Of a DNA stretch of 64,000 nt, positions 1 to 64,000 are shown in pieces. Origin of the DNA: Meiothermus cerbereus DSM 11376. GTDB lineage: Bacteria; Deinococcota; Deinococci; Deinococcales; Thermaceae. The notes beneath the pieces were generated by a model, which ran no database searches, was not told the DNA's origin, and saw only the letters and a program-made list of their open reading frames with translations. Both the position numbers and the translations under genes were made by a program. The stretch spans positions 1 through 64,000 of the forward strand of contig NZ_JHVI01000020.1 in NCBI RefSeq assembly GCF_000620065.1, given 5' to 3'. How positions within the stretch are numbered: position 1 is the first letter of the stretch; the number at the start of each line of letters is the position of its first letter.

Positions 1-330
1 CTCATGAGTCTGGCCCTACGGGAGTTTCAGCAGGAGGTGGACCCAGAGGGGCGGAAGGTTCTGGTGCTGCTTTTGGACAACGCAGGCTGGCACCGGGCCA
101 AAGACCTCCAGGTACCGCCCGGTCTGCTGCTGCTGCACTTACCGCCCTACACCCCCGAGCTCTCCCCGGCAGAGCCGGTGGTGCCTTTGCTGCGGGAAGC
201 GGTGGCCAATGAGAGTTTCCCCAGCTTGGAGGCTTTGCAAGAGCGTCTGGCAGAGCGGTGTGTCTATCTCCAGGAGCACCCCGAGGTCATCCGGGGGGTG
301 GCGGGGTTCGGGTGGATTCCTGAAGAATGA
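1..330 (+). CDS. IS630-family transposase, C-terminal part (cut by window edge)
   Basis: Only the C-terminal part of a transposase is visible; the frame is open to the left edge. The motifs LLLDNAGWH and LPPYTPELSPAEPV match the second aspartate and the final acidic box of IS630/Tc1-mariner DDE transposases (DNAxxH and PPYSPxLNPxE), which cut and rejoin DNA at the element ends. About 109 residues remain before the stop codon. I could not identify a terminal inverted repeat downstream, so the right end of the element is not placed. The family assignment is fairly sure; whether the full copy is intact depends on sequence outside the window. Confidence 0.75.
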   Translation, partial: LMSLALREFQQEVDPEGRKVLVLLLDNAGWHRAKDLQVPPGLLLLHLPPYTPELSPAEPVVPLLREAVANESFPSLEALQERLAERCVYLQEHPEVIRGVAGFGWIPEE

Positions 331-644
331 CTATCTATCTAAGGTTGGTATTACTTATTCGCGAAAGCAGAGGGGCGTTATTCAAGCTGGCAGGGGGAAT
401 TTATGCACATTAGCAATGCTCATGAAGAGAAGCTCGAGCAAAAAAAGGGGCAAAGCCTTGGCAAGCTGAACTTGCCTTGGTTTTTGGGCCAGATCAGGCG
501 TCTGGCCCATTTGCTATAGCCCCTGAACAAAAATACCAGTTATAGGCTTGGTGGGCAAAGCCCAAAGACATCAGACATCTCTGGTTGGACTGTCGGTTTG
601 TTTCTAGCAAATCTTTACATTCGAAATACCTGGGAGAGGTATCT
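331..644. other. Non-coding gap with two hairpins
   Basis: No gene is supported in this 314-base gap between the transposase remnant and the glycosyltransferase. It contains two stem-loops: GGCAAG-CTGAA-CTTGCC followed by a T-rich run, and directly after it a perfect 9-bp stem (see the terminator entry). The short reading frames here have no family resemblance. The promoter of the exopolysaccharide genes probably lies in the last 100 bases, but I could not fix clear -35 and -10 boxes. Confidence 0.5.
485..509 (+). terminator. Hairpin, likely terminator of upstream transcript
   Basis: A perfect 9-bp stem TGGGCCAGA / TCTGGCCCA with a 7-base loop is preceded by TTTTT and followed by TTTGCT. The weak downstream T-tract makes intrinsic termination plausible but not certain. 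It would isolate the exopolysaccharide genes from transcription coming out of the transposase. Confidence 0.45.
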
Positions 645-2279
645 ATGTCCGAGTTTATTGGGGCAATATTGGTGTTGGTTTGCTTTGGCTATCTTGTTGC
701 CATCTTCGACGACCTGATCTTTGACCTGACCTATCTTTTGCGACGACGTCGTTTTCAAAAGGCCAGTCTCTCGAGAGAAGAACTGGAGAGCGATAACCCC
801 AAGCGCATAGCCGTTATGGTAGCGGCCTGGCAGGAAGCAGGGGTGGTTGCCGAGATGGTGAGGGCTACGCTCCGCCTGATGCACTATCCGGAGGATCGGG
901 TCGAGTTCTTTATTGGGGTCTACCCCAACGACGAGGCCACTTTGCAGGAAGTGCGTGAACTGGCGAGGAGCAACCCCCACGTTCACTGCGTGGTCAATCA
1001 AAAGCGGGGGCCAACCAGCAAAAGCCAGAACCTGAATGAGGTTTTTGCCTTTATTCAAGACCTGGAGAATATCCGCAACCGGGAATTTGACATCATCGCC
1101 ATTCATGACGCTGAAGATGTGATTCATCCCTATGCTTTCCGCTTCTACAGTGCCCTTCTGAGCCACAAAGACATGGTGCAGCTACCCGTCATTGCCATGT
1201 TTCCCAAGCTGCCCTGGTGGCGATGGCTCAACCGCATGGTTGCCGGTACCTACGCCGATGAGTTTGCCGAAAACCACCTTCATCACATGCCGGTACGTGA
1301 GTCGTTTGGTTTGTTTGTGCCTAGTGCGGGCACCGGTTTTGCTTTACGGCGCGATGTGGTGAGCTTTTTGGCGGCCGAGGGGCCCATTTTTCGCGAGGGT
1401 AGCCTGACCGAAGACTACGATATGTCTTTGCGCTTGTGGCAAAAAGGCTTTAAGGTGCACTTCCATGTGCAGCGGCTCAAGCGCATTGATGATCGGGGGC
1501 GTATTCGCAACGAGGTTGTGGCCATTAAGGAATACTTTCCCTCGGAAATACGCGCGGCCATTAAGCAAAAAGCTCGCTGGATATACGGCATTACCATGCA
1601 AAGCCCCAAGGAGATGGGCAAAAGAAGGCTTTCCTTCAAGGATCGCCTGGTGCTTTGGCGAGACCAGAAGGGGAAATATACCAACCTGATTCATTTCGTG
1701 GGGTATCCGCTGGCCCTGTACTCCGTATTGAGCTATTTCCTCGACTGGCCACATGCCGATCCCAGGCTAACGCTGTGGTTGAGCGGAGGCATCTTAGCCA
1801 TTACCCTCGAGCGCCTCTTAATGCGCTTTGCTGCCATAAAGTCTGTTTACGGGGTTTCCGAGGCTTTGCGAGCGACTTTGGTGCTGCCTTTATTCCCCCT
1901 ACGCTGGTTTGTGGGCAACATCATTAATGCCCTGGCTACCTTGCGCGCCTGGCGAATGTACTTCTGGCCTGCTCGAGGGGCCCGCAGAGGCACTGCCCCA
2001 GCCTGGGACAAAACAGAGCGCAAGAGCTATGTGCCCATGGAGGTGCTCGAATCGGTTCGCCGACGCCTGGGCGATGTTTTGTTGTTTTACGAAGACGTGA
2101 GTCCACAGGTGCTGGCTCGAGCCCTGCGCGAAAAGCCACCCGGCACACCATTGGGCGAAGTTTTACTGCGTGAACAGGTGCTCGACCCCTACCGGCTGAG
2201 GCTGCGCATTACCGAAACCCAGGAACGCTTGCGCAACGAACCCAACAGGTCGGCCATGGCGATGGATTATAGCGACTGA
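645..2279 (+). CDS. NfrB-like family 2 glycosyltransferase with C-terminal MshEN domain
   Basis: Membrane glycosyltransferase (544 aa) expected to polymerise an exopolysaccharide from nucleotide sugars at the inner membrane. A transmembrane segment (about residues 3-22) is followed by a GT2 domain with DAED (155-158), TED (255-257) and QKARW (308-312), matching the DxD, TED and QxxRW motifs of processive GT2 enzymes. Hydrophobic segments follow at about 347-365, 376-392 and 411-432. The tail (about 472-527) has two RLG/PLG repeats of the type RLGxxL...LxxAL that mark MshEN domains, which bind c-di-GMP in the NfrB and MshE families. An upstream in-frame ATG exists, but the ATG at 645 is preceded by GGGAGAGG and begins with the membrane segment, so I chose it. 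It heads a tight three-gene group with a deacetylase and a glycosidase. NfrB-like assignment is good; the polymer made is unknown. Confidence 0.85.
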   Translation: MSEFIGAILVLVCFGYLVAIFDDLIFDLTYLLRRRRFQKASLSREELESDNPKRIAVMVAAWQEAGVVAEMVRATLRLMHYPEDRVEFFIGVYPNDEATLQEVRELARSNPHVHCVVNQKRGPTSKSQNLNEVFAFIQDLENIRNREFDIIAIHDAEDVIHPYAFRFYSALLSHKDMVQLPVIAMFPKLPWWRWLNRMVAGTYADEFAENHLHHMPVRESFGLFVPSAGTGFALRRDVVSFLAAEGPIFREGSLTEDYDMSLRLWQKGFKVHFHVQRLKRIDDRGRIRNEVVAIKEYFPSEIRAAIKQKARWIYGITMQSPKEMGKRRLSFKDRLVLWRDQKGKYTNLIHFVGYPLALYSVLSYFLDWPHADPRLTLWLSGGILAITLERLLMRFAAIKSVYGVSEALRATLVLPLFPLRWFVGNIINALATLRAWRMYFWPARGARRGTAPAWDKTERKSYVPMEVLESVRRRLGDVLLFYEDVSPQVLARALREKPPGTPLGEVLLREQVLDPYRLRLRITETQERLRNEPNRSAMAMDYSD

Positions 2280-2321
2280 TTTTCGTTTGGATTGACTCGA
2301 GTTTGACAAAGGAGTGGTTTT

Positions 2322-4130
2322 ATGAACGCAATAAAGTGGCAGGTGTTCAACCATTACGGTAAGGCTTTGCTATTGCTGGCAGGGCTACTGATTTTTGCGG
2401 CCTGTGGTACTTCCTCGAGCCCTCAAGCAGAAGGAAAACAGGGTAGTGGGGTCAATGCACAGGCGGCAACCTCGGTGCTAATCCTCTATCCCGATGGCCC
2501 GGGTACTTTTTCTGAATCCAATGGGGTCTCGCTGCAAAGAAAGTCCAAAATTGGCTCTGTGCAGCTTAAACCGGGCCTCGCTTACGATAAATCTACCCGC
2601 TCAAAAAAGGGCGGTAAGGACAAGCCTGGCCAGACCGGAGCGCAATCTATGGGCGAGGTTCAAACCCAGGCCTACTCTTACCCCGATGCAGCCCAGATTT
2701 ATGCGATCATGCTGACCAACCTGCTGGGTCGCTACGCTGATGTGGCCGTAACCCGTAAGGCGGTTTCGGCCTATACAGCCGGAGAAGCCAACCAGTACTA
2801 CCGCACATTTTACATCGGTAGCACCTACGAAGACCCGATTCCCACCGCCCTGATCAGCGATATTATGGGCGGCGCTAGGGTAACCTGGCTCAACTACAAC
2901 ATTTGGAGGCTGGACAACCCGGCCATGGGGGCCAGCCTGAGCCAGCTGGGCCTGCGCTATGTAGCTTTGTATCCAGAGTATCAGCCGTCCGAGTTCTCGG
3001 TGGGCTTTAACAGGATTGACTACCGGGGCTATACCTTCAAGAAGTACATCCCGGGCTTGCTGGAAGTTCCCATCGAGATGATGGAAGTGGCCCCTGAGTC
3101 CCCCAGCGTGGTGGTACATGCCTGGGCCAAGAACAGCGCAGGGCGGCAGATTCCATACGCGCTGCAAAGCGGTAATTTCTGGTACATTGCCGACAACCCC
3201 TTTACGTATATTCACGAGCAGGATCGCTACCTGATTTTTGCAGATCTGATTGCGCCCATGATGGGGCGTGATGTTACCTGTACCCCCAGGGCCCTGGCCC
3301 GCATGGAAGATTTGAGCCCGAACGATGAAGGCGCTGACCTCAAACGGATGCTGGATAGCATTAATCGGGTAGGGATTCCGTTCCTGGCTACTGCAATACC
3401 CCTGTATGTGGACAACAATACTGTGCCAGTCACCCAGATCCGATGGACGCAAAACAGTGGGGCCCTGACTCAACTTCGCCGCATACCCAGAATTCGTGGC
3501 CGGATATTCCAGCACGGCTACACCCATCAGTTTGAAAACCTCAAGAATCCCTCAGGTATTTCAGGTGATGACTGGGAGTTCTGGCGGGTTGAGCTCGATG
3601 CCAATGGTAACCGCATTACCAGCTCACCCATTCCAGGCATGACAGCCAGCAGTGCGCTACAGCGCATTCAGACCGGCCGCTCGATCCTGGTGGGTCTTAG
3701 CACCTCGACCGCCAACCTTACACCGGTGGGCTGGACAACGCCCCATTACGAGGCCGACCCTGGTTACTATGCCACGTTTAACCAGGTCTATAGCCGGGTT
3801 ATGGAGCGGCGCATTTACCGAGTGGGCACGGTAATTGCAGGGCAGTTCTTCCCCTACCCTGTGCGGGATGTGAACGGCACCCTGATGCTCCCTGAAAACC
3901 TGGGTAGTGTACAGCCCAACTACCTGCTGCCCATGGTAGAAGAGGCCGCTCGAGCCAACCGGGTGCTGCGCTGTCCCTGGGCGGGCCACTTCTTCCATGC
4001 CTACACCATTGACCCTACCTATGACGGCCCCAATGCCTACTCGGCAGCTCAATTTGAGGGTTTTTTGCGCTATGTGCGGAATACCCTGGGTTATACCTAT
4101 GTAGACCCCACTACCGTAACCACACAGTAG
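2322..4130 (+). CDS. DUF2334 polysaccharide deacetylase lipoprotein
   Basis: Predicted secreted lipoprotein (602 aa): a hydrophobic stretch at 14-27 ends in a lipobox with Cys28. The C-terminal half carries a DUF2334-type deacetylase fold: MEDLSP with Asp330 as the likely catalytic/metal acid, and QHGYTHQ with His398 and His402 as the metal-binding HxxxH. Such domains remove N-acetyl groups from surface polysaccharides. The N-terminal half (about 30-320) has no family I recognise and may be a carbohydrate-binding or docking region; residues 80-110 are Lys/Gly-rich and probably disordered. AAAGGAG precedes the start. It begins 42 bases after the glycosyltransferase, so it probably modifies that enzyme's product outside the membrane. 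Domain assignment is good; substrate is inferred. Confidence 0.8.
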   Translation: MNAIKWQVFNHYGKALLLLAGLLIFAACGTSSSPQAEGKQGSGVNAQAATSVLILYPDGPGTFSESNGVSLQRKSKIGSVQLKPGLAYDKSTRSKKGGKDKPGQTGAQSMGEVQTQAYSYPDAAQIYAIMLTNLLGRYADVAVTRKAVSAYTAGEANQYYRTFYIGSTYEDPIPTALISDIMGGARVTWLNYNIWRLDNPAMGASLSQLGLRYVALYPEYQPSEFSVGFNRIDYRGYTFKKYIPGLLEVPIEMMEVAPESPSVVVHAWAKNSAGRQIPYALQSGNFWYIADNPFTYIHEQDRYLIFADLIAPMMGRDVTCTPRALARMEDLSPNDEGADLKRMLDSINRVGIPFLATAIPLYVDNNTVPVTQIRWTQNSGALTQLRRIPRIRGRIFQHGYTHQFENLKNPSGISGDDWEFWRVELDANGNRITSSPIPGMTASSALQRIQTGRSILVGLSTSTANLTPVGWTTPHYEADPGYYATFNQVYSRVMERRIYRVGTVIAGQFFPYPVRDVNGTLMLPENLGSVQPNYLLPMVEEAARANRVLRCPWAGHFFHAYTIDPTYDGPNAYSAAQFEGFLRYVRNTLGYTYVDPTTVTTQ

Positions 4131-4144
4131 AGATATGGCTCGTT

Positions 4145-5188
4145 ATGAGCAAAAGAAGGTTCTTGTTGGTTTTGCTGGTGCTGGGAGGGTGTCAAAACTT
4201 CACCCTCCCGGCTCCACCGGTGGATCCTGGCCCACCCGCTAAGAGGATAGGGGTTCCCCCCCCAGGCGCGTATTATCATGGGGTTTATCCTGGACAGAAA
4301 AATTTGGAGGAGTACCAGATTACACCGGCTGCGCTGGATGCTTATGAGCAAGCGGTTGGGCGTAAGGTGGCTTGGGTTTACTTCTCCAACGACTGGTTTG
4401 CCAGCCGGGCTTTTCCACTGGCTACAGCCCAGTGGATACGCTCCAGGAACGCAGTCCCGTTCATCCGGTTAATGCTGCGAAGCAGCAGCGAGACCTATGT
4501 AGCCGAGCCTTTGTATAGCCTCGAGGCTATTCTTAGGGGCGACTTTGATTCAGACCTCAAGGCATGGGGGCAGGCGGCCAAAGCTTTTGGCACGCCAGTT
4601 CTGGTGGAGTGGGGTACAGAGGTTAATGGACAATGGTTTTCCTGGAACGGCAGATGGAACGGAGGCCCGACCCTGGGCCCCCAACGCTTTCGAGATACCT
4701 ACCGCCACATTGTCCAGACCATTAAATCGGTTGGGGCAGACAACCTGACCTGGGTCTGGCACGTCGATGCCTACGATGACCCCGAGGCCGAGTGGAACCG
4801 CCTGGAAAATTACTATCCTGGCCACGACGTGGTGGACTGGATTGGGGTCTCGGTGTATGGTGCCCAGGAACCCGCCGAGAACAATACCCAAACCTTTGCC
4901 GATGGAATGAACTCAGTCATGCCCCGTTTGGCACGGCTGGCCCCGGATAAGCCGGTGGTGGTGGCAGAATTTGCGGTGACGGCGGGTAACCCTAGGGTGA
5001 ATGCTGTGCAGTGGGCCGAGGCCGCTCTAAGCGGAATCCTGTCCAACCAGTGGCCACAGCTACGCGGCTTTGCCTGGTGGAACGAGGCTTTCGACACAAC
5101 CGAGATGCGAGTTCAGGTGATACCTGGCCTCAAAGAAGTGTTTCGTCAAAAGCTGGCTTCGCCGCAGGTGCTGGATCGCCCTCTGTGA
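4145..5188 (+). CDS. GH26-like glycoside hydrolase lipoprotein
   Basis: A 347-aa lipoprotein (lipobox LGGC, Cys16) with a TIM-barrel glycosidase resembling GH26 beta-mannanases and related endoglycosidases. Glu159 in EWGTEVNGQWFSW fits the GH26 acid/base motif (E-x-NG-W-x-W), and Glu275 in VVVAEFA fits the nucleophile at the end of strand 7. Polysaccharide operons often carry a hydrolase that trims, releases or proof-reads the polymer. The gene starts 14 bases after the deacetylase stop, so the three genes are probably one operon. Family membership is fairly sure from the two glutamates and their spacing; the bond cleaved is not known. A non-enzymatic binding role cannot be excluded. Confidence 0.75.
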   Translation: MSKRRFLLVLLVLGGCQNFTLPAPPVDPGPPAKRIGVPPPGAYYHGVYPGQKNLEEYQITPAALDAYEQAVGRKVAWVYFSNDWFASRAFPLATAQWIRSRNAVPFIRLMLRSSSETYVAEPLYSLEAILRGDFDSDLKAWGQAAKAFGTPVLVEWGTEVNGQWFSWNGRWNGGPTLGPQRFRDTYRHIVQTIKSVGADNLTWVWHVDAYDDPEAEWNRLENYYPGHDVVDWIGVSVYGAQEPAENNTQTFADGMNSVMPRLARLAPDKPVVVAEFAVTAGNPRVNAVQWAEAALSGILSNQWPQLRGFAWWNEAFDTTEMRVQVIPGLKEVFRQKLASPQVLDRPL

Positions 5189-5285
5189 GGCCATCTTTTC
5201 CTGCCGGCGCTGCTCAACTGGCGCCGCACCACAGTTCCCACATTTGCCCGGTCAAAACTGCTGCAAGGGGTGACCGTCCCTTTTT

Positions 5286-5422
5286 GGTGAACAGCCGCGC
5301 CAGCGGTCTGTCCCGAAGGGGATCGTCCTGCTGGTGAACAGCCGCGCCAGCGGTCTGTCCCGAAGGGGATCGTCCTGCTGGTGAACAGCCGCGCCAGCGG
5401 TCTGTCCCGAAGGGGATCGTCC
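5286..5422. repeat. 47-bp tandem repeat, 2.9 copies
   Basis: Three head-to-tail copies of a 47-base unit start at 5286, 5333 and 5380; the last copy is a few bases short. Copies are identical apart from the final bases. Each unit contains TCCC-GAAG-GGGA, which on the - strand reads as a C(TTCG)G-capped hairpin, and a flanking CCAGC / GCTGG pair. No spacers separate the copies, so this is not a CRISPR array. The period is not a multiple of three and no gene is supported here. It fills most of the 290-base gap between the exopolysaccharide operon and the dehydrogenase gene. Confidence 0.9.
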
Positions 5423-5478
5423 ACTTCTCGGTTTCGTGCAGCGGCAAAAATAGCGAAGACCGCGATAGAGTAGGGTTT

Positions 5479-6351
5479 ATGAAAATAGCGTTCATTGGAC
5501 TGGGAGCGATGGGTTATCCGATTGCTGGGCACCTGGCCAAAAAATACGAGACCCTGGTTTGGAACCGCACCTTTGAAAAGGCCCTGGCCCATGCCAGAGA
5601 GTTTGCTTCAAAGGCGGTTGATCTAGCCGACGTTGCCCAGGCCGATATGGTGTTTACCTGCCTGCCTACCTCCCTCGAGGTGGACGAAATGGCCCGCAGG
5701 TTGCTGCCCTACCTGCGCCCCGGGATGCTTTGGGTGGACCACACTTCGGGCGAGCCGGAGATGGCTAAAAAGACCGCCCGGATGCTTCAGGAAAAAGGGG
5801 TGTCGTACCTGGATGCTTGCCTGTCTGGGGGGGTAGCTGGCGCTATTCAGGCCAGAGCTACCGTAATGGCCGGGGGTTCTGCAGAGGACTTTGCCAGGGC
5901 CAGGCCGGTGATGGAGGCCTTTGCTGCCAAGATTGTTCACGTAGGGCCGCTGGGGTCGGGGCATGCCGTCAAGGCGGTCAACAATGCCCTGCTGGCGGTA
6001 AACCTGTGGGCCTTGAGCGAGGGCATGCTGGCCCTGGTTCAGCAGGGGGTCGATGCCAGGCTGGCGCTCGAGGTGATCAACGCTTCCTCGGGGCGCTCGA
6101 ATGTGAGTGAGAATCTGTTTGGCCAGCGGGTACTTACGCGCCAGTTTCCCAACACCTTTGCCCTGGGTTTGCTGGCTAAGGACATGGGTATCTGTGTCCG
6201 GGTGCTCGAGGCCGCCGGAACCCCTGCGCCCATGCTAAAGCAGGTGCGGGAGTTCTTCGAAATAGCCAAACGCGAAGTGGGCAGTGCCGATGTGGATCAC
6301 ACCGCCGTGGCAAAGCTGCTCGAGCGGTGGTCGGGTGTCGAAATTAAATGA
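5479..6351 (+). CDS. 3-hydroxyisobutyrate dehydrogenase-family oxidoreductase
   Basis: NAD(P)-dependent beta-hydroxyacid dehydrogenase of 290 aa, the usual family length. The N-terminal Rossmann motif GLGAMG (residues 8-13) binds the cofactor; a CLSGG stretch marks the substrate loop and [11 protein letters not shown] holds the catalytic lysine. Family members oxidise 3-hydroxyisobutyrate, tartronate semialdehyde partners or similar short hydroxyacids in the cytoplasm. The start ATG is preceded by a weak purine stretch only. It stands alone between the tandem repeat and a small membrane protein, so the context does not reveal the substrate. Glyoxylate/succinic semialdehyde reductase is an alternative within the same family. 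Confidence 0.85.
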
Positions 6352-6440
6352 AAGCTGCGCTCGTTTTGGGGATGAGAAATTCCGGCTGCAAACGTGGGGC
6401 ATTCTCAGATTGAACCCAGTATTGCACCATAAAGTAAAGC

Positions 6441-6908
6441 ATGGAACAGCTCAGGCCTGGGTGGCTGCTCAAACCGCTTGCGGTGACGCTGCTGGCGCTG
6501 GTTTTGTTTGGTATGGGGTATTGGCTCGGGCTGCGCTCGGCCCTGGTGCAGGTGGTGGCTGGGACGGGGCCGCAGGCGGGGCCGCTGCGATGGGTGCAGT
6601 TTGACCCACAACAGCAGCTACAGCCTGCGCCCGACCCCCGCGAACTCATCCCGCTTCAGCCGGGGCCAGGACAGGGCCCAGGGCAGGGCCCGGGCCAGGG
6701 GCAGGCTGAGGAATGCCCCCTCCTGATTTACCAGGACGGCCAGTTGTTCCGCTTCGAACTGCCGCAGCCGATGCCAGGGCCGGGTGGCCCTCAACCGGGG
6801 CCGGGGATGCCTGGGGGCTCACCCGAGCTTATTCCGCTTGATCCCAGTGTGCCTTCCCTGCCAGCACCGCCTGCACCACCCGATAGCCGGCCCGGTCAAT
6901 CAACCTAG
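6441..6908 (+). CDS. Membrane-anchored Pro/Gly/Gln-rich small protein, unknown
   Basis: A 155-aa protein I do not recognise. Residues about 12-33 form one transmembrane helix; the rest is low-complexity, with three GPGQ repeats followed by QAEE and further PGP/GPGG runs. The central LLIYQDGQLFRFELP segment is the only stretch that looks folded. A single signal anchor followed by a long flexible tail suggests a cell-envelope protein facing outward. It lies 67 bases upstream of the moxR-like gene on the same strand, so it could belong to the MoxR/VWA group. A TAAAGT box five bases before the ATG hints at a leaderless promoter, without a convincing -35. Confidence 0.6.
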   Translation: MEQLRPGWLLKPLAVTLLALVLFGMGYWLGLRSALVQVVAGTGPQAGPLRWVQFDPQQQLQPAPDPRELIPLQPGPGQGPGQGPGQGQAEECPLLIYQDGQLFRFELPQPMPGPGGPQPGPGMPGGSPELIPLDPSVPSLPAPPAPPDSRPGQST

Positions 6909-6975
6909 CTGTGTCTGCCACCCTGGCTTGCCCGATTTCCCAACAAGCCAAAACCCCCAAGTTGCAGAGGTTTAT

Positions 6976-8031
6976 ATGAGCGAGATGCAAAAACCCTCCC
7001 TCGAGCCCCAGGCCGTTATGGATGCTGCCGCCAAGTTGCGCACCCTCCTGCTGGAAGTCAAGAAGGTCATTGTCGGCCAAGATTTGATGCTGGAGCGAAT
7101 GGTGGTGGCGCTCCTGGCTCGAGGCCATATCCTGATCGAGGGGGTGCCGGGCCTAGCCAAAACCCTGGCCATCAAAACCATGGCCGAAGCCATTGGGGCC
7201 AGTTTCAAGCGCATCCAGTTCACCCCCGACCTGGTACCCGCCGACCTGGTGGGCACCCGCATCTACAACCCCAAAGAAGCCAACTTTGAAGTCGAGCTGG
7301 GGCCGATTTTTGCCAACCTGATTCTGGCCGACGAAATTAACCGGGCCCCGGCCAAGATTCAGTCGGCTTTGCTCGAGGCCATGCAGGAGCGCCAGGTGAC
7401 CATCGGTCACGAGACCTTCAAGCTGCCCGACCCCTTTTTGGTGCTGGCTACGCAGAACCCCATCGAGTCGGAAGGCACCTACTTTTTGCCCGAGGCCCAG
7501 GTAGACCGGTTTATGTTCAAGGTCTGGATAGACTACCCCGCCTTCTACGAGGAGATGACGGTGGTGGAGCGGGTCTCGACCAGGTTTGAACCGGTGCACA
7601 AGGTGCTCAGCGGCGATGAGCTGCGCCACCTACAGGCCATGGCCGACCAGGTGCATGTACACCAGGCCGTGACCGAGTACGCTGTGCGCCTGACTCGAGC
7701 CACCCGCGACCCCGGCGAGGTGGGGCTAGCCAACCTGAAGAAATACATCAGCTTTGGCGGCAGCCCCCGCGCCAGCGTGAACCTGATTTTGGGGGCCAAA
7801 GCCCTGGCGATTGTGCGGGGCCGCGAGTATGCCCTGCCCGAAGACGTGCGCGACCTGGCCCCCGAGGTTCTGCGCCACCGCATCATCCTGTCTTACGAGG
7901 CCCTGGCCGACGAGGTGAAGCTCGAGGATATGGTGCAGAAGATTATTGCCGCTACCCCACTGCCCAAGGTGCACATCGGCGATCCTTACCGCGATACCAG
8001 ACCGGCGGCTGCGGAGAACCCATCGGCCTGA
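6976..8031 (+). CDS. moxR: MoxR-family AAA+ ATPase
   Basis: AAA+ ATPase of the MoxR branch (351 aa). Walker A is GVPGLAKT (56-63), followed by Walker B with LADEINRAP and the sensor motif in ATQNPIE. MoxR proteins act as chaperones that help metal cofactors or subunits enter partner proteins containing VWA domains. An in-frame ATG 192 bases upstream would overlap the previous gene; the ATG at 6976 directly follows GCAGAGG and begins where family similarity begins, so it was chosen. The following genes code for a DUF58 protein and two VWA membrane proteins, which is the standard Bat/MoxR arrangement. Family is certain; the client protein is not known. Confidence 0.92.
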   Translation: MSEMQKPSLEPQAVMDAAAKLRTLLLEVKKVIVGQDLMLERMVVALLARGHILIEGVPGLAKTLAIKTMAEAIGASFKRIQFTPDLVPADLVGTRIYNPKEANFEVELGPIFANLILADEINRAPAKIQSALLEAMQERQVTIGHETFKLPDPFLVLATQNPIESEGTYFLPEAQVDRFMFKVWIDYPAFYEEMTVVERVSTRFEPVHKVLSGDELRHLQAMADQVHVHQAVTEYAVRLTRATRDPGEVGLANLKKYISFGGSPRASVNLILGAKALAIVRGREYALPEDVRDLAPEVLRHRIILSYEALADEVKLEDMVQKIIAATPLPKVHIGDPYRDTRPAAAENPSA

Positions 8032-8088
8032 GCCTTTGGAGGCTGGTTTATGCCTTGAGCCTGGTGATGCGCCACCCACGGGAGGCCT

Positions 8089-9090
8089 ATGCTGTTTCGA
8101 AGATCCAGCAAAAATAAAATCGAAGTGACGCTGGAGGCCGAGCCCCGCCCAGCGATGCCCAGACAGCGCGAACTCCCCGCGGAGTTGTTGCGCAAGCTCG
8201 AGTTCCGGGTTTTGAGGCGGCTGGACGGTTTTTTGTTTGGCGACTACACCGGCTTTTTCTATGGCCCCAGCCTGGACCTGGCCGAGGTGCGCGAGTACCA
8301 GCCCGGCGACGAGGTACGGCGCATAGATTGGAACGTGACCGCCCGCACCGGCAAAATCCACATCCGCCAGTACCGCGAAGAGAAAGAGGTTACGGTCTGG
8401 CTGGTGGTGGACCTTTCCGCCTCGATGCGGTTTGGCACCCGTCGGGTGCTCAAGGCCGAAGAAGCGCTGGAGTTTGTGGGCACGGCGGCGGCCATTGTGG
8501 GGCGGCATGGCGATAAGGTGGGCGCGATTGGTTTTTCCGAGGCTGGGATGCGGGTGGTGCCACCTGGTACGGGTCGGCGGCAGGCCTTGCGGGTGCTGCA
8601 CCAGCTTTATGGCCTGATGTCACAGCCTGAACCCCACGGTAAAAAGGATGGGCAGGGAAAGGCCCACTCGGCCTCGCTTGAATATGCTCTCGAGTACGTC
8701 GCCAAAACCCTCAAACACCGGGCTTTGCTGTTCGTGATCTCCGACTTTCTCAACCCCCAGCCCGAGCAGGAGCCCCCCTGGGCCAAACAACTGCGACGGC
8801 TGGCCTACCGCCACGACGTGGTGGCGGTGCGCATCTTCGACCCTGCCGAAAAGGAGCTGCCCAACGTGGGTGAGCTGCGTATGCGCGACCCCGAGAGTGG
8901 CGAGGAAATCTGGCTGGACACTAGCGACCCCAGGGTGCGCCGGGCCCATGCGCTGCTGGTGCAAGCCCGCGAAGCCATGCTCGAGCGTACCCTGCGGGCG
9001 GCCCAGGTGGACGTACTCAATTTGTCCACCGCACAGGAGATTGTCGAACCGCTACTCAAGTTCACCTTGCGCAGAAGGGGGCGAAGATGA
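8089..9090 (+). CDS. DUF58 domain protein of the MoxR-VWA cluster
   Basis: A 333-aa protein with the DUF58 signature REYQPGDEVRRIDWNVTAR around residue 70, followed by a VWA-like core whose metal site reads VDLSASM. DUF58 proteins are regular partners of MoxR ATPases and are thought to be their VWA-type clients or adaptors. It is soluble by sequence, with a basic N-terminus. Its stop codon overlaps the start of the next gene by four bases (ATGA), which indicates translational coupling. Precise function is not established for the family. Confidence 0.88.
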   Translation: MLFRRSSKNKIEVTLEAEPRPAMPRQRELPAELLRKLEFRVLRRLDGFLFGDYTGFFYGPSLDLAEVREYQPGDEVRRIDWNVTARTGKIHIRQYREEKEVTVWLVVDLSASMRFGTRRVLKAEEALEFVGTAAAIVGRHGDKVGAIGFSEAGMRVVPPGTGRRQALRVLHQLYGLMSQPEPHGKKDGQGKAHSASLEYALEYVAKTLKHRALLFVISDFLNPQPEQEPPWAKQLRRLAYRHDVVAVRIFDPAEKELPNVGELRMRDPESGEEIWLDTSDPRVRRAHALLVQAREAMLERTLRAAQVDVLNLSTAQEIVEPLLKFTLRRRGRR

Positions 9091-10151
9091 GCTTTACCTG
9101 GCCGGTATTTTTGTGGCTGATGTTGCTTTTCCCCCTATTTATCGGTTTTCTGGTCTGGGCCAGCCGACGGCGAGAGCGCACGGCCCAGGCCTTTGCCGAT
9201 GCAAGGCTGCGCGCGGTGGTGGTGCGTCAGCCGCCCAAAGCCCACCTGCGCTGGCCCCTGGCCTTGCAACTGCTGGCCCTGTTTCTGCTCCTGCTTGCTG
9301 GAGCCCGGCCGGTAGCCAGCCTACCCCTGCCCAGCAACAAAGCCGCGGTGGTGCTGGCGGTGGATACCTCGCGCTCCATGCTGGCCTCAGATCTCAATCC
9401 TAGCCGCCTGGAAGCCGCCAAGGCCACGGCGCGCAAGTTTATCGAACTGGCCCCGGCCACCACCCAGATTGGGCTGGTCAGCTTTTCCGACTCGGCCTCG
9501 GCCCTGGTGATGCCCACCACCGACCGAGTAAAGCTGCTGGAAGCCATAGACCGCCTCAAACCAGCCCAGAACACCTCCATCGAGAACGCCATCGTGACTG
9601 GGGTGCGAATGCTGCCGGGGCGCCGAGAACTCAAACCCCCTGCCGAGTTGCAACCGCCCGGCCTGAGTCAGTCCGACCCTTTGCAAGGCATACCCGACCT
9701 GCCTGTGCCAGAGCAGCGCCAGCCTCCAGCCGACCTACCGCCAGGGAGTGTGGTGATCCTGTCGGATGGGGCCTCCAACGTGAGCACCAACCCTAGCCTT
9801 CCCACCCGTAACCGCCTCGAGATCGCCGCGCGTTTTGCTAAAACTGCCAACGTTAAACTTTATACCTTTCCCATGGGCCAGCCAGGCGGAACCGTAATGC
9901 AGATTGAGGGCCGCAGCTACTATGTTCCCTTTGAGCCCAGGAACCTCGAGCAACTGGCCCAGGCCACGGGCGGTAAAAACACCTACCCACCCACGGAGGA
10001 GGCCCTAAAAGCGATTGTTAAAGAGCTGGGCGTGGTTATTCGCTGGGAGGGCGTCAAGACCGAGATTTCTTCGCTGCTTTCGGCCCTGGCTGCTTTACTC
10101 ATGATTATGGGTGCTGGCCTGAGCCTGCGCTGGCAGCGGCGGGTGCCGTAG
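9087..10151 (+). CDS. VWA-domain membrane protein (BatA/BatB type), first copy
   Basis: A 354-aa membrane protein: two N-terminal helices (about 5-25 and 53-70), a VWA domain with the MIDAS motif DTSRSM and the later T and D of the metal site in ILSDGA, and a C-terminal helix. A proline-rich insert (about residues 175-215) between the MIDAS loop and the ILSDGA strand is longer than in the second copy. Such proteins form an envelope complex with MoxR in several phyla and have been linked to stress tolerance. The start overlaps the DUF58 stop as ATGA. Role assigned by family and context only. Confidence 0.85.
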   Translation: MSFTWPVFLWLMLLFPLFIGFLVWASRRRERTAQAFADARLRAVVVRQPPKAHLRWPLALQLLALFLLLLAGARPVASLPLPSNKAAVVLAVDTSRSMLASDLNPSRLEAAKATARKFIELAPATTQIGLVSFSDSASALVMPTTDRVKLLEAIDRLKPAQNTSIENAIVTGVRMLPGRRELKPPAELQPPGLSQSDPLQGIPDLPVPEQRQPPADLPPGSVVILSDGASNVSTNPSLPTRNRLEIAARFAKTANVKLYTFPMGQPGGTVMQIEGRSYYVPFEPRNLEQLAQATGGKNTYPPTEEALKAIVKELGVVIRWEGVKTEISSLLSALAALLMIMGAGLSLRWQRRVP

Positions 10152-10236
10152 AGAAGGTGGGGTTTCCGATGGCTGTTTTGGCAGAAAACCTTAGTGGTAT
10201 GACCTGGAGTTGGTAAGAAGACGGTAGGTGGTCTGA

Positions 10237-11196
10237 ATGGTTTTTATGTGGCCTTGGGCGCTGATCTTGCTGATGCTGCTGCTGCTGCTGGTCTGGTGGT
10301 ACCTGAAGGGCCTGCGCCTGCCAAGCGAGGCTGTGGCGTTTTACCCGGAGCTGGCTTTACTGCGAAAGGCTAGCCGCACAACCCAACGCTGGTACCAACA
10401 CCTACCGGCCGGGCTCTACCTGCTGGCCTTGCTGGCCGCGCTCTTAGCGCTGGCCCGCCCCAGCCTAATGGTGCCGCAGGCCGACCCCAGGGCGGCGGTG
10501 GTTCTGGCGGTGGATATTAGCCGCTCAATGCAAGCCACCGATGTGCAACCAAGCCGTTTTGAAGCAGCCAGAGCGGCCCTGCGTACCTTCATCCGCGAGC
10601 TACCGGAAGGTACACGGGTGGCCTTAGTGACCTTTTCCCGCGATGCCCAGCTGGTGGTACCCCTCACCACCGACCGGAGGCGCTTGCTGGAAGCGGTAGA
10701 TTTCTTAGAGCTCAACCTGGGCACCGCCATAGGCGACGCTATCCTGGAAAGCATTGCGGCCCTGCCCCCCCTTTCTGAGCGGGCCGATGCACCTGACCCC
10801 AAGAGTCTGGCTACCATTATTCTGCTAACTGATGGCCGTAGCCTGGCTGGGGTGGATCCGATCGAAGCAGCTTACGAGGCAGCCCGATTGAAGATTCGTG
10901 TCCATGCGATAGGAATTGGCCGCACCACAGAAGGCCCGGTTCCGGGACTGCCCGAACATTATGCGCTGGCCGCACAGTTCGATGAAGAAGTGCTCAAGGA
11001 GATTGCCCGGGTGGGCGAGGGGGAGTACTTCTATGTGGACTCCGCCAGCAAGCTCAAGGATGCCTACCGCAACCTGACCCGACAGATGACCTGGCGGGTG
11101 CGTCAGGACGAGGTGTCCGCGCTGTTTGCTCTGCTGGCAGGGGGCTTCCTGATGCTCAGCCTGGGGCTGTCCCAGCTCCGCCGCAGGGTGAGTTGA
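10237..11196 (+). CDS. VWA-domain membrane protein (BatA/BatB type), second copy
   Basis: A 319-aa paralogue of the preceding gene with the same layout: N-terminal helices (about 5-22 and 55-75), VWA domain with MIDAS motif DISRSM, the strand ILLTDGR and a final membrane helix before a basic tail. Two VWA membrane proteins in series match the BatA-BatB pair of Bat operons. An 85-base gap separates it from the first copy; AGGTGG lies nine bases before the ATG. A second in-frame ATG three codons in is possible. The family is sure; the cellular role is inferred. Confidence 0.85.
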   Translation: MVFMWPWALILLMLLLLLVWWYLKGLRLPSEAVAFYPELALLRKASRTTQRWYQHLPAGLYLLALLAALLALARPSLMVPQADPRAAVVLAVDISRSMQATDVQPSRFEAARAALRTFIRELPEGTRVALVTFSRDAQLVVPLTTDRRRLLEAVDFLELNLGTAIGDAILESIAALPPLSERADAPDPKSLATIILLTDGRSLAGVDPIEAAYEAARLKIRVHAIGIGRTTEGPVPGLPEHYALAAQFDEEVLKEIARVGEGEYFYVDSASKLKDAYRNLTRQMTWRVRQDEVSALFALLAGGFLMLSLGLSQLRRRVS

Positions 11197-11209
11197 CCCA
11201 AAGGCGGCC

Positions 11210-11818
11210 TCAGGCCTCTGCGCTGCTACCGGAAAACGAGCCCTGCCGCATGAGGGCCTGGGCCAGCTCGAGCCGCGCGACCAACGAAGGCGCTTCCAGC
11301 AACGCCTGCCGGTCTTGAGCGGGAACCCGCAGGTTCACGCACAGAAAAGAAGCCTGGTAGAGGGGATCGTCGGGCAGGTTGGCGATGGCCTCTTCCAGCG
11401 CCCCTGGATCGGCGACCCCGGCCATATAGCTGCGGAAAGCGTCCATGGCATCCCAGGCTGCCACAATTTCCTCGCTGCGGGCGTTGCGCTCGAGCGGATA
11501 AGGAATATCCAGGGTGGTTTGGTAAAGGTTTTTCTCGAACACGCCTACCCCCTCCACGCGGCAGCGCTCACCCCCTCGACACACGATGTTGAAGGTGCCG
11601 TCGGGATTTTCCGAGGCTGCCAGCAAGTCCACGTAGCCCCCCACCTCCCGAATGCCGTCCTGGGTTGCCAGGGTAATCACAAATCGGCGCTGCTCCTCAC
11701 CCTGGGCCAGCAAGTCCCGTACCATCTGCTTGTAGCGCTCCTCGAAAATATAAAGGGGAATCAAGAGCCCTGGAAACACCACGGTCTCGGGAAGGGGGAA
11801 GAGGGGAAGGCGCTTCAC
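11210..11818 (-). CDS. LON substrate-binding domain protein
   Basis: A 202-aa protein made only of the N-terminal substrate-recognition domain of Lon proteases: it opens with LPLFPLPETVVFPG and continues with LYIFEERYKQM, both hallmarks of the LON/PUA-like fold. There is no AAA+ or protease domain, so it cannot degrade proteins itself; stand-alone forms are widespread and of unclear function, perhaps binding substrates for Lon. It is the last gene of the minus-strand island, 47 bases beyond the FlK-like thioesterase, and its 3' end faces the VWA genes. Confidence 0.85.
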   Translation of the reverse strand: MKRLPLFPLPETVVFPGLLIPLYIFEERYKQMVRDLLAQGEEQRRFVITLATQDGIREVGGYVDLLAASENPDGTFNIVCRGGERCRVEGVGVFEKNLYQTTLDIPYPLERNARSEEIVAAWDAMDAFRSYMAGVADPGALEEAIANLPDDPLYQASFLCVNLRVPAQDRQALLEAPSLVARLELAQALMRQGSFSGSSAEA

Positions 11819-11865
11819 GGTATCAGATTAAGGGATGCGAGGCTGGGCTTGCAAAAAACAGGTCT

Positions 11866-12296
11866 CTAGTTGCGGTGTTGTTGCCAACGCTCCTCGAGCT
11901 TCCCGAAAATCCGCAGCAGCTTGGCCTTGGGCAGAATCACCTGCTCGGTGGAGCCCTCGCCAATCCGGTCGCCTAGCTCGTTCCAGGCGGTGCAACGGGC
12001 ATATACGCGGTTGCCTTCGGTGTGGGTGTGTTCTGCTATGATCCGCACCTTCATGCCCGGCAGGGCCGAGGCCAGATGATCCACGCTCACCTTGGAGCCA
12101 ATGCCCTCCTCGCCCTCTTCCAAAAAGGGCAGGATGATTTTGCGCCCGGCCAGTTCCATGTGCTTGGCCATCCAGTAGGTGGCATAGACCGGGTGCAGCT
12201 TGCCCAGTTGGGGGTCGTCGGGATGCTCGAAGTCTACGGTCATCTCGTCGGTGACCACCGTCTCGAAAGTGGCCTGGTAGCCAGGGGGAATGGGTT

Positions 12297-12300
<4 letters not shown>
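11866..12300 (-). CDS. FlK-like (fluoroacetyl-CoA thioesterase family) hot-dog thioesterase
   Basis: Small hot-dog-fold protein (144 aa) with the family pattern of FlK-type acyl-CoA thioesterases: LHPVYATYWMAKHMEL, LPFLEEGEEGIGS with a glutamate, and AEHTHTEGNRV with the histidine of the active site. These enzymes hydrolyse small acyl-CoA esters and probably free coenzyme A trapped as dead-end thioesters. Its ATG overlaps the paaK stop by four bases, which ties it to phenylacetyl-CoA metabolism. Phenylacetyl-CoA or a ring-cleavage CoA ester would be a sensible substrate, but that is inference. Confidence 0.75.
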
Positions 12301-13643
<1,343 letters not shown>

Positions 13644-13655
13644 AAGCACCTCGAA

Positions 13656-14138
13656 CTAGAGCTTGAGCTTCATGCCCTCGTGGCTGGAGATGAAGCCCAG
13701 GCGTTGATAAAAACGATGGGCGTCGCGGCGCGACTTATGGGTGGTGAGCTGCACCAGGGTACAGCCGCGCTGCCGGGCCTGCTCGATGGCCCATTGCATG
13801 ACCACCCGGCCCAGGCCCTGGTTGCGCAGGCTGTGGTCAATCCGTACCGCTTCGATCTGGGCCCGCCAGGCACCCTGTAGCGACATGCCGGGAATAAAGC
13901 TGAGCTGAAAGGTGCCCACGATGCGGCCCGCCTGCTCCACCACCGCCAAAAACTGGTGGGGGTCAGCCTCGATGGCCTCGAAGGCCTGGTAGTAGCGCTC
14001 GGGCAGGGGTTGGGTGAGGGCTTCTCGAGTACGTCCCAGCGGGTCGTCGGCCAGGAGCCGGACGATCTCGGGTACGTCATCCCGTCGGGCCCGGCGAATC
14101 AGGCCGTGGCCTTCGGGCAAGGGAAAGACCTCGCTCAT
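13656..14138 (-). CDS. GNAT-family N-acetyltransferase
   Basis: A 160-aa acetyltransferase with the acetyl-CoA pyrophosphate loop RNQGLGRVVM and the C-terminal FYQRLGF motif. The closest look is to small GNAT enzymes that acetylate amines or amino acids; substrate unknown. A longer frame upstream lies inside the SDR gene; the ATG at 14138 overlaps the SDR stop by four bases and matches where the GNAT fold begins. It sits between an SDR and paaK, so it may only be co-transcribed rather than part of phenylacetate breakdown. Confidence 0.8.
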   Translation of the reverse strand: MSEVFPLPEGHGLIRRARRDDVPEIVRLLADDPLGRTREALTQPLPERYYQAFEAIEADPHQFLAVVEQAGRIVGTFQLSFIPGMSLQGAWRAQIEAVRIDHSLRNQGLGRVVMQWAIEQARQRGCTLVQLTTHKSRRDAHRFYQRLGFISSHEGMKLKL

Positions 14139-14884
14139 AGGGCGGTCATCCCTCCATCTACGGCCAGCACCTGCCCGGTCACATAGTCCGAGGCCGGGCT
14201 GCACAGGTACAAAGCGGCGGCAGCCAGCTCACCGGTCTGGCCGATGCGGCCCAGTGGGGTGCGCTCCCGCACCAGCTGCTCGGTGCGGGCCAGCAGCTTC
14301 TCGGTCATGCGGGTGGGGAAGAACCCCGGCGCCAGGGCATTAACCCGGATGCCAAAAGGCCCCCACTTGACCGCCAGGTCGCGCGTAAGCGCGATGAGCG
14401 CGCCCTTGGAGGCCGAGTAAGCGGCGGCGTCCATTACCTCGCTGGGGCTTCCGGCCAGGCCCGCGACCGAGGCGATGTGGAGGATTTTGCCATAGCCTCG
14501 AGCCTTCATACCGCGGGCGGCGATCCTCGAGGCCAAAAAAGCCCCGGTGACGTTGATGTCCAGCACCTCGCGGATTTTTTCCACCGGCACTTCCAGCGCG
14601 TCCTGGCCCCAGGTCACCCCGGCGGCGTTGACCAAAATGTCCACCGGGCCCACACGGGCAAAGGCGGCCTCGAGGCTCCCTTCATCCTGTACGTTGCCCA
14701 CCAGGGGGATGGCGTCGGGGATGAGCTTCAGGGCCTCGGCAAAAAAGCTTTCGCGCCGGGCCAGCAAGGCCACTTTGGCCCCGGCCTCCCGTAGCCCATA
14801 GGCGATTTCCAGACCCAGGCCCCTCGAGCCCCCGGTCACGAGGGCGGTTTTACCTTGTAGATTAAACTGCTCCAGGATTTTCAT
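14135..14884 (-). CDS. Short-chain dehydrogenase/reductase (SDR)
   Basis: Classical SDR of 249 aa: cofactor motif TGGSRGLG (residues 15-22), the NAAG segment, catalytic Ser in ASVAG and the YSASK motif with Tyr and Lys. The ending DYVTGQVLAVDGGMTAL is typical of FabG/gluconate-5-dehydrogenase-like enzymes. The reaction is NAD(P)-dependent alcohol/ketone conversion. Translation from the ATG at 14884 gives a normal family N-terminus; the longer frame upstream shows no similarity. The gene follows the thiolase with a 208-base gap and may reduce or oxidise a hydroxyacyl intermediate, which the sequence alone cannot show. Confidence 0.88.
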   Translation of the reverse strand: MKILEQFNLQGKTALVTGGSRGLGLEIAYGLREAGAKVALLARRESFFAEALKLIPDAIPLVGNVQDEGSLEAAFARVGPVDILVNAAGVTWGQDALEVPVEKIREVLDINVTGAFLASRIAARGMKARGYGKILHIASVAGLAGSPSEVMDAAAYSASKGALIALTRDLAVKWGPFGIRVNALAPGFFPTRMTEKLLARTEQLVRERTPLGRIGQTGELAAAALYLCSPASDYVTGQVLAVDGGMTAL

Positions 14885-15092
14885 ATATTCCGATGATACG
14901 CCGTAGGCTGCGTTTTCGGGATGAGGTGTCTGATATGACCCCGCCTGAATCGTTGCGTTAGGGACAGGTCGCGGCACCATCGTTTTTCAGGCTGCTGCTA
15001 CCCGCGCTTCAGGCGGGGGCCCCAGAAGGAGAATAAACCACATTTCTTACTGACAGGAAATCTGCTTAATTTGTTCTTTTTGCTGGGGTTCA

Positions 15093-16304
<1,212 letters not shown>

Positions 16305-16353
16305 GTGTTTTACCTTACTGGATTCTTGTGGGCAAGCGCCTTCTGCGAACGGA

Positions 16354-16731
16354 CTAGCGCTCGGCCACGAAGCGAAAGACCGTGCCGGTAAACAGCGCCA
16401 CCACGCGCTCTTGGTTGCGAATCTCGATGCGGTAGGTGGCGGTGCGCTGGCCCAGGTTTTCTTCGCTGGCGTGGGCTTCTAAGTGTTCACCCGCTTTTAC
16501 CGCTTTGAAGTACTGCATCTGGGTGGTAAGGGCTACGGCTGGGGTGCCGTGTGAGTTGGAGGCCAGGGCAAAAGCCGCATCGGCCAGGCTGTAGAGAAAA
16601 CCGCCGTGGCAGTTGCCGTGGATGTTGAGGTGCTCGGGTTTCACCTGGGCCGTCACCACCGCTCGGCCAGGCTCGAGCAACCGGGTCTGTAGGCCCAGTA
16701 ACTGCATATAGGGGTCGATAGTTGCGCGCAT
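16354..16731 (-). CDS. paaI: PaaI-type hydroxyphenylacetyl-CoA thioesterase
   Basis: Hot-dog thioesterase (125 aa) with the PaaI hallmark HGNCHGGFLYSLADAAFAL, including the catalytic Asn/Asp region. PaaI hydrolyses phenylacetyl-CoA and ring-hydroxylated derivatives that would otherwise trap coenzyme A, acting as a rescue enzyme of the paa pathway. The start lies two bases from the livF stop, so it is translated with the transporter genes. Length and motif match family members; identity is confident. Confidence 0.92.
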   Translation of the reverse strand: MRATIDPYMQLLGLQTRLLEPGRAVVTAQVKPEHLNIHGNCHGGFLYSLADAAFALASNSHGTPAVALTTQMQYFKAVKAGEHLEAHASEENLGQRTATYRIEIRNQERVVALFTGTVFRFVAER

Positions 16732-16733
16732 GG

Positions 16734-17465
16734 TCAGGCTTCGGTTTTGCTGCGGATGCCCAGGTACGACTCAATTACCCGGGGGTCGTGGAGCAGATCC
16801 TGGCCGCGGCCCTCCATGACCAGCTCGCCGGCCTCGAGCACATAGCCCCGGTCGGCCAGCTTGAGAGCCATGCGGGCGTTTTGTTCCACCACCAAAATGG
16901 GCGTGCCCTGGGCCTTGAGTTCGCCCAGGATATGAAAAATCTCCTGCACGATCAGGGGGGCCAGTCCCAGGCTGGGCTCGTCGAGCAAGAGCAGTTTGGG
17001 CCGGGCCATCAGGGCCCGCCCAATGGCCAGCATCTGCTGCTCCCCCCCGGACATGGTGCCGGCCAGCTGTTTGCGGCGCTCTTTCAAGCGAGGGAAGAGG
17101 GTATAGACGCGCTCGAGGTCCTCCCGGATGCCCTTTTCGCGCCGCTGGAAGCGGGTAAAGGCCCCCAGCAGCAGGTTGTCTTCCACCTCCATCGAGGCGA
17201 ACAGCTCGCGTTTTTCGGGTACCATCACCAGGCCCTGGACGGCCAGGGCCTCGGGGCTGCGACGGGTCAAGCTCTGTCCTTGGTAGCGCACCGTTCCGCT
17301 GCTGCTGGCCAGACCCAGAATCCCCTTCAGGGTGCTGCTCTTGCCCGCCCCGTTGGGGCCGATCAGCGTGATGGCCTCGCCGGCACCCACCGAAAGCGAG
17401 AGGTGGCGCACGGCTTCCACGGCCCCGTAGCGCACGGTCAGGTTCTGCACTTCCAGCACGCTCAT
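16734..17465 (-). CDS. livF: Branched-chain-type ABC transporter ATP-binding protein (LivF)
   Basis: Second ATPase (243 aa) of a hydrophobic amino acid (HAAT) uptake transporter. Walker A GPNGAGKSS, signature MSGGEQQML, Walker B LLLLDEPSLGL and the typical VVEQNARMALKLADRGYVLE tail are present. It overlaps the upstream livM-livG fusion by four bases. Because the transporter lies between paaH and paaI, it may import aromatic acids (phenylacetate or 4-hydroxyphenylacetate) rather than leucine; that is inferred from context. Confidence 0.9.
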   Translation of the reverse strand: MSVLEVQNLTVRYGAVEAVRHLSLSVGAGEAITLIGPNGAGKSSTLKGILGLASSSGTVRYQGQSLTRRSPEALAVQGLVMVPEKRELFASMEVEDNLLLGAFTRFQRREKGIREDLERVYTLFPRLKERRKQLAGTMSGGEQQMLAIGRALMARPKLLLLDEPSLGLAPLIVQEIFHILGELKAQGTPILVVEQNARMALKLADRGYVLEAGELVMEGRGQDLLHDPRVIESYLGIRSKTEA

Positions 17466-19234
17466 GCGGCCTCCCCTAAGTAGGCCTCGATCACCCTGGG
17501 GTTCTTCTGCACTTCGGCGGGGGTGCCTTCGGCCAGCTTTTCCCCATAATGCATCACCACCACCCGGTCTACCAGCCCCATCACCAGGTCCATGTCGTGA
17601 TCCACCAAAAGCACCGTCACGCCTTCATTCACCAACTTGCGAATCAGGGCGGCAAACTGGCGTTTTTCGCCAGCCCTGAGCCCGGCGGCGGGTTCGTCCA
17701 GGAGTAGCACCTCGGGCCTCGAGGCCAGCGCCCGGGCAATTTCCAGCAAGCGCAGCTGACCGATGGCCAGCCCCTCGGCTTTCTGGTGGGCAATCTGGGC
17801 CAGGCCTACCCGCTCCAGCGCCCGGTAGGCTTCCGCCAAAGCGGCCTCTTCTTCGGCTCTGGATAGCCCAAACATGGAAGCGGCAATGCCGCTTCTGGTA
17901 CGCGCGTAGGTGCCCAGGGCTGCGTTCTCCAGCACCGTCATCTCGGGGAAGAGGTGGGGGTGCTGGAAGGTACGGGCGATGCCGAGCCGGTGTACCTCGT
18001 AGGGCGTGCGGCTGGAGATGGTCTGGCCCCTAAACCGCACCGTGCCCTTGCTGGGCGCATAGACCGAGGTAATCATGTTAAAGCAGGTGGACTTGCCCGC
18101 CCCGTTGGGGCCAATCAGGGCCAGAATCTCGCCCCGGCGAAGCTGAAAGCTCATGCCATTGACGGCCAGCAGGCCGCCGAAACTTTTACTTAAGTTGTCC
18201 ACCTCGAGCAGCACCTCACCCGGCTGGCCCGAAGCGACCCGAGCGGGAAGACCACTACCGCTTGGGTTTTGTGGTCTTGCGCGAGGCAAGTAACGCTCCA
18301 AGAAAGGCCACAGCCCCTTGGGGGCGAACATCAGGATCAGCACCAGGATCAGGCCATAGGCAATGATTTCATAATTGCCGGTGCGCCCAAAGATGCGCGG
18401 CAGCAGGCCCTTGAGCACTTCCTCGAGGCCCGTCACCAGCCCCGCACCTAGGATGACCCCCGGAATGCTACCCACCCCCCCGGCCACCGCGGCAATCAGG
18501 TATTTGATGGAGGCATCCAGGCTAAACGGTGTGGGGTTGATGAACTTCTGGTAGTGCACGTAAAGCCAGCCCGCCACACCGGCGTAAATGGCCGAGAGCA
18601 CGAACACCTGTAGCTTGAGTACCGCCGGATTGACGCCAAAACTGGCCGCGGCGATGGCGTCGCCCTTGGAAGCCCGCATGGCCCGCCCAGTTCGACTGTT
18701 GGTCAGGTTCCAGGCCACCCAGGCGCCCAGCAGCACAAAAGACCAGGCCAGATAGAAGTAGCTTCTGCTGTCGTTCAAGCTCCAACTAAACACAGAAATG
18801 CTTGGAACCCCGCGCAAACCGGTGTGCCCTCCAGTAAGGCCGATCCAGCTCCCCATGACAATATAGAGGGCCATACACCAGGCAATGGTGGAGAGGGGTA
18901 GATAGTGCCCCTTGAGGCGGGCTGTAATGCCCCCCAGCACCACCGCACCCAGCACCGCAACCAGCACCCCTAGCGGCAGGGTCAGCCAGGGGTTCCAACC
19001 CTGGCCGATGGTCAGAAGGGCGCTGGCGTATGCAGACAACCCCATAAAGGCAGCCTGACCAAAGCTGGTCATGCCCGAAAGGCCCGTTAGCAGATAAAGC
19101 CCCAGGGCCACCAGTGCGCCAAAAGCAATGTAGTTGCCCACGGTCAGGTAAAACGAGGTGGCGGGCAGCAACAGCGGTAACAGCAGCAAGATGACAACTG
19201 CCGCCAGGGTGAAGGGGGATACCCTAAAGTTCAT
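17462..19234 (-). CDS. livM: Fused LivM permease - LivG ATPase
   Basis: One 590-aa polypeptide combines a LivM-type permease (about residues 1-315, roughly ten hydrophobic segments, with GLSGMTSFGQAAFMG) and a LivG-type ATPase (about 338-590, Walker A GPNGAGKST, signature LAIGQLRLLEIA, Walker B LLLDEPAAGL). In most bacteria these are separate genes. The junction is a short Pro/Gly/Ser-rich linker. The longer upstream frame overlaps livH; the ATG at 19234 shares one base with the livH stop (TGATG) and was chosen. The frame is continuous, so this is a real fusion unless the sequence has an error. Confidence 0.9.
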   Translation of the reverse strand: MNFRVSPFTLAAVVILLLLPLLLPATSFYLTVGNYIAFGALVALGLYLLTGLSGMTSFGQAAFMGLSAYASALLTIGQGWNPWLTLPLGVLVAVLGAVVLGGITARLKGHYLPLSTIAWCMALYIVMGSWIGLTGGHTGLRGVPSISVFSWSLNDSRSYFYLAWSFVLLGAWVAWNLTNSRTGRAMRASKGDAIAAASFGVNPAVLKLQVFVLSAIYAGVAGWLYVHYQKFINPTPFSLDASIKYLIAAVAGGVGSIPGVILGAGLVTGLEEVLKGLLPRIFGRTGNYEIIAYGLILVLILMFAPKGLWPFLERYLPRARPQNPSGSGLPARVASGQPGEVLLEVDNLSKSFGGLLAVNGMSFQLRRGEILALIGPNGAGKSTCFNMITSVYAPSKGTVRFRGQTISSRTPYEVHRLGIARTFQHPHLFPEMTVLENAALGTYARTRSGIAASMFGLSRAEEEAALAEAYRALERVGLAQIAHQKAEGLAIGQLRLLEIARALASRPEVLLLDEPAAGLRAGEKRQFAALIRKLVNEGVTVLLVDHDMDLVMGLVDRVVVMHYGEKLAEGTPAEVQKNPRVIEAYLGEAA

Positions 19235-20265
19235 CACTCCTCCTCCCCAATTTCGTGGCTCTGCAGGCTGCGCCACAGGAGAATGGGCAATAGCAGGGCA
19301 AAAACGATGGCGTCTTTGTAGGCGCTGGCCTGGAACGAGGCCCAGGACTCCATGGCGCCCACCAGCAGGGCCCCCACCACGGCCAGCGGGTAGCTGACAA
19401 GGCCACCTAGAATGCCGGCCACAAAGCCTTTGAGGCCCAGCAGGAAACCCTGAAAGTAGGCGGGGGAGATCAGGGGTGCTAGCAGCATGCCGCTGATGCA
19501 GGCGATGAGGGTAGCAATACCAAAAGAAACATAGCCGGCCTGGCTGGGGCTAATGCCCAGAAGTCTGGCCCCATAGCGGTTTACAGCGCAGGCCCGCAAG
19601 GCCTTGCCATAGATGCTCTTGGTAAAAAACAAGTACAGGCCTGCCATGGTAAGAAAGGCAAAGCCATAGACCAGAAAAGCCTGGTTGTTGACCGGCACCA
19701 GCCCGATGGTGGTCTGGCCCTGGAGGATGGCAGGCAGGCGGAACTGCTCAGGGCCAAAAAACACCAGCCCCAACCCCATATAGGCAAAGTGCAGGCCTAC
19801 CGCAATAATCAGATACGTGAGCACGCTTGCATTTTTGGCGGGCTCGAAAAAGAGCCGGTAAGAGGCTGGGCCAATGGGCAGCACCACCAGGATGGCAAAA
19901 AGCCAGCCCAACCACATCGGTACCCCCTGGGCACCCCACCAGGCTACGCCCAGGACCCCCAGCGCGCCCAGGGCCAGCAAGCCCGCACGTCTGAGATTTG
20001 TTCGGTCTAAAATTGCCCACCACAAGAGCATGGCTGTGGCCAACCAGGCCGTGCCGGGTATCTGGCCTTCCAGGCTGAGCCCGCTTACCTCGCTGGGTAG
20101 AAACCATACGTAGGTCAGGGGCGCAAAGACCAAAAACTCGCCCAGTGGAACCATGATTACCCGGGTAACGGCAAAAACCAGCACCAGTGACAGCCCTAGT
20201 AGGGCGTAGATAGTGCCGTTTTGTAGGGCATCGGCGGTAAGGAAAGAGAAGATGGTCCAATCCAT
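19234..20265 (-). CDS. livH: Branched-chain-type ABC transporter permease (LivH)
   Basis: Integral membrane permease of 343 aa with about eight hydrophobic segments, opening with the LivH pattern LQNGTIYALLGLSLVLVFAVTRVIMVPLGE split over two helices. It pairs with the LivM half of the next gene to form the channel of a HAAT uptake system. A stretch of about 50 residues (80-130) is more hydrophobic and longer than in a minimal LivH. The gene follows the binding-protein gene after a 74-base spacer that holds a strong hairpin. Confidence 0.9.
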   Translation of the reverse strand: MDWTIFSFLTADALQNGTIYALLGLSLVLVFAVTRVIMVPLGEFLVFAPLTYVWFLPSEVSGLSLEGQIPGTAWLATAMLLWWAILDRTNLRRAGLLALGALGVLGVAWWGAQGVPMWLGWLFAILVVLPIGPASYRLFFEPAKNASVLTYLIIAVGLHFAYMGLGLVFFGPEQFRLPAILQGQTTIGLVPVNNQAFLVYGFAFLTMAGLYLFFTKSIYGKALRACAVNRYGARLLGISPSQAGYVSFGIATLIACISGMLLAPLISPAYFQGFLLGLKGFVAGILGGLVSYPLAVVGALLVGAMESWASFQASAYKDAIVFALLLPILLWRSLQSHEIGEEE

Positions 20266-20277
20266 AAGAAAAGAGCT

Positions 20278-20309
20278 GGGGGGGAGGGGGTGGGGGAGCT
20301 AACTCCCCC
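20278..20309 (-). promoter_or_regulatory. Intercistronic hairpin after the binding-protein gene, with G-runs
   Basis: Between livK and livH a 7-bp perfect stem GGGGGAG / CTCCCCC (20292-20298 and 20303-20309) with a four-base loop lies in the transcript. It has no T-tract and so is not an obvious terminator. Hairpins here commonly protect the binding-protein mRNA and lower expression of the downstream permease. On the + strand the left side continues as runs of 7, 5 and 5 guanines, which could form a quadruplex in the template strand. Confidence 0.55.
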
Positions 20310-20339
20310 CGATTTGTTAAAACCCCTGCCCCCGGCCCG

Positions 20340-21533
20340 CTACCTGAAGGTTCGCAGAAGCTTCCACTCGAGCTTGCCAGCTGGGTTCTTCACGATCTCA
20401 ACCATGACCGCAGCCTCGTTGAAGCGCAGGCCCAGGTGGTCGGTGGGGGACATATTGAAGAGGCCGTGGGTGCCTACCACATTGCGGGTGGCCTCGAGCT
20501 CATCCCGCAGCGCCCGGCGGAAAGCGGCCAGGTTGCTAGGCTGCTCGCGCCGCAAGGCCCGCTCGAGGGCCGGGCGCAGAATGGCCCAGGCGTCGTAGGC
20601 GTGGCCGCCAAAGGTGGAGTAGCTGCCGATGCCAAAGCGGGCCTCATACTGCTGCACATAGCTGGTGGCCACCTGCCGGTTGGGGAAGTCGGGGGGGAGT
20701 TGGTCGAAGACCAGCACTGGGCCTGCTGGCAGGCGGGTACCCACCACCACGTCGCCGCCTACCCGCAAAAAGTCGGGGTTGGCCACGCCATGGGTCTGGT
20801 AGATGAGGCCCCTATAGCCGCGCTCGCGCAGGGTGCGCTGGGGCAGTACCGGCGCAGTGCCCGAGCCGCCGATCAAGACCGCATCAGGGTTGCGGGCCAG
20901 GATGCGCAGCACCTGTCCAGCCACCGAGGTATCGGTACGGGCAAACCGCTCGGAGGCCACCACCTGGATGCCGGCCTCACGAGCGGCTGCCTCGAAGGCC
21001 CGGGCCCAGCCCTCGCCGTAGGCATCATTGAAGCCGATGTAGGCCGCCGTCTTGACCCCGGAAGCGGCCATGTCCCGCACGATGGGCTGGCTCATCTGCT
21101 GCTCGGTCTGGGGGGTTTTGAACACCCAGCGACGCTTCTCATCCACTGGGAAGACAATCTCGAGGTTGGCCGCCAGAGAGATTTTGGGCACACCCGCCTC
21201 GGCTACGGGGTCAATCATCCCCAGGCTGGCGGGGGTGGTGGTGGTGCCGATGATGGCCAGCACCTGGTCTTCTTGAATCAGACGACGGGTGGCGCGTACA
21301 GCCTGGGTGGTATCGGAAGCATCGTCAATAATCACAAACTGCACTGGGCGCCCTGCCACCCCGCCGCGGCGGTTGACCTGCTCTTCCAGCAACACCAGGG
21401 TGTTGCGCTCGGGGATGCCTAGGCTGGCTGCAGGGCCGGTGGCAGAGACCACCACCCCGATCTTGAGTGGTGCCTGCTGGGCCAGGCCCAGCCCCAGTCC
21501 AAGTGCCAGAAGTCCTACCAAAACTTGCTTCAT
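20340..21533 (-). CDS. livK: ABC transporter substrate-binding protein (LivJ/LivK family)
   Basis: Secreted binding protein of 397 aa: the first 19 residues (MKQVLVGLLALGLGLGLAQ) form a signal peptide without a lipobox. The mature part opens with PLKIGVVVSATGPAASLGIPE, split here over the family pattern for periplasmic leucine/isoleucine/valine-type receptors, and contains GTTTTPASLGM in the ligand cleft. It presents the ligand to LivH/LivM. A much longer upstream frame exists but the ATG at 21533 follows GAGGAGGCAGT. The start overlaps the paaH stop by four bases, so uptake and degradation genes are translationally coupled; an aromatic acid ligand is likely. Confidence 0.9.
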   Translation of the reverse strand: MKQVLVGLLALGLGLGLAQQAPLKIGVVVSATGPAASLGIPERNTLVLLEEQVNRRGGVAGRPVQFVIIDDASDTTQAVRATRRLIQEDQVLAIIGTTTTPASLGMIDPVAEAGVPKISLAANLEIVFPVDEKRRWVFKTPQTEQQMSQPIVRDMAASGVKTAAYIGFNDAYGEGWARAFEAAAREAGIQVVASERFARTDTSVAGQVLRILARNPDAVLIGGSGTAPVLPQRTLRERGYRGLIYQTHGVANPDFLRVGGDVVVGTRLPAGPVLVFDQLPPDFPNRQVATSYVQQYEARFGIGSYSTFGGHAYDAWAILRPALERALRREQPSNLAAFRRALRDELEATRNVVGTHGLFNMSPTDHLGLRFNEAAVMVEIVKNPAGKLEWKLLRTFR

Positions 21534-23104
21534 ACTGCCTCCTCTTCGCGGGTTTGCAAATCTCCCTTGGTGTAAGGAACCAAGGATAGATTTCCGAAAT
21601 TTTCCAGACCTGCGGCCACCATGCGCCGCAACAGGGGGTGCGGGCGGTAGCGATCCTCGCCCAGCTCGGCCTGGAGGCCTTCCAGGGCCCGCAGCACCGG
21701 CTTGAGCCAGAGCTGTTCGGCCCACTCCAGGGGCCCCAGCGGGTAGCCCGTGCCCAGCCGCATGGCGCGGTTCAGGTCGGGCGGACTGGCTACCCCTTCG
21801 GCTATTGCCGACAGGGCCTCGTTGATGAGCAGGGCCAGGATACGGAAGGCTACCCCGCCAGGCTGGTCGGGTAGTATCAGGGTGTTGTACCCGTGGGCTG
21901 CGAAATAGCTCTGGGCCAGCTTTAGGGCCTCGTTGCCACCACTTAAGGGCGCATACAACTCGACCACGGTCGCTGGGCTGATGGGCGGCACCAGGCTAAA
22001 CCCGGCCACCGGGCGCCCCCGGAACTCGGCCTGCACCGCGCTGGCGGAGTGTCCCCAGACCAGCGAGACTACCGGCAGGTTCTCGAAAAAATCGTGCTTG
22101 CGCTCGAGCTTGACCCGGCAGTCCAGCACGAACTGGGCCTCAGCCACATTTTCGGTGTGCTTGAAGCGTGCCCGAAGCTCCTGGGCTACTGGATTGGGGC
22201 CAATGATGAGGGGGAGGGGGATATCCTTGGTTTGCGCTTTAGGCGGGGTGGGCGGTGGTGGCGGCCCCGGTGGGTAGATGTACCAGCCCTGACCGGTCTT
22301 GCGCCCCAGCAGGCCCGCAGCTACCCGCTGGTACTGCAAGGGATGAGGACGGTAGCGGGGTTCGCCATAGAAGGCCTGGTAGACCGAGGTGGAGGCAGCG
22401 TAGTTGATATCCAGCCCGATTAAATCCATTAGCTCGAAGGGGCCCATGGGAAAGCCCATGCCCTTCAGAATCCAGTCGATGTGCTCTTTGGCAAGGCCCT
22501 CGCCGTAGAGCCTCAGGGCCTCGCCGTAGAAAGGCCGGGCCACCCGGTTGACCAGAAAACCTGGGGAATCCGCTACCTGCACAGGTTCCTTGCCCCAGCT
22601 TTGCATCAGGGTCTGCATGCGCTTTAGCAAGCCGGGGTCGGTCTCTAGGCCGCCCACCACCTCGACCAGCTTCATGCGCTGGGCGGGGTTGAAAAAGTGT
22701 AGCCCGAGCACACGGGCGGGGTGCTTGACCCTGGACGCAATGGCTGAAACCGAAAAGGTAGAGGTGTTGGTGGCCAGGATGTTGCTCTCGTTGAGTTCAC
22801 CCAGTTTGCCCAACAGTTCTTGCTTGAGCTCGAGCTTCTCCGGTGCCGCTTCGATGACCAGCCCGGCCTGGGCGCAATCCTCGAGCGAAGCGGTGGTCTG
22901 GATGCGGGCTAGAATTTCTTCTATGCCCGTCAAGCGCCCCCGTTCATGCTGCTTTTGCAGGTCGGCGCGAATCTCCCGCAGGGCCTGCTCGAGGGCTTGC
23001 GGGTAGGGGTCGTAGAGCCAGACCGCATGACCGGCCACAGCGGCCACCTCGGCGATGCCCCGGCCCATGGTGCCAGCCCCCAAAATCGCCACAGTTTCCT
23101 TCAC
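21530..23104 (-). CDS. paaH: 3-hydroxyacyl-CoA dehydrogenase (PaaH type)
   Basis: NAD-dependent dehydrogenase (524 aa) that oxidises 3-hydroxyadipyl-CoA to 3-oxoadipyl-CoA late in phenylacetate degradation. The Rossmann motif is GAGTMG (about 8-13), followed by the catalytic histidine in LHFFNPAQRMKLVEVV and the asparagine in DSPGFLVNRV. A second C-terminal 3HCDH domain (about 400-500) is present, as in PaaH/PaaC proteins of about 500 aa. TTG at 23107 and GTG at 23104 are both in frame; GTG has the better spacing from GGGAGG. It is the first gene after a palindromic operator and leads the transporter operon. Confidence 0.9.
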   Translation of the reverse strand: MKETVAILGAGTMGRGIAEVAAVAGHAVWLYDPYPQALEQALREIRADLQKQHERGRLTGIEEILARIQTTASLEDCAQAGLVIEAAPEKLELKQELLGKLGELNESNILATNTSTFSVSAIASRVKHPARVLGLHFFNPAQRMKLVEVVGGLETDPGLLKRMQTLMQSWGKEPVQVADSPGFLVNRVARPFYGEALRLYGEGLAKEHIDWILKGMGFPMGPFELMDLIGLDINYAASTSVYQAFYGEPRYRPHPLQYQRVAAGLLGRKTGQGWYIYPPGPPPPPTPPKAQTKDIPLPLIIGPNPVAQELRARFKHTENVAEAQFVLDCRVKLERKHDFFENLPVVSLVWGHSASAVQAEFRGRPVAGFSLVPPISPATVVELYAPLSGGNEALKLAQSYFAAHGYNTLILPDQPGGVAFRILALLINEALSAIAEGVASPPDLNRAMRLGTGYPLGPLEWAEQLWLKPVLRALEGLQAELGEDRYRPHPLLRRMVAAGLENFGNLSLVPYTKGDLQTREEEAV

Positions 23105-23120
23105 CAAGCCTCCCTATACC

Positions 23121-23140
23121 AAACAAACACTCGTTTGTTT
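23121..23140. promoter_or_regulatory. Palindrome resembling the Thermus PaaR operator
   Basis: AAACAAAC-ACTC-GTTTGTTT is a perfect 8-bp inverted repeat just upstream of paaH. Its core (23124-23137) matches the published T. thermophilus PaaR consensus CNAACGNNCGTTNG at all fixed positions but one. PaaR is a TetR-family repressor released by phenylacetyl-CoA. A TATAGG box lies between the palindrome and the start codon, so binding would cover the promoter. No paaR gene is in the window. Confidence 0.65.
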
Positions 23141-23340
23141 ACCTTTGCGTTGGGTGTCAGTCTAAAGGCAGGTTTTCCTGCTGTCAAGAATGTTGAATAG
23201 GGCCGCTGCTCAACCGTTTGGATGTTCTGGGGCCAGCCTTTTGGTGAAGGCAGGCGCAGAAGTGGTGGGCCCCCAGGCAAAGCGCCGGGGGGAGCACCCA
23301 AGCCCGGCGGCCTGGCCTCGAGGCATCCTTCGGGTAGGGT

Positions 23341-24312
23341 TTATATGACGTGCTGGGGCAGCCCCTCGAGCTCCGATTCCTGGGGCGGTACCCAGCCTCC
23401 CCCGAAGGCCTCCAGCAGCGAGGCTTCCAGAAACCAGCTTTTGGGGGTCTTGGCGCCCCACAGGGTCTGGCGGCGGGGGTCGTTGAGGCTCCAACGGATG
23501 GGTTCGAAGTCGGGGTCTACGGTGCTGTAGTCGGAGGTGTATAGCTCGATGCGGTGGCCGTCGGGGTCGCGCAGGTACAGGAAGAAAGCGTTGGAAACGC
23601 CATGACGACCCGGGCCGCGCTCGATGGCCTCGGTCTGTCTGGCACCGGCCAGGATGTCGCAGGCTTTGATGATGCTCATGGTATCGGGCATCCAGTAGGC
23701 AAGATGGTGCAGCCGGGGGCCGGTGCCGTTGGTGAGGGCCAGGTCGTGGACGTTGCCCTTGCGGTGAATCCAGGCCGCCCAGATTCTGCCGTCGTCGCCT
23801 TCGGTGTACTCCGACATGCGGAAGGCCAGTTTGTCCATGTACCAGCGGGTCATGGCCTCGACCCAAGGGGTCATCACGTTGATGTGGTCAATGCGCTGGA
23901 GGCCGGGACCTTTGTGCAGGTCGTAGCGTTGCAAAAGCCAGGGGTATTTCTGGCTCTCGGCGTAGAAGGCCACCGGTACGCCAAAGGGGTCTTGCAGGCG
24001 CAACATCTTGGGCCGGTCTTGCTCCTGCTCCCAGCGGTGGGGCAGGCCCAGGGCTTCGGCCAGCTCGACCAATAGCTGCAAATCCAGTTCGCCGGCCACC
24101 CGGTAGCCCAGGTGCTTGATGCCGGGTTCTGGGGCCAGCTCGAGCTTAAGGGTCCACTCGCGGTCCTCGGTGCCGCGCAGGTATAAGGCCCCCTGGCTTT
24201 CGTGGAGCACGTTCAGGCCCAGCAAATCCACGTAGAAGTGGCGCGAACGCTCGAGGTCGGTCACGTAAAAAACCCCGTGGCCGATGCGGATTATATTGGG
24301 AACCTGGGTCAT
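23341..24312 (-). CDS. hpaD: 3,4-dihydroxyphenylacetate 2,3-dioxygenase
   Basis: Type I extradiol ring-cleavage dioxygenase (323 aa) of the vicinal oxygen chelate fold, converting homoprotocatechuate to 5-carboxymethyl-2-hydroxymuconate semialdehyde. Two glyoxalase-like modules begin at about residues 7 and 155. Metal ligands are the His in RIDHINVMT, the His in PRLHHLAYW and the Glu in GHRIELYTSDY. This matches the Fe/Mn homoprotocatechuate dioxygenases of Brevibacterium and Arthrobacter rather than the E. coli type. RBS GAGAGGTGA precedes the start. It is the last hpa gene downstream of hpaE-hpaB-hpaC. Confidence 0.92.
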   Translation of the reverse strand: MTQVPNIIRIGHGVFYVTDLERSRHFYVDLLGLNVLHESQGALYLRGTEDREWTLKLELAPEPGIKHLGYRVAGELDLQLLVELAEALGLPHRWEQEQDRPKMLRLQDPFGVPVAFYAESQKYPWLLQRYDLHKGPGLQRIDHINVMTPWVEAMTRWYMDKLAFRMSEYTEGDDGRIWAAWIHRKGNVHDLALTNGTGPRLHHLAYWMPDTMSIIKACDILAGARQTEAIERGPGRHGVSNAFFLYLRDPDGHRIELYTSDYSTVDPDFEPIRWSLNDPRRQTLWGAKTPKSWFLEASLLEAFGGGWVPPQESELEGLPQHVI

Positions 24313-24445
24313 AAAGTTTCACCTCTCTAAGTGCTCTGGTAACTTAATGCCTGGGATGGATTTAGCTCCTCTAATGTCTGGGAGTTGATTTGAGCGCCTC
24401 ATTTGGGGGACTTCATTGCACATCACCTTTTAACTCACCAGACTA

Positions 24446-24919
24446 CTAAGGCAGTTGCCGGTAGCTTCGGTTCCAGTACACCAACGGCTTGCTTTCCTCG
24501 CCCAGGGCTACTTTTTCGACCTCACCCACCACAATCTTGTGAGTGCCCCCCGGATAGACCGCCCAGGTTCGGCAGAAGAGGGTAGCCAGAGCCCCCTCGA
24601 GGGCCGGGGGATCCTCGTTGGTCAGGGGCTGGTAACCCTCGATGACTCGCCCGGCAAAATGGTCTGAGATGTGCTCGTGACCCTCGGGCAGGAAGTTTAC
24701 GGAAAACTGTCCTGCTTGTTCCAGGACGGGCCAGAGCTGGGCGGTTTGGTTGACGCAGACCAGGACTAAAGGGGGCTCGAGGCTCACGCTGGTAAAACTG
24801 CTGGCGGTCATGCCTCGAGCCTCCCCCTGAAAGCGGGCGGCGATCACCGTAACCCCGCTGGGCCACAGGCGCATGACCTGACGGAAGGCCTCGGAAAGGG
24901 TGGGTTGGGTAGCTTCCAT
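24446..24919 (-). CDS. hpaC: 4-hydroxyphenylacetate 3-monooxygenase, flavin reductase component
   Basis: Short flavin reductase (157 aa) that supplies FADH2 to HpaB. The pattern PSGVTVIAARFQGEARGMTASSF split around VTVI and GMTASSF marks the flavin reductase family, and the GTHKIVVGEV motif is the conserved FMN/FAD- and NADH-binding loop. Length matches HpaC of Thermus. It starts 22 bases after hpaB and ends 133 bases before hpaD. Function is confident from sequence and context. Confidence 0.92.
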   Translation of the reverse strand: MEATQPTLSEAFRQVMRLWPSGVTVIAARFQGEARGMTASSFTSVSLEPPLVLVCVNQTAQLWPVLEQAGQFSVNFLPEGHEHISDHFAGRVIEGYQPLTNEDPPALEGALATLFCRTWAVYPGGTHKIVVGEVEKVALGEESKPLVYWNRSYRQLP

Positions 24920-24941
24920 AGCGTTTCACTGGTTGTAGGCG

Positions 24942-26399
24942 TTAGTCACTCGCGACGACCTCTGGCTGGGCCTGGTTTTGCCAGCCTAGATACGCCCGGA
25001 TGCGCTGTTTGTAAGGCTCCTTGTCGTAGACCGAGTAAAGGGTCTGGTACATGCGCACCGGGTCGCCGAAGAAGAAGCGCTCGTAGAGGGTCTGGCGTGC
25101 GCCGAAGCCGCTCATGGTCATGTCCCAGGCCAGCCGGAAGAGCTGTACCCGCTCGCGTGCGGGCAGGGTGGCCGACTGCAAGAACTTTTCCAGGTGTGGC
25201 CCGACGGGCGAGTCAAAGTCGGCCTCGGAGGGTAGGGTGATCATTCCGGAAGCACCAATCTGCTGAACAATCTCGTTGATGCGCGGGTAGAGCCGGGGAT
25301 AGAGGTTGCGGGCCCCATCAATGGCCCCGCGGTCGGGGCAGAATAGGCCGTATTTGTTGGGTTTTGCGTCCCGCTCGGCCCTGGCCCAGAAACCCTTCAT
25401 GGCCTCGAGGTACACGATCACCTCGGCGATTTTTTCCTGCACGTGGGGGAAGGTATCGGCCCCGATGGTCTCGCCTATGAGCGAGACCAGACCCAAAAAG
25501 GCCTCGGTCTTGGCGTTTTTGAGCACCACCACCTGGTGGGCCATGTGCATCAGGGCCCCGGTCTCGGCATAGGCGGTGTTGCAGCGCTGTAGGTCTTTGT
25601 AGATGAAGACCCGCTCCCACGGTACAAATACGTCGTCAAACACCGTCAGGCAGTCCATCTCCTCCAGCCGGCTGCTCAAGGGGTAGTCGAAGCTCGAGTC
25701 CCCCACGGCCATGCTCTCGCGGCTGATGAAATGGAGGCCGGGGGTGTTGGTAGGGATGGCGAAGGCGATGGCATACTTGTCGGCCCCCGGGCCTTCCTTA
25801 AGGAGGGTGGAGGGGAAGACCAGCAGTTCGTCGGCGGTGGGCAGGGTAGAAAGCATCCGGGCCCCCCGCACCACGATGCCTTTTTCGTTCTCGCTCACTA
25901 CCCCCAGGGGGATGTAGGGGTCGGGCTGCTCGAGGTTGCTTTTGGCCCGGTTGACCTGGGGGTTGGTGAGGCAGTGGGTGGTGGCGAGGTCCTTTTCGCG
26001 CACGTGCTGCACGTAGCGCCGCACGTTGTCGGCATAGGGGCCAAAAAACTCGGCGCTCTCTTGGAAGGCCATCAACACGGCGTTGAGGTAGTCCGGGCTG
26101 CGGCCCATCATGCCCAGGTGGGCGTCGGCCCAGAGCTTGTAGGCCGCGCTGCGCCGGGCCAGGTCTTCTTTGCTTTTGGCCGGCAGCAGGCTCATGGCGT
26201 AGCGCTGACCATTCTGCTCATAGGTCAGGGTATCGCGGTAGCGCGGGTCGTGCTGCATGTCGTACATCTGCGCCAGCGCGTGGACAATGCCCCTAAAGAC
26301 CGGGTGGGCGGTGGGGTCTTCGACCTTCTGGCCTTTGTACCAGAGGTTGGGCGGGTTTTCCTTCAGGGCCTGTAGGTATTCCTTGCCGGTTCTAGCCAT
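24942..26399 (-). CDS. hpaB: 4-hydroxyphenylacetate 3-monooxygenase, oxygenase component
   Basis: FADH2-dependent monooxygenase (485 aa) that hydroxylates 4-hydroxyphenylacetate to 3,4-dihydroxyphenylacetate. It opens with ARTGKEYLQALKENPPNLW, a conserved HpaB start, and has ATTHCLTNPQVNRAKS and FVPWERVF motifs of the acyl-CoA dehydrogenase-like fold. AAAGGAGG precedes the ATG. It sits 11 bases after hpaE and 22 before hpaC, forming one operon. Identity is very secure. Confidence 0.95.
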   Translation of the reverse strand: MARTGKEYLQALKENPPNLWYKGQKVEDPTAHPVFRGIVHALAQMYDMQHDPRYRDTLTYEQNGQRYAMSLLPAKSKEDLARRSAAYKLWADAHLGMMGRSPDYLNAVLMAFQESAEFFGPYADNVRRYVQHVREKDLATTHCLTNPQVNRAKSNLEQPDPYIPLGVVSENEKGIVVRGARMLSTLPTADELLVFPSTLLKEGPGADKYAIAFAIPTNTPGLHFISRESMAVGDSSFDYPLSSRLEEMDCLTVFDDVFVPWERVFIYKDLQRCNTAYAETGALMHMAHQVVVLKNAKTEAFLGLVSLIGETIGADTFPHVQEKIAEVIVYLEAMKGFWARAERDAKPNKYGLFCPDRGAIDGARNLYPRLYPRINEIVQQIGASGMITLPSEADFDSPVGPHLEKFLQSATLPARERVQLFRLAWDMTMSGFGARQTLYERFFFGDPVRMYQTLYSVYDKEPYKQRIRAYLGWQNQAQPEVVASD

Positions 26400-26410
26400 G
26401 GCTGCCTCCT

Positions 26411-27928
26411 TTACCTGCCAAATTTGGGAATCGGATGCTCGATGAGCGGCACCGCGATATGCTTCAGCTCGGTGTAGAACTCCAGGCTGTGCTCGCCGCC
26501 CTCGCGGTGGGTTCCGCTCATCTTGACCCCGCCGAAGGGGGTGGGCAGGTGCCGCACGTTGTGCGAGTTAATCCAGGTCATGCCCGCTTCCAGGTGCAAG
26601 GCCATGCGGTGGGCCCGCGCCACGTCCCGGGTCCAGACGTAAGAGGCCAGGCCATATTTGGAGTCGTTGGCTTTTTGCAGCGCGTCGGCTTCGTCCTTGA
26701 AGGGGATGACGGTCAGAATGGGGCCAAAAATCTCTTCCTGGGCGATGCGGTGGTGGTTTTCCGCCACAAACAGGCCAGGCCGAACGTAGTTGCCCTCGGT
26801 GCCTACCCGCTCGCCGCCGAAGATGTGCTGGGACTCCTGCTTGCCAATCTCCACATAGCCCAGCACGCGCTTTAGGTGCTCGGGGTGAATAAGGGGCCCC
26901 ACCTCGGTCTCAGGGTCAAGGGGGTGTCCCACCCTGACCCTGGCGGCCCGCTCGGCCAGGCGACTTACAAAAGCCTCAAAGATGCTTTCCTGCACCAGCG
27001 CGCGGGAGTTAGCGGTGCAGCGCTCGCCGTTGAAGCTGTAAATCTGGAACACCGTGGCGTCCAGGGCCCGCTCGAGGTCGGCGTCTTCGAAGATGATGGC
27101 GGGGGACTTGCCCCCGAGCTCGAGGGAAAGCCGCTTGAGGTGCTCTGCACTGTTTCGCGTAATGATGCTGCCGGTGGTGGTCTCGCCGGTGAAGGCAATC
27201 AGGGGAATATCCGGGTGCCGCACCACGGCATCGCCGGCCTCCTCGCCGAAGCCCTGCACCACATTGAACACCCCTGGGGGCAGGTCGGCTTCCTGAATAA
27301 TTTCGGCCAGCTTCCAGGCGGTGAGGGGCGACCACTCGGCGGGCTTCAAGACCACCGTGTTGCCAAAGGCCAGGGCCGGGGCAATGCGCCAGGTGGAGAG
27401 CATCATGGGGGCATTCCAGGGGGTGATGATGCCGCAAACCCCCACCGGAACCCGGATGCTGTAATTGAGCCACTCGCCGTCCACCGGGTAGCTTCGCCCG
27501 TCCATTGAGCGCTCGGCGTACTCGGCATAAAAGCTAAAGTTCTCGGCGGCCCGGGCCACCTGGGCCCGCACAATCCGCAGGGCCTGCCCGGCGTCCAGGC
27601 ACTCCATCACGGCCAGTTCGTCGCCGTGTTTCTCCAGCACCTCGGCGATCTTCAAGAGGTACTTCTTGCGGGCTTTGGCGCTTAGCCTCCACTTGGCGAA
27701 AGCGGCCTTGGCGGCCTTAGCAGCCTTGTCCACGTCCTCGGCGTGGCCTTTGTAGGCCCTGGCCAGCACCTGGTTGTTGGAGGGCTCGAGGCTTTCGAAC
27801 AACTCGCCCCGCACCCCCGCCACAAACTTTCCGCTGATAAAGTGCATCACCGTACTTTTGGCAATTTTCTGCCGTACCAGAGCGATGAACTCCGGTCTGA
27901 TGGCTTGGGCTTTCTCGAAAGCTTTCAC
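26411..27928 (-). CDS. hpaE: 5-carboxymethyl-2-hydroxymuconate semialdehyde dehydrogenase
   Basis: NAD-dependent aldehyde dehydrogenase (505 aa) acting on the ring-cleavage product of HpaD. The NAD site includes FTGETTTGS, the catalytic Glu lies in LELGGKSP and the nucleophilic Cys in NGERCTANSRALVQ. About 28 residues precede the usual HFISGKFV start of the family; this N-terminal extension is also seen in Thermus relatives as I recall. GTG start with GGGGAG five bases upstream. It is the first gene of the hpaEBCD block and is divergent from the HepT-MntA pair. Confidence 0.93.
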   Translation of the reverse strand: MKAFEKAQAIRPEFIALVRQKIAKSTVMHFISGKFVAGVRGELFESLEPSNNQVLARAYKGHAEDVDKAAKAAKAAFAKWRLSAKARKKYLLKIAEVLEKHGDELAVMECLDAGQALRIVRAQVARAAENFSFYAEYAERSMDGRSYPVDGEWLNYSIRVPVGVCGIITPWNAPMMLSTWRIAPALAFGNTVVLKPAEWSPLTAWKLAEIIQEADLPPGVFNVVQGFGEEAGDAVVRHPDIPLIAFTGETTTGSIITRNSAEHLKRLSLELGGKSPAIIFEDADLERALDATVFQIYSFNGERCTANSRALVQESIFEAFVSRLAERAARVRVGHPLDPETEVGPLIHPEHLKRVLGYVEIGKQESQHIFGGERVGTEGNYVRPGLFVAENHHRIAQEEIFGPILTVIPFKDEADALQKANDSKYGLASYVWTRDVARAHRMALHLEAGMTWINSHNVRHLPTPFGGVKMSGTHREGGEHSLEFYTELKHIAVPLIEHPIPKFGR

Positions 27929-27930
27929 GT

Positions 27931-28038
27931 TTACTCCCCAACGGCTTCACCTGGTTGTGAAAGGCCTTGCACAAAAGCTGCGTAGAACGCCCTGCAAATT
28001 GCGAATTGGTAGGCTTTGGCAAAGGTTTCGGTGCTCAT
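27931..28038 (-). CDS. Possible 35-aa leader ORF upstream of hpaE
   Basis: An open frame of 35 codons (starting MSTETFAKAYQFAICRAF) ends two bases before the hpaE start codon, and the hpaE ribosome-binding site GGGGAG lies inside its last codons. This layout would allow translational coupling. There is no clear ribosome-binding site for the small frame itself and the peptide resembles nothing I know. It could be plain 5' leader sequence. Low confidence. Confidence 0.25.
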   Translation of the reverse strand: MSTETFAKAYQFAICRAFYAAFVQGLSQPGEAVGE

Positions 28039-28040
28039 AG

Positions 28041-28062
28041 TTGTACCTGATACAATGAGGTT
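28041..28062 (+). promoter_or_regulatory. mntA promoter with overlapping palindrome (leaderless)
   Basis: TACAAT (28051-28056) lies exactly six bases before the mntA ATG, the geometry of leaderless Deinococcus-Thermus promoters. The inverted repeat TTGTA-CCTGA-TACAA (28041-28055) overlaps this -10 box and is a candidate autoregulatory operator. No strong -35 was seen. Confidence 0.5.
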
Positions 28063-28356
28063 ATGGCTGTGGTGCTGCCTGACCTGGTTGCCAAGCGCGA
28101 GGCGATTCTCGAGCTTGCACGTAAGCATGGCGCTTCAGAGGTACGCGTTATTGGGTCGGTGGCACGTGGAGAGGCTGACGAGCGCAGCGATATCGATTTT
28201 CTAGTTCGTCTCGAGTCGGGCCGAAGCCTTTGGGATTTGGGCGGATTAATTGCTGACCTCGAGGATTTACTGGGTTGTAAAGTAGATGTCGTGCCAGAGG
28301 ACTGGCTACGCCCACAAGTGCGAGAGCGAGCATTAGAAGATGCAAGACCGATATGA
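28063..28356 (+). CDS. mntA: MntA-type nucleotidyltransferase antitoxin
   Basis: Minimal nucleotidyltransferase of 97 aa. The active-site signature GSVARGEADERSDID is an exact GSx10DxD motif. In HepT-MntA (type VII) toxin-antitoxin pairs this enzyme adds AMP groups to a tyrosine of the HepT toxin and so silences it. The gene overlaps the hepT-like gene by four bases (ATGA). It is oriented opposite to the surrounding hpa genes and its start has leaderless-promoter geometry. Family assignment is strong; activity as antitoxin is inferred from the pairing. Confidence 0.88.
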   Translation: MAVVLPDLVAKREAILELARKHGASEVRVIGSVARGEADERSDIDFLVRLESGRSLWDLGGLIADLEDLLGCKVDVVPEDWLRPQVRERALEDARPI

Positions 28357-28691
28357 GGGATGATCGTCTGCGGTATCAGGATGTACTGGATGCAGTTGGT
28401 CAGATTCGCAAATATGCCTCGGTCAGTCAAGAGACCTTTTTTGCCGATGAGATGCTGCAGGTCTGGGTGATTCACCATTTGCAAATCGTGGGCGAAGCCT
28501 TGGCCGGCTTGTCTGAGATGGAACGTGCCAACAATGAGAGCTGGGCCAGGCCGGTTATTGCTACCCGCAACGTGCTGGTGCACCGATACTTTAAGGTGAA
28601 GCCGGAAGTGATCTGGAACATTGTCAAGAATCACCTTGACGACCTCGAGGCTCAAGTTCGGGCCGCGATGGCCAAGCTGCCACCAGAATAG
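28353..28691 (+). CDS. hepT: HepT-type HEPN ribonuclease toxin
   Basis: HEPN/DUF86 protein of 112 aa. RNVLVHRYF contains the Rx4H RNase motif and the following x-Tyr (Rx4HxY) that is the AMP-acceptor in HepT toxins. HepT cleaves RNA (tRNA 3' ends in one studied case) when not AMPylated. It is translationally coupled to mntA by an ATGA overlap and ends two bases from the convergent hpaG stop. All known functional motifs are intact, so the pair is probably active. Confidence 0.88.
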   Translation: MRDDRLRYQDVLDAVGQIRKYASVSQETFFADEMLQVWVIHHLQIVGEALAGLSEMERANNESWARPVIATRNVLVHRYFKVKPEVIWNIVKNHLDDLEAQVRAAMAKLPPE

Positions 28692-28693
28692 AC

Positions 28694-29488
28694 TCATAAC
28701 ACTAAACTCCTATCGCCCTCTTCAGAGATTAGTGGCTCGGCTTCCTCGGTCTCCCACTCGATGGGGTTTTCCAGCGCGCCCAGCCCCTCGATTTCCATCC
28801 GCATCACGTCGCCTGGATGTACCTGGGAGATGCCCTTGGGGGTCCCGGTCAGGAGGACGTCGCCTGGCTCCAGGGTCATGAAGCGGCTGATAAACTCGAT
28901 GATCTCCGGAATCGAGAAAATCATGCCCTGGGTGCTGGCCTCCTGGCGCAGCTCATTGTTGACGTAAGCCCGCATCTTCAGGTTGTGGGGTTCGGGAACC
29001 TCGTCGGCGGTAACGTAATAAGGCCCCAGCGGGCCAAAGGTATCCCAGCCCTTGCCCCGGATGGGCGGGCGGAAGGTGTTGGTGACGTAGTCCCGCACCA
29101 CCAGGTCGTTGGCGATGGTGTAGCCGCCCACGTAGTCCAGGGCGTCTTTGGCCTTAACCCGGCGGGCATGGCGCCCCATAATCACGGCCAGCTCGCACTC
29201 GAAGTGCATGAAGCGGGCCCCCTGGGGGTAGATCACCGTGCCCTTATGGGGCAGCAGGCTGGTGTTGGGCTTCCAGAACAAAGCCGGTTCGCTGGGGCGC
29301 TTGAGGCCAAATTCGTCGGCGTGCTCGGCAAAGTTGAGCGCCAGGGCCATCACTTTTCCGGGCTGTACCGGTAGCAGCCACTGTACCGCCTCGGGGTGGT
29401 GGGCTTCACCGGCATGGTCTACCAGCATGCCGTCCTGCAAACGCCCTTGCAGAAGGCGGCCTTGGGAGAGAAAACGGGCGAGTTTCAT
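28694..29488 (-). CDS. hpaG: FAH-family HpaG-type decarboxylase/isomerase
   Basis: Single-domain fumarylacetoacetate hydrolase-family protein (264 aa). The metal-binding motif is seen in FECELAVIMG with two glutamates, and VGGYTIANDLVVRD plus LLTGTPKGI are conserved family stretches. In 4-hydroxyphenylacetate degradation HpaG decarboxylates 5-oxopent-3-ene-1,2,5-tricarboxylate and isomerises the product. The E. coli enzyme has two FAH modules; here there is one, as in two-gene (HpaG1/HpaG2) systems, and no second copy is in the window. It follows the DHDPS-like gene by six bases. Confidence 0.85.
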   Translation of the reverse strand: MKLARFLSQGRLLQGRLQDGMLVDHAGEAHHPEAVQWLLPVQPGKVMALALNFAEHADEFGLKRPSEPALFWKPNTSLLPHKGTVIYPQGARFMHFECELAVIMGRHARRVKAKDALDYVGGYTIANDLVVRDYVTNTFRPPIRGKGWDTFGPLGPYYVTADEVPEPHNLKMRAYVNNELRQEASTQGMIFSIPEIIEFISRFMTLEPGDVLLTGTPKGISQVHPGDVMRMEIEGLGALENPIEWETEEAEPLISEEGDRSLVL

Positions 29489-29494
29489 AGTGTG

Positions 29495-30436
29495 CTAGAC
29501 ATACTGCTTTCCAGAGGGGTCGGGAAGCACGGGCGGGTGTCCTTCCTTGGCAGGAATCAGGCCATACGACTCGGCCATGCGGCGCAACCGGGCCTCGATC
29601 TCGGGGGTGGTGGGGCCCAGGGGTTCGCGCCACTCCTTCTGGCACAGGCCCATCCAGGACAACACGGTTTTGAGGGGGATGGGGTTGGTGTCCCAGAAGA
29701 CTGCGTCGTTGGCCTCGAGGCCGTAGTAGTGGAGCTCGAGGGCCTCCTTATAGCGGCCCTCCAGGGTGAGCTGGCACATCTGAGCGGTTTCCTTGGGCAG
29801 CCAGTTGGCCGTAGCGGCGATGGTCCCCACCGCCCCCACGCACATCATGGGGAAGGTCAGGGCCTCGAGGCCGCAGTACACGCTAAAGTCCCGCCCCACC
29901 CGGCGCAAAAGCTCCGAAACATACTCCACGTCCTTGGAGGAGTGCTTGAGGCCCACTACGTTTTTGAAATCCCGCCGCAGGCGGGCCACTGTCTCGACCT
30001 TGATCTCGATGCCGGCCCGGCCCGGAATGTTGTAGAGCACGATGGGCATCTGGGGCACGGCCTGGGCCACCTGACCAAAAAAGCGGTAGAGCCCTTCCTG
30101 GTTGGGCTTGATGTAGTAGGGGGTGATGACCAACGCACCCTGCGCCCCCATCTTGTAGGCTGCGGTGGTGATGTCCAGGGTCTCGTCGAGGCGCAGGGTT
30201 CCGGTGCCAGCCAAGAGGGGTACGCGCCCCCGGATGAAGCGCAGCGCCAGCTCAATCAGGTACTTGCGCTCCTCCACGCTCAAAGTACCGGGCTCGCCGG
30301 TGGTACCGCCCACGCTCAGGGCGTGGGAGCCGGCCTCAATCTGCCGCTCGATGAGCCGCTCGAACGCGGCCTCGTCGATTACACCGTTTCTAAACGGTGT
30401 TACCAGGGGTACGATGCTGCCTTTGAACTCGACCAT
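29495..30436 (-). CDS. Dihydrodipicolinate synthase/N-acetylneuraminate lyase-family aldolase
   Basis: Class I (Schiff-base) pyruvate aldolase of 313 aa. GGTTGEPGTLS near residue 44 corresponds to the GTTGE carboxylate-binding motif, YNIPGRAG holds the catalytic tyrosine, and VGLKHSS the Schiff-base lysine. It could be a true DapA, but its position as first gene after hpaR and before hpaG suggests it serves as the pyruvate-releasing aldolase of the hpa pathway, the job of the unrelated class II HpaI in E. coli. RBS AAAGGAG. Family is certain; the pathway role is inference. Confidence 0.82.
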   Translation of the reverse strand: MVEFKGSIVPLVTPFRNGVIDEAAFERLIERQIEAGSHALSVGGTTGEPGTLSVEERKYLIELALRFIRGRVPLLAGTGTLRLDETLDITTAAYKMGAQGALVITPYYIKPNQEGLYRFFGQVAQAVPQMPIVLYNIPGRAGIEIKVETVARLRRDFKNVVGLKHSSKDVEYVSELLRRVGRDFSVYCGLEALTFPMMCVGAVGTIAATANWLPKETAQMCQLTLEGRYKEALELHYYGLEANDAVFWDTNPIPLKTVLSWMGLCQKEWREPLGPTTPEIEARLRRMAESYGLIPAKEGHPPVLPDPSGKQYV

Positions 30437-30505
30437 TGCACTCCTTTATGGATATGTAGCCCAGGTTGCTTACTGCCCGACTTCAGATAGTTAATATGTT
30501 AAGTA

Positions 30506-30547
30506 AAACTATAGCATAGTTTGCAAGCCCCGGTACACCGGTACAAT
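30506..30547. promoter_or_regulatory. hpaR/hpa divergent control region with palindrome
   Basis: AAACTAT-AGC-ATAGTTT (30506-30522) is a perfect 7-bp inverted repeat between the divergent hpaR and aldolase genes. A TACAAT box (30542-30547) with TTTGCA 16 bases upstream could drive hpaR; the palindrome abuts this -35. Placement fits autorepression and control of the hpa operon by the MarR-type HpaR, but binding is inferred. Confidence 0.5.
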
Positions 30548-30564
30548 TGTCCCTTCCAACGATT

Positions 30565-31038
30565 ATGGCCACGATTCTTCCCCCAGACCCCTCCACCCGA
30601 CTGCTGCGCGACCTCACACACTCGCTGCCGATGGCCCTGTTGCGTACCCGCGAGGCGGTGGTGCAGCGCTTTCGCTCCGTGCTCAGCCGCCACGGTCTGA
30701 CCGAGCAACAGTGGCGCATCCTGCGGGCGCTGGATGGGCGCGATGGACTCGAGGTATCCCTCCTGGCCGAGCAATGCCGGATTCTACTGCCCAGCATGAC
30801 CGGCATTTTGAAGCGTATGGAAAGCCGGGGTCTGGTTCGGCGGGATGCCAACCAGGCCGATGGTCGCAGCACGCTGGTGCGCCTTACCGAGGCATCGCAG
30901 GCCCTGGTAGAGGGGATCAAGCCCGAGGTGGTAGAGGTTTATAAAGAGATCGAGCGCATCCTGGGTAAACGCAAGCTCGAGCAGCTCTACGCCCTGCTGG
31001 AAAAGCTCGAGGCGGGTCTGCTCGAGGGCCAGCGCTAA
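30565..31038 (+). CDS. hpaR: MarR-family regulator of homoprotocatechuate degradation
   Basis: Winged-helix MarR-type repressor (157 aa). The segments LTEQQWRILRAL and CRILLPSMTGILKRME closely match E. coli HpaR, which represses hpa genes and is released by 4-hydroxyphenylacetate. The recognition helix lies in SLLAEQCRILLPSMTGIL. A TTG at 30547 could give six more residues; ATG at 30565 was chosen as it falls after the likely transcription start. Divergent from the aldolase-hpaG genes, as expected for an operon regulator. Confidence 0.88.
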   Translation: MATILPPDPSTRLLRDLTHSLPMALLRTREAVVQRFRSVLSRHGLTEQQWRILRALDGRDGLEVSLLAEQCRILLPSMTGILKRMESRGLVRRDANQADGRSTLVRLTEASQALVEGIKPEVVEVYKEIERILGKRKLEQLYALLEKLEAGLLEGQR

Positions 31039-31047
31039 CTGCGGCCC

Positions 31048-31623
31048 CTAAGACTGTGAAGTGAAGGCCAAGAGCCAGGCTTCATCGCGTGGCGGCTGGA
31101 ACTCTCCCTTTAGCATGCCAAACAGGTGCACATCCTCTTTGATGCCCTGCCGGGTTTCGTGCTGGCGCAAAACCCCTTCCCGCTTGAAGCCCAGTTTCTC
31201 TACCAGGCCCAGCATCCGGCTGTTGGAGCTGTGGACTTCGGCGGTGATGCGCTCCAGGCCCAGCTCGCTAAAGCCGTGCTCGAGCATCTGTAAGCCAGCA
31301 GCATACCCCACCCCCTGCCCCCGGTGGGTTTCGTCGCCGATGGCAATACGCAGGCGGGCCCGTTTTTCCAAGGGGTTGAGTTCGCGCAGATCCACAAACC
31401 CCACCAGATGGCCTTCGGGGTGCTCGGGGGTCGCGACCACGATGCCCTTGCGCACCAGGTCTACGGGGGGGTTGTTGAGCAGCCGCACGAACCAGTCCTG
31501 CAACTGTTCGGCGGGGAGACCCACCGGCCAGCCGTTGGCCAGGCAAAAAGCCTCGTCGCGGCTCCACTCGAGCACACGCGGCAGGTCGCTCATGACCAGG
31601 GGGCGCAGGTGCACTTCTAGCAT
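31048..31623 (-). CDS. RimJ/RimL-type GNAT acetyltransferase
   Basis: Acetyltransferase of 191 aa with the acetyl-CoA loop HRGQGVGYAAGLQ and the ending NSRMLGLVEKLGFKREGVLR seen in RimJ/RimL-like enzymes that acetylate N-termini or small molecules. GAGGA precedes the ATG. It converges on hpaR with a nine-base gap and has no functional link to it that I can see. Confidence 0.82.
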   Translation of the reverse strand: MLEVHLRPLVMSDLPRVLEWSRDEAFCLANGWPVGLPAEQLQDWFVRLLNNPPVDLVRKGIVVATPEHPEGHLVGFVDLRELNPLEKRARLRIAIGDETHRGQGVGYAAGLQMLEHGFSELGLERITAEVHSSNSRMLGLVEKLGFKREGVLRQHETRQGIKEDVHLFGMLKGEFQPPRDEAWLLAFTSQS

Positions 31624-31752
31624 AGTTCCTCTACCTTACACTGCCCGGCGTCGTTCTAGGGTGAACCTTACCAGTATTTACGCCAAGTCCCGTGGTTTTA
31701 TGTTGAGGTTACGCCAATTCTAGCTTTTTAGAAACGCCACCCGAAAGCGGCT

Positions 31753-31781
31753 TTGACCTTTGGCCCAGCCCGCGCTAGGCT
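31753..31781 (+). promoter_or_regulatory. Promoter of the ABC-F gene (leaderless)
   Basis: TTGACC (31753-31758) and TAGGCT (31776-31781) are separated by exactly 17 bases. The GTG start follows nine bases after the -10 box, so the mRNA would begin at or next to the start codon. Confidence 0.7.
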
Positions 31782-31790
31782 TGAGGGGTT

Positions 31791-33893
31791 GTGTCGCGAC
31801 CTCGAGTCCTGTTGCGCTTACACCAAGCCGAGAAGGCCTATGGCGAGCGGGTTTTGTTCAAAAAGGCCGATTTCTGGCTGACCTCGCTCGAGCGGGCGGC
31901 CCTGGTGGGGCCTAACGGGGCGGGGAAGAGCACCCTGTTTCAAATCCTGAGCGGGGGTCAGCCCCTGGATCAGGGGCGGTTACTGCGTCTGTCGGATGTG
32001 CGGGTGTTCTACCTGCCCCAGGACTTTCGCCCCCCTGCGGGAACCGTCTATGGCCTGGCTTATGCCACAACCCCTTTGCACCGGGCCGAACTGGAACTTC
32101 AGCACACGCCACCCGAATACGCGGGCGAGGCCTGGAGCCGTATCCGGGAGCTGTCTTTCTGGAAAGGCCGGGTGGCCCGTACCCTGGCCGAGTTTGGCCT
32201 TAGCGAACTGTGGGATCAATCCACCGAAAAGCTATCTGGCGGCGAGGCGGTGCGGCTGGGCCTGGCCATGGCCTTTCTCTCCGGGGCCGAGGTGCTATTG
32301 CTTGACGAGCCAACCACCCACCTGGACTTGCGTATGCGGTTGCGCCTGGAAGAGCTGCTGCTGGCCTATCCTGGGGCCGTAGGGCTGATTTCCCACGACC
32401 GGGCCCTCTTGCGCCGGGTGGCTTCCACGGTCTACCACCTGGAGGCCGGTCAGCTGCTTCGCTTGCCGGGCGGCTACCGGGCCTATCTGCAGGAGCGCGA
32501 GCGTATCCGGCGAACCCTGGAAAAAGCCCGCTACGAGGCAGAAAAAGAGCGCGAACGGCTGCTGCAAGTGCTGCCCGACCAGAGGCGTCCCGGTGTGGAT
32601 CGTCGCAAGAGCGAAAAGGCGGTGTTGCAAACCCGGGCCGAGCGCATACAAGTACCCGAGCCGCTTCCCCCCGAGCGCCGCTGGAGCCTGGAAATGGCCG
32701 CCGAGGGAACCCCCAGACTGGTGCTCGAGGCCAGAGGATTGACGAAATCGTATCCGAGCCGCGGGGTGGTGATCCGCCAGGCCACCCTGCGCATCTTCCG
32801 GGGCGACCGGATCGCCTTAGTAGGGGCCAACGGGGCGGGCAAGACCACCCTGCTACGCTTGCTGCTTTCCCGAGAATTCCCGGATGCAGGAGAGCGGACG
32901 CTGGGCTATGGGGTGAGCACCGCCTACCTCGATCAGCTCTACCACGGCCTGGAGCCCGACCTTCCGCTTTTTGAGCAGTTTGCCGCGCGATTTGGCGAGG
33001 CGCGCGCGGCGGCCTTGCTGGGCCGCATGGGCTTCAGGCCGCCTCACTGGCACGACATACCCCGAAGTTTTTCTGGGGGCGAGCGGGCCAGGGCCGGCCT
33101 GGCCTTGCTGGGGGCTTTGCGGATCGGTTTGCTGGTGATGGACGAGCCCACCAACCATATCGAGCTCGAGCTCCTAGAGGCCCTCGAGCGGGCCCTGGCC
33201 GACTACCCCGGTACGCTGGTTTTTGTCTCCCATGACCGGGAGCTCGTCCAAAAAGTAGCCACCCGCTTCTGGGGCCTCGAGGACGGGGTGCTGGTGGAGT
33301 ACCCCACCTACACCGAGGCCGAGGCGGCCATGCTGGGCAAGCCCGCTGTGCGGCTAAACCCCTTCGGCGAGATGGCCCTGGAAGAAGAGCCGCCCATCGA
33401 GGAACAGGACCTCGAGCAAGCGCGCGTGGCTTTGATGGAGCGCCTTTATGAGCCTGGCCTGACCGAGCGCACCCGCGCTCGGCTGCGCGCCGACCTGCTG
33501 GCGCTGGAAGAGATCCTCTTTCAGCAGTATGCCCGCGACTATTTTCGGCCCTACCCCTACCGCCACCGTGCACGGCAGGAGGGCCTGGAGGTGTTTGCCG
33601 AGGAAGAGTTGGGTCTGTGGCAGTTTTGGAGCCGCGAAGAGGTCTGCTGGGGCCAGCTTTCCCAGGGCGTGCTGCTGCTGGAAGACCTGCCCAGCCCTAG
33701 GCTCTTACGGTCGGTGTTACGGATAGCCTTTGAGCTCGAGGACATCCAGGTGGTGCGTGTGGGCCGTCGGAGCTTTGGCCGGAGTGGCTACCTGAAGCAG
33801 TGGGCCGAACAGGGCTCGCCTGTTCCGAATAAGCCGAGCCCAGCAAACAAGCTGCGCACTCCTCGCAGAAGGCGGAAGGGCCACAAGCCCTAG
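31791..33893 (+). CDS. ABC-F family ATPase
   Basis: Soluble protein of 700 aa with two ABC ATPase domains and no membrane segment. Domain 1: Walker A GPNGAGKST, signature LSGGEAVRL, Walker B LLLDEPTTHLD. Domain 2: GANGAGKTT, FSGGERARAG, LVMDEPTNHIE. The linker between them (about 230-300) is long, charged and helical, like the P-site tRNA interaction motif of ABC-F factors that act on the ribosome. A C-terminal extension of about 140 residues follows domain 2, ending in a basic tail; I do not recognise it. GTG start with a leaderless promoter. Which ABC-F subfamily is unclear. Confidence 0.88.
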   Translation: MSRPRVLLRLHQAEKAYGERVLFKKADFWLTSLERAALVGPNGAGKSTLFQILSGGQPLDQGRLLRLSDVRVFYLPQDFRPPAGTVYGLAYATTPLHRAELELQHTPPEYAGEAWSRIRELSFWKGRVARTLAEFGLSELWDQSTEKLSGGEAVRLGLAMAFLSGAEVLLLDEPTTHLDLRMRLRLEELLLAYPGAVGLISHDRALLRRVASTVYHLEAGQLLRLPGGYRAYLQERERIRRTLEKARYEAEKERERLLQVLPDQRRPGVDRRKSEKAVLQTRAERIQVPEPLPPERRWSLEMAAEGTPRLVLEARGLTKSYPSRGVVIRQATLRIFRGDRIALVGANGAGKTTLLRLLLSREFPDAGERTLGYGVSTAYLDQLYHGLEPDLPLFEQFAARFGEARAAALLGRMGFRPPHWHDIPRSFSGGERARAGLALLGALRIGLLVMDEPTNHIELELLEALERALADYPGTLVFVSHDRELVQKVATRFWGLEDGVLVEYPTYTEAEAAMLGKPAVRLNPFGEMALEEEPPIEEQDLEQARVALMERLYEPGLTERTRARLRADLLALEEILFQQYARDYFRPYPYRHRARQEGLEVFAEEELGLWQFWSREEVCWGQLSQGVLLLEDLPSPRLLRSVLRIAFELEDIQVVRVGRRSFGRSGYLKQWAEQGSPVPNKPSPANKLRTPRRRRKGHKP

Positions 33894-34327
33894 CTCTGCG
33901 CTTCGCGCACCTGACGTTTGATGCGGGTCAGCACAGCCTGCAAACCTCTGAGCCGCAGGGGGGTGATGATCTCCTCAAGCCGGGCCAGGGTATAGAAGTC
34001 CTCCGGCACGCCCAGCACGGCCTCGGGGCTTTCGCCCTCCAGCCCTTCGGCCAGCAGCCCAGCAAAAGCCCGCACGGTGGGGGCTTCTTTGGGGGCGTCA
34101 AAAAACAGGTGCACCTGGTTGTCCTTTAGCTCGGCGTGTACAAAAAAGGGTGTGGTGCACTCGTGCACCTGCTCGAGCTTGCCCTGCATCCCTTCCGGCA
34201 AGGAGGGCATCTTCTTAGCAAACTCCAGCAGCATCTCGGTTTTGATGACCTTCGGGACACTTCCCAGCATCTGCACGACGCTTTGAAGTTTGGGGGGCAA
34301 CTGCGCCAGGCGCTCTTCAGCAGTCAT
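33890..34327 (-). CDS. sufE: SufE-family sulfur acceptor protein
   Basis: SufE-like protein (145 aa). Family members take persulfide sulfur from cysteine desulfurase SufS and pass it to the Fe-S cluster scaffold. The acceptor cysteine is in HECTTPFFVHAEL; the N-terminal PKVIKTEMLLEFAKKMP and central FAGLLAEGL match the fold. No other suf gene is nearby. Its stop overlaps that of the convergent ABC-F gene by four bases. Confidence 0.88.
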   Translation of the reverse strand: MTAEERLAQLPPKLQSVVQMLGSVPKVIKTEMLLEFAKKMPSLPEGMQGKLEQVHECTTPFFVHAELKDNQVHLFFDAPKEAPTVRAFAGLLAEGLEGESPEAVLGVPEDFYTLARLEEIITPLRLRGLQAVLTRIKRQVREAQS

Positions 34328-34386
34328 AGGTATCAGGCTATCGGATGGGGGATAAAGGGTCTAGGGTTTTGTGCACGAAGCAGGGG

Positions 34387-34650
34387 TTATACGCTCTGCT
34401 GCACCAGCTTGAACAAATCCCGGCCCAGGTCGGCATAGTTGCGCACGTGCCCGGCCTGGCTGCCATAAGCCAGGTATAGGACACGGTGAATGGCGGCGGC
34501 AGCCTCCTCAGCGGAATGTACAAGAGCGAGCTGCTCTACCACCTCGGCCACCACCGGCCCATATAACTGCTCGAGCGGGGCCAGCTCCCCTAAGCCCAGG
34601 GGGTCGTAGATTTGCAGATAGGTCTGAACCTGCGCGGCCAAGTCTGGCAT
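34387..34650 (-). CDS. Small helical protein, unknown
   Basis: An 87-aa mainly helical, acidic protein (many Leu, Ala, Glu; no Cys) that I do not recognise. It lies between sufE and a lipoprotein gene on the same strand with gaps of 59 and 18 bases. The codon use matches its neighbours and the frame is free of competing genes, which supports it as real. No motif, signal peptide or membrane segment is visible. Confidence 0.6.
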   Translation of the reverse strand: MPDLAAQVQTYLQIYDPLGLGELAPLEQLYGPVVAEVVEQLALVHSAEEAAAAIHRVLYLAYGSQAGHVRNYADLGRDLFKLVQQSV

Positions 34651-34668
34651 GGCTGGATACCTCTGACC

Positions 34669-35349
34669 CTATGGTGCGGGGCTGACGGAAAAGTTGGCGC
34701 TCTCGCCCAGCGCCATGTTGAACTTGCCCCCAGGAACCACAGGGGGATCGGCGGCGATGTTGCTGCTGGCAGCATAAACTTCCACCCCGTATTGGTCGCT
34801 AGGATTCAAGTTCAGGCTGCTAAAGGTGGTGCTGAGCGAGGTCACCCTGGCACTGGCGACCACGGCGTTGGTGGTGCGGTTGACCAGCCGCACCAAAAAC
34901 CCGCTGGCCCCCAAAACCGCGTTCCAGGAGGCCGTTACCGACTTGGTGGTGGGATTAGGGACGATGCTTACGGTGGGCTGCGCTAAAGTGCTGTTGGCGT
35001 CTACATTCACCGAGACCTGTTCGGTCTGGCCGTCAATAACTGCAGAAATCATATAGGTTCCGCTGGTTAGGGTTTGAGCGGCATTCCATCCCATCTCCCA
35101 CCAGACCCCCGAGGGGGTGCGGGCTGAGGCGCTTTGCAGGGTGATGCTCTCGCTGTAACCGCCTGGACCGCTTACATTTACGGTGATGCTCGTAGGCTGC
35201 TGCTGGGGCCGTAGAACCAGCACATACGAGCGCCCCGTGGTAGCGGCTTGGTAGGTTCCGATAGAGGCCTGAAGCTTAGCCTGGGGGGCGCTCGAGCACC
35301 CGCTCAATAAACCCAACGCTGTGATTCCGGCGAGCAGATAATGTTTCAC
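34669..35349 (-). CDS. Lipoprotein with fibronectin type III-like region, unknown
   Basis: A 226-aa predicted lipoprotein: signal peptide followed by the lipobox LSGC (Cys18). The middle (about 30-110) looks like a beta-sandwich; residues about 125-205 (VTASWNAVLGASGFLVRLVN and ADPP-rich end) resemble a fibronectin type III domain. Probably a surface-exposed or periplasmic binding protein; no enzyme motif is visible. The role is unknown and the neighbours give no hint. Confidence 0.7.
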   Translation of the reverse strand: MKHYLLAGITALGLLSGCSSAPQAKLQASIGTYQAATTGRSYVLVLRPQQQPTSITVNVSGPGGYSESITLQSASARTPSGVWWEMGWNAAQTLTSGTYMISAVIDGQTEQVSVNVDANSTLAQPTVSIVPNPTTKSVTASWNAVLGASGFLVRLVNRTTNAVVASARVTSLSTTFSSLNLNPSDQYGVEVYAASSNIAADPPVVPGGKFNMALGESANFSVSPAP

Positions 35350-35431
35350 GCGACACCTCGAGCTCGTAGACTAAAACATTATTGTGAGAGCTGCCAAACA
35401 ATGCGCTCACATCGTGGGAAATCTCTGGCGA

Positions 35432-37306
<1,875 letters not shown>

Positions 37307-37366
37307 GCTGTTCACCTCCCAGTGAAGGGCCCTAAGCCCCCGGCAATGCCGGTACTACGGATGGGT

Positions 37367-38467
37367 TTAGCCCAACTTATGGGCCATCAGAACTTTGTGG
37401 CTGTTCACGGCCACGGTGCGCACGGTGGCAAAGCGCGCTTCGAGAAGGGGTTCGTAGGGGAGAAAGCGGTTTGCCACGAGATAAAATTTCCCGCCCCTCT
37501 CCAGGCGGGCGTAGGCGGCTTCGATAAATGCGGCGGCGGTTTCTAACACGACAAGCCCCCCCACGTGAAACGGGGGGTTCGAGACAATAGTAGCGAAAGT
37601 CTGGCCTGGTGTCAATGCGCTGTCCACATCGGAGTGCAGCACGGTGGCCTGTTCACCCAGATTCCTTTGGGCGCACAGCACGCTGGCCCAATCGTCCTCG
37701 AGGAGGGTCAGGCTCTGGGCCCGGTCTACCAGGGGGCGGCTGAGGGCGCCATAACCCCCGCCGATATCCAGCACGTGGCCGAGATCATGGGGTAGCTCGC
37801 GCAGCAGCATGGCGCTACCGGGGTCAATGTGTCCACCCGAAAAAACGCCTGGCAGGTAGTAAAAATGCCAGGTTTTGCCCGAGAATTGCCATTCAAAAGA
37901 CTGCCAGACCGGCGGCAGGTCTGGGGCAGGTTTTTCTTTTTCCAGCACGGCCAGGCGAAAAGCCCCCTCGCGGCGAACGAGGACACCATAGCCCAGCCAT
38001 TCCTGGGCCAGCTTGAAGTAGTGCTCGAAGCCCTTATCTTTGCTACCGGCAATCCACAGTCGCCCTCCAGTACGCAGGGCTCGAGCTGCACCCAGTAAGG
38101 ATAGTTCCACATAGCGGGTGCCCCGATTGGCAGGAAGAACCAGGGCCACCAGGTCTGCCGAGTGGGGCTCGGTTTCCCAGGGCAGGCCGCGCGTCACCCG
38201 CACGGAAGCCCCAAAACTGGCTTCCAGGCAGCGCAGGGAAGCCCTCGAGGTCTCGATGGCCTGTACTGTGAGCTCCTGCCGACGCAGGGCATGAGCAACT
38301 AGCCCGATGCCCGGATTGAGGTCGAGGGCGGTCTGGCCGTGGGGCTCCAGGTGGCCTGCCAGCAGCTCATAGGCAGGCTCCTGGGTGCCCCGTGCACCGG
38401 CTTTGGTATACAGGAAGCCACCTTTTACAGGGGTTTTGTGCAGGGTGTGGTAGACCTCGAGGCTCAT
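37367..38467 (-). CDS. rsmC: RsmC-like 16S rRNA guanine methyltransferase
   Basis: A two-domain class I methyltransferase of 366 aa. The C-terminal domain has the SAM motif LDIGGGYGALSRP and the catalytic SNPPFH motif of N2-guanine rRNA methyltransferases; the N-terminal domain is a degenerate copy (LDLNPGIGLVAHAL). This is the layout of RsmC, which makes m2G1207 in 16S rRNA, and the protein looks like the Thermus RsmC. The start overlaps tsaB by four bases. Specificity is inferred. Confidence 0.82.
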   Translation of the reverse strand: MSLEVYHTLHKTPVKGGFLYTKAGARGTQEPAYELLAGHLEPHGQTALDLNPGIGLVAHALRRQELTVQAIETSRASLRCLEASFGASVRVTRGLPWETEPHSADLVALVLPANRGTRYVELSLLGAARALRTGGRLWIAGSKDKGFEHYFKLAQEWLGYGVLVRREGAFRLAVLEKEKPAPDLPPVWQSFEWQFSGKTWHFYYLPGVFSGGHIDPGSAMLLRELPHDLGHVLDIGGGYGALSRPLVDRAQSLTLLEDDWASVLCAQRNLGEQATVLHSDVDSALTPGQTFATIVSNPPFHVGGLVVLETAAAFIEAAYARLERGGKFYLVANRFLPYEPLLEARFATVRTVAVNSHKVLMAHKLG

Positions 38468-38994
38468 AAATACAAAGGTTCAACCTGAACACGCCCGCTC
38501 TGCAGGGCAGCCTGGCCCAGCCTGGCCAGGGCCAGGCCGGAAGGGGGTTCGTCCACCACCAGCAATCCGTCCGGCTGTAGCTCGCCCAGCCGGGCACGCT
38601 TGGGAGACTGCAAGACTGCAAGCTGTTTGCCCTCGATGCGGTAACTGCCCGTGTAGCAAAGCTCGTTGCGGGTGCGGTGGACTACCGTAACCGGCCCCTG
38701 GTAGCGCAGCGCCACGGCTTCCAGCGTGTCGACACCTGTTACCGGAATGCCCAGGCCTCGAGCCAGCCCCAGCCCGGCGGCAATGCCCACCCGCAGCCCG
38801 GTATACGAGCCCGGCCCCCGCCCTACCGCAATGCCGCCGAGTTCCTTGAGCCCGACCCCAGCCTGCTTCAAGAAGACCTCGAGCTCCTGCCACAGCACCT
38901 CGGCATGGCGGCGTTCCAGACGGATGGCGCGCTCGGCATGGGGTAAACCCAGCACCAGGTAGGGGGTGGCGGTGTCCAGCGCAAGTACCAGCAC
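38464..38994 (-). CDS. tsaB: tRNA threonylcarbamoyladenosine complex protein TsaB
   Basis: ASKHA-fold protein (176 aa) that supports TsaD in making t6A37 in ANN-decoding tRNAs. The opening LALDTATPYL and the GRGPGSYTGLRVGIAAGLGLA segment are diagnostic. Two GTG codons compete for the start; the second (38994) lies exactly six bases after TATACT with an extended TG element, the geometry of a leaderless promoter, so it was chosen. Divergent from proC; followed by rsmC-like with a four-base overlap. Confidence 0.9.
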   Translation of the reverse strand: MLVLALDTATPYLVLGLPHAERAIRLERRHAEVLWQELEVFLKQAGVGLKELGGIAVGRGPGSYTGLRVGIAAGLGLARGLGIPVTGVDTLEAVALRYQGPVTVVHRTRNELCYTGSYRIEGKQLAVLQSPKRARLGELQPDGLLVVDEPPSGLALARLGQAALQSGRVQVEPLYL

Positions 38995-39000
38995 CACAGG

Positions 39001-39069
39001 AGTATAGCAATATGCCGCAGCTTCAGCACGGCTTCCCCCTGTCCCGTTGGGTCAGCTTGCTGCTAAACT
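39001..39069. promoter_or_regulatory. Back-to-back leaderless promoters of tsaB and proC
   Basis: On the - strand TGC-TATACT (complement of 39001-39009) stands six bases before the chosen tsaB GTG. On the + strand TAAACT (39064-39069) stands seven bases before the proC ATG. Neither has a good -35, but both have the -10-to-start spacing typical of leaderless genes in this phylum. Confidence 0.55.
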
Positions 39070-39076
39070 TGGGGCC

Positions 39077-39859
39077 ATGAAATTGGCCATTGTGGGTGTG
39101 GGCAAGATGGGCAAGAGCATTTTGGAGGGCTTGTTGCGGGCCGAGATACTCGAGCCCAGCGATATTGGCATCCTCGATACCCCCGCGCGCATGCAGGAGG
39201 TGGCCCACGCGACCGGGGTCAACCCCCTGCGCCTGGAGGACTTGCGCCGCTGTGAGCGAATTCTGCTTAGCGTGCAACCCAAAGACCTGGCGGCCCTGGC
39301 GCCCCAGGTGGCCCACCCCAACGTGGGGTACATCTCCATTATGGCCGGGGTTTCCACGGCGGTACTGTCCCGCCGTCTGGGTACCCGGCGGGTGGTACGC
39401 TGCATGCCCAACCTGGCGGCCACCATAGGCAAAAGCTCCACCGCCATTACCGGCCCCCGCGAGGCCGAGGAGGCCGGCGACTTAGAGTTCACGCGGGCTT
39501 TGTTTGCAACTGTCGGCGATGTCTACGAGCTGCCGGAGCGTCTGTTCGATGCCTTTACTGGGATGTCGGCCTCGGCCCCGGCTTATGTGGCGCTGGTAGC
39601 GGAAGCCCTGGCCGATGGGGGGGTCAAGCAGGGCATCCCGCGGGCCCAGGCGCTGCAGCTTGCAGCCGATGTGCTGATTGCGACCGGGGAGCTTCTACGG
39701 AGAAAACACCCCGCGGTGCTTAAAGATGAGGTCAGCAGCCCTGGCGGAACCACCATATACGGTCTGGCGGCCCTCGAGGCCCGCGGTGTCCGTGCAGCCC
39801 TGATGGAGGCCGTAGAAGCCGCCACCCTGAGAGGGCACGAGCTGGGGAAAGACGAGTAA
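39077..39859 (+). CDS. proC: Pyrroline-5-carboxylate reductase
   Basis: NAD(P)H-dependent reductase (260 aa) for the last step of proline synthesis. Rossmann motif GVGKMG (7-12), the [15 protein letters not shown] segment and the C-terminal signature [15 protein letters not shown] (substrate binding) are present. An in-frame TTG/GTG upstream would add ten residues with no similarity; the ATG at 39077 was chosen. Its 3' end abuts a TnpB element: the stop codon is five bases from the element's terminal hairpin. Confidence 0.93.
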
Positions 39860-39864
39860 CGGTT

Positions 39865-39902
39865 CCCCTGACTAGAAGTCAGGGGCTTTCAGGAGCCCTG
39901 AA
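39865..39902 (-). ncRNA. Putative omega-RNA scaffold at the 3' end of tnpB
   Basis: Two adjacent stem-loops, one spanning the tnpB stop codon, sit where TnpB guide RNAs (omega-RNA) have their scaffold. The guide segment would be the bases just outside the right end, i.e. the last codons of proC read on the - strand. The structural RNA is inferred from position; its 5' end lies inside tnpB and is not defined. Confidence 0.5.
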
Positions 39903-41024
39903 GATGCACGAGAGCAACTCCGAGCCACGAGGCTGCGTTACGGTCAGCCCCACCAGACGAATCACCTGAGCGCCATTATGGTCAGCATCCCCCACCCACC
40001 CACAGTTCCCACAGGCAAAGCGCTTGCCCTGCCGCTTGCCGATGTGCAGGCAGTGGTGGCAGGTCTGCGAGGTGTAGGCGGGGGGTATGGGAATGACCCG
40101 CACCCCGGCCAAAGCCGCCTTGTACTCCACAAACCCGCGCAGTTGGTGGAAAGCCCAACTGTTGCTGCGGCGGCGCTCCGTGGAGTTCCTGGGCTGGGTG
40201 TTGGTGCGCTCCCGGATGCCCGTCAGGTCTTCCAGCGCGATGGCCGCACCCAAAGCCTGAGCTTCCGAGACGACGGCCTTGCTGACCACGTGGTTCACGT
40301 GCTTCTGAAAACGCTTTTCTTTGCCCGACAGCCGTCTCAGCAGCGCCCCAGCCCTGCGGCGGGTGCTGCGCGTGCCTTTCGAGCGGTTCTTCTGCACCAT
40401 CTGGCGGGTACGGGCGTAGCGGTCGCGCACTTTTGTTACCGCCTGGCCCGACCAGCTTTTGCCGGTGCTGGTTACGGCGATGTCAGTTCTCCCCAGGTCC
40501 ACCCCGATTACGTCCTGGGGTTCAGCCGCCGGGGGAACCTCCCGCTTGACCTGCACATGAAGCCACAACTTGCCTTTGGAGTCCACCAGCGTGGCGCTGG
40601 TGGGTTGAGCGCCTTGCAGCTTTTGCAGGTGGTATTTGGAGAGTCGAAGGTCAACCCGAAGCCGACCCTTGACCGTGGTCAGGCTGGCCGTCTCATCCCG
40701 CAAACGGAGGTCAAAGATGCGCGCGTCGTAGTCCACCGATGTGGGCTTGAAGGCCTTGACTTTGCTGCCCAACTCCTTTGCCGCCTTGCGGTTCATGGAA
40801 ACGCGGGCAATGGCCCTTACCGCGAGGTTGGCGCTCAACCCGAACCTCTGCCTTACCTCTTTGTAGGTCAACTGCTGTATCCGGGCGCTGTTGCGGATGT
40901 TCTCAGGCACAGTCGTATGGATGTGGTTGCAGGCGTCCGCGAAGGCGACCAGCGTAGACCTCAGAGCCCTTTCCTGCTCCGGGGTCGGAGCCAGCCTGAT
41001 TCTCACGGTAAGTGCCTGCTGCAC
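39879..41024 (-). CDS. tnpB: TnpB RNA-guided endonuclease (IS605 OrfB)
   Basis: A 381-aa TnpB with an intact RuvC core: Asp176 in GVDLGRTDIAV, Glu265 in ALEDLTGIRE and Asp348 in GDADHNGA. A zinc ribbon is formed by TCHHC (322-325) and CGNC (338-341). TnpB proteins are programmable DNA nucleases guided by an RNA from the element's right end and help the element to be retained at its site. The frame is uninterrupted and all catalytic residues are present, so it is probably active. No tnpA partner nearby. Confidence 0.92.
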   Translation of the reverse strand: MQQALTVRIRLAPTPEQERALRSTLVAFADACNHIHTTVPENIRNSARIQQLTYKEVRQRFGLSANLAVRAIARVSMNRKAAKELGSKVKAFKPTSVDYDARIFDLRLRDETASLTTVKGRLRVDLRLSKYHLQKLQGAQPTSATLVDSKGKLWLHVQVKREVPPAAEPQDVIGVDLGRTDIAVTSTGKSWSGQAVTKVRDRYARTRQMVQKNRSKGTRSTRRRAGALLRRLSGKEKRFQKHVNHVVSKAVVSEAQALGAAIALEDLTGIRERTNTQPRNSTERRRSNSWAFHQLRGFVEYKAALAGVRVIPIPPAYTSQTCHHCLHIGKRQGKRFACGNCGWVGDADHNGAQVIRLVGLTVTQPRGSELLSCIFRAPESP

Positions 41025-41224
41025 GAGAGGAGTACACCATAAAATGCCACTTTATACAACCAATAGCTCGCGGGGATTCCAGCGGCGTATTCACGCCGCC
41101 CTTGGGTTCCTCCCCGCTCTGAAGAGACGGGGCATCCCCGAAGGAGTTTTGTGAAATTAACCCCGTGGATGCTTGGCGCATTAATGCACCACACATCCCG
41201 TGAAGAGGACGTAGCATAAAAACG

Positions 41225-41773
41225 ATGAAGCGTAACCTGACCCTTGGGCTGCTGCTGGCTATGGTGCTGGCAGCGCCTACCGCCTACTACCCCAACGGCA
41301 TCGGTTACTCCTGGACTTACTCCTCTGGCATGGAGCAGGTGTTTACCCGCGAGCAAAACGGCCTGCTGGTATTCGAGCGGCGGCTGGCCAAGCAGCCGGT
41401 GAGCGCCGATCTGCTCCGCTATACAGAAAATGGTGTGTTTTTGGAGGGCTTGATTATCGGGCAAGCAGTGCAGCGCTACACCCCGCCCTTGCAGCTATAC
41501 CCTGCTCCGCCGCTGGTGCTTGGTCAGGAATGGGGGGGCCGCAGCAGCTTTGGGGGGCAGAGCGTGGCCTTAATTGGGAAGGTTTTGCGCATCGAGGGCG
41601 TAAACGTCCCGGCAGGGCGCTTCAACGCCTATGTGATTCGCACCTCTACCGTGACCAGCGCCGGTGGTAGCCAGGTGATGGAGATTTACTTCGTGCCGGG
41701 GGTGGGCATTGTGCGCTACGCCACCCCCGATGGGGCAACAGTTGACCTGGTGAAGTTTAGTGTGCCTAAATAG
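41225..41773 (+). CDS. Secreted protein of unknown function
   Basis: A 182-aa protein with a signal peptide (about 1-18, cut near VLAAPTA). The mature part is beta-rich (YPNGIGYSWTYSSG at the start; repeated LxxQ/G turns) and ends with EIYFVPGVGIVRY. The pattern resembles secreted beta-barrel or lipocalin-like proteins found in Thermus and Deinococcus, without known activity. TAGCAT lies seven bases before the ATG, suggesting leaderless transcription. The next gene follows after three bases. Confidence 0.65.
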   Translation: MKRNLTLGLLLAMVLAAPTAYYPNGIGYSWTYSSGMEQVFTREQNGLLVFERRLAKQPVSADLLRYTENGVFLEGLIIGQAVQRYTPPLQLYPAPPLVLGQEWGGRSSFGGQSVALIGKVLRIEGVNVPAGRFNAYVIRTSTVTSAGGSQVMEIYFVPGVGIVRYATPDGATVDLVKFSVPK

Positions 41774-41776
41774 GGT

Positions 41777-42265
41777 ATGGAGCTTCAAATTGTCAAGGTG
41801 GAAAAACCGGAAAACCTGAACGTTATCCTGGGCATGAGCCACTTCATCAAGACGGTGGAAGACCTGCATGAAGCCCTGGTTACGGCGGTGCCGGGTATTA
41901 AGTTTGGCCTGGCTTTTTGCGAGGCTTCGGGCAAGCGGCTCATCCGCAAAACTGGCACTTCGGATGAACTGATTAATCTGGCTGTTAAGAATGCCCAGGC
42001 CATCGGGGCGGGCCACTCCTTTCTGATTGTGCTGGGCGAGGGTTATTTCCCTATCAATGTGCTTCATGCCGTCAAGGCCTGCCCGGAGGTGGTTCGGATT
42101 TTTGCCGCAACGGCCAATCCGCTCTCGGTGATTGTGGCCGAGCAAGACGATCAGCGCGGAATTTTAGGTGTTCTGGACGGCCACAAGCCCCTGGGGGTGG
42201 AGGCCGAAGAAGACATCCAGTGGCGCAAAGACATCCTGCGTAAGTTTGGCTATAAAGCTGGCTAG
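41777..42265 (+). CDS. Adenosine-specific kinase-like protein (PF04008)
   Basis: A 162-aa protein of the archaeal/thermophile adenosine-specific kinase family (DUF355). Conserved stretches include MSHFIKTVEDLHEAL, FCEASGKRLIR and GAGHSFLIVLGE. The family name rests on structural work; its physiological reaction is not well settled. Found mainly in thermophiles. It directly follows the secreted protein gene (three-base gap) and precedes a MITE-like repeat. Confidence 0.85.
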   Translation: MELQIVKVEKPENLNVILGMSHFIKTVEDLHEALVTAVPGIKFGLAFCEASGKRLIRKTGTSDELINLAVKNAQAIGAGHSFLIVLGEGYFPINVLHAVKACPEVVRIFAATANPLSVIVAEQDDQRGILGVLDGHKPLGVEAEEDIQWRKDILRKFGYKAG

Positions 42266-42362
42266 AAGCACAGCAGACTTATTTGCCCTACACGTCTCCA
42301 TAAGCGAAATACAAGATGCCGTATCGAAAGTTCGCTTTGGGAATTGCGCCAGGTATGCATTG

Positions 42363-42489
42363 ATACCGGATTCAAAAAGATAATCTTCAAATAAAAAGCG
42401 CTAAGAGGCTATCTTTTTGAATCCTAGAGCACTCCCTTCGGTCGGGTTAGTTCGACACCGTTCGGTGACGAACTAACCGAATCTGGTAT
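42363..42489 (-). repeat. MITE-like element, copy 1
   Basis: A 127-bp element bounded by ATACCGGATTC and GAATCTGGTAT (11-bp inverted ends, one mismatch), in the opposite orientation to copies 2 and 3. It contains two hairpins: GATTCAAAAAGATA / TATCTTTTTGAATC (42369-42382 and 42410-42423) and a 16-bp arm pair with one mismatch at 42445-42478. It fills much of the 339-base gap between the adenosine kinase-like gene and bcp; the rest of the gap shows nothing recognisable except the possible bcp promoter. No coding capacity. Confidence 0.9.
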
Positions 42490-42604
42490 GACTCATCTCG
42501 CTGGTTTTGCCAATCTGCCCTGGCGCAACTTGCATGGCGCTGGCAAGGGGCTTGCAATATAGACAACATTGACCCGGGGGGCTGTGGGTTATCATCCGGC
42601 TGCT

Positions 42605-43081
42605 ATGCTTAAAGTTGGCGATATTGCTCCAAACTTCACCCTACCGGATCAGGAAGGCAAGCTGCACACCCTCGAGGACTACCGGGGTAAGTGGGTGGTG
42701 CTTTATTTTTACCCCAAAGATGATACGCCGGGCTGCACCAAGGAGGCCTGTAATTTTCGTGACGAAAAAGGCCGCCTGGAGGAACTCGGAGCAGTGGTGC
42801 TGGGGGTGTCGGCCGACGATGTGAACAGCCACGGGAGGTTTCACAGCAAGTATGGCCTCAATTTTCCCCTGCTGTCCAACCCCGATAAGGACATGATTCG
42901 CGCCTACGGGGCCTGGGGCACCAAGACCATGTACGGCAAAGAATATGAGGGGGTCTTCCGCTACACCTATCTGATTGACCCCCAGGGCAGGGTGGCCCGG
43001 GTGTGGGAGAAGGTTAAGCCCGACGAGCACGCACACGAGGTAGCGGAAGCGCTAATCGAGTTACGACAACAAGCGGTATAA
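42605..43081 (+). CDS. bcp: Peroxiredoxin (BCP/PrxQ type)
   Basis: Thiol peroxidase (158 aa) reducing peroxides in the cytoplasm. The active site TPGCTKEAC holds the peroxidatic and resolving cysteines five positions apart, as in atypical two-Cys PrxQ proteins; [10 protein letters not shown] and the FRDE arginine complete the pocket. A longer frame upstream is non-conserved; the ATG at 42605 starts the family. TATCAT nine bases before the ATG and a TTGACC upstream (spacer 15) may form a leaderless promoter. Confidence 0.93.
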
Positions 43082-43129
43082 AGCCGTGCCCAGCGCTGGG
43101 GCAAATTCGGTAAGCTTATAGAGCCTTGA

Positions 43130-43834
<705 letters not shown>

Positions 43835-43899
43835 CCTTGAGTGCCAGACCCTGCTCAAACAGAGCCTTGTTCGGCGCGGGTGCGGCCTTTTCGTGCTCG

Positions 43900-43929
43900 A
43901 TGACGAACAGGATGGGTCTGGTATAAAAT
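43900..43929 (+). promoter_or_regulatory. metG promoter
   Basis: ATGACG (43900-43905) and TATAAA (43922-43927) separated by 16 bases. Transcription would start near 43934 and give a leader of about 130 bases before metG. Confidence 0.55.
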
Positions 43930-43969
43930 GCTGGTTGTGGTTGGGCGCTTTACCCGAATGATGCGAATG

Positions 43970-45970
<2,001 letters not shown>

Positions 45971-46000
45971 AAATCTGCTGGTGTGTTGCGCTTAGGGCGA

Positions 46001-46366
46001 CTACTGCGCGCTCTCCAGATCCGGGCGCAGGCGCACGGCTTCACGCAGATATACGTGTTTGACCTGTTTTTGGGGAAGGTCGGTGTTCCACAGCATCATC
46101 ACCCGGATGACCCTGGACAAAGCGCCGGGAACCGGAATCTCGCGGGAGTTGATCAGGGGAACCATCTGCATCCCCAGTTGCCGCGCGGCTTCTGCCGGGA
46201 AAGCAGCCCGCAGGTCGTCGGTCAGGGTGAAGAACATGGCCCCTATGGTGTCAAAATCGGTGATCTGGTTGGCCTCGAGCATCTTTTGCAGCAGCTCGCG
46301 GGTAGCGCTCAGGATGGCTTCCCGGCTATCCTCGTCGACTGTAATGGCGCCACGAACTCCTCGCAT
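46001..46366 (-). CDS. aroH: Chorismate mutase, AroH class
   Basis: Monofunctional AroH-type chorismate mutase (121 aa), converting chorismate to prephenate for Phe and Tyr synthesis. Active-site residues known from Bacillus AroH are recognisable: Arg in RGVRGAI, Glu in LINSREIPV, Arg in RVIRVMM and Tyr in HVYLREAV. Two adjacent ATGs are possible starts; the second was chosen. It faces metG tail to tail, 30 bases away. Confidence 0.92.
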   Translation of the reverse strand: MRGVRGAITVDEDSREAILSATRELLQKMLEANQITDFDTIGAMFFTLTDDLRAAFPAEAARQLGMQMVPLINSREIPVPGALSRVIRVMMLWNTDLPQKQVKHVYLREAVRLRPDLESAQ

Positions 46367-46392
46367 CATTGTGTGCGCGATTTTATCCCAGC

Positions 46393-46421
46393 TTGCCCTT
46401 CCCGCCTAGACCTGCTATATT
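46393..46421 (+). promoter_or_regulatory. rpmE promoter
   Basis: TTGCCC (46393-46398), 17 bases, TATATT (46416-46421). The transcript would carry a leader of about 37 bases with hairpin GCACGG-CAAAAT-CCGTGC (46435-46452) just before the ribosome-binding site AGGAGA. Confidence 0.65.
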
Positions 46422-46464
46422 TAGCAAGTTGACAGCACGGCAAAATCCGTGCCCAGGAGAGAAT

Positions 46465-46686
46465 ATGAAAGAGAAAATTCACCCCAAGCTGGTTCCCTGC
46501 AAGATCATCTGCAACGGCGAGGTGGTCATGCAAACCTACAGCACCAAGCCCGAGATTCACGTCGAAGTATGGAGCGGAAACCACCCGTTCTGGACCGGTC
46601 AGCAGCGCTTTGTGGACACCGAAGGCCGGGTCGAGAAGTTCCAGAAGAAGTTCGGTGGTACTTACGGCAAGAAGGCCAAAAAGTAA
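46465..46686 (+). CDS. rpmE: 50S ribosomal protein L31, zinc-less form
   Basis: L31 (73 aa) of the large subunit, bridging to the small subunit head. MKEKIHPKLVP and TYSTKPEIHVEV and GQQRFVDTEGRVEKF are family hallmarks. The zinc-binding form has CxC/CxxC pairs; here the positions read IICNGEV and VEVWSGNHPF, leaving one cysteine of four, so this is a C-minus type. AGGAGA precedes the ATG. Strong own promoter and terminator. Confidence 0.95.
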   Translation: MKEKIHPKLVPCKIICNGEVVMQTYSTKPEIHVEVWSGNHPFWTGQQRFVDTEGRVEKFQKKFGGTYGKKAKK

Positions 46687-46708
46687 TAGCCTGCGGCATG
46701 CTCGAGCG

Positions 46709-46735
46709 GGTGAGCGTTTGCTCACCTGTTTTTTT
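46709..46735 (+). terminator. rpmE intrinsic terminator
   Basis: Perfect 7-bp stem GGTGAGC-GTTT-GCTCACC followed by TG and seven T. It is flanked by a further pair of GCTCGAGC palindromes. Confidence 0.9.
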
Positions 46736-46765
46736 GGCTCGAGCCCACCTTGCCAGCAACCACTA

Positions 46766-46923
46766 ATACCAGATTCGGTTAGTTCGTCACCGTTCGGTGA
46801 CGAACTAACCCGACCGAAGGGATACGCTTTCTTCGCCGAGCGCAGCGAGGGGTGTGCTCTAGGATTCAAAAAGATAGCCCCTTGATGTTTTTTGTTTGAA
46901 GAGTATCTTTTTGAATCCGGTAT
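46766..46923 (+). repeat. MITE-like element, copy 2 (with insertion)
   Basis: A 158-bp copy with ends ATACCAGATTC and GAATCCGGTAT. Hairpin 1 (46777-46810) has perfect 16-bp arms GGTTAGTTCGTCACCG / CGGTGACGAACTAACC with loop TT; hairpin 2 uses GATTCAAAAAGATA (46863-46876) and its complement (46904-46917). A 31-base segment absent from the other two copies, with its own small inverted repeat (TCGC...GCGA), is inserted after GAAGGGA. Located between rpmE and tdk. Confidence 0.9.
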
Positions 46924-46978
46924 AACAATGCCGAGCTGTTCCGGCCCTGTTGTGGGTAGGATATGCTAGGCAGCGGTT

Positions 46979-47587
46979 ATGAGTTTGCCCCATCTTCCGC
47001 ACCACCAGGGTTGGATAGAAGTTGTGGTTGGGCCCATGTTTTCCGGCAAGTCGGACGAGCTTATTCGGCGCATCAAGCGGGCCCTCATTGCCCGGCAGCG
47101 GGTGCTGGTATTCAAGCCGCGCCTAGACCACCGCTACCATGCCACCGACGTCTACAGCCACGATGGTAGACGGGCCGAGGCCATTCCCGTGAGCAACTCC
47201 GCCGAGCTGAGGGTTCACTTATCTGACCCCCTGCCCGATGTGGTGGCCGTGGACGAGGCACAATTTTTTGATGAAGGCCTGATTAAACTGGTGCTCGAGC
47301 TTGCCGATAAGGGCGTGCGGGTAATTTGCGCTGGCCTGGACATGGACTTTCGTGGTGAGCCGTTCGGCATCATACCCCAGCTGCTCTCACGGGCCGAGTA
47401 TGTGGAGAAGCTCTACGCGGTTTGTCCGGTATGCGGAGCTCCGGCCACCCGCACCCAGCGCTTCGTGAACGGCAAACCGGCCCGCTACGATGACCCCGTA
47501 ATTCTGGTGGGGGCCAGCGAGGCCTACGAGCCGCGCTGCCGCAAGTGCCACACCGTTGTGACCAAAGAGGTGCAGGAGATCCTGTAG
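46979..47587 (+). CDS. tdk: Thymidine kinase
   Basis: Type II thymidine kinase (202 aa), phosphorylating thymidine with ATP in the salvage pathway. P-loop [14 protein letters not shown], catalytic Glu in [11 protein letters not shown] and an intact zinc ribbon (CPVC and CRKCH) are visible. A TATGCT box 11 bases before the ATG could be the -10. Located just downstream of MITE copy 2. Confidence 0.94.
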
Positions 47588-47624
47588 TGCAGCCCCAGTA
47601 TCCTAAGCCGCGCTACCATCCGAT

Positions 47625-48029
47625 TTACTTTTTGCCTTTGCGCGGTGTTTTGCGGGCTTTTTGTAGCACCAGCTCGAGCACCCCGCCCTTCAGCGAGGCC
47701 TGCGCCATACCTGCGACGATGGGTTCGGGCAGGGTCAGGGAGCGGCGAAATGGTCCGGCGGGGCGTTCTTGACGGTAAAACCTACCCTGCTGCGGGTGCC
47801 GCAACCCGGCCAGGATGATGGTCTGGCCCTCTTCTTGAAGTTCCAGGTCTTCGTTTTTTACACCCGGCACGTCAACTAGAATGCGAAACTGCGTGCCTTC
47901 GTCTATCACATCTATAGCCGGTACCCATTCGCCCAGGGCTTCCTGGGAAGCAAACCGCCTCGAGAGTTCGTCGAGTTGTTGCCGGATGGTTTGCAAGCGT
48001 TCAATCGCATCGAAGTGTTCAATGGTCAT
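47625..48029 (-). CDS. Small heat shock protein (Hsp20/alpha-crystallin family)
   Basis: A 134-aa Hsp20 chaperone that holds unfolding proteins. The alpha-crystallin domain runs about residues 33-120, with FYRQERPAGPFRRSLTLPE and the A-x-x-x-G-V-L motif as ASLKGGVLEL. The N-terminal arm contains a heptad-like helix. The longer frame upstream overlaps the divergent miaA; the ATG at 48029 was chosen. The C-terminal IxI/V motif is absent, the tail being Lys/Arg-rich. Confidence 0.9.
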   Translation of the reverse strand: MTIEHFDAIERLQTIRQQLDELSRRFASQEALGEWVPAIDVIDEGTQFRILVDVPGVKNEDLELQEEGQTIILAGLRHPQQGRFYRQERPAGPFRRSLTLPEPIVAGMAQASLKGGVLELVLQKARKTPRKGKK

Positions 48030-48069
48030 GGTCTCGAGAATATCATGATTGCAGCGGAGGGCCAGTCCC

Positions 48070-49002
48070 ATGGATAACGCAGATTCGCATTACGCGCCCA
48101 TCATCCCGCTATTAACCGGCCCCACTGCAACTGGTAAGACCGAGCTAGCCTTGCGCCTGGGGCGACTTTTCCCAGTTGTGGTGGTTTCTGCCGATGCCAG
48201 TATGGTGTACCGGGGGATGGACATTGGGACTGCCAAGCCCAGCCAGGCCGAGCGGCTCCAGGTTAAGCACTACCTCATAGACGTAGTCTGGCCCAGCCAG
48301 AGCTTCAGTGTGGCGGATTATCTTGGCCTGGCCGAGGAAGCCATTCAGGAGGTCCTCGAGCAAGGCCATACACCGCTGGTTGTGGGCGGAACCGGCTACT
48401 ACATCCGTGCGCTTTCGGAGGGGCTCCACCAGCTCCCCGAGCCGGATGTGGCGCTTCAGGCCGAACTCTGGCAGGCGCTGGAGGTTGGCGGAGTTGAACC
48501 GCTGTTGGAAGAACTTCGGGCCGCCAGCCCCGAGGATGCCCTGCGGGTGCAGCGTAACCCCCGCCGCATTGTACGGGCCCTGGAGGTGCTGCGCCGTACT
48601 GGCCTGCCCCCGGCCCGGTTTCCCAAGCGTACGCCCCGGTTTCGCTATCGCAAGCTGATCTTGTGGCCTTCCTGGGGATGGCTCGAGCCCCGCCTTGCCC
48701 TCCGCGTGGAGCGCATGTTTGAGCAGGGGCTGGTGCAGGAGGTGGAGCATCTGCTGCGGGCGTATCCGCAGATGCCTACGGCTTTGCAGAGCATTGGCTA
48801 CAAAGAGGTGGCCGCGCATTTGCGGGGCCAGATGACCCTCGAGCAGGCGCGGCAAGCCACCATTCGGGCCACCCGGGCCTACGCCAAACGCCAGTACACC
48901 TGGTTCCGCAAGGAGCCTGGCGAGGTGGCCTTTCTGCCCCATGGCGGCGACGAAGCGTGGCCTGGTGTGCGGGATTGGTTTGAGCACTTTCTCCAGTCGT
49001 AG
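48070..49002 (+). CDS. miaA: tRNA dimethylallyltransferase
   Basis: Adds the dimethylallyl group to A37 of tRNAs reading UNN codons (310 aa). P-loop [15 protein letters not shown], the [18 protein letters not shown] motif and [12 protein letters not shown] are typical. GGAGGG lies nine bases before the ATG at 48070. Only 40 bases separate it from the divergent hsp20 start, so both promoters must overlap. Confidence 0.95.
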
Positions 49003-49076
49003 AGCCCTGCAGCAGACCAAAGGATTTAGGTTTTTCCCGAGCCTAAGCGACCATGCTATCCAGTCCGGCAAGCTTT

Positions 49077-49880
49077 TTACCGGCGTGAGGCCAGCCATTC
49101 ACGCAAAACCCGCAGGTTGTGGGCATCTTCCCGGGTGCCCCGGGGGGTTTCCATAATGAAGACCTTATCGCGAAGCCTGGGATCCAGGGTAAAGCGCTGG
49201 AGTTCTATCCCAATCTGGCCTTCCAACAGGTTGGCGTGGTGGTCAATTTGCGAACCCCGTTCGCCCACCGAGTCGTTGAGGTGGATAACCGGAACCTGCT
49301 CCAGGCCAACGGACTGCTCGAGCTCCTCCAGGGCCTCCTCGAGCTGGTATCCTGCGGCAAAAGCGTGGCAGGTATCGAAGCAAACCCCCAGCCGGGTACC
49401 CTCAATCATCTCGGCCAGGGTGCAGAGCCTGGCGCCCAGTTTTTCACCGCCCCCAGCCGTGTTTTCCAAGAGCAGGCGAGGCCCGGCTTTGCTTACGCGC
49501 GCCAGCTTTAGGGCCTCGAGGGCTGCTGCCCTGGCTTTTTCGGCAGGCCCCGAGCCCGGATGCACCACCACATACTCGACGCCCAGTACCTGGGCTTTGG
49601 CCAGGTCGTCGGCCAGGCTGAACACACTCTTTTCTCCCAACTCACCTTCGGCAGCCAGGTTGACCAGATAAGACGCGTGGATAACCGCAGGCAGGCCGCC
49701 CAGATTCTCCTTTCGAGCCCGGAAACCCTCCACTTCGCCCGCCTTCAGGCCGCGGGTTTTCCAGCTACGTGGGCTCTTGGCAAAAATCTGGATGGCGCTC
49801 AACCCCAGGAGCTGGGCTTCCTCGGCAGCTCCGGCGATTCCCAGCTTGCCAGCGATGGACATGTGAAAACCGTATTTCAA
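49077..49880 (-). CDS. nfo: Endonuclease IV (AP endonuclease)
   Basis: Zn-dependent AP endonuclease (267 aa) of base excision repair, cutting 5' of abasic sites. Metal ligands are seen in [32 protein letters not shown] and [22 protein letters not shown] taken as short motifs. First residues MKYGFHMSI are typical. Its start overlaps the rlpA-like stop by four bases. Confidence 0.94.
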
Positions 49881-50473
49881 TCGAGTATCTCCACTTTTAC
49901 CAGCACCACCCCGTGGGCGCGCATCCCAAGTAGCCTTGCAGCCGCATACGACAGGTCAATAATACGGCCCCGAACGTAGGGGCCACGGTCGTTGATACGA
50001 ACCACCACGCTCTTACCGTTTTTCAGGTTGGTCACCCGCACCCGGGTGTTGAAGGGCAGGGTGCGGTGGGCGGCGGTAAAATGAAACTTGTTGAAACGCT
50101 CGCCATTGGCGGTACGACGCCCATGAAAGCGAGGCCCATACCAGGAGGCCAGACCCTGCTGATAAACCTGCGCGGGTTTTGGCGGCTCTGCTGGGGCTTG
50201 CGGTGGGGGGATAAATATCCAGGTGGGAGGCTCCTCGATGGCTTCGGGCAGGGGCAGCACCTCCAGGTTCATGGGATCCCATTCCGAAGCTGGAATTGCT
50301 ATCTCCAGACCCACAGGCAAGGGGTCCTCAATCAGGCCGTTGAGCAGCATCAGGTTGGGAACACTAACCTGAAAAAGCCGCGCGATGCGCTCCAGGGTAT
50401 CGCCGGGTTGCACCACATAGCCCTGGCCCCAGGCCAGACCAAAAAACAGCAATAGCGCAAACCATCGCTTCAT
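49877..50473 (-). CDS. rlpA: RlpA-like protein with LysM domain
   Basis: Secreted cell-wall protein (198 aa): signal peptide (about 1-16), LysM domain (about 19-62, starting [13 protein letters not shown]) for peptidoglycan binding, and a C-terminal double-psi beta-barrel (about 108-195) with [30 protein letters not shown] and the catalytic Asp in INDRGPYV. RlpA enzymes cleave naked glycan strands at septa. Overlaps pepQ and nfo by four bases each. Confidence 0.88.
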
Positions 50474-51513
50474 AGTTCAATCAGGTGTTTGGGGCTTTGG
50501 GACAGCACCTCATGCCCCTGCTCGGTTACCAGTACCAGGTCTTCGATGCGGCAACCCCCCAGGTTGGGTATGTAGACCCCCGGCTCGATGGTCACGACGT
50601 TGTGGGCCTCGAGGGTATCTTCCGAGGCCTGGCTCAGGCTGGGCGCTTCGTGGATAAACAGGCCCACCCCATGCCCCAGCCCGTGGGTAAAGTGCTCCCC
50701 ATAGCCCAGCTCTGTCAGGTGGTTTCGGGCCAGGGCGTCCAGCTCCTGGCCTTTCTTACCCGGCCCCACGGCCTGTAGCGCCAGTTCCTGGGCTTCCAGC
50801 ACGGCCTGATAGATGGCGCTGAGCTCATCTGAAACCCTGCCCACCGCCACCGTGCGGGTCATGTCGGAGCAGTAGCCGCCTACCACGCAACCAAAATCCA
50901 GTGTGACCAGCTCCCCCGACCGGATTTTGCGGTTGCTGGCACCCCCGTGGGGCATAGCGCTGCGCTCCCCCGAAGCCACTGTGGTGCTAAAAGCTAGCCC
51001 CTCTGAGCCATTACTACGCAGGAAAAACTCCAGCTCCAGGGCCACCTCAATCTCCCGTACCCCTGGCTTTATGAAAGGCAGAATGTGCGCAAAACCCTGG
51101 TCGGCCAGATGGGCCGCCTGCCGGATGAGGGCAATTTCCTCAGGACTTTTCCTACGGCGCAGGGTTTCAAAAATGCCCCTGGTGGAAACGAACTCGAGGT
51201 CGGGAAAATCCTGCTTGAATCCTTCCAGGGTCGCAACGCTCAAGTGCTCTGCTTCGATACCCACCCGGCCCTGGAAAAACTCTGCGAGTAAGCTGTTCAG
51301 CTCGCTGCGGCGGGACAGGATGCGGTGGGGTAAAGGCTGTTGGGCGGCTTCCACAAGGTAGCGGCCATCGGTGATGAGGGTTGGGCCGCTCCGGGTGATA
51401 ACGATTCTGGCATCCTTGCCCTCTACAAACCCCGAGAGGTACCGAACGTTGTGGGGGTTAGAAACAAAAAGCACGTCGAGGTTGTGTTCGTCGAGTAAGC
51501 GCTGAAAGTCCAC
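50470..51513 (-). CDS. pepQ: Xaa-Pro aminopeptidase/dipeptidase (M24)
   Basis: Metallopeptidase of 347 aa removing N-terminal residues next to proline. Creatinase-like N-domain (about 1-120) and M24 pita-bread domain. Metal ligands: two Asp in [18 protein letters not shown], His in [13 protein letters not shown], Glu in TIEPGVYIP and Glu in CRIEDLVLV. First gene of the pepQ-rlpA-nfo operon. PepP/PepQ distinction is not certain. Confidence 0.9.
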
Positions 51514-51558
51514 GAGGGGAACTTTACTCTACCGGGCCATTCTCGAGCGAATATTCTT

Positions 51559-51580
51559 TTCACGAACTGTTTATCGTGAA
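51559..51580. promoter_or_regulatory. Inverted repeat between pepQ and a secreted protein gene
   Basis: TTCACGA-ACTGTTTA-TCGTGAA is a perfect 7-bp inverted repeat with an 8-base centre. TATACT (51591-51596) follows 10 bases later, so the repeat would cover the -35 of a rightward promoter. It looks like an operator of a dimeric regulator; which one is unknown. Confidence 0.5.
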
Positions 51581-51636
51581 ATAAAGCACTTATACTCATG
51601 GAAGTGAAACCTGCCCATGCTAAGGTCTTCCACAGG

Positions 51637-52380
51637 ATGATTACGCGCCTTATTGCTTCTGTTTGGATGGCCGTTTTTGGTTTGGTCTGGGCCCAGGTCT
51701 CGCCCGAGGCGGCGCAGCTCCTCGAGCGTGGCCGTAATGTGCTGGGCGGTGCGGCCCTGGCCAACCTGAAAACCTACCGCGAGGTAACCACCAATATCTA
51801 TTACACGCCCGACGGCAAAGAGGAAAGCCGCATCGTGACTTTGCTGTTGGTGGATTTTACCAACAGCCGCGTCCGGCTCGAGCTCTACGATCCCCAAAGC
51901 GTGAATAGCCCCAGCCCAATTCCCCTGGCGTTGCAGCAGTACAGCCCTCAGGAGAGCTTTTTTTGGAGCCGTGAGACCTCTTTGCGGCCCCTTCCCTCAG
52001 ACCAGCGGGAAATCTTGCGCTCGAGCCTCTACACCGGCTGGCTGGGCTTGAAGTACGGCAGCAGCAATCGGGAGCGGGCCAGTGTGACGCAGGGCAGCCT
52101 GCGCAACCAGACCGGCCGTCTGCTCACCGTGAGCACCCAGGGCTGGGTCAGCACCTATTTGTTTAATGCCGATGGCCTGCTGCTGGGCGAACGACTCACC
52201 ATTCCCGGGGTGGGGGAGAGCATTACCTTTTTTTCCAACTACCAGACCGTGCAGGGGGTGCGCCTGCCGCAAAAGTGGGAAAACTACGTGGGCGGGGTGC
52301 TGGCGGCGCGGGGTGAACTGATGGAAGTGGAAATCAACCCCGTTTTTACCGAGGCCGACTTTTTTAAGCCGGTCAGGTAG
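51637..52380 (+). CDS. Secreted protein, LolA/outer-membrane lipoprotein-sorting-like
   Basis: A 247-aa protein with a signal peptide (about 1-20, ending VWAQ). The mature part is an all-beta repeat pattern with GRNVLGGAALANLKTYR at its start, which resembles LolA-like/DUF4292-type outer-membrane lipoprotein-sorting proteins seen in Thermus. An ATG at 51598 lies too close to TATACT (51591-51596) to be in the mRNA, so the signal-peptide start at 51637 was chosen. Function unknown. Confidence 0.65.
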   Translation: MITRLIASVWMAVFGLVWAQVSPEAAQLLERGRNVLGGAALANLKTYREVTTNIYYTPDGKEESRIVTLLLVDFTNSRVRLELYDPQSVNSPSPIPLALQQYSPQESFFWSRETSLRPLPSDQREILRSSLYTGWLGLKYGSSNRERASVTQGSLRNQTGRLLTVSTQGWVSTYLFNADGLLLGERLTIPGVGESITFFSNYQTVQGVRLPQKWENYVGGVLAARGELMEVEINPVFTEADFFKPVR

Positions 52381-52398
52381 GCCCACTCAGGGCAAAAG

Positions 52399-52427
52399 CC
52401 CAGCACAACGTTTTGTGTTGTGCTGGG
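52399..52427. terminator. Hairpin between convergent genes
   Basis: A perfect 11-bp stem CCCAGCACAAC / GTTGTGCTGGG with loop GTTTTGT separates the secreted-protein gene from ileS. T-runs on either side are short, so termination may rely on the strong stem. Confidence 0.65.
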
Positions 52428-52439
52428 ATGAGGGTTTGT

Positions 52440-55400
52440 CTAGGCCTTGCTCAGACCAAACTTGACGGCTCCTTCCTCGTCGGAAAGCTCGGTCACAAAG
52501 CCAACCGGCTCGCCCTGCTCCAGCGAGAGGGCCAGGGTTTCTTCCTGGAGTCTTCTGCCAAACCTCGCGAGCGAAAGGGCATACTTTCCATCGGCCAGGT
52601 AGGTCAGGTGAATGCGATCCGAGACATTCAGGCCCATCTCTTTGCGGGCTTGTTGCACCAGTCGAATCAGGTCACGGCTAAGCCCCTCGAGCAAAAGCTC
52701 CTCATCAAGCCGAACCTCGAGCGCGGCCATGTAACCCCCATCCTCCTGGGCTGCAAAACCTTCGGGCGAAAGGGCCTCGAGCAGCACCTCTGTGGGTTCC
52801 AGCACGATGCGCTCGCCCTCAATTTCCAGGCTCAGTCCTCGCCCGGCCTTGAGGGTTTGGGCCACCATCTGGCTGTCAAGCTCGGCCAGGGCCGCCCGGA
52901 TGGCAGGAACCCGCTTACCGTATTTCTTGCCCAGCACCGGCAGGTTGGGCAGCACCCGGTAGGTGAGCAGCTCTTCGCCCAGGCCCAGCACCTCGACCTG
53001 TTTTACGTTTAGCTCATCGGCAATTTCATCGGCGAAGTGGCGCAAACCGGCCAGCTCGGCTTCGCTGGGGGCTGTTACCAGCACCCTGGGTAGAGGAATG
53101 CGGGTTTTGATGCCGCTCGCAGCCCTGGCGCTGCGGGCCAGACCCACCACCTTGACCACAGCGCCCATCTGGGTAAGAAGGGCCTGATCAACCAGGCTGG
53201 GGTCGGCCTGGGGCCAGTCCGAGAGGTGCACCGACTCGGCGGCCTGGGGCTGGACGGAGCGCACCAGATTTTGCCACAGGGCCTCGGCAATGAAAGGGGT
53301 GAACGGTGCGGCAAGCTGGCTGACTGTTACCAGGGCTTCCCACAGGCTGGCATAGGCCGATTCACGGTCGGTGGGGTTCTCGTTTTTCCAGAAGCGGCGG
53401 CGGTTGCGCCGCACATACCAGTTGGACAGCTCCTCCACAAACTGCTCGAGGGCCTTCCCGGCACCCCGGGCGTCGTAGGCGTCCAGGGCAAAAGTAACCT
53501 GCTCGATGAGCTGCTGCTGGCGGGCTACCAGCCACCGATCCATTTCCGGGCGGTCCCGTACGGGGGGCCGCTGGTTTAGGTTGGGCTTGTCCAGGTTGGC
53601 GTACAGCACGAAGAAGCCATACACATTCCACAAGGTGCCTAGGAATCCCCGCTGAGCCTCCTGCACCAGCCGCTCCGAGAAGCGCTTTTGCTCGCCTGGT
53701 TCGGAGCCGGTAAACAAATACCAGCGCACCGCGTCGGCTCCGTACTTATCGAACATGGGCAGGGGCTCGACCACGTTGCCCTTGCTTTTGGACATCTTGT
53801 GGCCTTTTTCGTCCACCAGGTGCCCCAAGCAGATCACGTTTTTGAAGCAGGGCTGGTTGTACAGCAGGGTAGAGATGGCGTGCAGCGAGTAGAACCAGCC
53901 GCGGGTCTGGTCGATGGCCTCGCAGATGTAATCGGCGGGAAAGTGCTTGCGCCACAGCTCGAAGTTTTTCTCAAAACCCGGCAACGGCTTGCCTTCTGGG
54001 TCTACCATCAGGTGCCACTGGGCATAGGGCATGGCCCCTGAGTCGAACCAGACGTCCAGCACCTCCGGTACCCGGCGGAAGGTTTTGCCGTTTTTAACAA
54101 AGGTAATTTCGTCCACGTAGGGCCGGTGCAGGTCGAGGTCGCTTAAGTCACGGCCCGCCAGCTCGGAAAGCTCCTGTACGCTGCCCACGCAGATGTACTC
54201 TGAGCCGTCCTCCGCGACCCAGAAAGGCAGCGGGGTACCCCAGTAGCGCTCCCGGCTGATGGCCCAGTCGACGTTATCCTTGAGCCAGTTGCCAAAGCGT
54301 CCGTACTTGATGTGTTCGGGGATCCAGTTGATTTTTTCGTTGTTGTCGTAAAGCGCCTGGCGGAAGTTAGAGGTTTTGATGTACCAGCTGGGCTTGGCGA
54401 AGTACAGGATGGGGTCGCCGGTGCGGTCGTGGAAGGGGTAGCGGTGGCGAATCTGCCCGGCATGGTACATGACCCCCCGCTCTTTCATGATGCGGATGAG
54501 GCCCTTATCGGCATCCTTAAAGAACTTGCCGCGCTCGTCGGTTACCTGCATGAGGCCGTATTCGTTGGTGCCAAAGAGTAGCGGGGTGCCATACTGACGG
54601 GCCAGCTCGAGGTCCTCTGCACCGTAGACCGGGGCCTCGTGGGCCACGCCCGAGCCGTCCTCGGCACTGACAAACTCGGCCAGCGCCACAAAGTGCATCA
54701 CCGGCTTACCGTCGGGGCGCTTTTCCCCTTGCTGCTGCACCACTCCCAGCTCCACACACACCTCGGGGAAGGGAGGGGTGTACTCCCACCACTCCATGTC
54801 AGAGCCCTTGAGGTGTGCGACCACCTCGAGCTCCTCCTTATGCAGCTCCTTCAACCGCTCTAGGGCCTCACTGGCAAAAATCAGATAGCCCACCGAAGGC
54901 GACTTAACCACAGCGTAGTCCATCTGGGGGTTCACTGCGGCCATGGTGTTGGAGGGCAGCGTCCAGGGGGTGGTCGTCCAGACCAGGATGGCCAGGCCCT
55001 CCAGATCCTCCAGCCGCACCCCCTGGGCCTGGAGCTTTTCCCGCACGGCCTGAGGGGTGGTTTCGAGCTTCAAAGGAAAACGCACGTACACGCTGGGGTC
55101 GTCTACTTCCCGGTAGCCGTCAGCAATTTCGTTTTGTGAGAGGGTGGTGGAGATGCGGGGTGAAAGCGGCACCACCTTGTAGTCCTGCACCACCATGCCC
55201 CTATCCCACATGCGCTTCAGGAGGTTCCACACCGACTCGATGTAGCTGTTGTGGTAGGTCACATAGGCATTCTCGAGGTCTACCCACATGCCCATGCGCT
55301 CGGTAAAGTAGTTCCAGTCCTCGATGTTGGCAAAAACCCACTCGCGGCACTGCCTGGTAAACTCGGCAATTTCCTCACTGTTTAGGGTTTTGCGCCCCAG

Positions 55401-55721
55401 CACACCCAGTTTTTTCTCCACGGCAATCTCTACCGGCAGGCCGTGGGTATCCCAGCCTCCCTTGCGGGTGACGTGATAGCCCTGCATGGTTTTGTAGCGA
55501 GGAAAGATGTCCTTAAAGCTGCGGGCCAGTACGTGGTGCATGGCCGGCTTGCCGTTGGCGGTTGGGGGGCCTTCGTAGAAAACAAACTCACCCCTGGGTG
55601 CAGCTTTGCGATCCGACTTGGCAAAAATTTGGTTTTCTCGCCAAAAAGCCAACACAGCCTCTTCCAGCTTGGGAAAATTAGTCTCGGTTACCTCTTGAAA
55701 TGGTTTTTTTTCCTCCACCAT
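52440..55721 (-). CDS. ileS: Isoleucyl-tRNA synthetase
   Basis: Charges tRNA-Ile (1093 aa). The HIGH-like motif is ANGKPAMHHVLARSF, the editing domain contains VWTTTPWTLPSNT, and KMSKS is GHKMSKSKGNVV. The insert positions where Thermus IleRS has zinc-binding cysteine pairs read HRYPFHDRTGDP, VAEDGSEYICVG and FVKNGKTFRR, so the zinc sites appear lost. A longer frame upstream runs through the T-box; the ATG at 55721 follows AAAGGA and starts the family. Controlled by an upstream T-box. Confidence 0.95.
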   Translation of the reverse strand: MVEEKKPFQEVTETNFPKLEEAVLAFWRENQIFAKSDRKAAPRGEFVFYEGPPTANGKPAMHHVLARSFKDIFPRYKTMQGYHVTRKGGWDTHGLPVEIAVEKKLGVLGRKTLNSEEIAEFTRQCREWVFANIEDWNYFTERMGMWVDLENAYVTYHNSYIESVWNLLKRMWDRGMVVQDYKVVPLSPRISTTLSQNEIADGYREVDDPSVYVRFPLKLETTPQAVREKLQAQGVRLEDLEGLAILVWTTTPWTLPSNTMAAVNPQMDYAVVKSPSVGYLIFASEALERLKELHKEELEVVAHLKGSDMEWWEYTPPFPEVCVELGVVQQQGEKRPDGKPVMHFVALAEFVSAEDGSGVAHEAPVYGAEDLELARQYGTPLLFGTNEYGLMQVTDERGKFFKDADKGLIRIMKERGVMYHAGQIRHRYPFHDRTGDPILYFAKPSWYIKTSNFRQALYDNNEKINWIPEHIKYGRFGNWLKDNVDWAISRERYWGTPLPFWVAEDGSEYICVGSVQELSELAGRDLSDLDLHRPYVDEITFVKNGKTFRRVPEVLDVWFDSGAMPYAQWHLMVDPEGKPLPGFEKNFELWRKHFPADYICEAIDQTRGWFYSLHAISTLLYNQPCFKNVICLGHLVDEKGHKMSKSKGNVVEPLPMFDKYGADAVRWYLFTGSEPGEQKRFSERLVQEAQRGFLGTLWNVYGFFVLYANLDKPNLNQRPPVRDRPEMDRWLVARQQQLIEQVTFALDAYDARGAGKALEQFVEELSNWYVRRNRRRFWKNENPTDRESAYASLWEALVTVSQLAAPFTPFIAEALWQNLVRSVQPQAAESVHLSDWPQADPSLVDQALLTQMGAVVKVVGLARSARAASGIKTRIPLPRVLVTAPSEAELAGLRHFADEIADELNVKQVEVLGLGEELLTYRVLPNLPVLGKKYGKRVPAIRAALAELDSQMVAQTLKAGRGLSLEIEGERIVLEPTEVLLEALSPEGFAAQEDGGYMAALEVRLDEELLLEGLSRDLIRLVQQARKEMGLNVSDRIHLTYLADGKYALSLARFGRRLQEETLALSLEQGEPVGFVTELSDEEGAVKFGLSKA

Positions 55722-55739
55722 AATCGGTTCCTTTCTGAG

Positions 55740-56036
55740 GCAGCTAGGGGGTGGGCAAAAATAAAAACGCCCGACCCTGGGTTCCTCAGGTGCGGACGAG
55801 AAGCTCAGCTCGAGGTTTCCCGCGGTACCACCGCACTTCCTGCGCGGATTCGCGCAGGCCCTCAAAACGCTATTACGGGCGCACCCGTTGGGGTCTACTA
55901 AAGCCCGCAGGCTCTTTCTTCCCAAAACGCCTGGGGTGATCCTCGGCTTTCAGGTTGCCGCCTGGCTCGCACCCTCCCAGGCTCGCTGGATGGTCTTTGA
56001 AAGCCTACCTGTCCCCAGCCCTTTACACCGGTTGAA
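55740..56036 (-). promoter_or_regulatory. T-box riboswitch of ileS (specifier ATC)
   Basis: The leader on the - strand carries the T-box core GGTGGTACCGCG (complement of 55821-55832), the element that pairs with the uncharged tRNA acceptor end. Upstream, Stem I features are visible: a GTGCGAGCC apical segment and the specifier ATC followed by A in GAGGATCACC (ATC at complement 55938-55940), which codes for isoleucine. Downstream, a GC-rich stem is followed by TTTTTATTTTT (complement 55757-55767), a terminator-like end. When tRNA-Ile is uncharged, ileS transcription would continue. T-box logic is established knowledge; the fold here is read by eye. Confidence 0.9.
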
Positions 56037-56042
56037 GCCTGT

Positions 56043-56048
56043 GTTATA
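56043..56048 (-). promoter_or_regulatory. -10 box of the ileS leader
   Basis: TATAAC on the - strand, with a weak TTAGCC 17 bases upstream. Transcription would start near 56036, giving a leader of about 315 bases that holds the T-box. Confidence 0.5.
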
Positions 56049-56116
56049 GTCCACTGCTGGCAACCGGCTAACCTGAATGGTAGCAAGCTGCTAACCCCGC
56101 GTCAACAACCAATCTC

Positions 56117-56146
56117 TTGTTTCTCATCGCTGGCTGGCGATATACT
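56117..56146 (+). promoter_or_regulatory. tal promoter
   Basis: TTGTTT (56117-56122), 18 bases, TATACT (56141-56146), divergent from the ileS leader promoter. Confidence 0.6.
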
Positions 56147-56196
56147 CGCCTGGAAAATCCGTACAAATGTGACCAGTCGCGGGAAGGAGTTTCGCC

Positions 56197-56847
56197 ATGG
56201 ATCTATACCTGGATACTGCTGAAATAGCTGAAATCAAAGAAATAGCGGCCTGGGGCGTGTTAGCGGGTGTTACCACCAACCCCTCTTTAGTTGCCCGCTC
56301 GGGACGTCCGCTCGAGCCCACCATCAAGGAAATCTGCCAAATTGTGCAGGGCCCGGTCTCCGCCGAGGTGGTTTCGACCACTGCGGCCGATATGGTGGCT
56401 GAGGGGCGTCGCCTGGCAGCTATTGACGAACACGTGGTGGTTAAGCTGCCCACCACCATCGAGGGCCTCAAGGCTTGCAAAATCCTCTCCGGCGAAGGTG
56501 TTCGCATCAACATGACCCTGGTTTTCTCGGCCAACCAGGCCCTTTTGTGCGCCAAGGCCGGGGCCTGGTGTGTTTCGCCTTTCCTGGGCCGCATAGACGA
56601 CATCTCCTGGGAAGGTATGGATTTGATTCGCGAGATTGCCGAACTATTCCAGGTGCAAAACCTCAGTACCCGGATTCTGGCGGCTTCTATTCGTCACCCC
56701 CGGCATGTAACCCAGGCGGCCATGCTCGGGGCCGACATCGCTACCATGCCCGCCAAGGTTTTTCAACAGCTGATCAAACACCCACTGACCGATGCAGGGC
56801 TGAAGGCCTTCCTGGAAGACTGGGCCAAAGCCAACCCCAAGCTCTGA
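56197..56847 (+). CDS. tal: Transaldolase
   Basis: Small-type transaldolase (216 aa) of the pentose phosphate pathway. The Schiff-base lysine is in VVVKLPTT, and GVTTNPSL and INMTLVFSANQA are conserved. The residue that is Tyr in fructose-6-phosphate aldolases is Phe here (SPFLGRIDD), which favours transaldolase. GAAGGAG lies nine bases before the ATG. It precedes rho by 41 bases. Confidence 0.9.
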   Translation: MDLYLDTAEIAEIKEIAAWGVLAGVTTNPSLVARSGRPLEPTIKEICQIVQGPVSAEVVSTTAADMVAEGRRLAAIDEHVVVKLPTTIEGLKACKILSGEGVRINMTLVFSANQALLCAKAGAWCVSPFLGRIDDISWEGMDLIREIAELFQVQNLSTRILAASIRHPRHVTQAAMLGADIATMPAKVFQQLIKHPLTDAGLKAFLEDWAKANPKL

Positions 56848-56888
56848 GCAATCGGCAGCAACCATAAATCCATATCGGAGCGACAGAA

Positions 56889-58235
56889 ATGGCCAAATCA
56901 AGCACAAAAGACCCCAACGCCGAGACCCAGGTTACCGTTACCCGCACGGGCAAGAAAATTCGCCGTAAGGCTGAAAGCAAGATGCCCCTGAGCTACCAGG
57001 AGCTTTCGAGCCGCATCCTGCCGGAGCTGCACCTACTGGCTGCAGAGGCGGGCATTCCCAACTACAAGAAGCTTTCCAAGGACGAGCTGGTGATGCTCTT
57101 GCTCTCACAGGAAGCCACCGAGGAAGGCCTGGTCATTGCCAAGGGATACCTGGAGATTAGCCAGGATGGCTATGGCTTTTTGCAGGAAGACCTCTACAGC
57201 ATGGACTCCCGCACCGCGATTGTTTCGGCTGGCCTGATCAAGCAGTACCAGCTTCGCACCGGCGACTATGTGGTAGGCAAAGCCCGGGTAGCCCGTGAAA
57301 ACGAACGTTACGGCACGCTTTTGAAGGTAGAAGCCGTCAACAACCTCGACCCTGAGGCGGCCGCCAAGCGTCCGAAGTTCGACGACCTGATTCCGCAGTT
57401 TCCCGACCGACAGATAATCCTCGAGACCACCGGGGAGGAGTCCTCCAACCGTGTCATCGACCTGCTGGCCCCCATTGGCCGGGGGCAGCGTGGACTGATT
57501 GTAGCCCCACCCAAAGCCGGTAAGACCACCCTGCTGAAGAAAGTGGCTCGAGCCGTGCTCAGAAACGAGCCGGACATCAAGGTTATCGTGCTTCTTATTG
57601 ACGAGCGCCCCGAAGAGGTTACCGACTTCCGCGAATCGGTGGAAGGGGCCGAGGTAATTGCCTCCACCTTTGACGAGCCGCCACAAAACCACATTCGGGT
57701 GGCCGAGTTTGTTCACGAGCGCAGCCGCCGGATTGTGGAAGAGGGTGGCCACGTGCTCATCTTGCTGGATTCGATTACCCGTCTGGCCCGGGCCAACAAC
57801 CTGGTAACTCCACCCACCGGGCGTACCCTATCGGGTGGTCTTGACTCGGCGGCCCTGCATTTCCCCAAGCGCTTTTTGGGTGCGGCCCGCAACATCCGGG
57901 GTGGGGGTTCGCTGACCATCCTGGCTACGGCCCTGGTCGAAACCGGTAGCCGCATGGATGACGTTATTTTTGAAGAGTTCAAAGGCACCGGCAACATGGA
58001 ACTCCACCTCTCGCGTCGTCTGGAGGAGCGCCGCATCTTCCCGGCCATTGACATCCTGAAGTCGGGGACTCGGCGGGAAGAGCTGTTGCTGGGCGAAGAG
58101 GTGATTCAGAAAATGTGGTTGTTGCGTAAGGTTCTGGCCGATATGGATCCTGCCGAGGCCATGGAGATGCTGCTTGCGCGCTTATCGCGTACCAAGACCA
58201 ACAAAGAGTTCCTTGCAACATTGGGGGGAAAGTAG
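56889..58235 (+). CDS. rho: Transcription termination factor Rho
   Basis: Hexameric RNA helicase (448 aa) ending transcription. N-terminal basic segment, Rho N-domain (about 30-75), cold-shock-like RNA-binding domain ([10 protein letters not shown]), Walker [14 protein letters not shown], Walker [11 protein letters not shown] and the R-loop region [10 protein letters not shown]. Normal length. Probably co-transcribed with tal. Confidence 0.96.
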
Positions 58236-58264
58236 GTATACTTCCCCCGGAAGTCATGGGGAAC

Positions 58265-58294
58265 TCAGGTTGCTTTTTTGGATAGTCAACCTGA
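58265..58294. promoter_or_regulatory. Stem-loop after rho
   Basis: Perfect 8-bp stem TCAGGTTG / CAACCTGA around a 14-base loop containing six T. It lies 30 bases after the rho stop and may be a weak terminator or processing signal. Confidence 0.4.
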
Positions 58295-58363
58295 AGTTCT
58301 GCTAAAGGAGCTGCTGCTTTCTGGTAACTCCTCTGTAGAGAAGCGCAGTTTTGGAGGTTGACT

Positions 58364-59572
58364 TTGGCAATAAGCGAACTCTTGAGCAGTGTGCTGGCGA
58401 CGGGGGTGCTCGGTTTTCCACTGGGAATAGCCCAGCCCAACCTGCCTGGAACCGAAATAGAAGTGGATACGCCTGCCCGTAAAGGCTGGGTGATCTACAC
58501 CGTGCGTCCAGGCGACACCCTGAGTCAGATTGCCAGCCGATACCGGGTAGATGCCAGGGCCATCATGTACAGCAGCGGCCTCGAGGGTACTTCGCTGCGT
58601 CCTGGGCAGGTGCTCCGAATCCCCCTGGTCGAAGAGTCCAGCGACGAAAGCCGGTTGCCCCCTGGCGTTCGCGCCTATGTTGTGCGCCGGGGCGATACCG
58701 TGCAGTCGGTCGCCAGGCGCTTCAATCTGACCGTGCTGGGGCTGGTTTCGGCCAACCCGGGCCTGCAAAGCCTGGATCGGCTCGAGGTGGGCTCCACCCT
58801 GTATATCCCGACTGCCGAGCCTGGCTTGCTGCTTCGACTCAAACCTGGAGAAACCATTCAGGATGTGGCCCAGCGCTTTGGCCTCTCGGTTACCGAAGTG
58901 GCCAAGGCCAACGGACTAGACTCACCCACCGATGTGCGGGCCGGCGATCTGGTTCTTTTGCCTGGGGTGCAGGCTAAAACCACCTACCAGCGCCTGTTGC
59001 AAATCCAGGAGACTGAACGCAAAGCCCGCGAAGAGGAAGCCCGCCGTCTGGCCGAGGAACGACGCAAACAGGAAGAGGCTCGCCAGCAGCGGCTGGCCGA
59101 GCAGCGCCGTTTGCAACAGCAGTCCCGTGCTCGTTTGCAGCAGCAAGCACAAAGCCAGCCCCGCCTGCGCCGAGCCAATGCCGTGGTTGCGGCAGCCGGG
59201 TACCGCTGGCCGCTGTCGAACTTTACCATTACCACCCACTTTGGCCGCCGGGGGGTGTTTCAGCGGTTTCACACCGGCATCGATCTGGCAGCCCCTGTGG
59301 GTACCCCTATTTATGCGGCCAGGGCAGGGCAGGTGGACACTGCCGGCTGGAGCCGCTACGGCTATGGCCTGCACGTGGTAATAGACCATGGTGGGGCTCA
59401 GGAGACCCTCTACGCCCACATGTCGCGTATTGCGGTTCGTCCTGGACAGTGGGTGGACAGGGGTGAGCTAATCGGCTATGTGGGATCGACAGGCTGGAGC
59501 ACAGGCCCGCACCTGCACTTCGAGGTGCGGGTGGGGGGCGCTGTGCGTAACCCAATGGCTTATCTACCTTAA
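58364..59572 (+). CDS. LysM-M23 peptidoglycan endopeptidase
   Basis: Secreted cell-wall hydrolase (402 aa). A hydrophobic N-terminus is followed by three LysM domains (about 43-90, 103-148 and 152-198; e.g. VRPGDTLSQIA), a Glu/Arg/Gln-rich coiled coil (about 210-265) and an M23 peptidase domain with Zn ligands in FHTGIDLAAP and GPHLHFEV. Such proteins cut peptidoglycan cross-links or, when regulated, help cell separation. TTG at 58364 lies six bases after GGAGG; TTG at 58358 is too close. All M23 residues are intact, so it is probably active. Confidence 0.92.
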   Translation: MAISELLSSVLATGVLGFPLGIAQPNLPGTEIEVDTPARKGWVIYTVRPGDTLSQIASRYRVDARAIMYSSGLEGTSLRPGQVLRIPLVEESSDESRLPPGVRAYVVRRGDTVQSVARRFNLTVLGLVSANPGLQSLDRLEVGSTLYIPTAEPGLLLRLKPGETIQDVAQRFGLSVTEVAKANGLDSPTDVRAGDLVLLPGVQAKTTYQRLLQIQETERKAREEEARRLAEERRKQEEARQQRLAEQRRLQQQSRARLQQQAQSQPRLRRANAVVAAAGYRWPLSNFTITTHFGRRGVFQRFHTGIDLAAPVGTPIYAARAGQVDTAGWSRYGYGLHVVIDHGGAQETLYAHMSRIAVRPGQWVDRGELIGYVGSTGWSTGPHLHFEVRVGGAVRNPMAYLP

Positions 59573-59697
59573 CCCTCGCCGGGTGGTTTCAGCGCTGTCT
59601 TTGGCTTGAATAATGCACTTGTTTTTTCCCGGCCAGCCTGGCGCGAAAAGTGGCTAGATGGGCTTCCAGCCTTTAGCAAGAACAGCCAGAGCCGGGT

Positions 59698-59726
59698 TTG
59701 TATAAGGCAAAGCGATGGCCTATAAC
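59698..59726 (+). promoter_or_regulatory. Promoter of the site-2 protease pair
   Basis: TTGTAT (59698-59703), 17 bases, TATAAC (59721-59726). A second box TAAACT (59746-59751) lies nine bases before the ATG and could give a leaderless mRNA. Confidence 0.55.
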
Positions 59727-59760
59727 CGAATCGGTGAGAAAACCGTAAACTAGTAGCGAC

Positions 59761-60387
59761 ATGTTTTTCTTCGAGCTTCTTGGTAACGACCCCCTGGCCT
59801 ATCTGGTTGCATTTGCCGCAGCCGCTTTTGGCCTGGTTGTACACAACCTGTTTCAAGCCTACCTAGCGGACCGCTACAAGGATGGTGACCCCAGACGCTA
59901 TGGTTTTTTGACTGTGGAACCTAAGGTGCACCTCGATGGCCTGGGCCTGATTTTCCTGGCCCTAATAGGCTTTGGGTTTCCGCGCCTGGTTCCCTGGCGC
60001 CTTTTTGGCGCAAAGGGGGCCCAGACTGCCTTGATGGGGCCGCTGGGCTTTTTTGTGGCTGCTTTTTTCTACATCCTGTTGGGTAGAATTTTGGACAACC
60101 TGGGGCCGGCCACCTCGAGCATCGCACTGGGCTTGCAGGTTGCGGGCTCCTTGATGATTAGCCACGCTGCGGTGTTCTTGTTTCCTGTGCCCCCACTGGA
60201 CGGAGCGCGGGTGGTGTATGCGATTGGTAGCCCAGAGGCAAGACGCTTTATGGATCAGCTACAAAGCTATGGTTTTTTGGGCTTCTTCGTGATTTTTCTG
60301 ATATTGAACCTGAGCGGTATACTGCCAGCCATTCGTGCTGGCCTGAGCGGGTTGCTAAATAGCCTGTTTGCTGCGATTGGACTGTAA
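59761..60387 (+). CDS. Site-2 protease (M50) homologue lacking the HExxH motif
   Basis: Polytopic membrane protein (208 aa) of the M50/site-2 protease family with about five hydrophobic segments. The metal site that should read HExxH is HNLFQ (GLVVHNLFQAY), so the catalytic glutamate and second histidine are gone, while the distal PPLDGARVV (third ligand) is kept. It is therefore predicted inactive as a protease. It is immediately followed by an intact paralogue (zero-base gap) and may form a heterodimer with it or bind substrates. Confidence 0.82.
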   Translation: MFFFELLGNDPLAYLVAFAAAAFGLVVHNLFQAYLADRYKDGDPRRYGFLTVEPKVHLDGLGLIFLALIGFGFPRLVPWRLFGAKGAQTALMGPLGFFVAAFFYILLGRILDNLGPATSSIALGLQVAGSLMISHAAVFLFPVPPLDGARVVYAIGSPEARRFMDQLQSYGFLGFFVIFLILNLSGILPAIRAGLSGLLNSLFAAIGL

Positions 60388-61041
60388 ATGGGCCTCCTGC
60401 CGCTGTTGCAAAGCGACCCACTGGCTTTTGGGCTGGTGGTAGCGATTTTGCTGCTGTCGCTGGCCTTGCATGAATGGGGCCATGCGATTACTGCGCTTTG
60501 GATGGGTGATTCGACCGCCAAAGAGCAGGGCCGTGTAACGCTCAATCCATTCAAACATCTTGACCTTTTGGGTTCAGCCATGATCTTACTGGTGGGCTTT
60601 GGCTGGGCCAGGCCGGTGCCGATCTACCCACCCAATTTCCGACACTACCGGTTAGGGCTTTTTGTGGTCTCTATAGCCGGGATAGTGATCAACCTTTTAA
60701 TCGCCACATTTCTCGCACTGGTGTTGCGCTGGATGCTTGCTTCGGGCTATTTGGAAAATCCCAGCGGCTTTGTGCTGGTGCTGGCCCAGGCTGCAGCGAT
60801 AGCCGCAAGCATTAACCTGACCCTGGCTGTTTTCAATTTACTGCCCATTCCACCCCTGGATGGCTCTAAAATTGTACAGAGTTTTCTACCTTTGCGCTGG
60901 CACCCTTATATTTGGCGCCTGGAAGCTAACCCAACCTATGCAATAGTAGCTATGCTACTGTTGCTTACTGTGCTCCGACAACCATTAAGCAGTTTTCTTG
61001 CTCTGGTGCGGACACGGTTTTTTGATGGTTTTGGCCTGTGA
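60388..61041 (+). CDS. Site-2 protease family zinc metalloprotease
   Basis: Membrane metalloprotease (217 aa) with an intact HEWGH motif (LALHEWGHAITALW) and PPLDGSKIV distal ligand, plus about five hydrophobic segments. Related small M50 proteins cut transmembrane substrates; the target is unknown. Its ATG directly follows the stop codon of the inactive paralogue, so the two are certainly co-translated. Confidence 0.88.
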   Translation: MGLLPLLQSDPLAFGLVVAILLLSLALHEWGHAITALWMGDSTAKEQGRVTLNPFKHLDLLGSAMILLVGFGWARPVPIYPPNFRHYRLGLFVVSIAGIVINLLIATFLALVLRWMLASGYLENPSGFVLVLAQAAAIAASINLTLAVFNLLPIPPLDGSKIVQSFLPLRWHPYIWRLEANPTYAIVAMLLLLTVLRQPLSSFLALVRTRFFDGFGL

Positions 61042-61193
61042 TGTGAGCGAGGCCAAAGCCAATAGGATGCGTACTACGCTTAGGTACAGTAAGCAGCGCT
61101 CATCGGATTTGCGTGGGGCTGGTGAGGGCTTTCGGGAATCTTGCCACGCAATGAAATTTGGCAGGGCTGTTTATTGCCCTGCCGGGTCTTGTT
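61042..61193. other. Gap with terminator-like hairpin after the protease pair
   Basis: No gene is supported. GGCAGGGC-TGTTTATT-GCCCTGCC (61160-61183) is a perfect 8-bp stem that could end the protease transcript, although the T-tract after it is weak. MITE copy 3 follows. Confidence 0.5.
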
Positions 61194-61320
61194 ATACCAG
61201 ATTCGGTTAGTTCGTCACCGAACGGTGACGAACTAACCCGACCGAAGGGAGTGCTCTAGGATTCAAAAAGATAGCCCCTTGATGTTTTTTGTTTGAAGAG
61301 TATCTTTTTGAATCCGGTAT
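61194..61320 (+). repeat. MITE-like element, copy 3
   Basis: A 127-bp copy with ends ATACCAGATTC and GAATCCGGTAT, same orientation as copy 2 but without its 31-base insertion. Hairpin 1 (61205-61238) has perfect 16-bp arms with loop AA (TT in copy 2); hairpin 2 uses GATTCAAAAAGATA (61260-61273) and its complement (61301-61314). Located between the convergent protease and sucD genes. The remaining bases to 61447 show nothing recognisable. Confidence 0.9.
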
Positions 61321-61447
61321 TATACGAAATGTCTTTGGCTTGTTCTTTTTTTGCTGGAGCCGCCACCTGAATGCTATGCTAAGAGCTGTACTTGCATCTG
61401 GTTGGTTTTGACCTGCCCTAAACAGAAAGCTTCAGGTGAGGTTCATA

Positions 61448-62320
61448 TTAGCCCAGTTTGGCCCGCACGAGCTCCACGATTTCGTCTATGGTGTCGGCCA
61501 CGGGTATACCGGCATCGGCAAAGGCTGCCAGCTTACTCTCGGGCGTGCCTACATTACCCATGATGATGGCTCCGGCATGGCCCATCTTTTTGCCCTTGGG
61601 AGCACTACGTCCACCGATAAAGCCCACCACCGGTTTGCGCATGTGCGCCTTGACGTAGGCGGCAGCATCTTCTTCGTCTGAACCGCCAATCTCACCACAA
61701 AGCACCACGGCGTGGGTCTCTGGGTCTTCGTTGAACAGGGGCAACAGGTCTTTGAAGGTGGTGCCGATGATGGGGTCACCTCCAATGCCGATGCAGGTCG
61801 AGATGCCGTAACCCGCGTCCGAAAGGGCTTTGGCGGTTTCGTAAGTTACCGTGCCCGAGCGGGAGATCAGGCCCACCCGGCCCTTCTTGAATACGCTGGC
61901 GGGCATAATACCCAGCTTGCACTCTTCTGGGGTGATCAGGCCGGGGCAGTTGCCCCCAATCAGGCGAATATTGTCCATCGCCTTGATTTCGGCCACGGCT
62001 TTTACCATATCCATGGTTGGAATGCCTTCGGTAATCAGTACCACCAGGGGTACCCCGGCCTGGGCGGCCTCGAGGGCCGCATCGGCAGCGGCTGGAGCGG
62101 GCACGAAAATGATGGAAGCATCAACGCGGTGGCGGCCAACGGCTTCCTTGACGGTATCGTAGACTGGCACGCCCAGCATGGTCTGGCCCCCTTTGCCGGG
62201 GGTTACGCCGGCGACTACTTTGGTGCCGGCTTTCATCATGGCTTCGGTGTGGAAGGCCCCTTCACGTCCAGTAATGCCCTGAACGATGACCTGAGTGTCT
62301 TTGTTAACTAGAATGCTCAC
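61448..62320 (-). CDS. sucD: Succinyl-CoA synthetase alpha subunit
   Basis: TCA-cycle enzyme subunit (290 aa) carrying the phosphohistidine loop HAGAIIMG and the CoA-binding start [29 protein letters not shown] and IGGDPIIGT are conserved. It makes succinate and ATP/GTP with SucC. Its start overlaps the sucC stop by four bases. Confidence 0.96.
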
Positions 62321-63453
62321 TTTGTACCTCCCGTCATCGAAATAATCGCTTTGGCGGCTTCCGTCGAAGTGGGGTACATATAAACTGGACGACCCTGCAA
62401 AAGGGCCTTGGCTTCTTCCTCGGCGGTACCAGCGACCCGCATGGCCACTGGCTTGGTCAGGATGCCCTCATCAAGCGCACGGATGACCCCTTTGGCCACT
62501 TCGTCGGCCCGGGTGATACCGCCAAAGATGTTGATAAAAATGCCCTTTACATCCGGGTCTTTTAGCACCACCTTGAGGGCGTTGTACACCACATCGGCCT
62601 TGGCGCCACCTCCGATGTCCAGGAAGTTGGCGGCCTTGCCGCCGCAGCGCTGAACCAGGTCGAGGGTGTACATGACCAGACCGGCGCCGTTGCCAATTAC
62701 GCCAATGTTGCCATCGAGCTTGACGTAGCTGAAGCCGTAGTTCGAGGCCTCAACCTCGAGGGGATGTTCGGCCTCAAACTCGCGCAATGGGGTCAGTTCG
62801 GGGTGGCGATACAGGGCGTTGTCGTCCAACACTATTTTCGCGTCGGCTGCTACTACCTCGCCGGTATCGGTGATGACCAGCGGGTTAATCTCGGCGGTGG
62901 AAGCATCGATACCCACATAGGCCTGGTACAGCTTGACCAGCACATCGGCCAGCTTGTTAAGGTTGCCTTCCATGCCCGCACGCTTGACCAGCTCACGTGC
63001 CTCAAAGGGGCGCAGCCCCTTATGGGGGTCGATAGGATACTTGATGAGGGCCTCAGGCCGGGTGGCTGCCACCTCTTCGATGTCCATACCCCCTTCTTTG
63101 GAGAGCATGAGCACCACCCGCTGGCTCACACGATCCAGAATCATGCCCGCGTAATACTCCTGGGCGATATTCAGGCCTTTGGCTACCAGCACCTTTTTGG
63201 TGATGAAACCCTTGATGTTGAGGCCCAGTATTTGCGCGGCCTTTTCACGGGCCTCTTCGGGGCTGCGGGCTAGCTTTACACCACCCGCTTTGCCCCGCCC
63301 ACCTGTGTGTACCTGGGCTTTGATGACAACCAGGTCGCCATACTCGCTGGCGATTTGCTTGGCCTCGTCGGCGGTAAAGGCGACTTTGCCTGGGGGAACC
63401 GGTATGCCGTATTTGGCGAGGATGTCTTTAGCCTGATACTCGTGTAGATTCAC
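62317..63453 (-). CDS. sucC: Succinyl-CoA synthetase beta subunit
   Basis: ATP-grasp subunit (378 aa, identical length to the Thermus protein as I recall). It opens with [15 protein letters not shown] and contains [27 protein letters not shown] and [16 protein letters not shown] start at 63453 preceded by GGAGG; the longer frame upstream shows no similarity. Forms the heterotetramer with SucD and links the TCA cycle to substrate-level phosphorylation. Confidence 0.95.
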
Positions 63454-63516
63454 GCTTGCCTCCGTAGATGTGGCTTTTTTGGCCAACCAAACAGCCGCAT
63501 TAAGCTGCCGCACGCC

Positions 63517-63522
63517 ATTATA
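63517..63522 (-). promoter_or_regulatory. -10 box of sucCD
   Basis: Perfect TATAAT on the - strand, with weak TTATCC 17 bases upstream. The leader before sucC is about 60 bases. Confidence 0.6.
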
Positions 63523-63630
63523 TGTTCTTTTACCAAGACGGATAATCCCATCCCTTGCCTGGGCCATACCGTTCCAGCGCGGTCTACCCAGGGCAAAAGT
63601 TCCACCAGCTCAATAGATTGTGCCTGTTGC

Positions 63631-64000
63631 TTATTTACATAAATCGTTGCGGCAGATGTCCAGCACTGCCCAGTCTCGCCCTGGCTGAACCACCAGTTTG
63701 ACCCATAGCGTGCCGCCTTCGCTGTAGTACTTGTTCCCAGCGCTGCTGTCGAAATCGGCTCGAGAAGTAGCAGGTTCTAGTTTGTTGCGGTTGTCAATCC
63801 AGGAGTCGCGGTAGATGAAGGGTGCCCCGCCGTAGGGCATGGCCAAGATAATGTGGTCTCCAGGCAAGCCATTGTCAAAATGCAGCTTGAGTTTGCTGGG
63901 CATGGTTCCTGTCACACCCAGGGTATAGCTACGGCCCTTGATGACGGTGGCTCCAAAGCGGGTGTTGTCGCCGTCTTTGGGTGAGCCCCACATGCGAAAG
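63631..64000 (-). CDS. Unknown protein, C-terminal part (cut by window edge)
   Basis: At least 120 residues of a beta-rich protein whose start lies beyond the window; the frame is open to the edge. It contains MWGSPKDGDNTRFG, PSKLKLHFDNG and several aromatic/glycine turns, and ends in CRNDLCK with two cysteines that may form a disulfide. It looks extracellular but I do not recognise a family. A resemblance to C-terminal parts of large secreted G8/PANDER-type proteins is only an impression. Confidence 0.45.
   Translation of the reverse strand, partial: FRMWGSPKDGDNTRFGATVIKGRSYTLGVTGTMPSKLKLHFDNGLPGDHIILAMPYGGAPFIYRDSWIDNRNKLEPATSRADFDSSAGNKYYSEGGTLWVKLVVQPGRDWAVLDICRNDLCK

Follow-up and report, generated by a model that had tools for sequence, protein, structure and literature searches.

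A catalytically substituted site-2 protease homologue, conserved beside an intact paralogue in Thermaceae and present in related families

Much work has been done on pseudoproteases of the rhomboid superfamily, and for site-2 proteases (S2Ps) the plant protein EGY3 was the only pseudoprotease named among the literature matches listed. EGY3 is a chloroplast S2P homologue of the thylakoid membrane that lacks HExxH, and it is described as plant-only in the available parts of two papers (PMC9355673, PMC10978774). The replacement of the catalytic glutamate of an S2P has been characterized in SpoIVFB, in which E44Q (the position of Asn29 in protein A below) is inactive and still co-purifies with Pro-sigmaK, and the wild-type and E44Q monomers are virtually superimposable; according to the same excerpts, the wild-type preparation likewise came with uncleaved substrate and neither preparation kept zinc (PMC11486902). 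SpoIVFB is blocked by the membrane proteins BofA and SpoIVFA (excerpts of PMC9042235), and the bacterial rhomboid YqgP acts as a substrate adaptor of FtsH without its own activity, for which an unoccupied active site is required (excerpts of PMC7231995). In PMC11266112, which treats metallopeptidase pseudoenzymes, no mention of M50, site-2, S2P or EGY3 was found, and the accessible sections of a review of bacterial S2Ps (PMC10202637) hold nothing on dead members. Nor was a bacterial S2P pseudoprotease named in any title or abstract opening among the matches listed for open-licence PMC papers; as only the top matches were covered, this is weak evidence of novelty. Dead S2Ps are already known from plants (EGY3), and on this weak evidence a bacterial one appears to be new.

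Two adjacent genes, A and B, are described here from a 64,000-nucleotide stretch of DNA of Meiothermus cerbereus DSM 11376, which as a whole is called the window. Their coordinates and motifs are listed in Table 1. A preliminary description had reported HNLFQ for HExxH with a retained distal LDG in the first protein, HEWGH in the second, and genes abutting without a gap. The ORF translations bear out both motif readings, the first also in the alignment, and the junction reads TAA (60385-60387) followed by ATG (60388). Its wording that the proteins are fused head-to-tail was wrong, and a fused A-B protein was rejected, because a stop codon separates the two ORFs. Shuffled sequences gave a mean of 3.8 terminator-like sites and the real sequence two, so the hairpin 3' of B is a weak terminator candidate.

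Table 1. Features of the A-B locus in the window and positions of the 'C' paralogue at other loci
Feature	Position	Strand	Remark
Gene A, pseudo site-2 protease	59761..60387	+	208 aa, separate ORF, stop TAA
HNLFQ, residues 28-32 of A	59842..59856	+	at the place of HExxH: general-base Glu replaced by Asn, second His ligand by Gln
PVPPLDG, residues 142-148 of A	60184..60204	+	would-be third zinc ligand Asp retained
Gene B, site-2 protease, motifs intact	60388..61041	+	217 aa, ATG directly after the stop of A
HEWGH zinc-binding/catalytic motif, residues 28-32 of B	60469..60483	+	
PIPPLDG, residues 153-159 of B	60844..60864	+	third zinc ligand Asp
Terminator-like hairpin with T-rich tail, 3' of B	61156..61187	+	possible end of A-B transcript (weak)
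'C' paralogue	L195:3882-4505	-	
'C' paralogue	L197:2497-3126	+	
'C' paralogue	L196 about 2854-3576	-	

Against the Pfam model Peptidase_M50 (cut-off 27.2 bits), B scored 48.5 bits and the window's A 14.4 bits, below the cut-off; 30 of 34 A members were matched by the model at E<=1, the best at 2.4e-7. Profiles built from these 34 A members and from 20 B members were aligned by hhalign over 184 columns with 99.9% probability (E 9.6e-35), and HNxxQ aligned onto HExxH. MjS2P of M. jannaschii was matched by the B profile at E 1.4e-9 and by the A profile at 0.0037, the latter also matching SpoIVFB of B. subtilis at about 0.04. By these profile similarities A descends from the S2P (M50) family. Judged from its residues, B is an ordinary S2P member with intact motifs, combining HExxH, LDG and a score above the Pfam cut-off, whereas A has the LDG Asp and lacks the catalytic Glu and the second His ligand of HExxH.

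Conservation was examined in a phylum sample of 111 genomes, in which the phylum-level and order-level searches cover the same set; the sample may not include Deinococcus itself, its species coverage is partial and part of its genomes are incomplete. With A as query, 103 of the 111 genomes were matched and A itself was found in 102; in genome G020 the matched gene was B, truncated at the contig end. In Thermaceae (50 genomes) the A query and the B query each matched all 50, and nine relatives (Meiothermus, including strains from culture collections, or 'Thermaceae bacterium') were 73-93% identical. All 102 A copies with a readable site carry HNxxQ, including 49 of 49 in Thermaceae; three further A rows are pieces without the motif region and stand outside the 102. 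Since 49 same-strand adjacent A-B pairs were also counted in Thermaceae, both the pair and the motif change are conserved there, and the description of a dead paralogue kept beside an active one holds. HExxH in the first gene of relatives, the sign of a strain-specific decay, occurs in 0 of the 102.

Two zinc or catalytic residues are thus lost in every readable A, and the other residues of the former site are kept. In an alignment of 99 A rows (without the fragments from G029, G042 and G077), His28, Asn29, Gln32, Ala36, Gly48, Gly70, Gly93, Pro142, Leu146 and Gly156 are invariant (99/99) and Asp147 of LDG is present in 98; since a level of 97% is attained in no more than 18 of 207 columns, the former site belongs to the least variable parts of A instead of drifting, and this conservation excludes chance for the motif change. 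The sole aligned A with an altered LDG Asp comes from locus L111 (G057), which reads LSG (Asp to Ser) and retains HNxxQ, and the Gly after this Asp is Met (LDM) in eight A, all from family f5. HExxH was present in 67 of the 69 B rows read, the exceptions being one row that is a second fragment (L094) and one truncated at a contig end (L097); the HExxH residues and the LDG Asp are each conserved in 66 of 66 rows of the B alignment, which is without the fragments in G020 and G028 and the later-found B of G055. The B of G028 (L094) is split over two frames, by sequencing error or true loss. Four Asn are invariant in B (N53, N102, N143 and N150), and N29 is the only Asn among the 18 near-invariant columns of A, in which the place of N150 holds Phe or Tyr outside f5 and Asn or His within it. 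The cleft of A is therefore not simply preserved.

A third, more degenerate S2P paralogue ('C', Table 1) was observed in three f5 genomes (G100, G082 and G081); its HExxH region starts with HG or QG and has no second ligand, and its LDG has become LTG or TTG. Inspected by eye, PQQ-type dehydrogenase-like ORFs lie near 'C' at two loci and ABC transporter-like ORFs at two loci.

The loss of ligands in 'C' contrasts with the four ex-site positions of A, which are invariant or nearly so in the phylum sample, and both observations would suit a His-Asn-Gln-Asp site re-built for a non-proteolytic job such as that of a metal-ion sensor or for other chemistry. The Asp is nevertheless Ser in the A of G057, and fixed residues could be structural instead, so that we regard a re-built site of this kind as doubtful. 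It is very improbable that A has remained an active protease with an unusual set of zinc ligands: a metal might in principle be held by His, Gln and Asp, but the water-activating Glu is gone in 102 of 102 A, and the equivalent E44Q alone abolishes SpoIVFB activity (excerpts of PMC11486902). With the Glu lost, A was rejected as an active enzyme, and from its sequence it is near certain to be catalytically inactive.

A pseudogene on its way out is an explanation to which almost no probability can be given. The A gene is split over two frames in L095 (G029) and L096 (G042), that is in 2 of 102 genomes, by sequencing error or real loss, and A was not found in 9 of 111 genomes. Eight of these nine, however, are at most 85% complete (including G020, whose contig ends inside B), and G100, 96% complete, is the only credible loss of A; moreover, the residues are fixed across the phylum sample and median pairwise dN/dS values of A lie between 0.05 and 0.27. 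A decaying gene was accordingly rejected on the ground of conservation.

The dN/dS values were calculated by the Nei-Gojobori method for pairs with dS <1.5 in three hand-picked groups, namely 16 of the 18 genomes of genus g1 (without G017 and G020), 23 of the 27 genomes of g4 (without G028, G029, G033 and G042) and the ten f4 genomes with A. Median values for A and B were 0.051 vs 0.134, 0.145 vs 0.205 and 0.269 vs 0.362, of which only the ranking of A and B is used because the first group is close to saturation in dS. Mean amino-acid identity was also higher for A than for B in each group. In the three groups tested, the dead copy A is more constrained than the active B.

Outside the phylum, A-like proteins were sought by running the A profile on 390 genomes, 279 of which are outside members. 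Thirteen of the best outside places were fetched, and all of them score higher with the B profile; HExxH is present in 12, and the other is a fragment that does not cover the motif region. The S2P of G337 lies nearest to B in the tree, and in the phylum of that genome 36 of 44 genomes were matched and 30 loci were returned, all with HExxH and all preferring the B profile. L167 and L222 being one and the same locus (of G337), the 12 and 30 readable loci amount to 41 distinct ones, all with HExxH and none with an HNxxQ S2P. A DNA motif for HNxxQ with conserved spacing matched 5 of 279 outside genomes vs 82 of 111 inside the phylum (a reversed control motif matched in 2 of 390), and none of the five outside matches was an S2P when judged by eye from the DNA. 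Because the motif finds 82 of the 102 A-bearing genomes (about 80% sensitivity), around a fifth of such genes would be missed elsewhere, and as only a minority of the outside genomes with a profile match were read, there may be rare outside exceptions that escape the motif too. A tblastn search of plasmids with A gave two weak records. No A-like neighbour was seen in the few kilobases fetched at 42 distinct outside loci with a B-like S2P, from which it follows that B-type proteases can do without A.

A tree of 57 rows (25 A, 20 B and 12 outside proteins), read without a root, recovered A as one clade with 100/100 support on a long stem of 1.91 changes per site, and the B branch had support of 83/81. 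The A tree and the B tree both separate family f5, families f2 and f3 together, and families f1 and f4 together; within these groupings the two trees disagree, in part at less well supported branches. Since A forms one clade and both trees separate the family groups, these data fit an A that originated ahead of the divergence of the sampled families and was then inherited largely vertically.

Same-strand adjacent A-B pairs were found in 67 genomes, about two thirds of those bearing A. Of the 49 pairs in Thermaceae, 25 overlap by 4 bases and 15 have zero gap (40 together), counts that rest on start codons picked by script. A without detected B occurs in 34 of the 102 A-bearing genomes, always with HNxxQ unchanged. 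Thirty-three of these belong to family f5, in which A is present in 36 of 39 genomes and B in three (272-299 bits); the next best B-search match scores 108 bits, and all lower-scoring matches above 61 bits lie on A. Completeness is 90% or higher in 23 of these 33 genomes (contamination is 9% in one of them), and two of the 33, G083 and G092, are each assembled as a single contig. The remaining case is G054 of family f3, to which G055, with B on another contig, also belongs. The absence of B rests on profile searches. Direct searches for B covered f1, f3 and f5, and in f2 and f4 only B adjoining A was read; in the five f2 and f4 genomes without A, no match was obtained with the A profile, by which B is detected as well. 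Apart from the contig-end case of G020, no B was seen in the phylum sample in a genome without A.

These patterns bear on whether A is solely a regulatory partner of B, which as part of an obligate heteromer would gate, inhibit or stabilise it. The overlap or zero gap in most A-B pairs, the sharing of a genome with A by every B found in the phylum sample except that of G020, and the same family splits in the A and B trees are what such a partner would show, and S2Ps can be held by membrane partners, a transmembrane segment of BofA occupying the SpoIVFB active site (excerpts of PMC9042235). We nevertheless consider it unlikely, as HNxxQ is unchanged in the 33 f5 genomes and G054 without detected B, and as the B-like S2Ps at 42 outside loci have no A-like neighbour in the kilobases fetched. 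The constant co-occurrence with an active paralogue expected of an iRhom-like protein that is a regulator only is absent from a third of the A-bearing genomes (34/102). Of the regulatory or substrate-binding role suggested in the preliminary description, the part in which A only regulates its neighbour is therefore not supported, the same residues being fixed where B was not detected. Since the same site change is present in all related genomes with a readable A and A is kept in many where B was not found, A probably has a job of its own.

With about an even chance, A is an ancient dead S2P under selection which grips transmembrane helices without cutting them, as an adaptor or holding site for B or others. 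It would have arisen before the sampled families of the phylum diverged and then been held under selection, retaining the S2P membrane fold and the substrate cleft. Transmembrane helices may be bound in this cleft without being cut, which would make A a natural counterpart of the substrate-holding Glu-to-Gln mutants. In genomes with B, presenting helices to B, or gating B, is the probable task of A; in those lacking B, another membrane protease or quality control may be served by A in this way. Structure predictions were too poor to use: AlphaFold gave a mean pLDDT of 53.5 for A alone and 44.7 for A-B read through the stop as one chain, both from nine-row alignments consisting of the window and eight of nine loci (L072, with an odd A N-terminus, was omitted). 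Several observations weigh against an adaptor. The four invariant Asn of B are not mirrored among the near-invariant columns of A, the gene is split in G029 and G042 and missing from G100, and the commonest upstream gene, described below, does not point to membrane proteolysis. Somewhat short of even is the chance we give to a single rebuilding of the zinc site into an invariable His-Asn-Gln-Asp set, in a protein that selection constrains more strongly than B and that serves a conserved B-independent task, as a natural helix trap or a metal-responsive adaptor. If this is true, A would be a pseudo-S2P that fulfils a housekeeping function in bacteria and is carried by the whole phylum.

One gene cluster was found directly upstream of A in 11 of the 17 wider loci (L198-L214) from several families, within 50 bases of A in 10 of the 11 by longest-ORF coordinates. 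The one member scanned has DHH, CBS, PolyA_pol and PolyA_pol_RNAbd domains, and we take it to be a tRNA nucleotidyltransferase-type protein. The recurrence of the same cluster across families suggests an old operon of this gene and A. The link is not universal, as the gene upstream of A in the window is a LysM/M23 peptidase. Downstream, just 3' of B, the window has a perfect inverted repeat at 61205-61238 (16 nt arms, 2 nt between), with a second copy whose core lies at 46782-46805. The palindrome core GTTCGTCACCNNNNGGTGACGAAC has 59 exact copies in the genome of the window and 90 with up to 3 mismatches (reversed control 0), and its exact counts in Thermaceae are patchy, with 93, 49, 18 and 13 in four other genomes, 1 to 5 in four more and none in 41 of 50. 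Flanking sequence is common to both window copies, which points to a dispersed element of the MITE or REP type. Beside the palindrome lies another perfect inverted repeat (61259-61273 and 61301-61315, 15 nt arms, 27 nt apart).

An ancient dead S2P that stands beside an active one, together with lineages in which no active one was detected, provides a ready-made comparison for the function of dead S2Ps. The comparison with iRhoms made in the preliminary description holds as an analogy of role and fails for fold and chemistry, rhomboids being serine proteases with a fold unrelated to that of S2Ps. BofA and SpoIVFA are, to our knowledge, not S2P homologues, whereas A is one. As far as the available excerpts go, iRhoms, Derlins and YqgP resemble the proposed A in that a dead fold holds transmembrane clients for another protease (PMC3149277, PMC7231995), and YqgP differs in being an active protease with a second role. 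Of the M50 S2Ps, MjS2P matches the profiles of both A and B, and SpoIVFB that of A, with corresponding HExxH and LDG positions; they differ from A, all readable copies of which have lost the catalytic Glu and a His ligand. In being an S2P homologue that has lost its catalytic residues and is conserved in its lineage, A is a pseudoprotease of the EGY3 kind. According to excerpts of the EGY3 papers, both lack HExxH, are conserved in a large lineage and coexist with active S2Ps; the two are compared here by the absence of HExxH and not by the replacement residues, EGY3 being a plant protein and A a bacterial one.
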